From: Lachnospiraceae bacterium
Lineage (GTDB): Bacteria; Bacillota; Clostridia; Lachnospirales; Lachnospiraceae
DNA length: 53,484 nucleotides
Direction: 5' to 3'
NCBI GenBank assembly: GCA_029063085.1
Contig: JAIDOW010000100.1
Location: 1-53,484, forward strand
The translations under genes and the position numbers were made by a program. The notes beneath the pieces were generated by a model. The model was not told the origin of the DNA. It saw only the letters and a list, made by a program, of their open reading frames with translations, and searched no databases. How positions within the stretch are numbered: position 1 is the first letter of the stretch; the number at the start of each line of letters is the position of its first letter. Shown piece after piece: positions 1 to 53,484 of the stretch.

Positions 1-103
1 ACAGTAATCATTACTATATTTATTGGAAATGATGAACCTGTGTTTCAAAACCAGAGTTTCTTAATTATTTAACTATATTATTTACAGAAAAGGAGATAAG
101 ATT

Positions 104-643
104 ATGAAGTTTGTATGTAATGTATGTGGCTATGTATATGAAGGTGACCAGGCTCCGGAGTCTTGTCCGGTTTGTAAAGCACCGGCTGAGAAGTTTTCGG
201 CTATGGAGGGTGACCGCACATGGGCAGCAGAGCATGTAGTTGGAGTGGCACAGGGTGTCAGTGAAGATATCCTTGCTGATTTAAGAGCGAATTTTGAAGG
301 TGAATGCTCAGAGGTTGGAATGTATCTTGCAATGGCGAGAGTTGCTCATAGAGAAGGATATCCTGAGATTGGTCTTTATTGGGAGAAGGCTGCTTATGAA
401 GAGGCTGAACATGCTGCCAAGTTTGCAGAACTTCTGGGTGAAGTTGTAACAGATTCCACAAAGAAGAATCTGGAAATGAGAGTAGAGGCTGAGAACGGTG
501 CTACAGCTGGCAAATTTGATCTTGCAAAGCGTGCAAAGGCTGCAAACCTTGACGCAATTCATGATACTGTACATGAGATGGCTCGTGATGAGGCAAGACA
601 TGGAAAAGCATTTGAAGGTCTCTTAAAGAGATATTTTGGATAA
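104..643 (+). CDS. Reverse rubrerythrin
   Basis: A 179-residue peroxide/oxygen-detoxifying non-haem iron protein of the anaerobe cytoplasm. The rubredoxin domain comes first (C5, C8, C21, C24 as two CxxC pairs in the first 25 residues), followed by a ferritin-like di-iron four-helix domain with EEAEH near residue 103 and DEARH near residue 163. Classical rubrerythrin has the rubredoxin domain at the C-terminus, so this is the reverse form known from clostridia, where it acts as terminal NADH-dependent H2O2/O2 reductase. AAGGAG lies 8 bases before the ATG. It appears monocistronic, with a long-loop hairpin terminator behind it. Family assignment is firm; its electron donor is not visible here. 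Confidence 0.95.
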
Positions 644-692
644 AAAAGACATTATCTTATTTTTGTCAGGTCATCTGTGATGACCATATAGT

Positions 693-773
693 TATTGCCC
701 TATGATGATGAAAATGAATCTCCCCCCCTCCCCCTCATGGATTTATTTTCGAAACATAGGGCAATATTTTTTT
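693..773 (+). terminator. Intrinsic terminator after rubrerythrin
   Basis: Arms TATTGCCCTATG (693-704) and CATAGGGCAATA (755-766) pair perfectly over 12 bp and are followed by a T-run. The 50-base loop contains a C-rich tract (721-735). The rest of the 300-base gap up to the next gene shows no coding signal. Confidence 0.8.
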
Positions 774-943
774 GTGCATTTTGTCATGAAAGTTCTTGTT
801 TTTATAGAATTGGTTGTAAATACTAGAGAAAATGCCCTAAATAGTTGCAAAACTTCATGTTTTGGGTTACTATGGACCTTGTAATAGAGTAACTTGAGAC
901 TTTTAACATACATATTCTATGGAAAAATGGAGGAAAGATTAAC

Positions 944-1462
944 ATGGCAACATCAAAGAAAACTACTGCCGATCAGGTTAAGGCAGCTATGGCAAAGGTA
1001 GAGGCAGCAAAGGCAGCAGAAGCAGCAAAGGCAGATGCAAAGGCAACAGAGAAGAAAGCACCAGCAGCAAAGACAACAAAGGCAGCAGCTGAAAAGAAGG
1101 CGCCAGCAGCAAAGGCAACAACGAAAGCAGCTGAGAAGAAGGCTCCGGCAGCAAAGACAGTAGCTGAGAAGAAAGCACCAGCAGCGAAAGCAGTCGAGAA
1201 GAAGGCACCAGCTGCAAAGAAAGCTCCAGCAAAGAAGCCAGCAGCCAAGAAAGTGGCTGAGAAGAAGCCGGCAGCAGTTAAGCTTACTCAGACAGTATAT
1301 GTTCAGTGTTGTGGTTATGAAGTAACAACGGCTGATATTATGGAAAAGGTTATAGCTTCGGTTGATAAGAAGTCCATAAAAGAGCTTAATGTTTATGTAA
1401 AGCCGGAAGAGGGAATGGTTTATTATACTGCTGATGGTGAACAGGGAAGTGTGGAATTATAA
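944..1462 (+). CDS. Histone-H1-like Lys/Ala-rich protein with DUF6465-type C-terminal domain
   Basis: A 172-residue two-part protein. Residues 1-115 are almost only K, A, P, E and T, with five copies of EKKAPAAK plus degenerate ones, a pattern like histone H1 tails and chlamydial or Bordetella H1 homologues. Residues 116-172 are a compact globular piece (LTQTVYVQCCGYEVTT and on) that I take to be the DUF6465 domain common in Lachnospiraceae (memory, not searched). The tail should be disordered and bind nucleic acid or another polyanion; that is inference. Start supported by GGAGGAAAG 9 bases upstream. It stands alone between two terminators. The repeats make the antisense strand open in two frames; those frames are shadows. 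Confidence 0.8.
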   Translation: MATSKKTTADQVKAAMAKVEAAKAAEAAKADAKATEKKAPAAKTTKAAAEKKAPAAKATTKAAEKKAPAAKTVAEKKAPAAKAVEKKAPAAKKAPAKKPAAKKVAEKKPAAVKLTQTVYVQCCGYEVTTADIMEKVIASVDKKSIKELNVYVKPEEGMVYYTADGEQGSVEL

Positions 1463-1490
1463 AAACTGATTTTTTGTAAAAAGCAGTTAT

Positions 1491-1530
1491 AAAGCATCGG
1501 ATTGAAGAGTTTTCGTTCCGGTGCTTTTTT
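1491..1530 (+). terminator. Intrinsic terminator
   Basis: AAAGCATCGG (1491-1500) pairs with CCGGTGCTTT (1518-1527), one G-T pair, followed by a run of T. Ends the histone-like gene. Confidence 0.85.
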
Positions 1531-1646
1531 GTTGTTTTGGACTGCTTGACATTTATATGGGGAAAGAGTAAGTTATATAAAGTGGTAACAGTAGATGTTT
1601 TGGTGTTTTTTGTAATAAAAAGAATAGCAAAGATTAGGAGGATAAA

Positions 1647-2438
1647 ATGAAGTTAGGATTTATAGGCTGTGGAAATATGGCAACGGCAATTATGAAAGGA
1701 ATGATCAGAAATGGTGTGTCAGCAGCGCACGAGATTATCGGAGCTGATTCGTCAGAGCAGAGTCTCAATAAAATAAAAGAAGAACTGCAGATTCAGATTA
1801 CAGCAGATAATAAAGAGGCGGCACAGGCAGAAGTATTATTTCTATCGGTAAAACCCCAGTTCTATGAAACAGTAATTAATGAAATTAAGGAAGTCATAAC
1901 AAAAGAGCAGCTGATTGTGACTATTGCACCGGGCAAGACACTTGAATGGCTGGGAAGACAGTTTGGCAGATCTTTAAAGATTATCCGGACAATGCCTAAC
2001 ACACCGGCTCTTGTGGGAGAGGGGATAACGGCAGTCTGCTGTAATGAGAATGTTACAGAGGAAGATTTGAATAAAGCGATTGGTATGATTCAAAGTTTTG
2101 GGAAATGCGAAGTGGTTCCGGAACATTTAATGGATGTTGTTACTTCTGTCAGCGGAAGTTCCCCTGCCTATGTGTTTATGTTTATCGAAGCAATGGCAGA
2201 TGCTGCTGTGGCAGATGGCATGTCACGGAACCAGGCGTATAAATTTGCGGCACAGGCAGTTTTGGGAAGTGCCAAAATGGTACTTGAAACAGGAAAGCAC
2301 CCAGGAGAGTTAAAGGATATGGTATGTTCACCCGGGGGAACTACGATAGAGGCTGTCCGTGTTCTGGAAGAAAAGGGAATGCGAAGTGCAATATTTGAGG
2401 CAATGAAAGCCTGTACGAAAAAAGCAAAGGGGATGTAG
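1647..2438 (+). CDS. proC: Pyrroline-5-carboxylate reductase
   Basis: Catalyses the last step of proline synthesis, NAD(P)H-dependent reduction of pyrroline-5-carboxylate, in the cytosol. The 263 residues match the family's usual length. The N-terminal Rossmann motif is GFIGCGNMA; the C-terminal dimerisation domain carries SGSSPAYVFMFIEAMADA and the family signature around HPGELKDMVCSPGGTT. Start ATG has AGGAGG 6 bases upstream. The next gene starts 63 bases downstream with its own ribosome site and may be co-transcribed, but has no obvious link to proline. No proA or proB in the window. Confidence 0.97.
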   Translation: MKLGFIGCGNMATAIMKGMIRNGVSAAHEIIGADSSEQSLNKIKEELQIQITADNKEAAQAEVLFLSVKPQFYETVINEIKEVITKEQLIVTIAPGKTLEWLGRQFGRSLKIIRTMPNTPALVGEGITAVCCNENVTEEDLNKAIGMIQSFGKCEVVPEHLMDVVTSVSGSSPAYVFMFIEAMADAAVADGMSRNQAYKFAAQAVLGSAKMVLETGKHPGELKDMVCSPGGTTIEAVRVLEEKGMRSAIFEAMKACTKKAKGM

Positions 2439-2500
2439 AAAACAGGCAGGAAATAATTTTGCAATGCAAAATTAATTATATAAATAAGGAGGATAGGATT

Positions 2501-3181
2501 ATGCAGTATGAAATTGTAGGAAAGACAGTACCAGCAGTTGAAGTAACACTGGACAGAGGAGAATCCATGTATACCCAGAGTGGTGGAATGGTATGGCAGA
2601 CCGAAGGAATTGAAATGAAGACCAATACAAAGGGAGGTCTTATGAAAGGCCTTGGAAGGATGCTGTCGGGTGAATCATTATTTATGGCTACATATTCATC
2701 CACGAGAGATGGGGCTAAAATAGCCTTTGGTTCTACAGTTCCGGGTGATGTGATTCCGGTTAATCTGACAGGAACTCCAGGTATCATTGCACAAAAGAGG
2801 GCATTTTTATGTGCACAGGAAGGTGTGGATGTGACCATTACACTTACCAAGAAATTTTCAGCCGGATTATTTGGCGGAGAGGGTTTCATTTTACAGGATA
2901 TCAGCGGTAACGGTTATGCATTTTTAGAGGTGGATGGTGATCAGGTAGTAAAAGAACTGGGACCTGGTGAAGTGATAAAAGTAGATACCGGTAATGTGGT
3001 GGCTTTTGATAAAACTGTCAAATATGAGATTGAGACAGTAAAGGGACTTGGCAATATTTTCTTTGGTGGTGAGGGATTATTCCTCACAAGACTTACAGGA
3101 CCAGGACGTGTAGTTTTGCAGACACAAAACTTTAATGATTTTGCAGGGCGTATCATTACCATGATGCCAAGCAGGGGATAA
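2501..3181 (+). CDS. TIGR00266 / AIM24 family protein
   Basis: A 226-residue all-beta protein of the TIGR00266 (AIM24-like, DUF124) family. Repeated beta segments such as FLCAQEGVDVTITLTKKF and GLGNIFFGGEGLFLTRLTGPG are characteristic, and no signal peptide or membrane segment is present. The molecular function is not established in bacteria; the mitochondrial relative Aim24 is needed for inner-membrane organisation. The frame is open from a TTG at 2459, but AAGGAGG at 2486-2492 sits properly before the ATG at 2501, so I use that start. Ends 16 bases before a hairpin terminator. Confidence 0.85.
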   Translation: MQYEIVGKTVPAVEVTLDRGESMYTQSGGMVWQTEGIEMKTNTKGGLMKGLGRMLSGESLFMATYSSTRDGAKIAFGSTVPGDVIPVNLTGTPGIIAQKRAFLCAQEGVDVTITLTKKFSAGLFGGEGFILQDISGNGYAFLEVDGDQVVKELGPGEVIKVDTGNVVAFDKTVKYEIETVKGLGNIFFGGEGLFLTRLTGPGRVVLQTQNFNDFAGRIITMMPSRG

Positions 3182-3193
3182 TATTATTTCCGC

Positions 3194-3234
3194 AGGCAGC
3201 TTGAATTCCCAAGGGAAGCAGGCTGCCTTTTTTT
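3194..3234 (+). terminator. Intrinsic terminator
   Basis: AGGCAGC (3194-3200) pairs with GCTGCCT (3222-3228), with an inner TTCCC/GGGAA pairing, then seven T. Ends the AIM24-family transcript. Confidence 0.8.
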
Positions 3235-3294
3235 GTTCCATAAAAAAGATGACCAAGTATTATAAATAGATTAGTATTGAAATAATTTTAGTAC

Positions 3295-3323
3295 TTGACA
3301 TAACCTAGTAATGGGTATATTAT
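3295..3323 (+). promoter_or_regulatory. Sigma-A type promoter of the padR operon
   Basis: TTGACA (3295-3300), 17-base spacer, TATTAT (3318-3323), about 50 bases before padR. Partly repeated AGTATT/AGTACT words just upstream (3273-3294) could be a site for the autoregulating PadR protein, but I cannot define an operator. Confidence 0.65.
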
Positions 3324-3371
3324 AATACATGAAGATAAGATGAGGGCTAAGACCAGAAATGAGGTGAAGAA

Positions 3372-3686
3372 GTGAATGCACAATTTAAGAAGGGTGTTTT
3401 AGAGCTGATTGTATTAAAATCAGTTATCCATCAGGATATGTATGGCTATGAACTGGTGGAAGAGGTTTCTAAAGTCGTGGATGTGAATGAGGGGACAATT
3501 TATCCGCTGTTAAAGCGTTTGACTAACGAGCATTACTTTGAAACCTATCTGAAAGAATCTACAGAAGGCCCCCCTAGAAAATATTATCATATTACGGCAA
3601 CGGGGATTTTATATCAGAATGGGCTGGAGCAAGAATGGAATGATTTTTCAAAACGTGTGGGTGATTTTTTAAAGGAGAAAAAATAA
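3372..3686 (+). CDS. PadR family transcriptional regulator
   Basis: A 104-residue winged-helix repressor. The order helix-turn-helix then beta wing is seen in GVLELIVLKSVIHQDMYGYE, NEGTIYPLLKRLTNEHYFET and GPPRKYYHITATG, the standard PadR core. Starts with GTG (GAGGTG 6 bases upstream); the nearby ATG is out of frame. Its stop overlaps the ATG of the next gene by one base, so the two are translationally coupled. PadR regulators next to HAAS-domain membrane proteins are a recurrent Firmicutes arrangement, in which the PadR protein most likely represses its own operon. The inducing signal is unknown. Confidence 0.93.
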   Translation: MNAQFKKGVLELIVLKSVIHQDMYGYELVEEVSKVVDVNEGTIYPLLKRLTNEHYFETYLKESTEGPPRKYYHITATGILYQNGLEQEWNDFSKRVGDFLKEKK

Positions 3687-4543
3687 TGAAAAAGGAAGAA
3701 TTTTTGACAAAATTAAGAAAGAATCTCTCTGTTTTAGAAGAGAAAGAAATTCAGGATATTGTAGAAGAGTATGAGCAGCATATTGATATGAAAATGAAAG
3801 GTGGGCTGTCTGAAGAAGAGGCAATTCGTGATTTTGGAGATCTGGCAGAACTGACTGCCGGTATTTTAGAAGCATATCATGTAAAAGCAAATTATAATGC
3901 TGAGAAGAAGAATATTGATTTTGAAAAGGTAAAAGAAGAGAGTAAAAAGGCAACGGAAAAAGCGACCAGTGCAATCGGAAAAGGTGCGGAAACCGCTGGT
4001 AAGTGGGGAGTGCGTCAGGCGAAAAAACTGTGGAATATACTGAAGAAACCATATAACAGGTTAAAAGAGGGTATGCGCATCAGCAGGGATAAAAAGAAAG
4101 GCTGTGGATTTTTTGGGAAGCTTTGGATGCTGGTATTAGGATTTATTAATATACTCTGGAGGCTTGCCATATGGGCTGTACGTCTGTTCTGGAATCTGTT
4201 CTGGCTGTTTTTCGGTGTTATGTCAGGTATTTGTACTCTTGGATGCATCTTTTTATTTGGAGCATTGATTGTTTTGCTGGTGATGGGGTATCCGCTTGCA
4301 GGGGCAACCATGGTGATGATAGGCAGCGGTATAACAAGTACTGCCATGACATTACTTTGCTTTTCGCTTGTTAAGAGAAAAGGTAAGAAAGATACGAAAG
4401 ATGTGACAAAGGATTCGGATGAAAGTGGTTCCCATGTCGGAGATTTAGAGGAAACAGAAGAAGATTGGGAATATCCGAAAGATGCAAAGGTGAAGAAAAT
4501 CATGGTAATAAATGCAGGTGAGGAGGTGCTGAACCATGCGTAA
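3686..4543 (+). CDS. HAAS/DUF1700 domain membrane protein
   Basis: A 285-residue protein with an N-terminal cytosolic HAAS (DUF1700) helical module at residues 1-65 (EEFLTKLRKNL, EEYEQHIDMKMKGG, EEEAIRDFGD). A charged amphipathic segment follows at about 70-145, then three or four hydrophobic segments at about 148-235 (FGKLWMLVLGFINILW and on), and an acidic cytosolic tail. HAAS domains sit on membrane proteins paired with PadR regulators and are thought to transmit an envelope signal. Overlaps padR by one base and the next gene by eight. Which ligand it senses is not visible. Confidence 0.85.
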   Translation: MKKEEFLTKLRKNLSVLEEKEIQDIVEEYEQHIDMKMKGGLSEEEAIRDFGDLAELTAGILEAYHVKANYNAEKKNIDFEKVKEESKKATEKATSAIGKGAETAGKWGVRQAKKLWNILKKPYNRLKEGMRISRDKKKGCGFFGKLWMLVLGFINILWRLAIWAVRLFWNLFWLFFGVMSGICTLGCIFLFGALIVLLVMGYPLAGATMVMIGSGITSTAMTLLCFSLVKRKGKKDTKDVTKDSDESGSHVGDLEETEEDWEYPKDAKVKKIMVINAGEEVLNHA

Positions 4544-5198
4544 AATATATAAGATTGTCGGAAGTATGCTTGTCATAGGGGTATTGATAGCGGGAATCGG
4601 AAGTGGTGTGGCATTTGCAGAATATAGTGCTTTTGAATATGGAGGAGAAACCGTTCTGGAAGGCAGTGAGCGGTTTACAAAAACATTAAAATATAAAGTA
4701 TCTGTAAATGGAGATACGTCAAAGGAGACTGAAGAATCGGAAGAAATAACGGAAGTATCATCTGAGGAAACGGAACGTGAGACTGAAACTTCCAATACAG
4801 AAAAGGTAGGAGAATATAAGCAGGATAAAGCAGCGGAGGGGAAAAAGGTTTTGGGTATCGCACTGGATCATTTTTACACGGTGGTAGAAGATCCTTCCGT
4901 GCCAAAGGATATGGTTTACTTCGAAATTTCATATTTATCGGATAATCAGGATGTGAAACCAGAGATTATAACCCAGTATCTTATGGGAACAGAGGAGTTT
5001 ATTCATGTAGACTGTGGTTTTCAGTATAATGATTTTCGGGATCTGATAAGGGCAAAGGATTTGATCTTATCTGATTTAAAAAATCATAAAATCAGTGAGT
5101 ATCAGATGGACCGCATAGAGTCTATTGAGGTTCAGGTAAATCCGGAGGCGGATTTTGATTTATCCATCAATGGAGATCGATTTGAAAATGATTATTAA
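4536..5198 (+). CDS. Secreted protein of the PadR-HAAS operon, function unknown
   Basis: A 220-residue exported protein. Residues 1-28 are a signal peptide (positive start, hydrophobic core, AFA cleavage site). Residues 58-100 are rich in Glu, Ser and Thr (repeats of EETE and SEE type), a flexible linker, followed by a mixed alpha/beta domain to the end. Third gene of the padR operon, overlapping its neighbour by eight bases, so it is probably the extracytoplasmic partner of the HAAS protein. Other operons of this type often carry a DUF4097-like protein here; the N-terminus (SAFEYGGE) resembles those but the beta-helix repeats are missing. Confidence 0.7.
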   Translation: MRKIYKIVGSMLVIGVLIAGIGSGVAFAEYSAFEYGGETVLEGSERFTKTLKYKVSVNGDTSKETEESEEITEVSSEETERETETSNTEKVGEYKQDKAAEGKKVLGIALDHFYTVVEDPSVPKDMVYFEISYLSDNQDVKPEIITQYLMGTEEFIHVDCGFQYNDFRDLIRAKDLILSDLKNHKISEYQMDRIESIEVQVNPEADFDLSINGDRFENDY

Positions 5199-5203
5199 GA
5201 AAG

Positions 5204-5247
5204 GTGCTGTCGCATTAAAGTTTATTCTTCATGCGACAGCACTTTTT
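5204..5247. terminator. Dispersed GCTGTCGCAT inverted repeat acting as terminator (copy 1)
   Basis: Perfect 12-bp arms GTGCTGTCGCAT (5204-5215) and ATGCGACAGCAC (5231-5242) followed by six T. Lies between convergent genes and can end both. The same core recurs at five further places in the window (near 9940, 24880, 35655, 44010, 48940). Confidence 0.85.
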
Positions 5248-5268
5248 TATGAATATTATTTTTTTAGA

Positions 5269-7011
5269 TTAATTTTCACCCTGCAATGCGGCAAAACCTT
5301 CCTCGCCGGTTCTTACTTTGATAACATTTTCCACATCATATACGAAAATCTTACCATCGCCGATATTTCCGGTATAAAGTGCTTTTTTAGCAGCGTCCAC
5401 AACAGCGGTAACTGGTACGGCACTTACGATGACTTCCACTTTAACCTTGGGAAGGAGAACGACATCTATTTCGGCACCACGGTACATTTTAGCTGCACCT
5501 TTTTGGATACCGCAGCCAAGCACCTGGGTTACGGTGATGCCGGACACGCCGATCGTATTTAAGGCGGTCTTTAAATCATCAAATTTACTCTGTCTGCAAA
5601 GAATCGTAACCTTTGAAATCTTAGGTGTTTCTCCATCGGCAGGAACAGATGTCTTATATGCGACAGGGACTGCTTCGTCGGTAGAAACGGGAGCAGTATT
5701 TACCGGAGTCAGATCATCAGCCATACTGCCTAAAAATACGCTTCTTTCCGGTGAAGACATAAAGTCGGAATATGCGTTTGCAAGATTATGTTCTGTACTG
5801 TCAAGACCAAGTACCTCTTCTTCTTCCGTAACCCGGAGACCAATGGTGTGTTTGATTACCTGAAAAACAATGATCATGGTAACGGTTACCCAGGCAATCA
5901 CACTGATGACACCCAGTGCCTGAATACCCAGTAAATGTGCATCGCCTCCGGTAAATAAGCCTTTCCATTCTGTTCCGGCACCATCTGAGAACAGTCCTAC
6001 ACAGATTGTACCAAGGGCACCGTTCATGCCGTGAACACCAACGGCACCAACAGGATCGTCTATTTTTAATACCTTATCTACGAATTCAATGCCAAATACT
6101 ACTACAAATCCGGAAAGGATACCAATAATGGCAGCTGATGTTGGTGATACGGTATCACAGCCCGCAGTAATGGCAACCAGACCCGCAAGAGAACCGTTTA
6201 GTGTCATGGAAACATCAGGTTTTTTATAACGAATCCATGTGATAAGCATAACGGTAAGGGTAGCTACGGCAGCAGCTAAGTTAGTAGTGATAAAAATTTT
6301 GCCGGCAGATACAAGGGCGTCACCTTCCATGGAAACAGTGGAAGCTCCGTTAAAACCAAACCAGCAGAACCAGAGAACAAATACACCAAGAGCACCAAGT
6401 GTCAGACTGTGTCCGGGAATTGCTCTTGCACGGCCGTCCTTATGGTATTTACCGATACGTGGTCCAAGGATGGAAGCACCGATAAATGCAGCAACACCTC
6501 CCACCATATGTACAGCAGTAGAACCGGCAAAGTCGTGAAATCCCATCTGGGCTAACCAGCCTCCGCCCCAGATCCAGTGACCGGAAATCGGGTAAACAAC
6601 CAGACTGATCATTAAGCTGTAAATGCAGTAAGAAATAAACTTGGTTCTTTCTGCCATGGCACCGGATACGATTGTGGCAGCAGTTGCACAAAATACGGTC
6701 TGAAAGATTAAGAATGCCCAGAACGGAACCCCATCAGGACACATTGCGTTTCCATAGTTGCTTTCGGATGCAATTCCTCCGATTGTTCCGATGATACCTC
6801 CGTTACCAGTATTGCCAAACATTAAACCAAAGCCAATTAACCAGAATATCGGTGTACCGATTGAAAAATCCATTAGATTTTTCATAATAATATTACCTGC
6901 ATTTTTTGCTCTTGTAAAACCGGTCTCCACCATTGCAAAACCGGCCTGCATAAAGAATACGAGTGCGGCACCGACCAGCACCCAGATTGTGTTAACAGCA
7001 GAATACTCCAT
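5269..7011 (-). CDS. amtB: Ammonium transporter fused to a PII signalling domain
   Basis: A 580-residue fusion. Residues 1 to about 420 are an 11-helix Amt/Rh ammonium channel with both pore histidines in context (AGSTAVHMVGG and VGVHGMNGALG). After a linker of about 45 residues, residues 464-580 form a complete PII protein with Q-K-G, the T-loop YRGAE containing the tyrosine that is uridylylated in E. coli GlnB, LPKVKVE, IGDGKIFVY and VRTGEE. Normally PII is a separate trimer that plugs trimeric Amt when nitrogen is plentiful; here the plug is tethered in 1:1 ratio. AGGAGG before ATG 7011 fixes the start; the frame is open to a GTG at 7020 inside that ribosome site. Arg38 of GlnB is Ile here. 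Confidence 0.95.
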   Translation of the reverse strand: MEYSAVNTIWVLVGAALVFFMQAGFAMVETGFTRAKNAGNIIMKNLMDFSIGTPIFWLIGFGLMFGNTGNGGIIGTIGGIASESNYGNAMCPDGVPFWAFLIFQTVFCATAATIVSGAMAERTKFISYCIYSLMISLVVYPISGHWIWGGGWLAQMGFHDFAGSTAVHMVGGVAAFIGASILGPRIGKYHKDGRARAIPGHSLTLGALGVFVLWFCWFGFNGASTVSMEGDALVSAGKIFITTNLAAAVATLTVMLITWIRYKKPDVSMTLNGSLAGLVAITAGCDTVSPTSAAIIGILSGFVVVFGIEFVDKVLKIDDPVGAVGVHGMNGALGTICVGLFSDGAGTEWKGLFTGGDAHLLGIQALGVISVIAWVTVTMIIVFQVIKHTIGLRVTEEEEVLGLDSTEHNLANAYSDFMSSPERSVFLGSMADDLTPVNTAPVSTDEAVPVAYKTSVPADGETPKISKVTILCRQSKFDDLKTALNTIGVSGITVTQVLGCGIQKGAAKMYRGAEIDVVLLPKVKVEVIVSAVPVTAVVDAAKKALYTGNIGDGKIFVYDVENVIKVRTGEEGFAALQGEN

Positions 7012-7078
7012 AACACACACCTCCTAAAAATGTTAATGCTGAAACATTTCCCATTGTAAGAGCGGTTTTTCAAATAGA

Positions 7079-7102
7079 TTTATGAACCGCGGATTCATAA
7101 AA
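7079..7102 (-). promoter_or_regulatory. Hairpin in amt leader near the ribosome site
   Basis: TTTATGAA and TTCATAAA pair around a CCGCGG-containing loop, about 70 bases upstream of the amt start codon. It is followed by a U-rich stretch only on the upstream side, so it does not look like a terminator. Confidence 0.4.
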
Positions 7103-7200
7103 ATAAAAAATGCCTGTATCATCTCCTGAAAAATTTTTGAAATGATGAACAGACACCGTTGTCTTATGGGGAAATCCCTCATTATAAAGTTAAGCAGTAT

Positions 7201-7302
7201 ATCTTATAAAATGATGCCAGGGTCAAAAGCAGGTAGCAATCCGTAGCATCAGCTGGGGGGAAATACCTTTTGTCCTCAACATCATAAATGGAATTATAAG
7301 AT
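7201..7302 (-). ncRNA. Unidentified structured leader element of amt
   Basis: On the transcribed (minus) strand a 9-bp closing stem ATCTTATAA/TTATAAGAT (7294-7302 with 7201-7209) encloses about 84 bases. These can continue pairing (TGATGTTGAGG with CCCTGGCATCA, then AAAAGG with CCUGCUUUU with bulges), giving a rod with an apical region rich in C and GCUACGGAUUGCUACC. The closed stem, the interrupted helix and the place in the 5' leader of a nitrogen gene look like a riboswitch or protein-binding RNA. I do not recognise the class; it does not fit SRP RNA, 6S RNA or the ANTAR two-hexaloop pattern. Confidence 0.4.
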
Positions 7303-7336
7303 AAAAAGGGGCATCGCAGATTCATTGCGAAGCCCC
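7303..7336 (-). terminator. Terminator-like hairpin about 15 bases into the amt transcript
   Basis: On the minus strand GGGGCTTCGCA (7336-7326) pairs with TGCGATGCCCC (7318-7308), one T-T mismatch, 7-base loop, then five U. It lies right after the promoter, so an RNA of about 50 bases would end here unless termination is overcome. That suggests an attenuator or a small RNA in front of amt. Confidence 0.55.
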
Positions 7337-7356
7337 TTTGCTTTCAATACGCTTTT

Positions 7357-7384
7357 ATTATACTTAAGAAAATGAAATTGTCAA
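7357..7384 (-). promoter_or_regulatory. Consensus sigma-A promoter of amt
   Basis: Minus strand TTGACA (7384-7379), 16-base spacer, TATAAT (7362-7357). Both hexamers are perfect. Transcription would start near 7350, giving a 340-base leader. Confidence 0.75.
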
Positions 7385-7547
7385 CACCTAAAATAAAATT
7401 TTTTTACAGAAAGCAAAAAAAATATTGTAAAAACAGATGGATAATGTTAATTTAATTAAGGAAAGGAAGAGTTGATAGATGTAAGACGGATGGAAATAAA
7501 TATGTCAGATAGTGATGCGAAGTTTTGATCATAAAGTGAAAGGATAG

Positions 7548-8267
7548 ATGAAAATGGGACAGTTACTTACAAGACAGCCAGCGTTTTTATTGAGCAAGAA
7601 TAATTACAGAGAATATTCATTAACAGGAATCCAAAGCAGTTTTTGTTATGAACTTATCATATCGGAAAAATTGGTTTTGATTCCCAATGGTTGTCTGGAA
7701 ATTATATGGAATATGAATAGAAAAGAATTATATTGTCTGGAATATCTGGATACATACAGAGTGCTTGACCTGGAAGGGGATAAGCTGTTCGGAATCCATA
7801 TAAATTATCATTATCAGTGCAGCTATGATGTGAATCGGGTTATATCCTGGTTAATGGAGATTGCAGAGCAGCATTCCTTTGCAGAACGGGCCGGACTTTG
7901 CGACCGTCAGTTTAACGAAATATTATATATTGAAGAGGTTCATCCACTTGTGCGATATGGATTAAATCAGATTGAAGAAGCAAAGGGAAAGGTGGCAGTG
8001 GAGACTATTGCGGCAGAGTTTGGATACACTTCTAGGCATATGGAGCGATTGTTTTTACAGACTTTTTCTTATGGACCCAAAAGATTTTGTCAGTATATGA
8101 GACTACTTAATGTGATAGCAGGTATGATAAAGCATCCTGATAAGAATTTATCTTCCCTGATTGAAAATATTGGATATTCTGATCAGTCACATTTCCAACG
8201 GGAATTTAAAATGTTTACCGGTATGACACCCAGACAGTTCGCTGTACAGTATTTAAAGAATGGATAA
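7548..8267 (+). CDS. AraC family transcriptional regulator
   Basis: A 239-residue DNA-binding regulator. The N-terminal 130 residues form a sensor of the type found in AraC-like proteins with a DUF6597-like beta domain (SEKLVLIPNGCLEIIWNMNR resembles its core). The C-terminal 100 residues hold two helix-turn-helix units: VETIAAEFGYTSRHMERLF and LSSLIENIGYSDQSHFQREF, ending in the family signature FTGMTPRQF. Start ATG 7548 with AAAGGA upstream; a second ATG two codons later is equally possible. It stands alone between the divergent amt gene and clpX. No target gene can be named. Confidence 0.88.
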   Translation: MKMGQLLTRQPAFLLSKNNYREYSLTGIQSSFCYELIISEKLVLIPNGCLEIIWNMNRKELYCLEYLDTYRVLDLEGDKLFGIHINYHYQCSYDVNRVISWLMEIAEQHSFAERAGLCDRQFNEILYIEEVHPLVRYGLNQIEEAKGKVAVETIAAEFGYTSRHMERLFLQTFSYGPKRFCQYMRLLNVIAGMIKHPDKNLSSLIENIGYSDQSHFQREFKMFTGMTPRQFAVQYLKNG

Positions 8268-8411
8268 TATTATGAAATTTAAGTGAATTATCAGCATTAC
8301 CTAAATTATACAATGGTATTTTGAAAGAAGATTTGGTATACTTGTACAATGAATAGTAAGTTGTTGATAATTAGTGATGATAAAATTGTCGCAGATAGCG
8401 GAGGATAAAAA

Positions 8412-9794
8412 ATGGGAGACGATAAAGATTTAAAGAATGGACATAAAGAGGATGATTATGAAAAATACTGTTATCTTTGCAGAAGACCGGAATCAAAGGC
8501 AGGCAAACTGATTTATATGCCGAATAGTATTAATATATGTCAGGAGTGTATGCAGAAAACGTTTGACAGTTTTTCCGGAAGCAATATGCAGTTTATGGAT
8601 TTATCCAATATGCCTAATATGAACATGAATCAGTTTACACCAGTAGATGATATTCCAAAGAAACAAAAAGTAAAGAAAAAAAAGGAAAAAGAAAAAAAGC
8701 AGGAAGAACCAGAGCTTACATTGAGTACAATACCGGCACCTCATGAAATGAAAGCACAATTAGATGAATATGTGATTGGCCAGGATTATGCTAAGAAGGT
8801 AATTTCGGTTGCCGTGTACAATCATTACAAAAGAGTTCTAACAGACAGTATGGATGATATCGAGATTGAAAAATCCAATATGCTGATGGTGGGACCGACA
8901 GGTTCAGGTAAAACCTATCTGGTAAAGACGATTGCCCGTATTTTAAATGTACCGTTAGCGATTACGGATGCAACAACGCTTACAGAAGCCGGTTATATTG
9001 GTGATGATGTGGAAAGCGTATTATCCAAGCTGTTAGCGGCAGCGGACAATGATGTGGAAAAAGCAGAGAGGGGAATTATTTTTATTGATGAGATTGATAA
9101 AATTGCAAAGAAAAGGAATACAAATTCAAGGGATGTCAGTGGAGAAGCCGTTCAGCAGGGGCTGTTAAAAATATTAGAGGGAGCAGAGGTAGAGGTACCT
9201 GTGGGAGCCGGAAGTAAAAACGCCATGGTTCCCCTGACTACAATTAATACAAGGAATATTCTGTTTATATGCGGAGGTGCATTTCCGGATATTGAAGATA
9301 TCATAAAATCCCGTTTGAACAAGCAGTCTTCCATAGGTTTTAGGGCTGATTTAAAAGATAAATATGATAAAGATGATAATCTTCTTTTAAAGGTGACAGT
9401 AGAGGATTTGAGGGATTTTGGTATGATTCCTGAATTTTTAGGGAGACTTCCGGTATTGTTTGCATTACAGAGTCTGGATGAGGAAATGATGGTTCAGATT
9501 TTAAAAGAACCAAAGAATGCAATTTTGAAGCAGTATCAAAAGCTTCTGAGTTTAGACGGTGTGGAGCTGCGTTTTGATGATACCGCATATCATGCAATTG
9601 CAAAGCGGGCATTGGAAAAAAAGACCGGAGCCAGAGCATTGCGTGCGATTATTGAAGAATTTATGCTGGATATCATGTATCAGATTCCAAGGGATGATAA
9701 TATTGGGAGAGTGACCATTACCGGGGATTACATAGAAGGAACCGGTGGTCCCCTTTTGGAAATGAGGGGAGTTCTTGCATTGGAGCAGGAATAA
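8412..9794 (+). CDS. clpX: Divergent ClpX-type AAA+ unfoldase
   Basis: A 460-residue Clp unfoldase, longer than the usual 410-430. Domains: zinc-binding domain (C20, C23, C43, C46), a K/E-rich linker at about 80-105, AAA+ domain with Walker A GPTGSGKT, pore loop GYIGDD, Walker B IIFIDEIDK, sensor region FICGGAFPDIE, and a C-terminal small domain. The ClpP-docking tripeptide IGF is present (SSIGFRADLKD), so it should work with ClpP. The RKH loop that binds the ssrA tag and guides substrates in typical ClpX (GGRKHP) is replaced by GAGSKNAM. No clpP or tig lies nearby, so I infer a second, specialised ClpX. AGCGGAGGAT precedes the ATG. Confidence 0.9.
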   Translation: MGDDKDLKNGHKEDDYEKYCYLCRRPESKAGKLIYMPNSINICQECMQKTFDSFSGSNMQFMDLSNMPNMNMNQFTPVDDIPKKQKVKKKKEKEKKQEEPELTLSTIPAPHEMKAQLDEYVIGQDYAKKVISVAVYNHYKRVLTDSMDDIEIEKSNMLMVGPTGSGKTYLVKTIARILNVPLAITDATTLTEAGYIGDDVESVLSKLLAAADNDVEKAERGIIFIDEIDKIAKKRNTNSRDVSGEAVQQGLLKILEGAEVEVPVGAGSKNAMVPLTTINTRNILFICGGAFPDIEDIIKSRLNKQSSIGFRADLKDKYDKDDNLLLKVTVEDLRDFGMIPEFLGRLPVLFALQSLDEEMMVQILKEPKNAILKQYQKLLSLDGVELRFDDTAYHAIAKRALEKKTGARALRAIIEEFMLDIMYQIPRDDNIGRVTITGDYIEGTGGPLLEMRGVLALEQE

Positions 9795-9937
9795 GATTTT
9801 AAAAGATGCTTTGTGGCTGGTTGCCTGCTGTAGGATTGGTGAGTTAAATTGCTGATATCAGGAAGCTGCAATGTCAGGTTTTTTTGAATAAGACTTGAAG
9901 TTTTCGTAAAAGATAATATAATAGAGAAAGAGATAAA

Positions 9938-9999
9938 GAGGGCTGTCGCACTAAAACATTTTGGATCATTTATACGTTTCATTTAGTGCAGCAGCTCCT
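9938..9999. repeat. Dispersed GCTGTCGCAY inverted repeat (copy 2)
   Basis: GGGCTGTCGCACTAAA (9940-9955) pairs imperfectly with TTTAGTGCAGCAGCTCC (9982-9998). No long T-run follows, so terminator activity is uncertain. Same family as the copies at 5204, 24876, 35653, 44010 and 48939. Confidence 0.7.
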
Positions 10000-10023
10000 T
10001 CTATATGTGTATGACAAGATTTG

Positions 10024-10112
10024 ATTCCCGCGAGCAACGAGCCGAGCATGCGTGTTTGCATGTACATTGGCGACTGCCGCGAGGGTCACATGTCCCGTTG
10101 CTTGCAGCGGGG
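10024..10112. repeat. GC-rich interspersed palindromic repeat
   Basis: A GC-rich block in otherwise AT-rich spacer. CCCGCGAGCAACG (from 10027) is complementary, with gaps, to CGTTGCTTGCAGCGGG (10097-10111), with an inner GCATGCG/TGCATG region. The 3' end forms its own hairpin CCCGTTG-CTTG-CAGCGGG. A 20-base part (10093-10112) recurs at 48897-48916 with 17 matches. Together with repeat copy 2 it fills the 349-base gap between clpX and the aminopeptidase gene, which holds no gene. Confidence 0.6.
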
Positions 10113-10143
10113 TTGTTGACTATCAATAGCAGGAGGTTGAATA

Positions 10144-11523
10144 ATGGAACGGAGAAATGCATGGAAAGACTATGATAAAAAGGAATTAAAAGAACTGGAG
10201 AAGCTTTCTAAGGACTATCGCAAGTTTCTTGATAACGGCAAGACGGAAAGAGAATGTGTGAAATATATCATAAAAATGGCAAAAGAGGCAGGATATGAGG
10301 ATTTTTGCGAGGTTAGAAAAGAAGGCCGGAAACTGAAAGCAGGAGATAAAGTATATGCGGTGAATATGAATAAAGCAGTCGCATTATTTCATATTGGCAA
10401 GACTCCATTTGAGGAGGGATTGAATATTTTAGGAGCACATATTGATTCTCCCCGTCTGGACATAAAGCAGAATCCGCTTTATGAGGATACGGAACTGGCT
10501 TATCTGGATACCCATTATTATGGAGGAATTAAAAAGTACCAGTGGGTAACTCTGCCACTTGCAATTCATGGCGTGGTGGCAAAGAAGAATGGAGAAATGG
10601 TTGAGATAGTAATTGGTGAAAATGACAAGGATCCCGTTTTTTGTGTGACGGATTTACTGATTCATCTTGCAGGAGAGCAGATGGAAAAAAAGGCAAACAA
10701 AGTAGTAGAGGGAGAGCAGCTTGACATTTTGATCGGCAGCCGTCCTCTGGCGAAGGAGGAAAAGGAACCGGTTAAGAAAATGATTCTTTCCCTTCTCAAG
10801 AAAAAATATGATATGGAAGAAGAAGATTTCCTTTCCGCTGAGCTGGAAATCGTTCCGGCCGGTAAGGCGAGGGATGCAGGATTGGATGAGTCCATGATCA
10901 TGGCATATGGGCAGGATGACAGGGTATGTGCATATACATCTGCTGCGGCAATGTTTGAGATGAAGGAGGTTTCAAAAACAGCCTGCTGTCTGCTTGTGGA
11001 TAAGGAAGAAATCGGTTCTGTCGGAGCTACGGGCATGCAGTCCAAATTTTTTGAAAATACTGTTGCTGAACTTATGGATGTAATGGGTGAATATTCCGAG
11101 CTTAAGCTGAAAAGGTGTCTGGCATCATCTTATATGCTGTCCTCTGATGTATCTGCTGCATTTGATCCTAATTTTGCCAGTGCATTTGAGAAGAAAAATG
11201 CGGCCTATTTTGGCAGGGGTGTAGTCTTTAATAAATTTACCGGTGCCAGAGGAAAATCAGGTTCTAATGATGCAAATGCAGAGTATATTGCAAAACTCCG
11301 CAAGATTATGGATGACAATAAAGTGGCATTTCAGACAGCGGAACTTGGTAAAGTAGATATTGGCGGTGGAGGGACTATCGCCTATATTTTATCTTTATAT
11401 GGTATGAATGTAATTGACAGTGGTGTGGCAGTCCTGAATATGCACGCACCTTGGGAAATCACCAGTAAGGCAGATGTATATGAGGCATGGAAGTCATATA
11501 AAGCATTTTTGAAAGATGCATAG
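10144..11523 (+). CDS. M18 family aminopeptidase (aspartyl aminopeptidase type)
   Basis: A 459-residue cytosolic dinuclear-zinc exopeptidase that removes N-terminal residues, acidic ones in the best-studied relatives. Metal-site contexts visible in order: GAHIDSPRLD (His), GQDDRVCAYTS (Asp), VDKEEIGSVGATGMQS (catalytic and metal Glu), SSDVSAAFDP (Asp), LNMHAPWEITSKADVYEAW (His). No signal peptide. AGCAGGAGG 7 bases before the ATG. It most resembles the ApeA-like (longer) branch; a second, different M18 enzyme is encoded at 20442. Both may act in peptide catabolism. Confidence 0.93.
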   Translation: MERRNAWKDYDKKELKELEKLSKDYRKFLDNGKTERECVKYIIKMAKEAGYEDFCEVRKEGRKLKAGDKVYAVNMNKAVALFHIGKTPFEEGLNILGAHIDSPRLDIKQNPLYEDTELAYLDTHYYGGIKKYQWVTLPLAIHGVVAKKNGEMVEIVIGENDKDPVFCVTDLLIHLAGEQMEKKANKVVEGEQLDILIGSRPLAKEEKEPVKKMILSLLKKKYDMEEEDFLSAELEIVPAGKARDAGLDESMIMAYGQDDRVCAYTSAAAMFEMKEVSKTACCLLVDKEEIGSVGATGMQSKFFENTVAELMDVMGEYSELKLKRCLASSYMLSSDVSAAFDPNFASAFEKKNAAYFGRGVVFNKFTGARGKSGSNDANAEYIAKLRKIMDDNKVAFQTAELGKVDIGGGGTIAYILSLYGMNVIDSGVAVLNMHAPWEITSKADVYEAWKSYKAFLKDA

Positions 11524-11683
11524 GTGATAAGATTCACAATATATGAATTTTGCACATAGGATAATAGGGAGTCAGAGAAGCATCCGAACGGGGTTCATGT
11601 TAAAAATATTTAATCTTTTATGTACGGTGAATGAAAGATATATTTTAGTGTGACAGCCACGATTCGGTAAAGGAGTTGTAAAA

Positions 11684-12478
11684 ATGATAGAGAGCTTCAT
11701 GAATCTCCATCCTGTTTGTCAGGGTCTGCTGGCAACCTTATTTACCTATGGGATTACAATGTTAGGCGCATCGCTCGTGTTCTTTTTTAAGACAGTCGAT
11801 CAAAGGCTGATGGATGTTATGATGGGATTTGCGGCAGGCGTTATGATTGCAGCATCGTATTGGTCTTTACTTGACCCGGCGATTGTGTTATCCGAACAGC
11901 TGGGGAAGAATGCTGCGGGAAATGCCGCTATAGGGCTTTTGGCAGGTACGGCATTCATTATTGTTTCGGATTTATGTATGTCAAAAAAGCAAACTTGCAA
12001 AGAAAGAGGAGAAGGATGGATTCGTTGTGTATTACTAACTACGGCTGTGACCATGCATAACATACCGGAGGGTCTGGCGGTAGGGGTGGCATTTGGCTGT
12101 GCGGCTATAGAGGGCAGCGAGGCATCCATAATAGGGGCAGTCATGCTGGCTGTGGGCATTGGCATACAGAATTTTCCGGAAGGGACCTGTGTTGCAATGC
12201 CGTTGCGACGGGAGGGATTATCACGAGGGAAAAGTTTTTTTATAGGACAGTTTTCAGGTATGGTAGAGCCGATAGCAGGAGTACTTGGAGCACTGTTTGC
12301 AATTAAGGTACAGTCAGCTCTTCCGTTTGTACTTTCATTTTCGGCGGGGGCTATGATATCCGTAGTATGTTCTGAACTAATACCGGAGTCTTTTAAGGAT
12401 AATAAGCAGCTGGCGACTATCGGTGTAATGATTGGTTTTGTTGCCATGATGGCATTGGATGTGGCACTGGCTTGTTGA
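11684..12478 (+). CDS. ZIP family metal transporter
   Basis: A 264-residue inner-membrane protein with eight hydrophobic segments, which imports divalent cations such as Zn2+ or Fe2+ (ZupT/GufA branch). The two metal-binding motifs of the transport path are HNIPEGLAVGVAFG (helix 4) and NFPEGTCVAMPLRREG (helix 5). The cytosolic loop between helices 3 and 4 is short and holds only CMSKKQTCKERGEG, a modest Cys/Lys stretch. AAAGGAG lies before the ATG. Monocistronic as far as can be seen; no Zur or Fur box recognised. Confidence 0.92.
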   Translation: MIESFMNLHPVCQGLLATLFTYGITMLGASLVFFFKTVDQRLMDVMMGFAAGVMIAASYWSLLDPAIVLSEQLGKNAAGNAAIGLLAGTAFIIVSDLCMSKKQTCKERGEGWIRCVLLTTAVTMHNIPEGLAVGVAFGCAAIEGSEASIIGAVMLAVGIGIQNFPEGTCVAMPLRREGLSRGKSFFIGQFSGMVEPIAGVLGALFAIKVQSALPFVLSFSAGAMISVVCSELIPESFKDNKQLATIGVMIGFVAMMALDVALAC

Positions 12479-12584
12479 CGTTGATATTCTTATATGCTAG
12501 AATCGTTAGCATAATACATTATGATGAAGAAAAACAGTTTACTGATTTTGAATAGATATGCGGTTGGAAGAAGGAGGAACAACA

Positions 12585-15137
12585 GTGGAGAAAAAAACCA
12601 ATAGATTTTTAAGATGCAGTTTTTGCGTTATTGTGCTTATATGTTTAATTGTATTTGTTTTATTGACAGTATTAATGTCTGATAAAACGGATGAATCTGT
12701 TGAAGAGATCAGTGAAATGTATATGTCCGAGATGAATGTACAGATACAGCAGAAGTTTACATCCATCACGAATCTGCGATTAGAACAGGTAGAAGGTATT
12801 GTAAAAGTAATTAAACCGGATACAGCTGTTTATGATGAGAAGCTGGAGGAGAAATTAAAAGAGAATGCGGAGATCAGGAACTTTACATATTTAGGTTTAT
12901 ATTCCGAAAGTGGTGAGGCAGAACGGATATTAGGAGATAGTCTGGAGATTGTTGATTATGACAAACTTATCTCAAGCCTTAATGGACGAGGAAATGCAAT
13001 TGCAATGGGAGTTGATAAAGAGGGGGAAAAGTACCTTATGCTGGCAGTAAAAGCTGTATATCCCTTAAAGGATGGCAGTAAAAGTACAGCTTTGATTGCA
13101 GGCGTATCTATGAAGTATCTTGATGATGCTCTATATCTGGAAGAAAAGGATGCAGTACTGTATTCTCATATAATTAATGCAGACGGAACATTTGTTATCA
13201 GAAACAGTGATGCATACAGAGAGGATTATTTTGATCGTTTAGATGCTTGTGTTGAGGAATTTAACGGGAAGGATGCATCACAATATATTGAAGAATTAAA
13301 GGCTGCCATTCACGCTGGTAAAGATTATTATACGTTGCTGGTAGCAGAAGGGGAGAAGCGATATCTGTATAGTTCTCCCATTTCTGAGGATACAGACTGG
13401 TATTTAATTACTATTATGCCGAGCGGAACTTTGGATAGTACGCTTAAAAGACTGGATCGATTCAGATTAGGGACTATGTTGACATGTTTGTTTATTATAG
13501 TATTGTCTATGACTGTTGTTTTTGTTCTTTATTTCAGAATGTCAAGGCAGCAGATAAGGGAAGTGAATCAGGCAAGAAAAGAGGCTGTTCATGCTAATCA
13601 GGCGAAGAGTGATTTTCTTTCCAGCATGAGCCACGATATTCGTACTCCGATGAATGCAATTATAGGAATGACAGAGATTGCGTTGAAAAATACGAAAGAT
13701 GAGATGCGGGTGGAAGACTGTCTGAATAAGGTTAGATTATCCAGTAAACATTTGTTAGGATTGATTAATGATGTTTTGGATATGTCTAAGATAGAAAGTG
13801 GTAAGATGACGCTTAATATCAATCAGATGTCGTTAAAAGAGACGATGGATGATTTGGTAAATATTGTAAAACCACAGGTGCAGGAGAAAAATCAGTATTT
13901 TGATATTCTTATCCAAAAAATTGATGCAGAAGATGTGTATTGTGATAGTGTGCGTTTGAATCAGGTGATGATGAATGTTTTATCAAATGCGGTAAAATAT
14001 ACACCGGAAGAGGGAAGAATAGATATCCATTTGTATCAGGAGCCGTCACCAAAGGGAGAAAACTATGTACAGACTCATTTTTTAGTAAAAGATAATGGAA
14101 TCGGGATGTCAGAAGACTTCCAGAAAAAGATTTTCGAATCCTTTTCCAGGGAAGAAACAGAGCAGGTTCAGAATGTGATTGGAACCGGTCTTGGCATGGC
14201 AATTACAAAGAGTATTGTAGATATGATGGGTGGAACGATTGAACTGAAGAGTAAGCTTGGAGAAGGTAGTGAGTTCCATATCATACTGGATTTGGAAAAA
14301 GCAGATGGAACAGAGACGGAAATGGTACTTCCTCCCTGGAATATTCTTGTAGTGGATGACAATGAACAGCTATGTGTAAGTGCAGTAACACATTTAGAAG
14401 AGCTTGGTATCCGGGCTGAATGGACGATGGATGGAAGAAAAGCTGTCAAAATGATAGAGGAACACCACAGGAAAGAAGATGATTATCATTTTGTGCTTTT
14501 AGACTGGAAAATGCCGGGTATGGATGGCATACAGGTGCTTCATGAGATTAGAAAAAAGATAGAAAAAAGGATTCCTGTTTTTCTGATTTCTGCGTATGAC
14601 TGGAGCGATATTGAGGAAGAAGCACTTGAGGCAGAAGTGGAAGGGTTTGTATCAAAGCCGTTGTTTAAATCTACATTATTTTTATGTTTAAGAAAATATG
14701 TAGAAGGCAATAAAGAAGAGATGGTAAAAAAGGATAATCAGGTTATGGACTTTACGGGGAAACGGGTTCTTGTATCAGAAGATGTTGACCTAAACTGGGA
14801 GATTGCGGAAGAGATTCTGGTATCCTTTGGTCTGGAGGTAGAACGAGCGGTTAATGGGCAGATATGTTTTGAAAAATTTGAACAGTCGGAATTTGGATTT
14901 TATGATGCGATTTTAATGGATATCCGCATGCCTGTGATGAACGGTTATGATTCTACAAGAGCTATACGGGCATTGGAACGTGAAGATCAGGATATTCCTA
15001 TCATTGCCATGACTGCGGATGCTTTTTCCGGCGATGTCCAGTATTGTCTGGAGTGCGGCATGGATGCCCATATAGCAAAACCGATTGACATTAAAGAACT
15101 TATGCGTACTCTGCAAAAATATCTCTATAGGGAGTAA
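12585..15137 (+). CDS. Hybrid sensor histidine kinase with two receiver domains
   Basis: An 850-residue membrane kinase. A transmembrane helix at about 10-30 and another at about 290-315 (LTCLFIIVLSMTVVFVLYF) bracket a 260-residue extracytoplasmic sensor, probably double-Cache. Then come HisKA with H350 in SHDIRTPMNA, HATPase with NVLSNAVKYT, DNGIGM and GTGLGMAI, receiver 1 with D640 (LLDWKMPG) and receiver 2 with D779 (LMDIRMPV). No DNA-binding or output domain, so output must pass through another protein or an Hpt domain elsewhere. GAAGGAGGAA fits the GTG at 12585; the frame is open to an ATG at 12558. A shared terminator separates it from htpG. Confidence 0.92.
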   Translation: MEKKTNRFLRCSFCVIVLICLIVFVLLTVLMSDKTDESVEEISEMYMSEMNVQIQQKFTSITNLRLEQVEGIVKVIKPDTAVYDEKLEEKLKENAEIRNFTYLGLYSESGEAERILGDSLEIVDYDKLISSLNGRGNAIAMGVDKEGEKYLMLAVKAVYPLKDGSKSTALIAGVSMKYLDDALYLEEKDAVLYSHIINADGTFVIRNSDAYREDYFDRLDACVEEFNGKDASQYIEELKAAIHAGKDYYTLLVAEGEKRYLYSSPISEDTDWYLITIMPSGTLDSTLKRLDRFRLGTMLTCLFIIVLSMTVVFVLYFRMSRQQIREVNQARKEAVHANQAKSDFLSSMSHDIRTPMNAIIGMTEIALKNTKDEMRVEDCLNKVRLSSKHLLGLINDVLDMSKIESGKMTLNINQMSLKETMDDLVNIVKPQVQEKNQYFDILIQKIDAEDVYCDSVRLNQVMMNVLSNAVKYTPEEGRIDIHLYQEPSPKGENYVQTHFLVKDNGIGMSEDFQKKIFESFSREETEQVQNVIGTGLGMAITKSIVDMMGGTIELKSKLGEGSEFHIILDLEKADGTETEMVLPPWNILVVDDNEQLCVSAVTHLEELGIRAEWTMDGRKAVKMIEEHHRKEDDYHFVLLDWKMPGMDGIQVLHEIRKKIEKRIPVFLISAYDWSDIEEEALEAEVEGFVSKPLFKSTLFLCLRKYVEGNKEEMVKKDNQVMDFTGKRVLVSEDVDLNWEIAEEILVSFGLEVERAVNGQICFEKFEQSEFGFYDAILMDIRMPVMNGYDSTRAIRALEREDQDIPIIAMTADAFSGDVQYCLECGMDAHIAKPIDIKELMRTLQKYLYRE

Positions 15138-15156
15138 AGCTTTTGTATATACAATC

Positions 15157-15198
15157 AAAAAATGCTGACATCTGGGATTCCAGTTGTCAGCATTTTTT
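15157..15198. terminator. Bidirectional terminator between kinase gene and htpG
   Basis: AAAAATGCTGAC (15159-15170) pairs with GTCAGCATTTTTT (15186-15198), with A-rich and T-rich flanks on the two sides, so it can stop transcripts from both directions. Confidence 0.85.
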
Positions 15199-15252
15199 AG
15201 TTTCATTGTGGTTCACACTAAACGGACACCCACTGGATGTCCAGTACCCACG

Positions 15253-15296
15253 TGAATGAGGGATTTAGGGATTTGATAACTTGTCCGCTTTGTTCT
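15253..15296. repeat. Short interspersed repeat TGAATGAGRGATTTAGGGA (copy 1)
   Basis: 24 of the first 26 bases match 35512-35537, and similarity continues loosely to TTTGTTCT in both copies. It lies just beyond the 3' end of htpG, next to a small palindrome ACTGGATGTCCAGT (15231-15244). No coding role seen. Confidence 0.5.
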
Positions 15297-15301
15297 TGCA
15301 C

Positions 15302-17257
15302 TTATTCCTTTGTCATAAAAGATAAGATATCATTGCTTCTGGCAATAAATTTTGTCATCGCCTGTGCATCTAATGGAGCATGTGCCAGGAGGGCAAGATC
15401 ATATAGCTGTGCACATACTGTTTTTGTATTCTCACCGTCTGGATGTTCCAGAATATATTTCACAAGACTGTTGTTGGCGTTGAGGACTAAGGTCTGTCCA
15501 TTGCCACCAAACATTGAAGGATCCATTGCACCGCCCATACTGTACATTTTCATCATATCCTGCATTCTTCTGGTTTCTTCTGGAAGAGTGATCATGGAAG
15601 AAATGGACGTATTCTTAAGCTTTTCTACTTTAACGGTCAAATTGTCGTTTTCCAGTGCTTTTTTGAAAGTTTCGGTCAATTGATCTGTGGTTTCTTTTAA
15701 TTCTTCTTCAGAGACATCTTCTTTGAAAGTATTCGTGATATCTGAATCAATGCGGGTAAATTTAATCTTATCATCCTTTTGTTCCTGATGTGTGATAAAC
15801 GGTGTATCAATGTTGTGGGTTAAAACAACTGCGTCTATGTCCTGTTCTTTAAACATATTAATGTACTGGGACTGCACCTTTTCGTCATCAGTATAGAAGA
15901 CGGTATTTTCATATTTTTCTTTTCCGGCTTCCAGATATTCCGATAATGTCAGGTATTTACCTTCCAAATTCTTATATAAAATATAATCCTTCATTTTTTC
16001 ATCAAACTTATTATCTTTCAGACAGCCAAATTTGATAAATGGACTTAAATCATCCCAATATTTTTCATAACTTTCCCGTTCTGTTTTGAACATGCCGGAG
16101 AGCTTGTCAGCTACCTTTTTTGTAATATAGTCAGATATTTTTTTTACAAAACCGTCATTTTGTAATGCACTGCGGGATACATTTAGCGGGAGATCCGGAC
16201 AGTCTATAACACCCTTTAGCAGCAACAGGAACTCAGGGATTACTTCCTTGATGTTGTCAGCAATAAAGACCTGATTATTATATAATTTGATAGTTCCCTC
16301 TAAACTGTCATATTCTGAATTAAATTTTGGAAAATACAGGATACCTTTTAAATTGAAAGGATAATCCATATTTAAATGAATCCAGAATAAAGGTTCCTTG
16401 AAATCCAGAAATACTTTGCGGTAAAATTCCTTGTATTCGTCTTCGGTACAGTCATTAGGATGCTTATTCCAGAGAGGAGTGGTGTCATTAATAGGTTTTT
16501 CTTTTGGTTCTTCGTTCTTTTCCTCATCAGCATTGTCTGCTTCTTCATTTACTGTATCATTTGTATCGGAATCTTTTACAGTGTCCGCATCAATGATTTC
16601 ATCATCCGCTTCCTTGGCAGCATCTGCATTTGTAAAATAAATTTCCTCAGGCATAAAAGAACAATATTTCTCTAAGACCTCTTTTACACGGTACTCATTG
16701 GCAAATTCATAACTATCTTCGTTGAGATATAAGGTGATCTCTGTACCATGTACGTCACGGTCGCCCGTTGACATGGTATATTCGGTTCCGCCATCACATT
16801 CCCAGAATACCGGTTCGGCATCTTTCTGATAAGAAAGCGTATTGATCGTAACTTTATCTGCCACCATAAATGTGGAGTAAAAGCCCAGACCAAAGTGACC
16901 GATAATCTGGTCATCTGTGGCTTTGTCCTTATATTTCTCAAGGAAATCAGATGCGCCGGAAAAAGCAATCTGGTTAATGTATTCGTTGACTTCTCCAGCA
17001 GTCATTCCGATACCGTTGTCGATAAATGTAAGTGTCTTATCTGAGGGGCTGGCAATTACGTCAATTCTATATGCCACATCATCAGATTCTTCGTATTCAC
17101 CTATCAGCGTCAGTTTACGGAGCTTGGTAACTGCATCACATGCATTGGATATAACCTCACGGATAAAAATGTCATGGTCAGAATATAACCACTTCTTGAT
17201 AATAGGGAAGATATTATCACTGTTAATGGATAAGCTTCCTTTTTTCTTACTTGCCAT
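15302..17257 (-). CDS. htpG: Hsp90-family chaperone HtpG
   Basis: A 651-residue cytosolic ATP-dependent chaperone. The N-terminal ATPase domain shows SDHDIFIREVISNACDA, FIDNGIGMT and GHFGLGFYSTFMVAD; the middle and C-terminal domains follow in normal order. Between N and middle domains (about residues 213-262) there is an acidic low-complexity insert (AKEADDEIID, EEADNADEEKNEEPKEK), longer than in E. coli HtpG and at the place of the eukaryotic Hsp90 charged linker. AAGGAG precedes the ATG. A perfect CIRCE operator lies upstream of its promoter, so HrcA control is likely. Confidence 0.96.
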   Translation of the reverse strand: MASKKKGSLSINSDNIFPIIKKWLYSDHDIFIREVISNACDAVTKLRKLTLIGEYEESDDVAYRIDVIASPSDKTLTFIDNGIGMTAGEVNEYINQIAFSGASDFLEKYKDKATDDQIIGHFGLGFYSTFMVADKVTINTLSYQKDAEPVFWECDGGTEYTMSTGDRDVHGTEITLYLNEDSYEFANEYRVKEVLEKYCSFMPEEIYFTNADAAKEADDEIIDADTVKDSDTNDTVNEEADNADEEKNEEPKEKPINDTTPLWNKHPNDCTEDEYKEFYRKVFLDFKEPLFWIHLNMDYPFNLKGILYFPKFNSEYDSLEGTIKLYNNQVFIADNIKEVIPEFLLLLKGVIDCPDLPLNVSRSALQNDGFVKKISDYITKKVADKLSGMFKTERESYEKYWDDLSPFIKFGCLKDNKFDEKMKDYILYKNLEGKYLTLSEYLEAGKEKYENTVFYTDDEKVQSQYINMFKEQDIDAVVLTHNIDTPFITHQEQKDDKIKFTRIDSDITNTFKEDVSEEELKETTDQLTETFKKALENDNLTVKVEKLKNTSISSMITLPEETRRMQDMMKMYSMGGAMDPSMFGGNGQTLVLNANNSLVKYILEHPDGENTKTVCAQLYDLALLAHAPLDAQAMTKFIARSNDILSFMTKE

Positions 17258-17355
17258 AAAAACATCTCCTTAAATTAAATATATTTGCTGGTAATGGTAA
17301 TAAGAAATGAAATTATACCATTACAAAATATTAACGATTATCAAGTATAACCATA

Positions 17356-17384
17356 ATAATAGTGTATTGTTGGAAAAAAGTCAA
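17356..17384 (-). promoter_or_regulatory. htpG promoter
   Basis: Minus strand TTGACT (17384-17379), 17-base spacer, TATTAT (17361-17356), about 100 bases upstream of the htpG ATG. The CIRCE element lies 7 bases upstream of the -35 box. Confidence 0.7.
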
Positions 17385-17391
17385 GAGAAAA

Positions 17392-17418
17392 TTAGCACTC
17401 ATTTTGAATGAGTGCTAA
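17392..17418. promoter_or_regulatory. CIRCE operator (HrcA binding site)
   Basis: TTAGCACTC, 9-base spacer, GAGTGCTAA: both arms match the CIRCE consensus exactly. The neighbouring gene at 17483 is transcribed towards the site and ends before it, so htpG is the only gene it can control locally. Confidence 0.95.
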
Positions 17419-17482
17419 CAAAAATGAAAAAACACATTATTGATAAAAGGAATACCACGTTTCTGGAAGTAATATATAAGGA

Positions 17483-17980
17483 TTATTTGCATGCAATATC
17501 ATTTGATTTGAATAATGTGGTAATGCTGTTGGAAAATTCAGATTCTAATTGCTTGTCCATTGTAAAAATTTTATAGGAAATTCCGCAAATCACATTTAAT
17601 TTATTTTCCTGAAAAATAATATTTAGAAAGATACCATCAATATCATTGGAATTAAGTGATGAATTCGTTTTGGATAAAAAATCTTGTGTCTGACTTTTAC
17701 AGGCTTTTAAAACGATTTTTAACTGTAAAGGGGTTTTCTTTCCTTTGATCAGCAAAAAAAGTTTTTCTTTAGCCAGATGCCATGGAAGATAATCATAATC
17801 CGTTAATCCTATGGAATTGGTTTCTTCTTCGTTAAAAAATTCCTTATGGATATGACCGTTTAAGGAGTACGAGATGTCTGTAGAAAGCTCTGCGGACACG
17901 AATTCATAAGAATCTAATATATTTGTCTGGAATAAAAGCTGCATAAAATTTTTAATGTCTAAGATTTCGACTGCCTGCAT
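17483..17980 (-). CDS. DUF5721-like small protein of unknown function
   Basis: A 165-residue soluble protein without signal peptide. The N-terminus (MQAVEILDIKNFMQLLFQTN) and the pattern around LNGHIHKEFFNEEE recall the DUF5721 family of Lachnospiraceae, from memory. Alternating hydrophobic residues suggest a mixed alpha/beta fold. No catalytic motif is evident. It lies alone upstream of htpG on the same strand, with the CIRCE element between them; its own promoter is not clear, and the stop lies 65 bases before CIRCE. Confidence 0.6.
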   Translation of the reverse strand: MQAVEILDIKNFMQLLFQTNILDSYEFVSAELSTDISYSLNGHIHKEFFNEEETNSIGLTDYDYLPWHLAKEKLFLLIKGKKTPLQLKIVLKACKSQTQDFLSKTNSSLNSNDIDGIFLNIIFQENKLNVICGISYKIFTMDKQLESEFSNSITTLFKSNDIACK

Positions 17981-18193
17981 AAAAATCTCCGTTTCACTTA
18001 AATGTATGTGTTTAGTTTAGCATGATGCCGTAAGATTCGCAAGAGGATTTTATACTGCATCTTGATCTGGATTTGTAGTTGTAGTTTTCGTTCAACTTAA
18101 AGAGAGGCTGTAACTTCTAATTGAATATTGTTAAAAAATACCGTATAATAAAAAGAATGTATAATTGAAAAAATGCAGGGAGGGATATTAATA

Positions 18194-19444
18194 TTGAATA
18201 GCAAAAGGAACAGTATCAAATGGAAACTGCTTTCTATTAGTTTACTGCCGACAACACTGCTTGGAGCAGCAATTTTTATTTTTGGAATTTTTTTAATCTA
18301 TGGCTTGGCTGCTGATAATATACATGATGAACTGGAGACAACAACCTATGTTTTAAAAGGCTGTTTTGATTTGACAGTACGGGGAGATTACACTTATGAG
18401 GATGGGATGCTGAAAAAAGGTTCCATTAATATCAGTGATTCCACCATGCTTTATGATATTAAGAATAAATCAGAGATAGATACTACTATATTCTGGAGAG
18501 ATACCCGGATACTGACTACCGTTGAGAACCAGTATGGTGTGTCAGCAGCAGGTACGAAAGCAGATCAGGAAGTTGCACGTATGGTTCTTGAGGAGGGTGA
18601 GAATTTTTTTGCAAAAAGGATTCAGATCGACGGAAGGGACTTTATCGGGTACTATACACCATTACAAAATGAAGGGGGAGAGATTGTAGGCATGATATTT
18701 GCCGGTAAGCCAACAGAGATTGTTTACCGGAATGTGGGAAAAATCATACTGTGGTTTCTGATTTTTTCCATGCTTGCAATTTTATTTTCTTCTGTCAGCA
18801 GCAGGAAGTTTTCTAAAGGAATGATTAAGGATATTGATTTGATCAAGCAGTATCTTCGTACCATATCGGATGGAAATCTTGTAGGTTCCATAGATAAAAG
18901 GATTACAAAGAGAAGGGACGAGATTGGAGAAATCGGTGTATATGCAGAGAAAATGTGCATAGCTTTAAAAAATCTGGTTGAACTGGATTCCCTGACAGCA
19001 CTTTATAACAGAAGGAGCTGTAATAACCAGTTAAAAGCTTTGATAAGAGAAAATAAGAAATTTACGGTGGTTATGTGTGATATTGATTGGTTTAAGAAAA
19101 TAAATGACCAGTATGGTCATGACTGCGGTGATTATATTTTAACAGGCATATCCGCTATGATACGTGATAGCGTGGACGGCTGTGGATTTGCAAGCCGGTG
19201 GGGAGGAGAAGAATTTTTATTGATTTACGAACTGGATTTGGAAGATGTGAAACAGAAAGTAGAGATGCTGGCAGAACATATCAGAAATTATATTTTTGAA
19301 TATGAGGAGAAGCAGGTCAGGGTGACGATGACTTTTGGAATAAAGGAAATGACAGGAAATGTACCATATGAAGAAGTTATCAAAGAGGCGGATGATAAGC
19401 TGTATACCGGGAAGCGTAATGGAAGAAATCAGATTGTATTTTAA
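18194..19444 (+). CDS. Membrane diguanylate cyclase with Cache sensor
   Basis: A 416-residue c-di-GMP synthase. Transmembrane helices at about 13-38 and 185-205 flank an extracytoplasmic Cache-type domain; a HAMP-like stretch follows (about 215-260), then a GGDEF domain starting LDSLTALYNRR with active site RWGGEEF. The inhibitory RxxD site is absent (residues before the motif are GFAS), so product feedback by that route is unlikely. The frame is open to an ATG at 18173, but GGGAGGG at 18178-18184 fits the TTG at 18194. The Cache domain is clearly homologous to that of the chemoreceptor at 42283 (shared GDYxYExGxLKKG, TxFWxxxRxxTTV). Confidence 0.92.
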   Translation: MNSKRNSIKWKLLSISLLPTTLLGAAIFIFGIFLIYGLAADNIHDELETTTYVLKGCFDLTVRGDYTYEDGMLKKGSINISDSTMLYDIKNKSEIDTTIFWRDTRILTTVENQYGVSAAGTKADQEVARMVLEEGENFFAKRIQIDGRDFIGYYTPLQNEGGEIVGMIFAGKPTEIVYRNVGKIILWFLIFSMLAILFSSVSSRKFSKGMIKDIDLIKQYLRTISDGNLVGSIDKRITKRRDEIGEIGVYAEKMCIALKNLVELDSLTALYNRRSCNNQLKALIRENKKFTVVMCDIDWFKKINDQYGHDCGDYILTGISAMIRDSVDGCGFASRWGGEEFLLIYELDLEDVKQKVEMLAEHIRNYIFEYEEKQVRVTMTFGIKEMTGNVPYEEVIKEADDKLYTGKRNGRNQIVF

Positions 19445-19528
19445 ATGATATTATGTTTTAGGAAAATAATTTTTATTGATGATATCATTGTAAATGAAGG
19501 ATAGGATCAAGCGTATAATGAAATTTGG

Positions 19529-19580
19529 AAGATGGGGATTGCCAGCCCATTACTTTTGCACTGCAAAAGTGGCTGCAAAG
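19529..19580. repeat. Short interspersed repeat with hairpin (copy 1)
   Basis: AAGATGGGGATTGCC (19529-19543) and TGCAAAAGTGG (19562-19572) recur in the same order at 34328-34342 and 34458-34468. ACTTTTGC/GCAAAAGT (19552-19559/19563-19570) form a tight hairpin immediately before the ribosome site of the next gene. Confidence 0.45.
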
Positions 19581-19591
19581 GAGGATGTCAT

Positions 19592-20389
19592 ATGAAGAGG
19601 GATATAGTAAGAAAAATTTGGCTGTTTAACGCAGTTATGGGATTTATGCTGCTTTGTGGATGCAGTAAGGTGCCGGAAAATACAGTTTATTCTTTAGAGG
19701 ATTTAAAAGGAAAGAAAATCGGGGTACAGCTTAAAACTACAGGAGATGTTTATGCATCCGAGATTGAAGGCGCCCAGGTACAGAGGTTTAATAAAGGAAA
19801 AGATGCGATAGTGGCCTTGCAGGCAGGGGAAATCGATGCAGTTATGCTGGATGACGGTCCGGCAAACGTGTTTGCAGGAGAATTTGAAAATATTCGGATT
19901 TTAGAGGAAAGTTATGCCGAGGAAGAGTATGGTTTAGTGGTAAAAAAAGGAAATAAGGAATTATTGGATAAAATAAATGATGCTTTGGATAAGATAGAGG
20001 CAGACGGTACTTTAGAGGAGATTACAAAGAACTGGATTTATGACGGTGCAAGTGAGAGTCTGTATCAGGGAGAAGATAAAGTTTCACATGCGAATGGGAA
20101 GCTGGTAGTGGTGACCAACGCAGAATTCCCACCATATGAAAGTATAGTGGGGGAAGAAGTAACAGGATTTGATATTGATTTGATGAAAGCTGTCTGTGAT
20201 GTGCTGGATATGGAGCTGGAGATAGAAAATATTGCATTTGATTCCATTCTTTCGGCAGTGGACAGGGGGATTGCTGATGTAGGGGCAGCTGCGATGTCAG
20301 TGACGGATGAAAGGCTTAAACAGGTAGATTTTTCAAAAACATATACAACCGCTAAGCAGGTTATTTTAGTGCGGGATAATGGTAAGTAA
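19592..20389 (+). CDS. Circularly permuted amino-acid-binding lipoprotein (SBP family 3)
   Basis: A 265-residue exported lipoprotein (lipobox LCGC, Cys24). Family 3 binding proteins normally run KLVVxTxAxFPPYE...FDxI...ERxKxVDFS...VILV, then SLEDLKGKKIGVQxGTTG...YGxxVKKGNKELLDKIN...NW. Here the second half comes first (34-150), a 19-residue linker follows, then the first half (170-265, starting KLVVVTNAEFPPYE). Ligand residues persist in both: TTG at 49-51, Asp88/89, R241 in TDERLKQVDFS. The normal termini are joined and the hinge connection is cut. AAAGGAGG precedes ATG 19592; the frame is open to 19532. No permease gene is adjacent. Confidence 0.88.
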   Translation: MKRDIVRKIWLFNAVMGFMLLCGCSKVPENTVYSLEDLKGKKIGVQLKTTGDVYASEIEGAQVQRFNKGKDAIVALQAGEIDAVMLDDGPANVFAGEFENIRILEESYAEEEYGLVVKKGNKELLDKINDALDKIEADGTLEEITKNWIYDGASESLYQGEDKVSHANGKLVVVTNAEFPPYESIVGEEVTGFDIDLMKAVCDVLDMELEIENIAFDSILSAVDRGIADVGAAAMSVTDERLKQVDFSKTYTTAKQVILVRDNGK

Positions 20390-20441
20390 GATATGATGAT
20401 TTTATGCAGAACAGTATGGGAAGAGCAGGAGGAATTGATTG

Positions 20442-21713
20442 GTGGAAGAGCTATTTAGATTGCTGAAGAGAGGTGTAACGGCTTCGCATGTAGTGGATTA
20501 TGTAAAAAAGGATTTATTAAAAAATCAATTTCAGGAACTAAATATAGAGGATGAGTGGGAGTTAAAGAAAAATAGTGGGTATTATGTAAACTTATATAGT
20601 TCAGGCTGCGTAGCATTCCGGACAGGGGCGCATATAGATGATTTTCCGGCTTTTCGCATTGCAATGGCGCACAGTGATTTTCCATGTTTTCAGATAAAAC
20701 CGAATCCTATGGTAAAAGGCAGATATTGTGCAAGGCTGAATGTTGAAATTTATGGCGGAATGTATCAGAAATCATGGATAGACCGTCCGCTGGGAGTGGC
20801 TGGCAGGGTGGTTGTAAAAGGAAAAACAGTATTTACTCCGCAAGTTTTACTCTATAAAAGTGACAGACCTCTTTGTATTATCCCAAGTCTTGCCATTCAT
20901 ATGGATAAAGAGTTGAATAAAAAAGGAGCATTGGAGACCGCAAAAGAGCTGGTCCCCCTGGCTGCTCTGTCTGAAGTAGAGGATTTACTGTCAAATGTGG
21001 CTGACAGTCTTAACATTCAAACCAGTGATATATTAGATTATGATTTATATCTGTATAATATGGATGTCCCCATGGTGGCAGGTCTGGATTCTTCCATGAT
21101 AGCAGCTTCGAGACTGGATAATCTGACTTCGGTAGCTTCTATTTTGAATGGGATAAAAAGTTGTGGGAAAATACCGGATCATACAGTTGATTTGATGGTT
21201 GTTTTTGATAATGAGGAAGTGGGAAGTTTAACGAAGCAGGGGGCAGACAGTGAATTCCTTCCTCTGGTGATTGATAAGATTGGTAAAGGGTTACGTGGGA
21301 ACAGGTTTGATAAAAGTAAAATTTTGGAAAAAAGTTTTCTGCTTTCTGTGGATGTTGCCCATGCAAACCATCCCAATTATGAGGAAAAGAGTGATGCGAA
21401 TAACAGAGCATATCTGGGACATGGTATTTCCATTAAACGCAGTGTGGGACAAAAGTATGGAACGACAGCAGAGAGTGCTGCGGTAATAAAACAACTGTGC
21501 AGCAAAGAGAATATCCCATTTTCCATTGCAATCAATAAAACAGGGATTCCAGGTGGAAGCACATTGGGGCCGATTGTCACATCCCATCTTCCGTTTCCGT
21601 GTGCAGATGTGGGAATGCCGATTCTGGCTATGCACTCCGCTGTAGAATTAGGAGCAGTGGCAGATTACGGGGCACTTAAAAATTTTATAAAGACATTTTA
21701 TGAAACAGTATAA
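20442..21713 (+). CDS. M18 family aminopeptidase (ApeB-like)
   Basis: A 423-residue cytosolic dinuclear-zinc aminopeptidase, shorter than and only distantly similar to the M18 enzyme at 10144. Metal and catalytic contexts: AMAHSDFPCF (His), AASRLDNLTSVAS (Asp), VVFDNEEVGSLTKQGADS (Glu pair), SVDVAHANHP (Asp), and LAMHSAVELGAVADY (His). AGCAGGAGGA precedes adjacent TTG (20439) and GTG (20442) codons; either may be the start, the GTG having the better spacing. It begins 53 bases after the permuted binding-protein gene and may share its transcript. Confidence 0.92.
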   Translation: MEELFRLLKRGVTASHVVDYVKKDLLKNQFQELNIEDEWELKKNSGYYVNLYSSGCVAFRTGAHIDDFPAFRIAMAHSDFPCFQIKPNPMVKGRYCARLNVEIYGGMYQKSWIDRPLGVAGRVVVKGKTVFTPQVLLYKSDRPLCIIPSLAIHMDKELNKKGALETAKELVPLAALSEVEDLLSNVADSLNIQTSDILDYDLYLYNMDVPMVAGLDSSMIAASRLDNLTSVASILNGIKSCGKIPDHTVDLMVVFDNEEVGSLTKQGADSEFLPLVIDKIGKGLRGNRFDKSKILEKSFLLSVDVAHANHPNYEEKSDANNRAYLGHGISIKRSVGQKYGTTAESAAVIKQLCSKENIPFSIAINKTGIPGGSTLGPIVTSHLPFPCADVGMPILAMHSAVELGAVADYGALKNFIKTFYETV

Positions 21714-21786
21714 AAAAAATATAGATGCACATACTACCGTTAGCGACAAAATATGTTTTACACTATTTGGGTGTTTGGAGGTAAAT

Positions 21787-21978
21787 ATGAAAGCAGTTGT
21801 GAATAAAGACGGTTGTATCAGTTGCGGTCTATGTGTAAGTACCTGTCCGGAAGTGTTTGCTTTTGATGAAGACGGAAAAGCGGAAGCAAACGGAAAAATG
21901 GATGATTCCAATTTTGCTTCCGCAGAATCTGCAAGGTCAGCCTGCCCGGTGGCGGTAATTGATATTATAGAGGATTAA
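21787..21978 (+). CDS. Single-cluster ferredoxin
   Basis: A 63-residue electron carrier. The N-terminal half holds CISCGLCVSTCPEVF (Cys 10, 13, 16 with Cys 20 before Pro) and the C-terminal half a single CPVAV. This is the pattern of one-cluster [4Fe-4S] ferredoxins such as the Thermotoga type, where three N-terminal and one C-terminal cysteine bind the cluster and the second site has decayed. TTTGGAGG fits the ATG at 21787; the open frame extends further upstream without a ribosome site. Its stop codon overlaps the stop of the convergent permease gene by four bases. Confidence 0.9.
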   Translation: MKAVVNKDGCISCGLCVSTCPEVFAFDEDGKAEANGKMDDSNFASAESARSACPVAVIDIIED

Positions 21979-22838
21979 AAATATTCCGCTAATTTTTTTT
22001 CGATGTGCTGTAATACCATATACAACAGCATGGCAATTACACAAAGGATTAATATGGAAAGCAATACATTGCTCATTTTAAAGGTCTGGGAGCCATATAT
22101 TATCAGGTAGCCCAGGCCTTCTCTTGCTGCAAGGAATTCCCCGATAACAACGCCCACAAGGCATAGACCGATATTGACCTTCATAATGCTGATAATGTTT
22201 GGTACATTGCTTGGAAATACAACAAGTCTGAGACATTGGAAGCGATTTCCTTTCAGGGTTTCGATCAGTTTGAGTTTATCAATATCAACATTTATAAAAC
22301 CGGTGTATATATTCAAAATGCTGCCAAAGATTGCAACACTACAGGCACAGACGATGATGGTAGTTTTGTTAGAGCCAAGCCATACGATGAGTACAGGTGC
22401 CAGTGCAGACTTTGGGAGTGCATTTAAGATGACAAGATAGGGTTCCAATACTTTGGATAGTGTTTCATTCCACCAAAAAAGAGTTGCTATGATCAGGCTT
22501 CCGATGATAACAATGGCAAAGCTGGTCAGTGTTTCGTAAAGCGTAATCCCGATATGATAAAGTAAAGAGCCGTCTTTTAACATGGATATCATTGTGGCAG
22601 ACAGCTTGGAAGGGTAGCAGAAAATGAAATCATTTATGATTCCCTGTTTTGCAGTATACTCCCAGACGGTCAGAAAGCTGATAAAGATGAGTAACTGGTA
22701 GAGTCGGATCAGAATCCGGCCGCGTTTGATCTTTTTGACATATGCTATCTGTGTGTCAGAAACAGGGGCACAGTTTAAGATATCTGGTGTTTTTTTATTC
22801 TCTGATGGTATTGTCTTATCCAAAGTCTTCATTTTCAT
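21975..22838 (-). CDS. ABC transporter permease (SsuC/TauC/ThiX type)
   Basis: A 287-residue inner-membrane permease with a cytosolic N-terminus, about six transmembrane helices, and the EAA coupling loop near IETLKGNRFQCLRLVVFPSN. Belongs to the importer class for nitrate, sulfonates or pyrimidine precursors. GGGAGG fits ATG 22838, giving a 23-base overlap with the ATPase gene; the frame is open to 22889. ATPase and permease form a translationally coupled pair, but the substrate-binding protein expected with them is not in the neighbourhood. Substrate cannot be told from sequence. Confidence 0.88.
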   Translation of the reverse strand: MKMKTLDKTIPSENKKTPDILNCAPVSDTQIAYVKKIKRGRILIRLYQLLIFISFLTVWEYTAKQGIINDFIFCYPSKLSATMISMLKDGSLLYHIGITLYETLTSFAIVIIGSLIIATLFWWNETLSKVLEPYLVILNALPKSALAPVLIVWLGSNKTTIIVCACSVAIFGSILNIYTGFINVDIDKLKLIETLKGNRFQCLRLVVFPSNVPNIISIMKVNIGLCLVGVVIGEFLAAREGLGYLIIYGSQTFKMSNVLLSILILCVIAMLLYMVLQHIEKKLAEYF

Positions 22839-23598
22839 CGTGGACAGCCTCCCAAATCTGATTATAATACGTATTGAATTCGGGTGCATTTCTGGAGGTT
22901 CTCGGTGTGCGGTTCTTTATACTTAAATGGATAGGAATGATTTCTTTGATTGTGCCGGGCCGTTTTGTGAGTACGATAACTCGGTCTGCCATGGAGATTG
23001 CTTCTGCTAAATCATGGGTTACCAATAGTGTACTGATGCCCTTTTCTTTTATGATCGATCCAATATCGTTGGAAACATTCATACGGGTCTGGTAATCCAG
23101 TGCACTAAAAGGTTCATCCAGTAATAAAATTTCGGGAGAGAGAGCCAGGGTACGAATTAAAGCAGCCCGCTGCCGCATACCTCCCGACAGCTGTCTTGGA
23201 TAAGCATTCCTAAAATCCCATAGACCATAAGTCTTTAGCAGATCATCTATAATATCCAGATGTGCTTTGTCCAGTTTATGCTGTATTTCTAATCCGAGAG
23301 TAAGATTCCGGTAAATAGTCCGCCATTCCAGCAGATGATCTTTTTGCAGCATATATCCAATGTTGATGCTTGATTCTTCCAGTGAGTTTCCGTTAATTCG
23401 GATTTCTCCGGAGGAAACGGGAAGTAGTCCGGCAATTAGATTTAACAGAGTGGTTTTGCCGCATCCGCTGGGACCAACAAATGAAATAAATTCATTTTTG
23501 TTTAGTGTAAATGAAATATCTTTAAGTGATGTTGTCTCACAAGATATTGTGTGATAAGTGTAATTAACATTAAAAAATTCTAGCAATGGTATTCCCAA
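22816..23598 (-). CDS. ABC transporter ATPase (SsuB/TauB type)
   Basis: A 260-residue nucleotide-binding subunit. Walker [11 protein letters not shown]-loop GYMLQKDHLLEW, signature LSGGMRQRAALIRTLA, Walker B ILLLDEPFSALD and switch His VTHDLAEA are all present, so it should hydrolyse ATP. Start is TTG with AAGGAAG 10 bases upstream. It is the first gene of a two-gene operon with the overlapping permease. The family imports sulfonates, taurine, nitrate or thiamine precursors; the lack of a binding-protein gene leaves the substrate open. Confidence 0.92.
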   Translation of the reverse strand: MGIPLLEFFNVNYTYHTISCETTSLKDISFTLNKNEFISFVGPSGCGKTTLLNLIAGLLPVSSGEIRINGNSLEESSINIGYMLQKDHLLEWRTIYRNLTLGLEIQHKLDKAHLDIIDDLLKTYGLWDFRNAYPRQLSGGMRQRAALIRTLALSPEILLLDEPFSALDYQTRMNVSNDIGSIIKEKGISTLLVTHDLAEAISMADRVIVLTKRPGTIKEIIPIHLSIKNRTPRTSRNAPEFNTYYNQIWEAVHDENEDFG

Positions 23599-23677
23599 TA
23601 TTTCACACTTCCTTTTCCCTATACTTATATTATATTCAAAAGGACAAAAAATGCCTTAGATTACCAGAAAACGTGGC

Positions 23678-23706
23678 TTGACGAAAAAAAAATCTTTATT
23701 TATAAT
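23678..23706 (+). promoter_or_regulatory. Promoter of the polysaccharide deacetylase gene
   Basis: TTGACG (23678-23683), 17-base A/T-rich spacer, TATAAT (23701-23706), about 50 bases before the gene. Divergent from the ABC operon. Confidence 0.7.
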
Positions 23707-23754
23707 AAGCAGGCTTAGAAAAAATTGTGCATATTTTAATTGTTTGATTTTTGA

Positions 23755-24852
23755 ATGAATAAAAAGAAAACAGAAAATACTAATGAAAAAGTAGTTAAGA
23801 AAACAGGTGATGAAATGGCGAAGATTACCAGAGCTCAGCTTGAGAAAAGAAGACGGATTGAGCTATATAAGAAAATAATTATATATGGTTTTTTGGTTAT
23901 GACGATGCTGCCAATCTTTACAAGTGTTTTTCTTTTTTATAAGGTTGATCAGTTAGAACAGAAACTGGAGTATGCCTTAAGTGAAGATGGGGGAGACTAT
24001 CTGACTCTGCGTTCCAGCAGGGAAGCTTTTTTAAATAATCCCCATGCGGACAGTGAGGTGTTTGCTGATTCCATAAAATCTGTTCTGGGCAATGCCAGTG
24101 TAGATACGAATAATGTGGTCAATACGGAGGATGAACAGGATTCAAAAGATACGGAGACCGAGCAGACGGATGATAACGAAAAAAATACGGAAAAAGCAGG
24201 TAAGACATCTAAAAAAACCGGGAAAAGAGTGTATTTAACGTTTGATGATGGCCCGTCAATTTATACAGGTCAGATTTTGGACATTTTGTCGGCGAATGAC
24301 GTTAAGGCTACATTTTTTGTGATCGGAAGAGATAAGCAGTATTATGACTATTATAAAAGAATTGTAGATGAAGGACATACGATCGGTATGCATTCGTACT
24401 CCCATGTCTATCAGGATTTTTATGCATCAGCGAATTCTTTTGCTGAGGAGATAACGAAATTAAATGATTTAATTTATGATGTGACGGGAACCAAGAGCAG
24501 TATTTTCCGTTTTCCGGGGGGGAGCTCCAATAACGTCGCACCATTACCGATACAGGATTATATAGCATATCTGAATGAAAATAATATTAATTATTATGAC
24601 TGGAATGCTTTAAATGGGGATGCAGTGACTTCTGGTCTTTCGCCGGATCAGTTAGTGAAAAATATTATGAACGATGTCTCAAATAATCAGGATTCCATTG
24701 TGCTGATGCATGATTTGCAGACTACACATACAACAGTTGAATCTCTTCAGCTGTTGATTGATACATTGAAAAGTGAAGGATATGAAATACTTCCGATAGA
24801 TGCGGATACACCGCTGATACAGCATGTATCCTGTAATTCTGTAGAAGAATAA
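23755..24852 (+). CDS. Membrane-anchored polysaccharide deacetylase (NodB/CE4)
   Basis: A 365-residue cell-surface enzyme likely to deacetylate peptidoglycan N-acetylglucosamine (by family). Residues 1-40 are basic and cytosolic, 41-64 a membrane anchor, 65-155 an acidic spacer (DTETEQTDDNEKN). The NodB domain follows with VYLTFDDGPS (catalytic Asp and metal Asp), HSYSH (metal histidines), FRFPGG, and VLMHD. All five CE4 motifs look intact. The ATG at 23755 has no clear ribosome site; the in-frame ATG at 23815 follows AGGTGA closely, so the protein may start there (MAKITRAQLEKRR). Confidence 0.9.
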   Translation: MNKKKTENTNEKVVKKTGDEMAKITRAQLEKRRRIELYKKIIIYGFLVMTMLPIFTSVFLFYKVDQLEQKLEYALSEDGGDYLTLRSSREAFLNNPHADSEVFADSIKSVLGNASVDTNNVVNTEDEQDSKDTETEQTDDNEKNTEKAGKTSKKTGKRVYLTFDDGPSIYTGQILDILSANDVKATFFVIGRDKQYYDYYKRIVDEGHTIGMHSYSHVYQDFYASANSFAEEITKLNDLIYDVTGTKSSIFRFPGGSSNNVAPLPIQDYIAYLNENNINYYDWNALNGDAVTSGLSPDQLVKNIMNDVSNNQDSIVLMHDLQTTHTTVESLQLLIDTLKSEGYEILPIDADTPLIQHVSCNSVEE

Positions 24853-24873
24853 AGCTTAGTGGAGAAAAATAGA

Positions 24874-24930
24874 AAAGAGCTGCCGCATAAAAAACGAAAG
24901 GAAAAGTCTTAGTGCGGTGGTTCTTTTTTT
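24874..24930 (+). terminator. Dispersed inverted repeat acting as terminator (copy 3)
   Basis: AAGAGCTGCCGCATAAA (24875-24891) pairs with CTTAGTGCGGTGGTTCTT (24908-24925), followed by a T-run. Ends the deacetylase transcript; same family as 5204. Confidence 0.75.
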
Positions 24931-25106
24931 GTGTCGCAACGCTGGAATTCTTCCTTTGATTATGGTAATATTTATATAGGCAATTGCGAGACTCTTTATT
25001 TTCAAAATAGTGTACAACGAACAGTAACAAAAGCAGTGTTTTGCAATTATCTAATGGCAGTATTTGAACAATGAGTATTATATTTAAGAAATCAGGTAAA
25101 TAAATC

Positions 25107-26399
25107 ATGACATATGAAGAAGCAATGGCATATATGGAGAAAATGGGCAAAAAGGGCAGTATTCTGGGGCTGACACCAATAAGGAATCTACTGGACAGAC
25201 TGCATAATCCTCAGGAACGTTTACAGGTGATTCATGTGGCAGGGACGAATGGAAAGGGAAGTATTTGTACTTTTTTGGAGATGATGTATCGGGCAGAGGG
25301 GAAATATGTGGGAAGATATATATCGCCTACTCTTCACTGTTATCTGGAGCGGTTTCAGATAAACGGCGAGTATATGCCTGAAGAAACTTTTGCAGGACTG
25401 CTGGAGCGAGTGCTGGATGTATTGCAGGATATGGAGAGTGAAGGCGAAGCATTACCGACAGCCTTTGAGATAGAAACTGCCGTTGCATTTTTGTATTTTT
25501 TGGAGCAAAAAGTTGATTTGGTCATATTGGAAACAGGTATGGGTGGAAGGCGGGATGCCACGAATGTTGTAAAAAAGCCTCTTTGTACAGTGTTTGCGTC
25601 CATCAGTATGGATCATATGCAGTTTCTGGGGGATACGGTTGAGGAAATAGCATTGGAAAAGGCCGGAATCATTAAAGCTGGCTGTCCTGTAGTTGCTTAT
25701 CCCAACGATACAGGAATTTTGAAAATACTGCGGACAGAGTTTGATTTGTGTAATGCTGCACAGACTGTGGACAGAAGAAAAGAAATACCGGTATTCGATC
25801 AGGTGAAAAAGGAGGATGTCAGTATTCTTTCAGAGACATTGTCGGAGAGTGTCTTTTGTTATAAGGGGGAACAATACCGGATTCGGATGCCGGGAACATT
25901 TCAGATTTTCAATGCTATAACGGCAATTGAAACAAAGCTTTTTTTGGATGGAAGCCTTCTTGGTGAAAGTCTGCTGAATGCATATTGGGAAGGCAGATTT
26001 GAAAAAATATCGGATAAGCCTTTATTTATAAAGGATGGTGCACATAATGCAGGGGCTGTTCTGGCTTTAAAAGAAAGTCTTGAAAAGCATTTTACAAATA
26101 GGCGTTTTCTCTTTATAATAGGAGTATTAAAGGATAAAGAATATGATGAGATGGTGAGGATTCTTTGTCCCATGGCAGAAAAAATATTTGTGGTTACACC
26201 GGCAAATAAAAGGGGACTTGGTGGTATTATTTTAAAAAACAGTATTTTGCCATATTGTAAGAATGTGGAGGCGTGTCCGACGGTTGCGGATGCGGTAGAG
26301 CAGGCAAAGAAAGAGTGGGCACGCTATGAAGAACAGGGAAAACCGGCAGTGATAACGGCATGGGGATCACTTTCTTATATAGGAGAAATTAAAGGATAA
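25107..26399 (+). CDS. folC: Folylpolyglutamate / dihydrofolate synthase
   Basis: A 430-residue Mur-ligase-like enzyme that adds glutamate to dihydropteroate and to folates. N-terminal ATPase domain has P-loop VAGTNGKGS and the omega-loop region METGMGGRRDATNVV; the C-terminal Rossmann-like domain begins near FEKISDKPLFIKDGAHNAGA, where the D-G-A-H-N motif positions the glutamate ligand. First gene of a folate cluster: the HD-protein gene follows 14 bases downstream, then folP and folB-folK. No folE or folA within the window. Confidence 0.95.
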   Translation: MTYEEAMAYMEKMGKKGSILGLTPIRNLLDRLHNPQERLQVIHVAGTNGKGSICTFLEMMYRAEGKYVGRYISPTLHCYLERFQINGEYMPEETFAGLLERVLDVLQDMESEGEALPTAFEIETAVAFLYFLEQKVDLVILETGMGGRRDATNVVKKPLCTVFASISMDHMQFLGDTVEEIALEKAGIIKAGCPVVAYPNDTGILKILRTEFDLCNAAQTVDRRKEIPVFDQVKKEDVSILSETLSESVFCYKGEQYRIRMPGTFQIFNAITAIETKLFLDGSLLGESLLNAYWEGRFEKISDKPLFIKDGAHNAGAVLALKESLEKHFTNRRFLFIIGVLKDKEYDEMVRILCPMAEKIFVVTPANKRGLGGIILKNSILPYCKNVEACPTVADAVEQAKKEWARYEEQGKPAVITAWGSLSYIGEIKG

Positions 26400-26413
26400 A
26401 GCAGGATAGAGTC

Positions 26414-26896
26414 ATGGAGCGAATTGATAAGGTTATGATGCATCCAATATATCAAGATCAGGGGAAACGTATAGAGGAAGCAGAGCAGGATAGAATTTTT
26501 TGCAAGCATGGGCTTGCCCATGCGTTGGACGTGGCAAGAATATTATATATCATGGTGTTGGAAAGGAATTTGTCATTTGATAAAGAGGTGCTATATGCAG
26601 CAGCACTTTTACATGATATCGGGAGAGCCGAACAGTATAGCAGGCAGATGTCCCATCATGAGGCAGGTGCATCTATTGCAAGAGAGATTCTGGCAGATTG
26701 TCAATTTGAAGAATGGGAGATTTCACTTATCACAAATGCTATTATGGAACATCAGGCAGCGGGGGCAGAAGCTGATGATTCCCTGAATACATTACTTTAT
26801 CAGGCAGACAAACTTAGCAGAAATTGTTTTTGCTGCAAAGCGTGGAAGGAATGTTACTGGGAGAAGGAGAAGAAGAACGGAAGTATTCAGTATTGA
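26414..26896 (+). CDS. HD-domain phosphohydrolase in the folate operon
   Basis: A 160-residue HD-superfamily protein. Metal ligands are visible as H in KHGLAHALDVAR, the HD pair in AALLHDIGRAEQ, H in SHHEAGA, H in IMEHQ, and D in LLYQADKLSR. The C-terminus holds a Cys cluster NCFCCKAWKECYW that may bind metal or an Fe-S centre. The gene lies between folC and folP with short gaps, so it probably serves folate synthesis. Removing phosphate from dihydroneopterin triphosphate, a step with no universal enzyme, is a reasonable guess, but nothing in the sequence proves it. Confidence 0.8.
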   Translation: MERIDKVMMHPIYQDQGKRIEEAEQDRIFCKHGLAHALDVARILYIMVLERNLSFDKEVLYAAALLHDIGRAEQYSRQMSHHEAGASIAREILADCQFEEWEISLITNAIMEHQAAGAEADDSLNTLLYQADKLSRNCFCCKAWKECYWEKEKKNGSIQY

Positions 26897-26983
26897 ATAG
26901 TGTGTTGATTCGTTTTCTAATGTAAATCCTATGCAGGGTTGATGAAACGGATTGTAAAAAATAAATAAAAAGAGGAATGAAAC

Positions 26984-27793
26984 ATGATTATAGGAAGCAG
27001 AGAATTTGATTTTGACAATCATTTTTATATAATGGGTATTTTAAATGTAACGCCGGATTCTTTTTCAGATGGCGGAAAATATAATAATATGGATCAGGCT
27101 CTTTATCAGGCAGAGAAAATGATAAAAGAGGGAGCTGATATTCTGGATGTGGGTGGGGAGTCTACAAGACCTGACCATATTCAGATTTCCTCAGAAGAAG
27201 AGATGGAAAGAGTCTGTCCGGTCATTTGCAAAATCAAAGAACGGTTTGATATTCCGGTATCTTTGGATACATACAAATCAGATGTGGCTGATGCCGGTAT
27301 CAGGGAAGGTGCAGATTTATTAAATGATATCTGGGGGCTTAAGTGGGATGGCACGATGGCAGAAGTGATTGCAAAAGCGGGTATCCCCTGTTGTCTGATG
27401 CATAACCGGCATGATAGGAAGTATACTTCATTTATTGAAGATGTGTTGGACGATTTGCGGGAGAGTATCCGGATTGCACTGGAGGCAGGAATCTCAAAAG
27501 ATAAAATTATGCTGGATCCGGGAATCGGTTTTGCAAAAGATCTGGAAGATAATCTGTCCATGATGAAGCATTTGGATAGGATGAAGGAATTGGGGTATCC
27601 GGTGCTTTTAGGAACGTCAAGAAAATCCATGATTGGCAAAACGCTGGATCTGCCTGTGACACAAAGAGAGGAAGGAACTCTGGCAACTTCTATATTAGGG
27701 CTGGTGGCAGGCTGTTCTGTTTTTCGTGTACACGATGTAGAAACCAATGTGAGGGGACTGCGCATGGCAGAAGCGATCATGAGGGCTCGGTAA
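26984..27793 (+). CDS. folP: Dihydropteroate synthase
   Basis: A 269-residue TIM-barrel enzyme that joins p-aminobenzoate to 6-hydroxymethyl-dihydropterin pyrophosphate; the sulfonamide target. Signature motifs are ILNVTPDSFSDGGKY, ILDVGGESTRPD, DPGIGFAKDLEDN and LLGTSRKSMIG. Length is normal. GAGGAAT precedes the ATG. Followed after 51 bases by folB-folK, which makes its pterin substrate, so the order follows the pathway. No resistance-type insertions are apparent near the SRPD loop. Confidence 0.96.
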   Translation: MIIGSREFDFDNHFYIMGILNVTPDSFSDGGKYNNMDQALYQAEKMIKEGADILDVGGESTRPDHIQISSEEEMERVCPVICKIKERFDIPVSLDTYKSDVADAGIREGADLLNDIWGLKWDGTMAEVIAKAGIPCCLMHNRHDRKYTSFIEDVLDDLRESIRIALEAGISKDKIMLDPGIGFAKDLEDNLSMMKHLDRMKELGYPVLLGTSRKSMIGKTLDLPVTQREEGTLATSILGLVAGCSVFRVHDVETNVRGLRMAEAIMRAR

Positions 27794-27844
27794 AGGCAAA
27801 AGATTGGGTGGTTTCAATATATTATGGTGGAAAAGGAGAATTAC

Positions 27845-28669
27845 ATGGACCAAATTATAATTAAGGATTTGGAAACTTTTGGTTATCATGGGGTGTTTGA
27901 GGAGGAAGCATTTCTCGGACAAAAATTTATAATCAGTGCAAGACTGTTTTTGGAAACCAGAGAAGCCGGAAAGACAGATGATTTAAAGGAATCCCTTGAT
28001 TATGGGGAAGTCTGCCAGATTATAAAGAAATTGGTGGAGTCAGAACGGTATCTGTTGATTGAACGGTTAGCGGAAGAGATTGCAGAAAAACTTCTGCTTA
28101 CATTTTCTAAGTTAAAGGAAGTAGAAATTACTGTGAAAAAACCTTGGGCACCGGTTTTGGTATCCATGGATACAGTAGGTGTTACGATTAAGAGAGGATG
28201 GCATAAGGTATATCTTTCCATTGGTTCTAATATGGGAGATAAGGAAGGGTATCTGGATTTTGCGATTGACCGTTTAAATGCCCTGCCTGATACAAAGGTA
28301 ACGGCAGTATCCGATTATTTGGAAACGGAACCATATGGCGGGGTGGAACAGGACAAATTTTTGAATGGTGCACTGGAGGTTGAGACCTTAAAAGCAGCAC
28401 ATGAACTTTTAGAAACTACCCTTGGTATAGAAAAGGAAGCGCATAGGGAGAGAATTGTCCATTGGGGACCAAGAACTTTGGACATTGATATTCTTTTTTA
28501 TGATGATGCTGTTATTATGGAGGAAGATTTGAAGATTCCACATATTGAGATTCCCAAACGAGAGTTTGTATTAGAACCTCTTGCAGCAATCGCACCATAT
28601 TTTATACATCCGGTATATCATAAATCAGTTATGGAAATGCTGGAAGAACTGAGAAAGCACAGTAATTAG
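27845..28669 (+). CDS. folB-folK: Fused dihydroneopterin aldolase and HPPK
   Basis: A 274-residue bifunctional enzyme. Residues 1-118 are dihydroneopterin aldolase (FGYHGVFEEEAFLGQKF, then SLDYGEVCQII and LIERLAEEIAEKLL). Residues 120-274 are hydroxymethyl-dihydropterin pyrophosphokinase (VYLSIGSNMGDKEGYLDFAI, ETEPYGGVEQDKFLNGALEV, HWGPRTLDIDILFYDD). Together they convert dihydroneopterin to the activated pterin used by FolP next door. AAAAGGAG sets the start at ATG 27845; the frame is open to 27824. The fusion is common in Firmicutes. Confidence 0.95.
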   Translation: MDQIIIKDLETFGYHGVFEEEAFLGQKFIISARLFLETREAGKTDDLKESLDYGEVCQIIKKLVESERYLLIERLAEEIAEKLLLTFSKLKEVEITVKKPWAPVLVSMDTVGVTIKRGWHKVYLSIGSNMGDKEGYLDFAIDRLNALPDTKVTAVSDYLETEPYGGVEQDKFLNGALEVETLKAAHELLETTLGIEKEAHRERIVHWGPRTLDIDILFYDDAVIMEEDLKIPHIEIPKREFVLEPLAAIAPYFIHPVYHKSVMEMLEELRKHSN

Positions 28670-28691
28670 TTTTAGAATAAGGAGAACAGGT

Positions 28692-29837
28692 ATGGTACAG
28701 GATCTCAATAAGATAAGGGAAGAAATTGATGCAGTAGATAAAGAGATTGTAAAATTAATAGAGCAGAGAATGGATTTGGCGTTAGAGGTGGCAAAATATA
28801 AAAAGTCTACCGGAAAACCGATTTATGACAGGGAAAGGGAACTTCAAAAACTGGAAAAACTGGGTTTGATGGCAAGCACCGAGTTTAATGCAAAAAGCAT
28901 ACAGGAGTTATTTTTACAGATAATGTCGGTTTCCAGACGTTATCAGTATAGTGTGATTGGTGACCAGGATCATGTAATCGATGCAATGTTTTCTGAAATC
29001 GGAAGGTTAAAGGTAACGCAGGATACGAAGGTAGTATATGCAGGGGTTCCTGGAGCTTTTGCAGAAACGGCTATGGTGGCTTATTTTGGTGAAGGTATGC
29101 AAGGAGATCATGTTAAAGAGTTTCTTGATGTTGCAAAGCAGGTGGCAGAAGGAAAAGCATCTTATGGTGTATTGCCTATTGAGAATTCTTCTGCGGGGTT
29201 TGTGAATGGTATTTATGATTTGTTAGAACGTTTTTCACTTTCCATCGTTGGAGAGCAGATGATACAGATCAATCAGTGTCTGTTAGGGATACCAGGCACA
29301 GATTTGTCAAAAGTAAAGATGGTGTATTCCCATCCGCAGGGATTTTTACAGTCCAAGGAATATCTGGAGAATAAGAATTGGAAACAGGTGAGTATGGCAA
29401 ATACGGCAGAAAGTGCCAAAAAAGTGTGTGATGAAGGGGATATGACGCAGGTTGCGATCGCCAGTGAGCGGGCAGCAAAAATTTATGGGCTTTCTGTTTT
29501 AAATCCCCAGCTTAATGTAGCGGATAACAACACTACCCGGTTTGTGATCGTCTCAAATAAAAAAGAATATGTAAAAGATGCGGATAAAGTCAGCATTTCT
29601 TTTTCTCTTCCACATACCTGTGGTACACTTTATAATATTCTGGCACATTTTATTTTTAATGATATTAATATGACAAGTATTGAATCGGTTCCCCTATCAG
29701 GAAAACAGTGGGAATACTGTTTTTTTGTGGATTTTGAGGGGAATTTAGGTGATAACCGGGTGAAAAATGCCTTAAAGGGCATAATGGCCGAGACAGAGAA
29801 CTTTAGGATACTGGGGTGTTTTGTTTCTGATAAGTAA
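28692..29837 (+). CDS. pheA: Bifunctional chorismate mutase / prephenate dehydratase
   Basis: A 381-residue enzyme making phenylpyruvate from chorismate. Chorismate mutase (AroQ) at 1-90 (REEIDAVDKEIVKLIEQR); prephenate dehydratase at about 110-290 with GAFAETA, IENSSAGFVNG and the catalytic NTTRF; ACT domain at 300-381. The ACT motifs that bind phenylalanine in feedback-regulated enzymes (GALV and ESRP) read CGTL and ESVP here, so allosteric control may be altered. Starts 22 bases after folK with its own AAGGAG; both routes draw on chorismate. Confidence 0.95.
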   Translation: MVQDLNKIREEIDAVDKEIVKLIEQRMDLALEVAKYKKSTGKPIYDRERELQKLEKLGLMASTEFNAKSIQELFLQIMSVSRRYQYSVIGDQDHVIDAMFSEIGRLKVTQDTKVVYAGVPGAFAETAMVAYFGEGMQGDHVKEFLDVAKQVAEGKASYGVLPIENSSAGFVNGIYDLLERFSLSIVGEQMIQINQCLLGIPGTDLSKVKMVYSHPQGFLQSKEYLENKNWKQVSMANTAESAKKVCDEGDMTQVAIASERAAKIYGLSVLNPQLNVADNNTTRFVIVSNKKEYVKDADKVSISFSLPHTCGTLYNILAHFIFNDINMTSIESVPLSGKQWEYCFFVDFEGNLGDNRVKNALKGIMAETENFRILGCFVSDK

Positions 29838-29889
29838 CAATTGTTTTGCAAGTGAAATTTAGCTATATATGGATAGGAGGGATGAAGAA

Positions 29890-31425
29890 ATGGCATATAA
29901 GACATTTGCGGCGATTGATGTAGGCTCAACAGATGTATCTATGAAAATTTTTGAAATTACAGCAAAAAAGGGATACCGTCAGCTGGATTATGTAAGCAAT
30001 ATCATTGAATTAGGTTCGGATACTTATGCAGACGGATATATTTCCCAGGAGTCGGTGGATAAACTTTGTGATATCTTAAGTCGTTTTGCTAAGAAAATGA
30101 GGGAATATGGGACCACGGAATACAGTGCATATGCCACAAGTGCTGTAAGAGAAGCCAAGAATAATCTGATGGTTCTGGATCTGTTAAAGCTTCGTACAGG
30201 TATTGAAGTGAAGATATTGAGTAATTCAGAAAACCGTTTTTTGATGTATAAAGGTCTTGCAGTAAAGTCGGAACATTTTGAAAAAATTGTGGAGAAGAAT
30301 ACGGCGATTGTAGATATCGGGGCGGGAAGTATTCAGATTTCACTTATGAATAATGGTAAACTCACTGCAACGCAAAATATTCCTATTGGTGTGCTGCGTG
30401 TCAGGGAACGTTTGAAATTTTTTCATTTTGATATGGTCCATCTGGAACGTGTAATGGAAGAATTTATTGCAAACGAAATAGACACATTTAAGCATTATTA
30501 TCTGGGCGAAAAGGAGATTAAAAATATTATTGCTATTGGCGATGAAACGGAGAAAATGATTCAGATTGTTCCAGAGCTTTCTATTGAAGATAATCTGAAC
30601 GAAAAGCAGTTAAATATAATTTTAGAAAAACTGCTTAGTAAAACTCCGTCAGATCTTGCAGCAGAATACAAAATACCATATGAGCGGGCAACTCTGTTAC
30701 TGCCTGCGGCAATGATTTATAGTATTTTTTTAAGACAGTCTAAGGCGGATCTTATCTGGACTCCGAATATTGATCTGTGCGATGGTATTATTGTAGATGA
30801 GATGGAAAAAAGCAGAAAACTGTCATTTAAACGGAATTTTGAAGATGATATAAGATCTTCAGTTCTTCAGATTGCAAAGAGGTACAGATGTAATAAAGAA
30901 CACAATGTGAATGTGTCCAAAATTGCGTGTCAGATTTTTGATAAAACCAAGAAGATTCATGGACTGAAAAGTAATGCAAGACTACAATTGGAAATTGCTG
31001 CAACATTACATGATTGTGGTAAATTTATCAATATGAGAGGGGCAGGGTCTCATTCTTATTCCATTATTATGTCAACTGAAATAATGGGACTTTCCCATAA
31101 GGAAAGAGAAGAGATTGCGAATATTGTGAAATATAATTCCATTCCATTGCCGGACTACCGTGAACTTCATGGAGAGACTGGGGATGGGGAGTATATGACC
31201 ATTGCCAAATTAGTAGCAATCCTTAAAGTTGCAAATGCAATGGACCGTTCCCATAAGCAGAAGGCAAGTGCATATAATATTGTTATAAAAGATAAGCAGC
31301 TGGTCATTACGATTGATACCCTTTGTGATCTGGCTTTGGAAAGAGGACTTTTTGATGATAAGGCAGAATTTTTCCTGCGGGTATATGGAATTAAGCCGGT
31401 ATTAAAACAGAAAAGGAGCGTGTAA
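29890..31425 (+). CDS. ppx: Ppx/GppA phosphatase with C-terminal HD domain
   Basis: A 511-residue exopolyphosphatase or pppGpp phosphatase of the actin-like ATPase fold. Phosphate loops AAIDVGSTDVSMKIFEI and AIVDIGAGSIQISLM; the C-terminal half has an HD-type all-helical domain (TLHDCGKFINMRGAGSH). AGGAGGG before ATG 29890 sets the start; the frame is open to 29869. Only three bases separate it from ppk, so the two are translationally linked and together set the polyphosphate level. The preference between polyphosphate and guanosine pentaphosphate cannot be read from the sequence. Confidence 0.92.
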   Translation: MAYKTFAAIDVGSTDVSMKIFEITAKKGYRQLDYVSNIIELGSDTYADGYISQESVDKLCDILSRFAKKMREYGTTEYSAYATSAVREAKNNLMVLDLLKLRTGIEVKILSNSENRFLMYKGLAVKSEHFEKIVEKNTAIVDIGAGSIQISLMNNGKLTATQNIPIGVLRVRERLKFFHFDMVHLERVMEEFIANEIDTFKHYYLGEKEIKNIIAIGDETEKMIQIVPELSIEDNLNEKQLNIILEKLLSKTPSDLAAEYKIPYERATLLLPAAMIYSIFLRQSKADLIWTPNIDLCDGIIVDEMEKSRKLSFKRNFEDDIRSSVLQIAKRYRCNKEHNVNVSKIACQIFDKTKKIHGLKSNARLQLEIAATLHDCGKFINMRGAGSHSYSIIMSTEIMGLSHKEREEIANIVKYNSIPLPDYRELHGETGDGEYMTIAKLVAILKVANAMDRSHKQKASAYNIVIKDKQLVITIDTLCDLALERGLFDDKAEFFLRVYGIKPVLKQKRSV

Positions 31426-31428
31426 GGA

Positions 31429-33561
31429 ATGAAGGAAAAAAGTAAATATTTAAAGCCGGAATATCTGGAAAATAGAGAACTTTCCTGGCTTCAGTTTAAT
31501 AAACGTATTCTTGCAGAAGCAAAGGATAAAAGTATTCTTTTGTTTGAACGGATTAAGTTCTTGAGTATTACAGCCTCCAATCTGGATGAATTTTTTATGA
31601 TTCGCATTGCATCTTTGATGGATATGGTACATGCCGGTTATACAAAACAGGATATTGCAGGTATGACACCTAAGGAACAGCTGGAAGAAATTTTACCTGA
31701 GGCCAAGGAATTTATGGCTGACCAGTATAAAATATTAAATCGCTCTTTGCTGCCTCAGCTGGAGAAATGTGGTCTGCATTTGGTACGGCATCATGAAGAC
31801 CTGTCGGAAAAGCAGGGGGCATATGTAGATGAATACTTTAGAAAAGATGTATATCCGGTATTAACTCCGATGGCGGTAGATCAGTCAAGACCATTTCCGC
31901 TGATTCAGAATAAGACATTGAATATCGGAGCATTGATCAAGGATAAGAAAAAGGAAGATGTAGTGGATATAGCGACAGTGCAGGTGCCGGGAGTTCTTCC
32001 GCGAATCATAGAGATTCCTTCTGAAAATGGGGAGGGAAAAGAGATTATCCTTTTGGAGGAAGTTATTGAACGGAATCTGGATAAGCTGTTTCTGAATTAT
32101 ACTATTTTAAGTGCACATCCGTATCGTATTATGAGAAATGCGGATCTGACGATTGATGAGGATGATGCGGCTGATTTATTAAAAGAAATTGAAAAACAGA
32201 TTAAAAAACGACAGTGGGGAGAAGTAATCCGTTTAGAGGTTGCGGATACAATGGATAAACGCCTGTTAAAGAAGCTGATGGAACAGCTGCATGTGGATGA
32301 AGATTATCTCTATAAGATTAAAGGACCTTTGGATTTGACATTCCTAATGAAAGCATATGGTTTAGAAGGATTTGATGAATATAAGCTTCCCAAATTTATT
32401 CCGCAGCCTGTACCGGGACTTGACAGAGAACGCGGGATTTTTGAACAGATTAGCGAACATGATATATTGCTGCACCATCCGTATTATGAATTTACCCCGG
32501 TGATTGATTTCATTTCTCAAGCAGCCAATGATCCCAATGTATTAGCGATCAAACAGACCTTGTATCGTGTCAGCGGTAATTCGCCGATTGTTGCTTCACT
32601 GGCAAGGGCTGCTGAAAATGGCAAACAGGTTACGGTATTGGTGGAATTAAAGGCAAGATTTGATGAAGAAAATAATATCGGCTGGGCAAAAATGCTGGAA
32701 AAGGCAGGGTGTCATGTTATTTATGGTTTGGTGGGTCTCAAAACCCATTCAAAGATTGCATTGGTGGTAAGACGGGAAGAGGACGGTATTCGCAGGTATG
32801 TGCATCTGGGTACGGGTAATTATAATGATGTTACAGCGAAGCTATATACCGATATGGGTCTTTTGACATGTAATGATGCAGTTGGTGAAGATGCTACGGC
32901 AGTGTTTAATATGCTTTCCGGTTATTCAGAACCTCCGGTATGGAATAAGCTGATGGTTGCACCCATTTGGCTGAAGGATCGTTTTTTAATGCTGATTAAT
33001 CGCGAAACGGAAAATGCAAAGAAGGGTAAGAAGGCAAAGATTATAGCAAAAATGAATTCCCTTTGCGATCCGATGATAATCGATGCTTTATATAAAGCTA
33101 GTACAGCAGGAGTGCAGATTGATTTGATTATTCGTGGCATCTGCTGTCTGAAAGTAGGAATTCCTGAGGTATCGGAAAATATCAGGGTACGCTCCATTGT
33201 GGGTAATTTTTTGGAGCATTCCAGAATTTTCTATTTTTACAATGATGGTTTTGAAGATGTCTATATGGGAAGTGCGGACTGGATGCCCCGTAATCTGGAC
33301 AAACGTGTAGAGATTACATTCCCTGTTGAAGATGAGATTTTAAAACAGGAGGTAATAAACATTTTGACGCTTCAGCTATCTGATACTTTGAAAGCACATA
33401 TTTTACAGCCCAATAGCAGAGAATATGAAAAACAGGATCTTAGGGGAATGGCAAAAATTGCGGCCCAGGACGAGTTTTGCAGATTAGCTATGCAAAAGCA
33501 GGGCACAGTGAATAGGGCTGATGTGAAAACTGTATTTGAACCGGCTACCGGCAATGTATGA
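31429..33561 (+). CDS. ppk1: Polyphosphate kinase 1
   Basis: A 710-residue enzyme that reversibly polymerises ATP gamma-phosphate into polyphosphate. N and H domains are followed by two phospholipase-D-like catalytic domains. The autophosphorylated histidine lies in LKTHSKIALVVR, with HLGTGNYND, RVSGNSPIVASLARAAE and the second catalytic domain region IDLIIRGICCL. Length and order are those of the family. AAAAGGAGCG precedes the ATG. Couples with the upstream ppx; a weak 220-base spacer then leads to infC. Confidence 0.97.
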   Translation: MKEKSKYLKPEYLENRELSWLQFNKRILAEAKDKSILLFERIKFLSITASNLDEFFMIRIASLMDMVHAGYTKQDIAGMTPKEQLEEILPEAKEFMADQYKILNRSLLPQLEKCGLHLVRHHEDLSEKQGAYVDEYFRKDVYPVLTPMAVDQSRPFPLIQNKTLNIGALIKDKKKEDVVDIATVQVPGVLPRIIEIPSENGEGKEIILLEEVIERNLDKLFLNYTILSAHPYRIMRNADLTIDEDDAADLLKEIEKQIKKRQWGEVIRLEVADTMDKRLLKKLMEQLHVDEDYLYKIKGPLDLTFLMKAYGLEGFDEYKLPKFIPQPVPGLDRERGIFEQISEHDILLHHPYYEFTPVIDFISQAANDPNVLAIKQTLYRVSGNSPIVASLARAAENGKQVTVLVELKARFDEENNIGWAKMLEKAGCHVIYGLVGLKTHSKIALVVRREEDGIRRYVHLGTGNYNDVTAKLYTDMGLLTCNDAVGEDATAVFNMLSGYSEPPVWNKLMVAPIWLKDRFLMLINRETENAKKGKKAKIIAKMNSLCDPMIIDALYKASTAGVQIDLIIRGICCLKVGIPEVSENIRVRSIVGNFLEHSRIFYFYNDGFEDVYMGSADWMPRNLDKRVEITFPVEDEILKQEVINILTLQLSDTLKAHILQPNSREYEKQDLRGMAKIAAQDEFCRLAMQKQGTVNRADVKTVFEPATGNV

Positions 33562-33581
33562 AAATAATGCATAAAAATTGC

Positions 33582-33748
33582 TTGACTTGAATAGAAATAT
33601 ATGGTACTCTATTCAAGTCGTGTGACGAGACAACAAAGCAGAGTATCCACTCTCACCTTAGCGCAGGGGCGACTTGGGTTGAATATTAGAATGATAATGC
33701 AAACAGTAGGTTTCTAATAAAGTGGATAGGTATGCTATCCACTTTTTT
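33582..33748 (+). promoter_or_regulatory. infC promoter and L20-leader-like attenuator
   Basis: TTGACT (33582-33587), 17 bases, TACTCT (33605-33610) form a candidate promoter lying inside a 10-bp inverted repeat ACTTGAATAG/CTATTCAAGT. The leader ends with a terminator: AAGTGGATAG (33720-33729), loop, CTATCCACTT (33735-33744), six T. TATCCACT at 33644-33651 repeats the right arm and can pair with AGTGGATA of the left arm, making an antiterminator. This is the logic of the Firmicutes L20 leader (established), in which excess L20 protein favours termination. Confidence 0.75.
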
Positions 33749-33780
33749 ATTTATAACATTTGAGATGGAGGTACAAAACC

Positions 33781-34287
33781 ATTAGCGAGTTAATGATTAA
33801 TGAGCAGATTCGTGATAAGGAAATCAGATTGATTGGTTCTGAAGGAGAGCAGTTAGGGATTATGTCAGCAAAGGATGCTATGAAGCTGGCAAGAGAAGCG
33901 GAGCTTGATCTGGTAAAGATTGCCCCAACAGCAAAGCCGCCGGTATGTAAGATTATTGATTACGGAAAATACCGCTATGAACTTGCAAGAAAAGAAAAAG
34001 AAGCGAAAAAGAAACAGAAGACGATTGATATTAAAGAGGTTCGCTTATCTCCTAATATTGATACCAATGATTTGAATACAAAGGTAAATCAGGCGAGAAA
34101 ATTTTTATCAAAAGGCGATAAAGTAAAGGTTACCCTGAGATTTCGTGGCAGAGAGCTTGCCCATGTGAACCAGAGCAAGGTTATTTTAGATGAGTTTGCT
34201 AAACAGCTTGAGGATATTGCGGTAATTGACAAGCCGGCAAAATTTGAAGGAAGAAGTATGATCATGTTTCTGTCAGAGAAGAGGTAA
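33781..34287 (+). CDS. infC: Translation initiation factor IF-3
   Basis: A 168-residue factor that binds the 30S subunit and checks the initiator tRNA and start codon. Both domains are present: N-terminal MINEQIRDKEIRLIG to KPPVCKIIDYGKYRYE and C-terminal IKEVRLSPNIDTND to MIMFLSEKR. The only well-placed start is ATT at 33781, 7 bases after GGAGGT; the in-frame TTG at 33760 lies upstream of the ribosome site. ATT starts allow IF-3 to repress its own translation in E. coli and are conserved in infC. Leads the infC-rpmI-rplT operon. Confidence 0.95.
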   Translation: MSELMINEQIRDKEIRLIGSEGEQLGIMSAKDAMKLAREAELDLVKIAPTAKPPVCKIIDYGKYRYELARKEKEAKKKQKTIDIKEVRLSPNIDTNDLNTKVNQARKFLSKGDKVKVTLRFRGRELAHVNQSKVILDEFAKQLEDIAVIDKPAKFEGRSMIMFLSEKR

Positions 34288-34327
34288 GACCCGGATTGTG
34301 TCAGATCAGGTGGTTTGTAAAATCTAC

Positions 34328-34468
34328 AAGATGGGAATTGCCGCACAAGAATCACTTTACGAGTGTAATCATTTTGTAAGTGCGTAAACAGGTAATCAGT
34401 TACATTGCAATGGATTAAAAAGTGATAGGCGGTGCAGGCAGGCGATCACCTTTGCGTTGCAAAAGTGG
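34328..34468. repeat. Short interspersed repeat in infC-rpmI gap (copy 2)
   Basis: AAGATGGGAATTGCC (34328-34342) and TGCAAAAGTGG (34458-34468) match the ends of the element at 19529, but here with 115 instead of 18 bases between. The unusually long 261-base infC-rpmI gap consists mostly of this element; no gene is seen in it. Confidence 0.4.
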
Positions 34469-34548
34469 TTATAAATTAAGGGTGAGTATATGAAGGAACA
34501 GTGTTCCGATTATATAAGAGACAACAGACATTTAAGGAGGAAATAAAA

Positions 34549-34746
34549 ATGCCAAAATTAAAGACAAACAGAGCAGCTGCTAAGCGTTTTAAGAAAACAG
34601 GAACTGGTAAATTAAAGAGAAATAAAGCGTATAAGCGTCACATTTTAACTAAGAAGACTGCTAAGAAGAAAAGAGAACTTAGAAAAGCAGCAATGATGGA
34701 TAAAACAAACGAAAAGGTAATGAAGAAGATTTTACCTTATCTTTAA
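34549..34746 (+). CDS. rpmI: Ribosomal protein bL35
   Basis: A 65-residue basic protein of the large ribosomal subunit, starting [20 protein letters not shown], the standard bL35 N-terminus, and rich in Lys and Arg throughout. AAGGAGGA at 34534-34541 sets the ATG at 34549; the longer open frame from 34501 has no ribosome site. Located in the conserved infC-rpmI-rplT order with rplT 26 bases downstream. Confidence 0.98.
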
Positions 34747-34772
34747 GAGGATTGAATTAGGAGGAAATAAAG

Positions 34773-35129
34773 ATGGCAAGAGTGAAAGGCGGCGTAGGCG
34801 CAAAGAAAAGACATAATAGAACATTAAAGCTTGCAAAGGGATATAGAGGAGCAAGATCTAAGCAGTATAGAGTGGCAAAACAGTCTGTAATGAGAGCACT
34901 TACTTCTTCATATGCTGGCAGAAAGCAGAGAAAAAGACAGTTTAGACGTTTGTGGATTGCACGTATCAATGCAGCAGCAAGAATGAACGGTTTATCATAT
35001 AGCAAGTTTATGTACGGCTTAAAGTTAGCAGGTGTTGATATGAACAGAAAAATGCTTGCAGAGTTAGCAGTTTCTGACGCAGAAGGCTTTGCAAAACTGG
35101 TTGAAGTGGCTAAAACAAAGCTGGCTTAG
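34773..35129 (+). CDS. rplT: Ribosomal protein bL20
   Basis: A 118-residue protein needed for early assembly of the 50S subunit and, in Firmicutes and E. coli, translational or transcriptional repressor of its own operon. Typical sequence from [20 protein letters not shown] to [23 protein letters not shown] precedes the ATG. Its presumed RNA target is the leader at 33617-33748. Followed by a strong hairpin terminator. Confidence 0.98.
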
Positions 35130-35143
35130 TGATAATTATTCAT

Positions 35144-35189
35144 GTTTTCGCAAAAAATTGCAATTTACCATTGCATTTTTTGTGAAAAC
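35144..35189 (+). terminator. Terminator of infC-rpmI-rplT operon
   Basis: GTTTTCGCAAAAAATTGCAA (from 35144) pairs with TTGCATTTTTTGTGAAAAC (35171-35189), one bulge and one G-T pair. The U-run is inside the stem, so it works as terminator only in part or as a 3' end stabiliser. Confidence 0.6.
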
Positions 35190-35263
35190 GTAGTAATCTA
35201 TACAAGGTCACACTTTTAATATGTGATTGAGTTATAAAGTCACAGATTAGCAAAATAGAATAT

Positions 35264-35348
35264 GCGGGAGTGCTGGAATTGGCAGACAGGCCAGACTAAG
35301 GATCTGGTGGTCATTGCGATCGTGTGGGTTCAAGTCCCATCTCCCGCA
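35264..35348 (+). tRNA. tRNA-Leu, anticodon AAG
   Basis: Acceptor arms GCGGGAG (35264-35270) and CTCCCGC (35341-35347), discriminator A, D-arm CTG...CAG with AATTGGCAGA loop, anticodon stem CCAGA/TCTGG with loop CTAAGGA, long class II variable arm with GGTC/GATC stem, T-stem GTGGG/CCCAT with TTCAAGT loop. Loop positions 34-36 read A-A-G. CCA is not encoded. An A34 leucine tRNA is uncommon in bacteria, where TadA normally edits only tRNA-Arg(ACG). Confidence 0.95.
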
Positions 35349-35356
35349 GGACTAAG

Positions 35357-35399
35357 AAAAGTCTCAAATCCTGAATTTATCAGGGATTGGGGCTTTTTT
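35357..35399 (+). terminator. Terminator after tRNA-Leu
   Basis: AAGTCTCAAATCCTG (35359-35373) pairs with CAGGGATTGGGGCTT (35381-35395) in 14 of 15 positions, followed by T-run. Ends the tRNA transcript. Confidence 0.85.
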
Positions 35400-35511
35400 A
35401 TATCACAGGATATGTATTTCTATGATATAAAAAACCATTTTGCACACTCGTGCGGGAAGATAATGTCACTGTGTGACCATACTCGGTGCAGTAAAGCAGC
35501 CAAGGCTCTCA

Positions 35512-35557
35512 TGAATGAGAGATTTAGGGAGTTGATACGGACCTGTCGATTTGTTCT
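35512..35557. repeat. Short interspersed repeat TGAATGAGRGATTTAGGGA (copy 2)
   Basis: Partner of 15253-15296: 24 of 26 matching bases, then looser similarity to TTTGTTCT. Lies in the 430-base gap between tRNA-Leu and the next gene, which contains only this repeat and inverted repeat copy 4. An open frame running through the tRNA and this repeat is not a gene. Confidence 0.5.
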
Positions 35558-35651
35558 AAAGAAACAAGATAATTTGTGGTCAGTAAATGCGAGGAGCGGA
35601 ATGTTGTCTTTAAGGATTTTGGGTGTAAAAAGAGGTTCATATGCTGAAAAA

Positions 35652-35700
35652 TAGGGCTGTAGCAAAAGGGGAGTAAAACCCTGATGCGACAGCCCTGTTT
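35652..35700. terminator. Dispersed inverted repeat (copy 4)
   Basis: AGGGCTGTAGCA (35653-35664) pairs with TGATGCGACAGCCCT (35682-35695) with one mismatch, and a short T-run follows. It can terminate on the plus strand. Confidence 0.7.
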
Positions 35701-35828
35701 TGATGCAGAATCTGACAAAGTGTAGTTTTATGCTATACAGCAATATAGAAGTGTTGATTGAGCCAGATCCTACAAATATTTATGTATAATATACATCTTC
35801 TGTGCATTATTAAATTGTTGATGTTAAT

Positions 35829-36569
35829 TTAGTAGCAGACTTTACAAGGTCTTGGCTTGGGACAATCAGAGATTGAACCGCTGTAAATTGTACGGGAACG
35901 GCTTAATGTTGGACAGTTTTTTGTACCATGATATACAGAGCCGTTTGGTGTCCAGTATACAGTTCCCTTTGAGGCAGTTTTATTGGTAGAAGCTGTCTTC
36001 TTTTTTGCTGTTGCGGTTACTTTACATGTTGCCTTTTTGCCAGATTTTAGAATAATTGTTATTTTTGTAATACCTGTACTATGGGCTTTGATTTTACCGC
36101 TTTTTGATACTGTAGCCACTTTTTTATTACTTGATTTACATTTTTTTATGGAATCGCCTTTGGCGTATTTTATTTTCAAGGTGTAAGTTTTTGCCACTTG
36201 TATTTTAAGAGTTTTTTTGGAAAGTTTAATAAATGGCTTTAATTTTGGAATTATATTTGTCTGGGTTTCGCCACATACAAGGCATTCACGCTCTTTTAAA
36301 CCGGTTTTTGAAATGGTTGCGGATTTTATCGTATACCAGTCATCCCACTGATGCTGACCTGTGACAGGAATATCGGTATATTCTCGCTCGTAGCAATTAA
36401 AACAATATCGCTCCTGTTTTCCGGATTCCCCGCAAGTAGGTTCTATCAATGTTTCCCATGAGCTCCAAGTGTGAGTACAGGTATGTTCTGTATCCTCTGC
36501 AAATACCTGTAGTGGCAGAAAAGCAAGTAAGATCATTACAATTATCAGACTACATAGCTTCTTTTTCAT
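35829..36569 (-). CDS. Secreted Cys-motif and Big2-like domain protein
   Basis: A 246-residue exported protein. Signal peptide at 1-24 (LIIVMILLAFLPLQVFAE). Two tandem repeats of about 45 residues follow, each with a W-x-x-W element and Cys pairs (CFNCYERE and CLVCGETQ), possibly metal-binding. A Big2-type immunoglobulin-like domain spans about 110-185 (LSKKTLKIQVAKTYTLKI, NKKVATVSKSGKIKA). The C-terminus is a conserved surface motif, YWTPNGSVYHGTKNCPTL ending in CKVCY. GAGGAGGA precedes the ATG. Function unknown; its composition suggests a wall or surface role. Confidence 0.8.
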   Translation of the reverse strand: MKKKLCSLIIVMILLAFLPLQVFAEDTEHTCTHTWSSWETLIEPTCGESGKQERYCFNCYEREYTDIPVTGQHQWDDWYTIKSATISKTGLKERECLVCGETQTNIIPKLKPFIKLSKKTLKIQVAKTYTLKIKYAKGDSIKKCKSSNKKVATVSKSGKIKAHSTGITKITIILKSGKKATCKVTATAKKKTASTNKTASKGTVYWTPNGSVYHGTKNCPTLSRSRTIYSGSISDCPKPRPCKVCY

Positions 36570-36582
36570 AATATGTCCTCCT

Positions 36583-36615
36583 CGTATAATAGTATATAGT
36601 AGCTACCATTATACG
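36583..36615. promoter_or_regulatory. Operator-like inverted repeat
   Basis: CGTATAAT (36583-36590) and ATTATACG (36608-36615) are perfect inverted copies, 17 bases apart, reaching from the -10 box to just before the ribosome site of the secreted-protein gene. Could be a repressor site or an mRNA hairpin; inference only. Confidence 0.4.
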
Positions 36616-36636
36616 ACAAATTCCATATGAAAACAA
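36608..36636 (-). promoter_or_regulatory. Promoter of secreted Big2-like gene
   Basis: Minus strand TTGTTT (36636-36631), 17-base spacer, TATAAT (36613-36608), about 40 bases before the start codon. Confidence 0.6.
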
Positions 36637-36699
36637 TAGAAAGTGAGATTTTGAAATAAATTCATTCTATCAAAATGGATGTGGCTTGTAGAGAGGGCG

Positions 36700-36855
36700 T
36701 TATTTATCCTGCTTATTGACAGGGTATCCGTTTCCCTGTAAGTCAGTAGCTGCTGATAAGGTTTCGGTTTTCTTTTTATTCTTAGAAGGATTGCTTCCTT
36801 CCCAGACGCCTTGGGGAATTGTATTGACAGGTTTCTTTTTATCAGTAATTTTCAT
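36700..36855 (-). CDS. Small basic protein of 51 residues, unknown
   Basis: A short gene starting ATG at 36855 with GGAGG 7 bases upstream. The protein begins MKITDKKKPVNTIPQGVWEG, has a lysine-rich middle (KNKKKTE) and ends GNGYPVNKQDK. Hydrophilic, no signal peptide or membrane segment. I recognise no family. The good ribosome site and even amino-acid composition argue for a real gene; it is likely transcribed from upstream of 36855 and lies 130 bases from the secreted-protein gene. Confidence 0.6.
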   Translation of the reverse strand: MKITDKKKPVNTIPQGVWEGSNPSKNKKKTETLSAATDLQGNGYPVNKQDK

Positions 36856-36972
36856 AAATAACCTCCAAAGTTTTTTATTAGTATTTCAGAATTGAGGAAA
36901 AATATGCTGAAAAATGAATAAAATATTGATAGGATGAGGATTGTTCTTCGCTGCTGGTTCTATCTATATGTT

Positions 36973-37001
36973 TGTTGTGCATATATGCTGTATATGGTAT
37001 A
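36973..37001 (+). promoter_or_regulatory. Promoter of FIST-chemoreceptor pair
   Basis: TTGTGC (36973-36978), 17 bases, TATAAT (36996-37001) with an extended -10 TG. Start of transcription near 37008, about 70 bases before the FIST gene. Confidence 0.65.
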
Positions 37002-37078
37002 ATTTTACATCATAAGCAAGAAGTCAAATAGTCTTGTAGAGGAAAAACAATTTATAAAAAGGAAGAGAGGATAAGACA

Positions 37079-38134
37079 TTGAAACAGTTTTTCGGAATGA
37101 GTCAGAGTGGAAATCTGCAAGAAGCAGTCAAGGGGTTGCATAACCCCCAATTTATTATGCTGTTATCTAATAACGACCAGTTTGAAGCACATGTGAAGAA
37201 ACTGGAAGAACTTTATCCCCAAATCCCCAGCATTGGGTGTATTGGAATGAGCTACGACACAAAGGTAGTGGAAAAAGGTGTCGGTGTTGTTGCATTTTAT
37301 GACGGAGTCACTGCAACTGCAAATGTACTGGAAGAGGTATCAGTCATGCCAGTGAAATACATTAATCGGCTGGAACGGGACGTGCACACCATAAACGGTT
37401 CGTCCAACGATACGATCTGTATTGACTTTTGCTGCGGCAATGATGCGTGTGTGCTGACCACCATACATAGTGTCCTTAAGCATAAAAATATTTCGCTGGT
37501 CGGCGGAACCGGTGATGGAGGAAAGGTGTCGGCAAATGGAAAGATTTATTCTGATGCGGTGGCGTATGGATTGGTTAAGAACAATCATGGAAGAGTAAAG
37601 GCCTACAAGGAAAATATCTACAGGCAGATGGGAAATTATCGTTTCATTGCTTCTAACACAGACAAGGCAAATTATATTCTTGGAAGGTTGAATGGAGTTC
37701 CTGCCAAACAGGTCTATCAGGATATCCTGCATGTGACGGAAAAGGAGATATTGACGCAGACCTTTAAAAATCCCTTTGGAAAAATCAATGGAGAGGATAC
37801 TTGTATCATATCCATTAAAGAAGTGAGCGGCAATTCGTTAACCTGTTTTAGGCAGGTAAATGATTCAGATGTACTCATTATGCTGGAATTAGGAGATTAT
37901 AAGGCAATCGTGAGAAATACGATTCAGACAATCCGCAGGGATTTTCCTAAAATATCAGCCGTATTTTCTGTGAATTGTCTGTTCCGGTATTTACTGTTTA
38001 CAGAGAATCATTATATGCAGGAATACCTGAATGAGATGGCAGTGCTTGGAAATCATGCCGGTCTGGTAGGATATGGAGAGCATTATAATAATCGATTTGT
38101 CAACCAGTCTATGACTTGCGTTGTGTTTGAATAA
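37079..38134 (+). CDS. FIST domain sensor protein
   Basis: A 351-residue cytosolic protein built of FIST N and FIST C domains and nothing else. FIST N covers about 20-200 ([44 protein letters not shown]); FIST C covers 210-340 ([50 protein letters not shown]). FIST domains are proposed small-ligand sensors, often for amino acids, found with chemotaxis and other signalling proteins. Starts with TTG after AGAGAGGAT. The chemoreceptor gene begins 14 bases downstream, so it probably senses for that receptor. Confidence 0.9.
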
Positions 38135-38148
38135 TTGGAGGAATGGAT

Positions 38149-39072
38149 ATGATAATAAAGAAAAAATCTCAGGACAAATCTAAAAGCTTGTATCCGGTAT
38201 TGTATGTAATAGGGAGTCTTAAGGACTATCATCATGAGCTTGTGCAAAGCGAGGTTTCCTCTTTGTCGGAACTGAGCATGGTGAGCAAATCTTTTGGCAG
38301 CGTGCTTAATGAATCTGAAAACTTTAAAGATACGTTGAGAGGCTTTGGAGAAACATTTTCAAATATTAATACGGTATCAGGGCAGTTTGCTGCTGTGAAG
38401 GATAATATTTCCCAATCTGTGGTCCAGGCACAGGGGGAAATCGAACAGCTTAAGCAAAGCTCTCTTATGGTAGAAACACATTTTGAAGAAATGCAGAATA
38501 CTTTTGAAGAATTCCAGAAGTCATTAAAGGAAATTAAAGGCTGCATGGGAAAAATCGTTTCTATTGCAGATCAGACCAATATCCTTTCGCTCAATGCGTC
38601 CATTGAAGCTGCCAGGGCAGGGGAGCAGGGAAAAGGCTTTGCAGTGGTTGCTGAGGAAGTAAAGAATTTGTCAGATGAAATCAAAAATCTTGTGGCAGAG
38701 GTGGATTCCAGCATTGAGGATGTGGAGCAGGGAACAGAGCGTCTTAATACCAGTATAGGGACTTCTCATGAGGCTTTAGCGAAGAGCCTTTCCAAGGTGG
38801 AGGATACCTATGAAACATTTGACAGTATTACACAGGCGGCAGAAGGAACAACAGCTGTGCAGGCAGAAATTTCCCAGGTGGTTGACGATTCCAAAGCCTC
38901 GCTTCAGACGCTGTATGATTTTTTTGAAAATACGAAGAGGCAGTATCAGGAAGTCGTAAAGCATATCAATCGCGCAAGCAATATGGGAACGACGAAGAGC
39001 GCCATGTTCGAGGATATTGACAATATGCTTTCGCAGATTCCCCCGATCATAGAAGAGTATAACAACGATTGA
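38149..39072 (+). CDS. Soluble methyl-accepting chemotaxis protein
   Basis: A 307-residue chemoreceptor without signal peptide, transmembrane helix or own sensor domain. The N-terminal 110 residues are a helical region, then coiled-coil signalling domain with the hairpin tip [20 protein letters not shown] followed by [17 protein letters not shown], the contact site for CheA/CheW. GGAGGA fits the ATG at 38149 better than that at 38143. Directly follows the FIST gene, which I take as its ligand-sensing partner. No cheA, cheW or flagellar genes in the window. Confidence 0.92.
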
Positions 39073-39615
39073 TAAGGGATTTGAGATAGATTTCTGTCCG
39101 GTTTGGAAAGGTGTTTAGAAATTCTATTTGAATATAAAAATTTCTGCTTCAAAGTATAGGTATTTGAAGAAAATCAGATATAAGGAATCCTTTTTCTTTT
39201 TTGTTTAGTAGAATTATTTTGTGGTGATTTAATTTTACATCAAAAAGAATTGGGATTCTTTATATTTTGGGAAATTTTAAAAAATGTGGATAAAGGTAAA
39301 TAGATGGGGTAATTTTATGCACAAGGAAAAATTATTCAAGAAGAAAAAGGCTGAAGCATAAAGACGAAGAAATGCAGGGTAAAGAGAAAGAACACGGCAA
39401 AAATGCTGTGGTAGTATTATCAGACCAGCAAAGTGTGATATCAGGAAAAGAAGGTTTGATTGTAGGAATTTTGTTCTTTTTCACTAAATATAGAGGGAAT
39501 TGATTGTAAAAATTATTCAAATAATATATAATAATACATTAAGTTCAAGTTTAAGTAACATAATTACAATAAAAAACAAAAGGAACTAAAATTATTGGAA
39601 AATCGGAGGAGAAAA
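39073..39615. other. 543-base gap without a convincing gene
   Basis: AT-rich spacer between the chemoreceptor and OPT operon. An open stretch at 39372-39503 could encode 43 residues (MQGKEKEHGKNAVVVLSD and on, ending FFFTKYRGN), but it has no ribosome site and no recognisable family; it may be a decayed gene. A 14-codon frame at 39317 precedes it in another frame. The last 100 bases are very AT-rich and probably hold the OPT operon promoter. Confidence 0.5.
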
Positions 39616-41520
39616 ATGAAAGAGGAATTTAAACCGTATATTCCGGCTGGAAAAATAACATCGGAATTTACTGTGACATCTGTTATTATGGGTATCTTGC
39701 TGGCTGTTATTTTTGGAGCGGCAAATGCCTATCTGGGCTTAAGAGTGGGAATGACAGTGTCTGCGTCTATTCCGGCAGCTGTTATATCCATGGGGGTTAT
39801 CCGGGTTCTTATGAGAAAGGATTCTATTTTGGAAAGCAATATGGTACAGACAATAGGTTCCGCCGGGGAGTCTTTGGCAGCGGGAGCTATTTTTACAATG
39901 CCTGTATTGTTTTTGTGGGCAAAGGATGGAATATCAGATACTCCAAGTATTGTGACAATTGCTTTGATTGCTCTTTGCGGTGGTGTTCTGGGTGTTTTGT
40001 TTATGGTGCCTCTTCGTAATGCATTGATTGTAAAAGAGCATGGTGTACTGCCATATCCGGAGGGAACTGCATGTGCAGAGGTGCTTTTGGCAGGTGAAGA
40101 AGGAGGAGCAAATGCGACAACTGTCTTTGCAGGAATGGGAATAGCAGCAGTTTTCAAATTTATCGTCGATGGATTAAAAGTGATTCCAGGCGTAATTGTG
40201 GCACCTATAAAGGCATTAAAGACAGAGATTTCTGCGGAGGTATATCCGGCACTGATTGGTGTTGGCTATATTTGCGGAGTAAAGATAGCTTCCTATATGT
40301 TTGCAGGAGGTTTGATAGGATGGTTTGTGCTGATTCCTGCAATCATTACATTTGGTGGAGATACCTTGTTGTATCCGGGAACTGATACCATTGCCAATAT
40401 GTATGCAGCAGGAGGTGCAAGTGCGATATGGAGCAGCTATATCCGCTACATTGGTGCCGGTGCAGTTGCAGCAGGAGGTATCATTAGTCTGATCAAATCG
40501 TTACCGTTGATTATAACAACTTTTATAGATGCTGTTAAAGGTATAAAAGGAGGAAGGGAAAACAAGCTGTTACGTACAGATCGGGATTTGGATATGCGCT
40601 TTATCGGAGCAGGAGTACTTGTTATGATACTGGTAATCTGGCTTATCCCACAGATACCAGTGACTCTGCTGGGCGCAGTGCTGATAGTTTTGTTTGGTTT
40701 TTTCTTTGGGGCAGTATCCTCCAGAATGGTAGGTCTTGTAGGGAGCAGTAATAATCCCGTTTCAGGTATGGCGATAGCAACACTGTTATTTGCAACACTT
40801 TGTTTAAAAGCAACAGGAGATAAAGGAATTCATGGCATGACAGGTGCGATTGCAATTGGTTCTATTATTTGTATTATTGCTGCCATGGCGGGAGATACAT
40901 CACAGGATTTAAAAACAGGTTATATTCTTGGTGCAACACCGATGAAACAGCAGATAGGTGAGTTGATAGGTGCAGTTATTTCGGCTTTTACCATTGGCGG
41001 GGTATTAATTTTGCTGGATTCGGCATGGGGATTTGGAACTACAGAATTGTCAGCACCACAAGCAACTTTAATGAGGATGATCGTGGAAGGTGTTATGGAA
41101 GGAAATCTTCCATGGGCACTGGTATTTATAGGAGTATTTATTGCCATCGTAATTGAAATTCTTGGCATTTCAGTGCTGCCGGTTGCAATTGGTTTATATC
41201 TTCCATTGGAGCTGAGTGCAACCATTATGATCGGTGGTCTGATTCGTTGGTTTACAGACAAAAAAGCACACAGTGAAGTTAAGAACAAAGATGCAGATAC
41301 AGGTGTCCTGTTTTGTTCGGGTCTGATTGCTGGTGAGGGTCTTGTAGGTATACTGCTTGCAGTTTTGGCAGTTTTTAAGGTTGCGGACAAGATCGATTTA
41401 TCAAAATTGATAAATACTGGCATCATAGGCGGTATTATCTTAATGATCATTATGGTTTTATGTGTGGTTAAATTTTCCCTTGGAAATAAAGGAATGACGG
41501 ATGGTAAAAGAAAAGAATAA
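39616..41520 (+). CDS. OPT family oligopeptide transporter
   Basis: A 634-residue inner-membrane transporter with about 14-16 hydrophobic segments. OPT family motifs visible include ANAYLGLRVGMTVSASIPAA, PYPEGTACAEVLLAGE and GAVSSRMVGLVGSSNNPVSGM. The prokaryotic branch is thought to import peptides or metal chelates. GGAGGAG 5 bases before ATG 39616 sets the start; the frame is open to TTG 39595. Its last 20 bases overlap the start of the PqqD-like gene, so the two are translationally coupled. Heads a four-gene operon. Confidence 0.93.
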   Translation: MKEEFKPYIPAGKITSEFTVTSVIMGILLAVIFGAANAYLGLRVGMTVSASIPAAVISMGVIRVLMRKDSILESNMVQTIGSAGESLAAGAIFTMPVLFLWAKDGISDTPSIVTIALIALCGGVLGVLFMVPLRNALIVKEHGVLPYPEGTACAEVLLAGEEGGANATTVFAGMGIAAVFKFIVDGLKVIPGVIVAPIKALKTEISAEVYPALIGVGYICGVKIASYMFAGGLIGWFVLIPAIITFGGDTLLYPGTDTIANMYAAGGASAIWSSYIRYIGAGAVAAGGIISLIKSLPLIITTFIDAVKGIKGGRENKLLRTDRDLDMRFIGAGVLVMILVIWLIPQIPVTLLGAVLIVLFGFFFGAVSSRMVGLVGSSNNPVSGMAIATLLFATLCLKATGDKGIHGMTGAIAIGSIICIIAAMAGDTSQDLKTGYILGATPMKQQIGELIGAVISAFTIGGVLILLDSAWGFGTTELSAPQATLMRMIVEGVMEGNLPWALVFIGVFIAIVIEILGISVLPVAIGLYLPLELSATIMIGGLIRWFTDKKAHSEVKNKDADTGVLFCSGLIAGEGLVGILLAVLAVFKVADKIDLSKLINTGIIGGIILMIIMVLCVVKFSLGNKGMTDGKRKE

Positions 41521-41863
41521 ATCGAAAGCAGAGAATTATCTTGATTATATACCGGTTCGCAATGAACGTTATAAATGGGGTTTGGATGAAGATGGAAATA
41601 TTACTATTTATGTGAAGAATAAGGGGATATTTAACTGGCTTGCACAGAAATTTCTGGGAAAGCCGAAAATATCCCAGATTCATTTGGAAGAAATGGGAAA
41701 TTTTATCTGGCCTCTTATGGATGGCACGCATTCTCTTTATGAAATTGCACAGTTTATACATGAAGAGTTTGGCGAGAAGGCAGAACCGTTATATAATCGT
41801 TTTGTTCAGTATGTGAAAAATTTAGAAAAGTGTGGGTTTATTTATATAAAACAGGATGAATGA
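41501..41863 (+). CDS. PqqD-like (RRE fold) protein
   Basis: A 120-residue cytosolic protein. The central part (FNWLAQKFLGKPKISQIHLE, GNFIWPLMDGTHSLYEIA) followed by FGEKAEPLYNRFVQYVKNLEKCGFI matches the PqqD winged-helix pattern, a peptide-recognition fold best known from RiPP synthesis, where it presents precursor peptides to a modifying enzyme. No radical SAM enzyme or precursor-like gene is near. It overlaps the OPT gene by 20 bases, so a role in handling the imported peptide or in regulating transport is more plausible than RiPP making (inference). Confidence 0.8.
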   Translation: MVKEKNKSKAENYLDYIPVRNERYKWGLDEDGNITIYVKNKGIFNWLAQKFLGKPKISQIHLEEMGNFIWPLMDGTHSLYEIAQFIHEEFGEKAEPLYNRFVQYVKNLEKCGFIYIKQDE

Positions 41864-41878
41864 TAGGAAAGGGTTAGT

Positions 41879-42286
41879 ATGCATATTGTTGAAGAGGATC
41901 AATATAAGGTGTCCTGCCGTGTGGACAGGCTGGACTTAAAATCCCATGGGATTACTGTGAACGATCTGATTAATCGTACTCCTCTTGGGCGTATTTTTAT
42001 TAAAAAGGCGGTGGATCTTTCAAAAGGGAGTACAGATTATGAATGGCCGGGGTGCGCATTATCCATGCAGATGGATTTTTATCAGGATGGTGTTGTACTG
42101 GTATTTTCAGAGAGGATTGATGATTATGTGTATAATCTGAAACAGTCTGTTCTGGCCCTGCCAAGAGAACAGGCAGACAGATTGAGTAAAATGATCGCAA
42201 TGATTTCTGTATCAGAAGAAGGAAAAGCCAGAGAAATCATTCGGGAATTTGAGAGCAATATAGAGGAGGCAAAACAGCAATTATGA
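41879..42286 (+). CDS. MecA-like adaptor protein
   Basis: A 135-residue soluble protein. Its N-terminal 75 residues follow the pattern of the MecA/NegA adaptor N-terminal domain ([46 protein letters not shown]); MecA N-terminal domains read similarly. The usual C-terminal ClpC-binding domain is missing, replaced by about 55 residues of predicted helix. If it is an adaptor, it would present a substrate to a Clp ATPase; I hold this loosely. Preceded by GGAAAGG, and its stop overlaps the next ATG (ATGA). Confidence 0.5.
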
Positions 42287-43992
42287 AAAAGGGCATTAAG
42301 ATTACATCAAAGATTATTATAATGGTTTTGTTCCCGTTATTTTTTATCAGTATGACAGGAATCATCATGGGGGGAAACAATCAGGAAGAAATAGCCTACA
42401 GGCTGATTGAGGAGAAGCTGGCGGCAGTTGCAATGAATGTGAATACTCTTTATGATATCTATGGAGAAGGGGATTATTCTTATGAGGAGGGAACATTAAA
42501 AAAGGGGGAGAAGAATCTTTCCGAGGATTGTTCCCTGGTTGATCAGATTAAAAAAGAGTCAGGAGTGGAAGTAACACTTTTTTGGGATAATGTTAGGGCT
42601 ATTACCACGGTAACAGATTCAAAAGGGGAACGTGCTACCGGTACAACGATCGATGCAGATTTTGCAGAGGATATATTAAACGGAAAGAGTGATAAATATT
42701 TTACAAAGGATATAGAAATTGCAGGGGCAGCATATTGTGGCTTTTACATACCAATGAAACAGGATAATGGAGATATCGTTGGACTGGTTTTTACGGGACG
42801 TGCAAAAGAGGATGTTGAAAAAGAGATTAAAAAAAGTCAGATGAAAATGGCTGGCGGAATGATGATTATCTTTATACTTACTTTTGCGGTCATAGCTATA
42901 TTGGTGCAAAAAATCATAGCAGCATTGAAGCACACAATTGAACGTTTAGATGATGTGGCAACTGGAAAGCTGGATTTTGAAATGCATTCCAGAATGATGC
43001 AGCGTGCAGATGAGATAGGAGAAATGTCCCAGTCTATTCAGGGTCTGATCAATGAGTTTAAATCTATCATAACAGATCTGAAAGTCAGTTCGGATGAATT
43101 GGATCACTTTTCTAATGAATTTGAGATGTCTTTTGATACGATTGCAGAGAACATTTCCAATATTAATATAGCGGTAGATGAAGTTGCAAATGGTGCCACT
43201 TCCCAGGCAGGAGAAACTATGGAGGCAAATAACGAAATCGCTCATATGGGAAGTTCTATTGAGGCTACTGCGGATGATATCCAAGTATTAAACCAGAATT
43301 CGGTAAAGATGAAGAATTATTCAGAGTCAGCAGAAGCCACATTGAATGAACTGGTAGTTATTTCGGAACAGACAAGCCGGGCGATTGATGAAGTCAGGGA
43401 ACAGACGAATCTGACAAATGAATCCGCACAGGCAATACAGACAGCTACAGATATGATTACCAATATTGCGGCACAGACGAATATGCTGTCGTTAAATGCC
43501 AGTATTGAGGCGGCAAGAGCAGGAGAGAATGGAAAGGGATTTGCAGTGGTTGCAGATGAGATACGCAATCTTTCTGAGCAGTCAAGGACTTCAGCAGAAG
43601 AGATTCTGACAATTGTTTCTGAATTGATCAGAAATTCCAATACCAGTGTGGAGGTAATGAATCGTGTTTCCGGCAGTGTGCAGGAGCAAAATGCTAAGTT
43701 GGCCAATACAAAGGAAATGTTTATTTCATTAAATAATGAAATATCGTCGGTATCCATGGGTGTAAACAGGATTCGACAGAGTATAGCGGATTTAGGAGAT
43801 ATGAAAGATTCTGTTATGGTGAGTGTAGAGCAATTAGCTGCAATTGCTGAGGAAAATGCAGCATCTACAGAAGAAACATCGGCTTCTATGACGGAACTTA
43901 GGGATATTGTAAAACAATGTCATGATGAAACACAGAAGCTGGTTAAGATTTCTAATGATCTCAATGCCCATACAAAGCATTTCAGATTGTAA
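42283..43992 (+). CDS. Transmembrane chemoreceptor with Cache sensor
   Basis: A 569-residue methyl-accepting chemotaxis protein. Transmembrane helices at about 9-27 and 190-212 enclose a single Cache-type domain ([47 protein letters not shown]). Then HAMP (213-265) and a long signalling domain with tip [20 protein letters not shown]. The Cache domain is homologous to that of the diguanylate cyclase at 18194. Start ATG overlaps the MecA-like stop by four bases. Last gene of the OPT operon, so its ligand may be the OPT substrate. Confidence 0.94.
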
Positions 43993-44007
43993 TGATGATA
44001 CATTATT

Positions 44008-44070
44008 AAAAAGCTGTCGTACCGGATGATATTACATATTGTTCATTTTGGTACGGCTGCTTTTCTTTTT
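44008..44070. terminator. Dispersed inverted repeat acting as terminator (copy 5)
   Basis: AAAAGCTGTCGTACC (44009-44023) pairs with GGTACGGCTGCTTTT (44050-44064), T-rich tail. Ends the OPT operon; sequence has drifted most of the six copies. Confidence 0.75.
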
Positions 44071-44215
44071 GAATATATTTGTCATATATTAAAAAGGTGT
44101 AAATTCGGGTATGGTGGAATACTTTGCACAATAATTCCGGTTGTAAATATTTTGAGGATAACATATAATAGAAAGGACTGGCACATGGAAAATTGATTTT
44201 TTGAGGAAAAAGCAT

Positions 44216-44824
44216 ATGGATGGGAATATACATAATATAGTATTTGATGTGGGGATGGTACTGATTGATTTTTGCTGGGAGAAGTACTGTCGCAGACTTG
44301 GATTTGATGAAGATGTTATCAGGGCATTTCAAGTAAATATGATTGATTCGGAGTATTGGAGCCTGATGGATGAGGGATTGATGGAAGAAGAGGATGCAGT
44401 CCGTGAATTTATAAAGGCAATGCCTGTTTATCAAAAAGAGATTGAGCGGTTTTGGAAAGAACCAGAATATTTTGTGGAGGAATACAGGTATGCAGCACCA
44501 ATGATTAAAGAATTAAAGGAAAGGGGATACAAAGTGTATCTGCTTTCGAATTATCCTTTGAATATGTATAAGCTGCATTGGCCGGCTTTTACATTTTATT
44601 CTATGGTGGACGGATATGTGGTATCAGCAGTAGAAAAGCTGAAAAAGCCAGATATGGCAATTTATAAGCTGTTATGTGAGCGCTATCAGCTAAGACCAGA
44701 AGAGTGTCTGTTTATTGATGACAGAAAAGCAAATACAGATGCAGCAAAAGAGTTGGGAATGCAGGCAGTTCTTTTTGGCGGTGAAAAAGATTTAAAAGAG
44801 TATCTGAATTTAAAATATGAATAG
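44216..44824 (+). CDS. HAD-superfamily phosphatase
   Basis: A 202-residue HAD-IA hydrolase. Motif I is IVFDVGMVLIDF (nucleophile Asp), motif II YLLSNYPLN (Ser/Asn), motif III lysine in VEKLKKPDMAIY, motif IV FIDDRKANTDAA. The helical cap sits between motifs I and II. It resembles sugar-phosphate or nucleotide phosphatases of the YihX type; the substrate is not determinable. GAGGAAA fits ATG 44216, and the frame is open to TTG 44201. Leads a run of closely spaced genes with the small unknown protein and ung. Confidence 0.9.
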   Translation: MDGNIHNIVFDVGMVLIDFCWEKYCRRLGFDEDVIRAFQVNMIDSEYWSLMDEGLMEEEDAVREFIKAMPVYQKEIERFWKEPEYFVEEYRYAAPMIKELKERGYKVYLLSNYPLNMYKLHWPAFTFYSMVDGYVVSAVEKLKKPDMAIYKLLCERYQLRPEECLFIDDRKANTDAAKELGMQAVLFGGEKDLKEYLNLKYE

Positions 44825-44832
44825 GTATCAGT

Positions 44833-45198
44833 ATGTTTTGGAATAAAGGAGCACATAAAAAAGAAAAGGAACGTAGGAAAAAAGCATATGAAAGAGTATA
44901 TTCCCTGCATGAGAAAGCAGAATTTCTCTGTTATATTAATGATGCTTATATGGAGAAGTTTGACGGAGCAGAATTTGTTAAATTAGAAGGGATGGTAGCA
45001 AAAGGGATAGGAAATCTGGAAGACGTTTATTTGCTATATGATTGTGAGGGGAATAAAAAAGCAGAAGTAACAATGGAAGAATTATATCTGGGGAATAATC
45101 CGGTAAAACAGCTGGAAGGAGGAGATAAGAGAGCTGCCTTATATCCAAAAGAGCAGGATATTGACTATCAGGCCGGAGATATATTATGTAAACTATAA
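44833..45198 (+). CDS. Small protein, unknown
   Basis: A 121-residue soluble protein I cannot assign. The first 25 residues are strongly basic (HKKEKERRKKAYERV); the rest is alternating hydrophobic with VKLEGMVAKGIGNLEDVYLL, which recalls the beta-barrel domain 2 of translation GTPases (weak). Located 8 bases after the HAD gene and 19 bases before ung, so likely co-transcribed. The ribosome site is weak. Confidence 0.6.
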   Translation: MFWNKGAHKKEKERRKKAYERVYSLHEKAEFLCYINDAYMEKFDGAEFVKLEGMVAKGIGNLEDVYLLYDCEGNKKAEVTMEELYLGNNPVKQLEGGDKRAALYPKEQDIDYQAGDILCKL

Positions 45199-45217
45199 AA
45201 GAAAAGAGAGAGAATAT

Positions 45218-45895
45218 ATGCCACCAATTACAAATGACTGGGCACCAGCATTGAAGCCCGAATATAAAAAAGAATATTACAAAAGATTATACCAAAAAGT
45301 AAATGAAGAGTATAGCAGCGGGCGGACTATATTTCCACCGTCTGATGATATATTTAATGCATTTCATTTTACGCCTCTTCATGAGGTAAAATGTGTCATT
45401 ATAGGACAAGATCCATACCATGGGGTGAATCAGGCACATGGGCTTTGTTTTAGTGTAAAGCCAGAGGTAGAGATTCCGCCGTCATTGGTTAATATTTATA
45501 AAGAATTGCAGGATGATTTGGGGTGTGAGATTCCCAATAACGGTTATCTGGTAAAATGGGCAAAGCAGGGAGTACTTTTACTGAATAGTGTGCTGACTGT
45601 TCGTGCCCACCAGGCAAATTCTCATCAGGGAATTGGCTGGGAACAGTTTACGGATGCGGTTATGGATATTTTAAATCAACAGGACAGACCTATTGTATTC
45701 CTCCTGTGGGGAAGACCAGCACAGCTTAAGGCAGCACGACTGGATAACCCCAATCATTTGATTTTAAAAGCACCACATCCAAGCCCGTTATCTGCTTATA
45801 GAGGTTTTTTTGGTTGTAAACATTTTAGTCAGGCCAATGCTTTTTTGGAAAAAAATGGATTAGATCCGATTGACTGGCAGATTGAAAATGTGTAA
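45218..45895 (+). CDS. ung: Uracil-DNA glycosylase
   Basis: A 225-residue family 1 enzyme removing uracil from DNA. Water-activating motif GQDPYHGVNQAHGLCFSV, uracil-binding LLLNSVLTVRA, and the minor-groove intercalation loop HPSPLSAYRGFFGCKHF are intact. ATG 45218 follows GAGAGAGA; the frame opens at 45161 inside the previous gene, but without ribosome site. Length matches the family. Confidence 0.97.
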   Translation: MPPITNDWAPALKPEYKKEYYKRLYQKVNEEYSSGRTIFPPSDDIFNAFHFTPLHEVKCVIIGQDPYHGVNQAHGLCFSVKPEVEIPPSLVNIYKELQDDLGCEIPNNGYLVKWAKQGVLLLNSVLTVRAHQANSHQGIGWEQFTDAVMDILNQQDRPIVFLLWGRPAQLKAARLDNPNHLILKAPHPSPLSAYRGFFGCKHFSQANAFLEKNGLDPIDWQIENV

Positions 45896-45930
45896 TATAA
45901 CAATATAAATTGGAATGTGAGAGGTTTAGC

Positions 45931-48195
45931 ATGGAAATAATAAAAGTTCAGCGCGATCAGGTGATTGCAAGAAAAAATGATAAGGTAAAATACTGGTACT
46001 TGATTCAGGAAGGCAGCGTGATTCAAAAGTTTGAGTTTTCAGAGGTCAGATTGGAAAAGAATGCGATTATTGGTATTCTTGAGAAAGATATATTTTTATG
46101 TGATTATGTAGCAGGCGAAGATACGGTTTTAGCAGGATTTATCTGCGAAAATTCTACGGATTTAAAAAATATACTGACAGGGCAGGAGAAAATTCGTAAC
46201 GTTTTTTTGAGGGCTGCGATTGAACAGCGTCATCAGATGTTATGCCTGTATTCAGATTTAAATAATAAGGCACGGCAGTTCCATATGTTTGTGGAGACGG
46301 TTTATAATGACTATACGACTTTTTGCAGTAAGTTTAAGATTGAAGAGCAGAGTTTTCTGAGGATGGAACATTTTAATCCGTTGGAAATGCATCATAAGGC
46401 AGAGCAGTGGGAAGTAAATAATAGTATCAGCATTGTAAAGAATTATATGCAGGAATACCTTCAGCTGATGGAAAAGGATGACAGTCTCACAGTAGGTGCC
46501 ATTATGGAAGCTGCTGCACAGATACGAAGATTTACTCTGGGTATTGGTGAGATGGAGGCGTATCTTTCCTATAATAAGGATATCCTGATTGGTGAGTCTG
46601 GAAATGATCTTTTCAAACTTTTCTTTGATTTATCAATTAAGACCTATGCAAAGAAATATGATATTGAACCTGTCACAAAAGAAATTACTTTGATTGCAAA
46701 GGTTGCAGAAAAGTTAAATATATATAATGCGAGAATGCTTGCAAGACGGTTTAACGAATTTAAAAATTATGATTATGACGGAACGTCTGATAGTGCAAAT
46801 GGAGAAACTCCCAGAAAAGAAATTGATATTACGACAGAAGACTGCCTGAATCATATTCTGGAATATGCCGGTTATAAAGATGATGATTCGGAAATGATCT
46901 GTAAACTGGTTGAAGAGTATCAGAATATGCCGGATATGACTTCTACAAGTAATGAGGCATATGCACTTAGGAAAAAATTAACAACAGTTTATTACGATAT
47001 TTATTATAAAGTGTTTATACGCGCAGTAAAAGATGAAAGTACACTAACGCCTATTTTAGAGATGTTTTTAAATTTTGGGTTTATGGATTTATCTTTTGTA
47101 GGTGAGGAGCATGCAAAAGCACTTTATGAACTGACAGCACATCTGGATATTTGCAGTTCGGATCATATTTATACTATTTATGAATGGCTGAAATGTGTGT
47201 ACAGAGGAGAAAAGCAGGCTTCCAAAAACGAATTTGATATGGATTATCCGGCTTATCTTGCGGATTTGAAAAAAAGCGGTGAGATTACGCAGGAGCAGTT
47301 GGTTGAATATCAGCAGGATCAGGAAAAACGAGTTGAATTTGAAATTAAAAATATGTTTACTTCTGTCAATAAAATAACTTATGGCAAGATTACTACGTTT
47401 TGTCCGATTCTGAATAGGATGGATTTGATTAATGCGATAGATAAAATGCTTGTTACGGCTGAAAAGCTGGAGAATGCATTAAATGAAATTAGAAAAGTTG
47501 ATTATTCTGTATTCTACCGGGAAGTATTATTTGCGGATCCGGACAAGGGCATTAATTATGAGAGGATTATGAAAGAGGTAATACCGGATATTATTTTAAT
47601 GCCGAATGCCGGCAGCAGGGTTACAATGTGGCAGGAGACAGAAGGCGTTAAGAACGATACACCAGGAAGAATTATGTTTCCGATTTTTACGGCACTGGAT
47701 TTGGATGATTTGATGTTAGGTGCCATAGGCTGGTTTAGATGGGAAATGTGCCGTAAGATACAGGGTATTCATTGGAATGATGTTCGTGAAAAGTCATTGA
47801 CGGCAGAGTATTGTACTTATATTCAGTTTTATCGGAAAAATCATGAATTATCAGCAGATGCCAAGGAGAAGATTAAGAATGCCCTGGCACGGGCAAAGAA
47901 TAATTATCGAGAAGTGTTTGTAAAGGATTATGTAAGCTGGATAAAATTTGAGTCAAAGGGAAGTTTCCGTTTGAACAAAGTATCAAGAGATATCCTGATT
48001 CGTTACTGTCCGTTTGCAAAAGCCGTGCGAAATGAATTAAAGGCAAATCCATTGTATCAGGCATCTATTTCAAAATTTGATGTGGAGACAGCAAAGAAAT
48101 TACAGAGATATAACAGTATTTATGATAAGTATGAAAAAGCAGGTGGGGTAATTACGCCAGAATTAAAAGAGAATCTGTTGTTTTATCAAATGTAG
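45931..48195 (+). CDS. Large protein with cyclic-nucleotide-binding-like N-terminus, unknown function
   Basis: A 754-residue soluble protein without signal peptide. Residues 1-110 look like a cyclic-nucleotide-binding beta-roll (VKYWYLIQEGSVIQKFEFSE, LCDYVAGEDTVLAGF), but the phosphate-binding R-x-A motif is not seen. The remaining 640 residues are mainly helical and acidic, with no catalytic motif I know. The closest description I can recall is a Lachnospiraceae-specific conserved protein. GAGAGG fits ATG 45931; the frame opens at 45910. A histidine phosphatase gene follows 33 bases downstream. Confidence 0.7.
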   Translation: MEIIKVQRDQVIARKNDKVKYWYLIQEGSVIQKFEFSEVRLEKNAIIGILEKDIFLCDYVAGEDTVLAGFICENSTDLKNILTGQEKIRNVFLRAAIEQRHQMLCLYSDLNNKARQFHMFVETVYNDYTTFCSKFKIEEQSFLRMEHFNPLEMHHKAEQWEVNNSISIVKNYMQEYLQLMEKDDSLTVGAIMEAAAQIRRFTLGIGEMEAYLSYNKDILIGESGNDLFKLFFDLSIKTYAKKYDIEPVTKEITLIAKVAEKLNIYNARMLARRFNEFKNYDYDGTSDSANGETPRKEIDITTEDCLNHILEYAGYKDDDSEMICKLVEEYQNMPDMTSTSNEAYALRKKLTTVYYDIYYKVFIRAVKDESTLTPILEMFLNFGFMDLSFVGEEHAKALYELTAHLDICSSDHIYTIYEWLKCVYRGEKQASKNEFDMDYPAYLADLKKSGEITQEQLVEYQQDQEKRVEFEIKNMFTSVNKITYGKITTFCPILNRMDLINAIDKMLVTAEKLENALNEIRKVDYSVFYREVLFADPDKGINYERIMKEVIPDIILMPNAGSRVTMWQETEGVKNDTPGRIMFPIFTALDLDDLMLGAIGWFRWEMCRKIQGIHWNDVREKSLTAEYCTYIQFYRKNHELSADAKEKIKNALARAKNNYREVFVKDYVSWIKFESKGSFRLNKVSRDILIRYCPFAKAVRNELKANPLYQASISKFDVETAKKLQRYNSIYDKYEKAGGVITPELKENLLFYQM

Positions 48196-48228
48196 CATGC
48201 TTATTATGGATATGGAAAGGAAAGATTT

Positions 48229-48846
48229 ATGCAAATATATATCGTGCGCCATGGTCAGACCTTATGGAATGCCGATAATCTGTTACAGGGAAGTGCAGAT
48301 ATAGAATTAAATGAGAGGGGAAGAGAACTGGCTGGGCAGACTGGTCAGATGCTGGAACAGACAGTTTTCGATAAAATATACAGTTCCCCTTTAATTCGTG
48401 CCTATGAAACTGCATGTCTGATCAGAGGTCATAGGAATATTCCGATTGTCCGTGATGAAAGATTGAGAGAATTAAATTTTGGGGTAAATGAAGGTAGAAA
48501 TTTTAAGGAACTGCTGGCAGATACCAGTGATCCATTTCATCATTTTTTTGACCGTCCGGATTTGTATCGGGCACCCCGGCAGGGAGAGACATTAGAGCAT
48601 ATCTGTGAACGGGCGGCAGAATTTATGAAAGATGTGATAGAACCGCAGGCACGAGAACTGGAGCGTATTATGATCGTAGCACATGGAGCGATTAATAAGG
48701 CTATCATGTGTCATGTTAAACAACATGGAATTGACCAGTACTGGTCAGGCGGACTTCAGAGAAACTGTAATGTTATCATTATAAATCTTGACGAAGATGG
48801 CTATCATGTGATAGAAGAGACAAAGATTTTTTATTTCCGTGAGTAA
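48229..48846 (+). CDS. Histidine phosphatase family protein
   Basis: A 205-residue phosphoglycerate-mutase-like phosphatase. Catalytic IYIVRHGQTLWN (phospho-His), substrate Arg in YSSPLIRAYETA, acid residue in LRELNFGVNEG, and second His in MIVAHGAINKA. Similar proteins dephosphorylate sugar phosphates, alpha-ribazole phosphate or nucleotides; substrate not determinable. AAGGAAAGA precedes the ATG. Probably co-transcribed with the preceding large gene. Confidence 0.92.
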   Translation: MQIYIVRHGQTLWNADNLLQGSADIELNERGRELAGQTGQMLEQTVFDKIYSSPLIRAYETACLIRGHRNIPIVRDERLRELNFGVNEGRNFKELLADTSDPFHHFFDRPDLYRAPRQGETLEHICERAAEFMKDVIEPQARELERIMIVAHGAINKAIMCHVKQHGIDQYWSGGLQRNCNVIIINLDEDGYHVIEETKIFYFRE

Positions 48847-48896
48847 TGAGCAGGGTAGATTTCATATTCTATCCATTTGCGGTGTTATGGATATCG

Positions 48897-48916
48897 TCCC
48901 ATTACTTGCGGCGGGG
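48897..48916. repeat. GC-rich repeat fragment
   Basis: TCCCATTACTTGCGGCGGGG matches 17 of 20 bases of 10093-10112. Only this end of the longer element near 10024 is present. Confidence 0.5.
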
Positions 48917-48936
48917 CAGTGAAAATGGTTAATGAA

Positions 48937-49008
48937 AAGGGCTGTCGCATTAAGGCTTTGCTCTGTGAGGTATAAGAGAAAAGTTTTCTTAATGCGGCAG
49001 CTCGTTTT
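48937..49008. terminator. Dispersed inverted repeat acting as bidirectional terminator (copy 6)
   Basis: AAAGGGCTGTCGCATTAAG (48937-48955) pairs with CTTAATGCGGCAGCTC (48989-49004), with T-run after. Stands between the convergent phosphatase and potCD genes. Confidence 0.8.
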
Positions 49009-49033
49009 TATGATCGTTTAGTATTGTGATGTC

Positions 49034-50893
49034 TTATTTGGACTTTATTTCTTTCCAGAGTTCATTGTAGATATAGTCGGCATCTTCCCCTAAATACTGA
49101 TAAGTTTCCAGATTATTATATTGGGAAAGGTCAGGAAATGCAATCTGGCTGTTACGGATATCTTCATCTTCTATCAGTTTTCGGGCTTCAGCATTAGGTG
49201 TGGAATAGGTGATATATTCAAAGTTCATAAGTGCAATATCCGGGCGGCAGAGGAAATTAATAAATTTTTCTGCATTTTCTTTGTTGGGAGCATTTTTTAA
49301 AATGCACCAGGAATCAATCCATACATTGGTTCCTTCTTTTGGAATCACATATTCCAGATCTTCATTTTCCCTTTGGCTGTAAATAGCTTCTCCAGAATAT
49401 ATGACACCAATAGCCGCCTCATTTCCGATCATTTTATCCCTTACCTGATCCACAACATATGCCTGTGTCAAAGGTTTTTGTTCGATCAGTGCTTCTTTTG
49501 CCTCTTCCAATTCTTTTTCATTGGTGGAATTCATGGAGTATCCCAGCTTTTTTAGTGCCACCATGAAAGCGTCTCTTACGGAATCCTGCATTAGAATATT
49601 ATCAGTATATTGTTTATCCCAGAGAACGTCCCAGGAATCAATCGGTTCCGTTACCATGGATTTATTATAAAGAATGCCGACAGTGCCTACACAATAGGGG
49701 ACACTGTATTTGTTGTCCGGATCAAAGTCTTTGGATTGTTCCATATAATTGCTGTCAATATTCTTGATGTTTGGAATGTTGCTAAAATCAATTTGGGCCA
49801 GTAAGTCTTTTTCGATCATTTTCTGAATCATATAGTCGGAAGGACAAACGATATCATATTCGGCAGCACCGCTTTCAATTTTAGGATACATATTTTCATT
49901 GGTTTCATATTCATCATATATGACTTCTATTCCTGTTTCTTCTTGGAATATTTTCAAAGCTTCCGGATCCAGATATTCCCCCCAGTTATAAACGATAACC
50001 TGACCGCCTTCTTTATCCTTTGACAGATTACTGTAAATCAGAGTGCTTATAACAAGAATGGATATAACGGCGAATGCTACAGCTTTTTGGGGGAGCGTGT
50101 GCCGCTTTTCTTTGGAAATAATCTGTTTCTCCTTTTTTGCCGGAGCAAGGTTTATAAATAATAACAGAACAAACACAGTTGCAAATATGATAGTGGACAG
50201 TGCATACATTTCTGGTTTGATTCCTTTGCGGACTTCGGTATATATTTTAGTGGACAGTGTATCTACACCGGCTCCTTTTGTAAAATGAGTGATCACGAAA
50301 TCATCTAACGACATGGTAAATGCCATTAAAAATCCAGACAGGATCCCCGGCAAAATATCAGGAAATATTACCTTAAAGAAGGCATACACCGGAGAAGCAC
50401 CAAGGTCCAAGGCAGCTTCATAAGTATTTGGGTTCAGCTGGCGGAATTTTGGCATTACATTTAGGATTACGTATGGAATATTAAATGTAATATGGGCGAG
50501 TAAAATGGTATGCATTCCAAACCGGAATCCGAAGCTGATAAATAGCAGCATGAGAGAGATACCGGTTACGATATCTGCATTTAACATCGGAATATTATTG
50601 ATTCCAAGTAAAACTGTACGGGAATGTGACTTCATATTGCTTAGGGCAATACAGGTAATGGTTCCAATTATGGTAGCGATTACAGAGGATACGATAGCAA
50701 TAAAAAGAGTATTGTAAAGAGCCTCCATAATGGCCTGGTTCTGGAAAAGAGCCCGGTACCATCCAGTAGTAAAGCCGCCCCATTTTGCCCTTGTTCTGCT
50801 GTTATTAAAGGAAAGAACCATTAGCATGACAATAGGAGCATATAGAAAAATGAATATAATAGCGATATAAAACCGTTCTAAAAATCGTTTCAT
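49034..50893 (-). CDS. potCD: Fused polyamine ABC permease and substrate-binding protein
   Basis: A 619-residue fusion. Residues 1-265 are PotC permease with six transmembrane helices and the EAA loop EAALDLGASPVYAFFKVIFPD. A seventh helix at about 270-292 leads to the outside, where residues 300-619 form a PotD-type spermidine/putrescine-binding protein (VIVYNWGEYLDPE, YDIVCPSDYMIQKM, YSVPYCVGTVGILYN, INFLCRPDIA). The binding protein is thereby tethered to its transporter. Stop of potB and this ATG overlap (TGATG). GGGAGG lies 13 bases upstream. Confidence 0.94.
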   Translation of the reverse strand: MKRFLERFYIAIIFIFLYAPIVMLMVLSFNNSRTRAKWGGFTTGWYRALFQNQAIMEALYNTLFIAIVSSVIATIIGTITCIALSNMKSHSRTVLLGINNIPMLNADIVTGISLMLLFISFGFRFGMHTILLAHITFNIPYVILNVMPKFRQLNPNTYEAALDLGASPVYAFFKVIFPDILPGILSGFLMAFTMSLDDFVITHFTKGAGVDTLSTKIYTEVRKGIKPEMYALSTIIFATVFVLLLFINLAPAKKEKQIISKEKRHTLPQKAVAFAVISILVISTLIYSNLSKDKEGGQVIVYNWGEYLDPEALKIFQEETGIEVIYDEYETNENMYPKIESGAAEYDIVCPSDYMIQKMIEKDLLAQIDFSNIPNIKNIDSNYMEQSKDFDPDNKYSVPYCVGTVGILYNKSMVTEPIDSWDVLWDKQYTDNILMQDSVRDAFMVALKKLGYSMNSTNEKELEEAKEALIEQKPLTQAYVVDQVRDKMIGNEAAIGVIYSGEAIYSQRENEDLEYVIPKEGTNVWIDSWCILKNAPNKENAEKFINFLCRPDIALMNFEYITYSTPNAEARKLIEDEDIRNSQIAFPDLSQYNNLETYQYLGEDADYIYNELWKEIKSK

Positions 50894-51714
50894 CAGATCA
50901 AGCCAGCCTCCCCATTTTTATCAAATATAGCGGAAGCTCCCATACTGATAATAATAAATATCATCATGATCAGGGACAGACCACTTCCTAAATTCCAGTT
51001 ACTTGCGTGGGTAAATTCCTGTTCAATTACATTACCGATGAGTAATATCTTACTGCCCCCCAGCAAGTTAGAGATAACAAAGGTAGTAAGTGCAGGGATG
51101 AATACCATAGTAATCCCACTGATCACACCGGGAAGTGTCAGAGGAAAAATAACTTTTATGAAGGTCTGGACACCGTTTGCTCCCAAGTCCCGTGCCGCAT
51201 TGATCACATCCTTGTCAAGCTTGATTAGGGAGTTATAGATAGGCAGTACCATAAAAGGCAGGAAATTATACACCATACCAAGTATAATGGCATATGGAGT
51301 ATTGATGATATTTAATGCAGGCAGATGCAGGAATGATAAAATGGAATTAATGACCCCGGTTTTCTCTAAAAGAGTCTGCCATGCAAGGGTGCGAAGTAAA
51401 AAGTTCATCCACATGGGGAGGATGAAAATTAATACAATAAAGCTGTTCTGATTAACTCCCAGCCTTGATAAGATCATGGACAGCGGATAGGCGAGAATTA
51501 AGCAGATGATTGTTGCGATCATGGACAATAAAATGGATAATCCCAGGGCTTTCAGATGTTCCGGTTTCATAATAGATAGAATATTTTCTGTGGTAAATTG
51601 TCCGGATTTATCCACAAAACCATAATAAAATATCATAAAAAGGGGAATTAGTATGAAAAGGATTGACCATGCCAAAAAGGGCATGGAAAGCCATTTGCTG
51701 TGTCTACTCTTCAA
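50893..51714 (-). CDS. potB: Polyamine ABC transporter permease PotB
   Basis: A 273-residue permease with six transmembrane helices; EAA loop [21 protein letters not shown]. Partner of PotC in a heteromeric transmembrane pair importing spermidine/putrescine. I place the start at TTG 51714, 9 bases after GAGGAGG; the ATG at 51732 overlaps that ribosome site. It overlaps potA by 11 bases and potCD by one. Confidence 0.93.
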
Positions 51715-52777
51715 TGTATGCCACCTCCTCATCTTCAGATTCCGGTTTGTTCATAATTTGGATATTAAAGGGATCTACAGTGATACCGACTTTTTCTCCT
51801 ACAGGATGCATAAGTGTGGAATGAACAAGCCATTCAAAATTACCGGCCATAACTTCCATTTCATAGTGGACTCCTTTGAAAATGACATGAGTAACCTCAC
51901 CTGAAATCGTTCCGTCTTCAGGTTTACATAAAACAACATCTTCAGGGCGTATGACCACATCTACCGGTTTGTTGACACCAAAGTTTTCGTCTACACAATT
52001 CCATTTTGCATTTAGGAAAGAGACCAGCCGGTCTTCTATCATAACCGCATCAATTAAATTGCTGTCGCCTATAAAATCTGCCACAAAAGCATTCTGGGGT
52101 TCATTATAAATATCCTCTGGTGTGCCAATCTGCTGAATATACCCCTGATTCATAACTACAATGGTATCACTCATGGTAAGAGCTTCTTCCTGATCGTGGG
52201 TCACATATATAAAGGTGATTCCGAGTTCATTTTTTAATCGAATCAATTCGTACTGCATATCCTGACGGAGTTTCAGGTCAAGGGCACCAAGAGGTTCATC
52301 CAGTAAAAGGATTTTAGGCTCATTGACAATGGCACGGGCAATAGCGATTCGTTGCTGCTGACCACCGCTTAACGAATCCGGTTTACGATTTCCATAACCA
52401 TCCAAATTTACTAGTTTCAGAGCATATTTAATCTTATCATCAATATATGTTTTGCTTTTGTTTTTCAGCTTTAGACCAAAAGCAATATTTTCTGCAATTG
52501 TCATATGGGTAAAAAGTGCATATTTTTGGAACACAGTGTTTAATTGGCGCTTATTCGGTGGTACATTTGTGATGTCTCTGCCGTCTAACATAACTTTGCC
52601 GGAATCTGGTTGTTCAAATCCTCCGATAATCCGGAGCGTTGTGGTTTTTCCACAGCCCGAAGGTCCTAAAAGGGTTAAAAATTCATTTTCCCTGATGTAT
52701 AAGTTAAAATCGTCTAATACGATATTGTTATTATAAGATTTTGTGATTCCTAAAAGATCAATTAGTTTGTTAGCCAT
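51704..52777 (-). CDS. potA: Polyamine ABC transporter ATPase PotA
   Basis: A 357-residue subunit: ATPase domain at 1-240 with Walker [10 protein letters not shown], signature [15 protein letters not shown], Walker [15 protein letters not shown] and VTHDQEEA; then a C-terminal TOBE-like regulatory domain ([16 protein letters not shown]). AAGGAGG fits ATG 52777; the frame opens at 52801. First transporter gene of the operon, 48 bases after the regulator gene. Confidence 0.95.
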
Positions 52778-52825
52778 GGAATCATATCCTCCTTCTGTCA
52801 TGATAGTGAAAGGTTGGTTAAAATG

Positions 52826-53362
52826 TTAAAAGCTTGGGGGACTGGAAACCCATATCAGGGCTGCACCGTTTTTGCCAGCTTCTATATAATGTCTGCCGGA
52901 GGGGGTGAAGTAAAAGGATTCCCCCTTTTTCGCCTTATAGCACTTACTTCCTATGTGTATTAAAATATTGCCGCTTAGAACATAGCCGAATTCTTCACCC
53001 TCGTGCGGAAGGTCGGGATAAGTGGAACCGCAAGGGGATAAAGTTAAACGGATGGGTTCCATTTCATTTTTCTGGGCATTAGGTATGATCCACTCTATTT
53101 TGTTACCTAATTCTTCATCCGTCTTTTCAAAGTAGTCTTCCTTTTTAAAAACTATCTGTTCTTCTTCCTCATCGTTAAAGAAATCTTTTAGATTGGTTCC
53201 CAGACATTGCAGGATATCTACCAAAGTTGCAATAGAGGGAGATGTAAGATCCCTTTCCAGTTGTGAGATAAACCCTTTAGAAAGCTCTGATCTGTCTGCA
53301 AGCTCTTCCTGTGTTAGGCCTTTGGCGACCCGGAGAGTTTTTAATTTATAGCCTATGTTCAT
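52826..53362 (-). CDS. HTH-cupin transcriptional regulator of polyamine operon
   Basis: A 178-residue regulator: XRE/HTH domain at 1-65 (LRVAKGLTQEELADRSELSKGFISQLE) and a cupin domain at 105-175 (LPHEGEEFGYVLSGNILIHIG, KGESFYFTPSGRHYIEAG). This domain pair is that of PuuR, which senses putrescine. AAAAGGAGAC precedes the ATG. Being first in the operon with potA, potB and potCD, it is likely autoregulated and responds to intracellular polyamine (inference). Confidence 0.92.
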   Translation of the reverse strand: MNIGYKLKTLRVAKGLTQEELADRSELSKGFISQLERDLTSPSIATLVDILQCLGTNLKDFFNDEEEEQIVFKKEDYFEKTDEELGNKIEWIIPNAQKNEMEPIRLTLSPCGSTYPDLPHEGEEFGYVLSGNILIHIGSKCYKAKKGESFYFTPSGRHYIEAGKNGAALIWVSSPPSF

Positions 53363-53415
53363 ATTGTCTCCTTTTTGATATACCGATAATCACATCAGAT
53401 TGTTTCATGTCTCAT

Positions 53416-53451
53416 ACTATATAATAAACATAAAGTTTACTTTTACTAAAC
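53416..53451 (-). promoter_or_regulatory. Candidate promoter and operator of polyamine operon
   Basis: Minus strand TTTAGT (53449-53444), 17 bases, TATTAT (53426-53421). A near-palindrome GTTTAGTAAAAGTAAAC (53451-53435) covers the -35 box and spacer, where a repressor would block RNA polymerase. Weak hexamers; the dyad is short, so both calls are tentative. Confidence 0.4.
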
Positions 53452-53484
53452 AGACACAAAAGTTATTATACTCATTCTGAAAGT

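Follow-up and report, generated by a model that had tools for sequence, protein, structure and literature searches.

Among bacterial receptors, the family 3 solute-binding proteins (SBPs) have been studied well, and biosensors are often built on them. Natural circular permutation is already known from other SBPs, namely the glycine-betaine-binding type II proteins OpuAC and ProX and the 'Type Ic' protein TpMglB-2 (Tp0684), which is described as membrane-tethered, able to bind its ligand and to close, and as having relatives in Gram-positive gut bacteria (PMC4990184). The pairing of an SBP with a c-di-GMP enzyme has precedents as well. In PMC7423604, the ArtI-STM1987 pair of Salmonella is cited as such a case whose mechanism is not fully characterised, and direct signalling by an SBP is argued against in Pseudomonas putida. 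PMC9993111 describes NspS-MbaA of Vibrio and Sinorhizobium as an extracytoplasmic SBP acting with a membrane c-di-GMP enzyme.

The DNA analysed here, called the window, is a stretch of 53,484 nucleotides from a Lachnospiraceae bacterium (contig JAIDOW010000100.1), in which an SBP gene with the following features lies directly downstream of a cyclase gene.

18173..19444, + strand: sCache_3_3-GGDEF diguanylate cyclase of 423 aa, proposed as the signalling partner (Pfam, motif, linkage)
19552..19570, + strand: ACTTTTGCACTGCAAAAGT, a short inverted repeat in the gap that separates the cyclase and SBP genes (read from the sequence)
19580..19584, + strand: ribosome-binding site GGAGG, which backs the ATG start at 19592
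19592..20389, + strand: circularly permuted family 3 solute-binding lipoprotein, open reading frame of 265 aa (Pfam, phmmer, AlphaFold)
19592..19663, + strand: lipoprotein signal peptide and lipobox with Cys24, invariant in a 17-sequence alignment
19685..20044, + strand: residues 32-151, equivalent to the C-terminal half of ordinary family 3 proteins
20045..20092, + strand: residues 152-167, a linker of about 16 residues that bridges the former chain ends (C- to N-terminus), the least constrained region
20093..20377, + strand: residues 168-262, equivalent to the N-terminal half of ordinary family 3 proteins (Pfam profile 1-93; AncQR 7-104; TmArgBP domain 1, 35% identity)

The canonical family 3 SBPs TmArgBP, E. 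coli GlnBP and AncQR share with the window protein their homologous halves, the same pocket residues and the two-lobed type II fold, which is predicted for the window protein, whereas in the latter the halves are reversed, the new ends should lie at the hinge and the old ends are joined by a linker. TpMglB-2 is likewise a naturally permuted, membrane-tethered SBP, but it is a type I (cluster B) sugar binder with another fold class and another cut. ArtI-STM1987 and NspS-MbaA resemble the proposed pair in that an extracytoplasmic SBP works in trans with a c-di-GMP enzyme of the membrane; they differ in being Gram-negative systems with SBPs of canonical order, and ArtI is an importer subunit. Judging from the NCBIfam matches, ArtI is a family 3 SBP too, and the receptor domains of STM1987 and MbaA differ from that of the window cyclase. 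GlnPQ-type importers (6h30) have an SBD-permease layout in common with the fused permuted members described below, but the SBDs of GlnP are in canonical order and fused to a permease, while the window gene has no permease. In the open-access literature, none of the matches listed described a family 3 SBP with permuted halves. As far as that literature shows, three things are new: a permuted clade within family 3, a second cut point in this clade, and the pairing of the clade with a cyclase.

The window protein is a circularly permuted variant of family 3 and not an ordinary member. The Pfam profile SBP_bac_3 (PF00497) matched two separate segments of it (E 6.2e-34), and the stronger match aligned residues 171-263 with profile positions 1-93; the score of 117 bits, where 26.4 is required, with both halves matched, places the protein in family 3. 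In the phmmer alignment with AncQR (4zv1), chain residues 7-104 corresponded to window residues 166-262 and chain residues 107-231 to window residues 30-149. The half order is therefore swapped: the C-terminal half comes first, and each half finds its homologue at the other end of the canonical relative. The order was colinear in six other species of the genus at 62-65% identity. A preliminary description of this DNA had proposed a natural circular permutation, which was borne out by Pfam, phmmer to AncQR and the colinear relatives; its half boundaries (34-150 and 170-265) were correct within a few residues, and its placement of the cut at the hinge agreed with the AncQR alignment, the AlphaFold model and the superposition of the halves on TmArgBP, which put it near a lobe crossing. 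Among named NCBIfam families (GlnH, ArtI, ArtJ, ArgT and others), 15 matched the window protein and none exceeded its cut-off. The four permuted proteins scanned with NCBIfam reached no cut-off of a binding-protein model, the fused one reaching that of a permease domain model, and the permuted group therefore seems to be without a model of its own there.

AlphaFold, which had been suggested as a check, predicted one confident fold for the window protein (pLDDT 94.0, pTM 0.86), and in a half-by-half superposition each half fitted its TmArgBP counterpart with 33-36% identity per half. A Foldseek search with the whole chain gave TM-scores of about 0.2-0.5 in the best 50 rows, with the tandem SBD1-SBD2 of 6h30 as the top hit at an rmsd of about 20 Å. 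These low scores were not taken as a sign of another fold, since a sequential aligner is expected to score a permuted chain poorly. R241 and D87 were invariant among 120 aligned permuted proteins (120/120), T50 was found in 114/120, and G51 was replaced by A in 5/120. The ligand residues named earlier thus held for R241 and the TTG region, whereas the invariant Asp turned out to be D87 instead of Asp88/89. The Arg, Asp and Thr/Gly residues that mark the family 3 pocket are all present, and from mapping to GlnBP we take them to form an alpha-amino-acid pocket.

Both halves are under purifying selection, with a median pN of 0.19-0.22 against a median pS of 0.73-0.80, and the median dN/dS, calculated from unsaturated pairs only, was 0.08-0.11 in the halves as compared with 0.31 in the linker (residues 152-167). 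These values, the invariant pocket residues and the confident predicted fold uphold the earlier view that the gene is functional and not decayed. They also bear on the suspicion that the gene is an assembly error or a decaying two-fragment pseudogene, for which the unusual order speaks and nothing else was found. With the same arrangement in 9 distinct cyclase loci and 124 transporter-linked proteins, dN far below dS in both halves and a confident fold, this explanation has a negligible probability, and misassembly and pseudogene were both rejected on the order in relatives, selection and fold.

The permuted group is large and widespread, and the window protein is no lone oddity. Its own genome encodes a second permuted SBP, joined to a permease in one chain of 495 aa (L002:994-2481, contig C62) and with an ATPase gene just after it, in addition to two canonical family 3 SBP-permease pairs. 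Within the genus, a permuted match at E<=1e-40 was found in 12 of 26 genomes, and the single-domain, cyclase-linked form in 7/26, own genome included. Across 392 genomes of the order, 53 had a match at E<=1e-30, and sorting by reading the rows showed that 40/53 were colinear over most of the query; the remainder comprised a second-cut protein (G154), a canonical triple tandem (G379) and 11/53 matches to the C-terminal half only, which behave as canonical proteins do. At the level of the phylum, only 4 of 398 genomes matched at E<=1e-30, three of the four from the same family. In a scan of named genomes, the best 80 of 544 confirmed loci came chiefly from Lachnospiraceae, Oscillospiraceae and further Clostridia, a few of them carrying different labels. 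Classified with half-profiles, 76 of the best 80 were single C-N units: 49 with a permease <=400 bp downstream, 25 fused to one, and two (L074, L075) that lack a permease but are preceded by a GGDEF gene. The remaining four were CN-CN-permease (L092), CN-CN-CN-permease (L120), a frame-split locus (L094) and, in canonical order, an NC-NC tandem (L152).

The database search proposed for the same half order found it in 133 distinct single-copy proteins, a number that does not show how frequent this order is within family 3, because the searches started from the window protein; every match list came from a query with this protein or its alignment, which favours permuted forms. From this set, which includes the window protein, identical sequences were removed and nothing else. 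L074, on the same contig as G016, was counted once; L032 and L052, which one deduplication left as two, are a single locus. L103 and L094, with split reading frames, were not taken as single C-N frames. Counting a permease as linked when fused or <=400 bp downstream, and a GGDEF gene when <=400 bp upstream on the same strand, 70 proteins had an adjacent permease, 54 were fused to one, nine had an upstream GGDEF gene without a permease, and none had neither. The neighbours of all 40 colinear order genomes were read, and the last nine read each have a permease fused or adjacent. One fixed half order in family 3, as assumed before, is thus contradicted by a large permuted group.

No family 3-type permease or ATPase gene was found beside the SBP gene in the window or in its eight cyclase-linked relatives, one of which (L044) is a 4.7-kb contig, and the absence of an adjacent permease noted earlier is confirmed. 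In this respect the protein departs from an ABC-importer SBP, which is encoded with or fused to such a permease and ATPase. The ABC genes at 21975-23598 of the window are of another type (PF00528 permease and ATPase), presumably NitT/TauT-like. What adjoins the SBP gene is a cyclase gene with Pfam matches to GGDEF (6e-35) and sCache_3_3 (7.2e-25), whose product has a transmembrane segment at ~18-50, an extracytoplasmic single Cache domain, a second transmembrane segment at ~186-211 and a cytoplasmic GGDEF domain with the motif RWGGEEF. An sCache-GGDEF gene is located directly upstream, on the same strand, in 9/9 permease-less permuted SBP loci: the window, G025, G009, G016, G017, G020, G022, HAN041 (Lachnospiraceae, L075) and G649 (L214). 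The sCache_3_3 domain was assigned by Pfam in the window and G649 and by similarity to the window cyclase in the others. In all nine loci, a conserved SBP gene thus adjoins the gene of a membrane cyclase that combines an intact RWGGEEF motif with an extracytoplasmic domain; the motif was also present in three unlinked cyclases (12/12 aligned). At an additional locus, in G003, the cyclase runs off the contig end and the 3′ end of a 72%-identical SBP gene begins another contig, so that the pair probably falls in an assembly gap. The receptor role hinted at earlier is strengthened by this linkage, which was absent from the preliminary description.

As no transporter is encoded beside the SBP and the gene of a signalling enzyme adjoins it, the window protein is probably a nutrient sensor. 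We propose, with a probability of roughly 0.7, that a transporter-type permuted amino-acid-binding lipoprotein has been co-opted as the ligand sensor of the sCache-GGDEF cyclase encoded next to it. The half order, the single predicted fold, the pocket residues, purifying selection, membership in one clade and linkage to a motif-intact cyclase support this proposal, in which the coupling to the cyclase is suggested by gene order and phylogeny. The SBP could instead serve an unlinked permease, such as the fusion on contig C62, with the cyclase adjacent by chance. Permease linkage in 124/133 distinct single-copy permuted proteins and the occurrence, in the same genome, of a permuted SBP-permease fusion with an ATPase and two ordinary family 3 SBP-permease pairs are in keeping with such an orphan transport protein. 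However, G009 (99% complete) and G022 (95%) gave no match to the usual fused permease, of the C62 type, at E<=1e-25, and therefore the SBP is kept there without that permease; together with the cyclase linkage in 9/9 loci and the clade-specific substitutions described below, this makes an orphan transport role unlikely. In G025, the closest match to the fused permease was only 33%.

The cyclase's own Cache domain may bind a ligand alone, which argues against the proposed sensor, as does the persistence of the cyclase without the SBP in G019, G023 and G683 (completeness 98, 85 and 83%). In these genomes no match to the window SBP was found at E<=1e-15 and no SBP gene adjoins the cyclase, and therefore the cyclase can do without the SBP. 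The two genes might then share only their regulation, the cyclase sensing its own Cache ligand and the SBP scavenging or buffering an amino acid without contact between them. Against this stand the nine permease-less permuted SBPs, none of which lacks the cyclase (0/9), and the persistence of the pair where the outer neighbours vary, as in several of the nine loci (L041, L075, L214), and we regard shared regulation as improbable, even more so than an orphan transport role. The cyclase is rare, being found in 5/397 sampled genomes of the family at E<=1e-40, and one of these five (G570) is a chemotaxis receptor. A further point against the proposed sensor is that the window genes are 147 bp apart, as compared with <=98 bp in the other eight linked loci, with the inverted repeat between them. 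The folding z-score of the 171 nt around the repeat was -2.09. A promoter/terminator scan of 17950-20600 called no terminator between the two genes, the inverted repeat included, and promoter-like sites in this region showed no excess over shuffled sequence. Control of the SBP gene by a riboswitch was also considered and rejected, since Rfam returned one tRNA and nothing else from the whole window.

The nine cyclase-linked SBPs formed one clade in the quick tree (SH-aLRT 100), and the five members used in the careful tree were supported at 100/99. The clade is nested among permuted transporter SBPs, beside Oscillospiraceae proteins still encoded with permease and ATPase genes, and the earlier supposition that the permutation arose at the window gene is not supported. 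The quick tree treated L094, which seems to carry a frameshift, wrongly as canonical; in the careful tree, L094 and 13 other long-branch or distant rows were left out and the permuted rows were thinned to 36. An origin of the window SBP by breaking off from a permease was rejected because its C-terminus coincides with that of relatives whose permease is encoded separately, and the nearest rows in the quick tree mostly have such a separate permease gene.

Residues Q46, D87, N176, F179, F216 and R241 were present in 9/9 cyclase-linked SBPs. Ten positions were near-fixed in the clade (>=8/9) and rare (<=10%) in 111 other permuted proteins: L86, D88, E97, W148, G152, K163, S184, D206, R225 and A234. 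At the position of A234, 109/111 of the others had G, and R at the position of R225 occurred in 0/111. L86, D88, S184 and A234 are, as we assume from the GlnBP mapping, in or beside the pocket, and the changes near the pocket may imply a different ligand, which counts against the proposed sensor; E97, D206 and R225 may belong to a surface that contacts a partner.

In the proposed mechanism, the lipoprotein SBP would be tethered outside the membrane, where it would close on an L-alpha-amino acid or a close relative. The liganded SBP could dock on the extracytoplasmic Cache domain of the cyclase, and docking would change c-di-GMP synthesis, in the manner suggested for the ArtI-STM1987 and NspS-MbaA pairs. 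The two chain ends should be at the hinge, which would place the membrane anchor there; any consequence for signalling is speculation. The SBP-cyclase pair is a concrete candidate for a route by which gut Clostridia could feed amino-acid sensing into c-di-GMP.

A second cut was found in two proteins (L050:7823-8743 and L051:7565-8455), in which the last part of the C-terminal half comes first, followed by the N-terminal half and then the first part of the C-terminal half. With one of them as query, further colinear members were identified in 10/295 genomes of the order (L192-L201). In the resulting 12 proteins the cut lies inside lobe 2, permease and ATPase genes follow in 12/12, and AlphaFold on 12 sequences gave a pLDDT of 86.9 and a pTM of 0.78. 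Two cut points having been found, the family is permuted at two places. For the main permutation, the careful tree needs five changes (bootstrap range 4-6), and the starred branches force only two. Tandems of binding domains joined to permeases of the same family occur in canonical order (L184:2410-5313, G379, NC-NC-NC) and in permuted order (L092:1715-4009, CN-CN; L120:2297-5404, CN-CN-CN; L224:3112-5451, G322, two domains). Since tandems exist in both orders, permutation via tandem duplication is plausible. More tentatively, at somewhat under even odds, a widespread, unnamed family 3 SBP clade may have been permuted at two places, and one lineage in gut Clostridia may have lost its permease and become the dedicated ligand-binding half of a new c-di-GMP receptor made up of a lipoprotein and an sCache-GGDEF protein; in this receptor, the hinge-placed ends and anchor would couple lobe closure to the cyclase. 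This natural set, with canonical, permuted and differently permuted orders that are single, tandem, permease-fused or beside one permease family, offers material on how permutation arises and on what the placement of chain ends does to opening, closing and docking.

Several other genes were observed. At L052:7653-10385 (G045), a permuted SBP, a permease and an ATPase are joined in one 910-aa chain, which is most of an importer. The permuted SBP gene of HAN041 is followed by a second GGDEF gene (L075:4864-5940) and thus lies between two cyclase genes. A chemotaxis-receptor-like gene (L145:1672-3780) is located directly upstream of a permuted SBP still encoded with permease and ATPase genes. In the genome of the window, a 971-aa open frame (C23:18134-19453; L005, L006) carries two family 3 binding domains and may be a Venus-flytrap sensor. 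Within the window itself, a chemotaxis receptor with sCache_3_3 at 42283-43992 shares 27-31% identity with the relatives of the cyclase and has no SBP gene beside it, and a FIST-domain protein is followed by an MCP-signalling protein at 37079-39072. One open reading frame at 49034-50893, presumably of the polyamine type, combines a permease (PF00528) with a C-terminal SBP_bac_8 domain and is adjoined by permease- and ATPase-like open reading frames.
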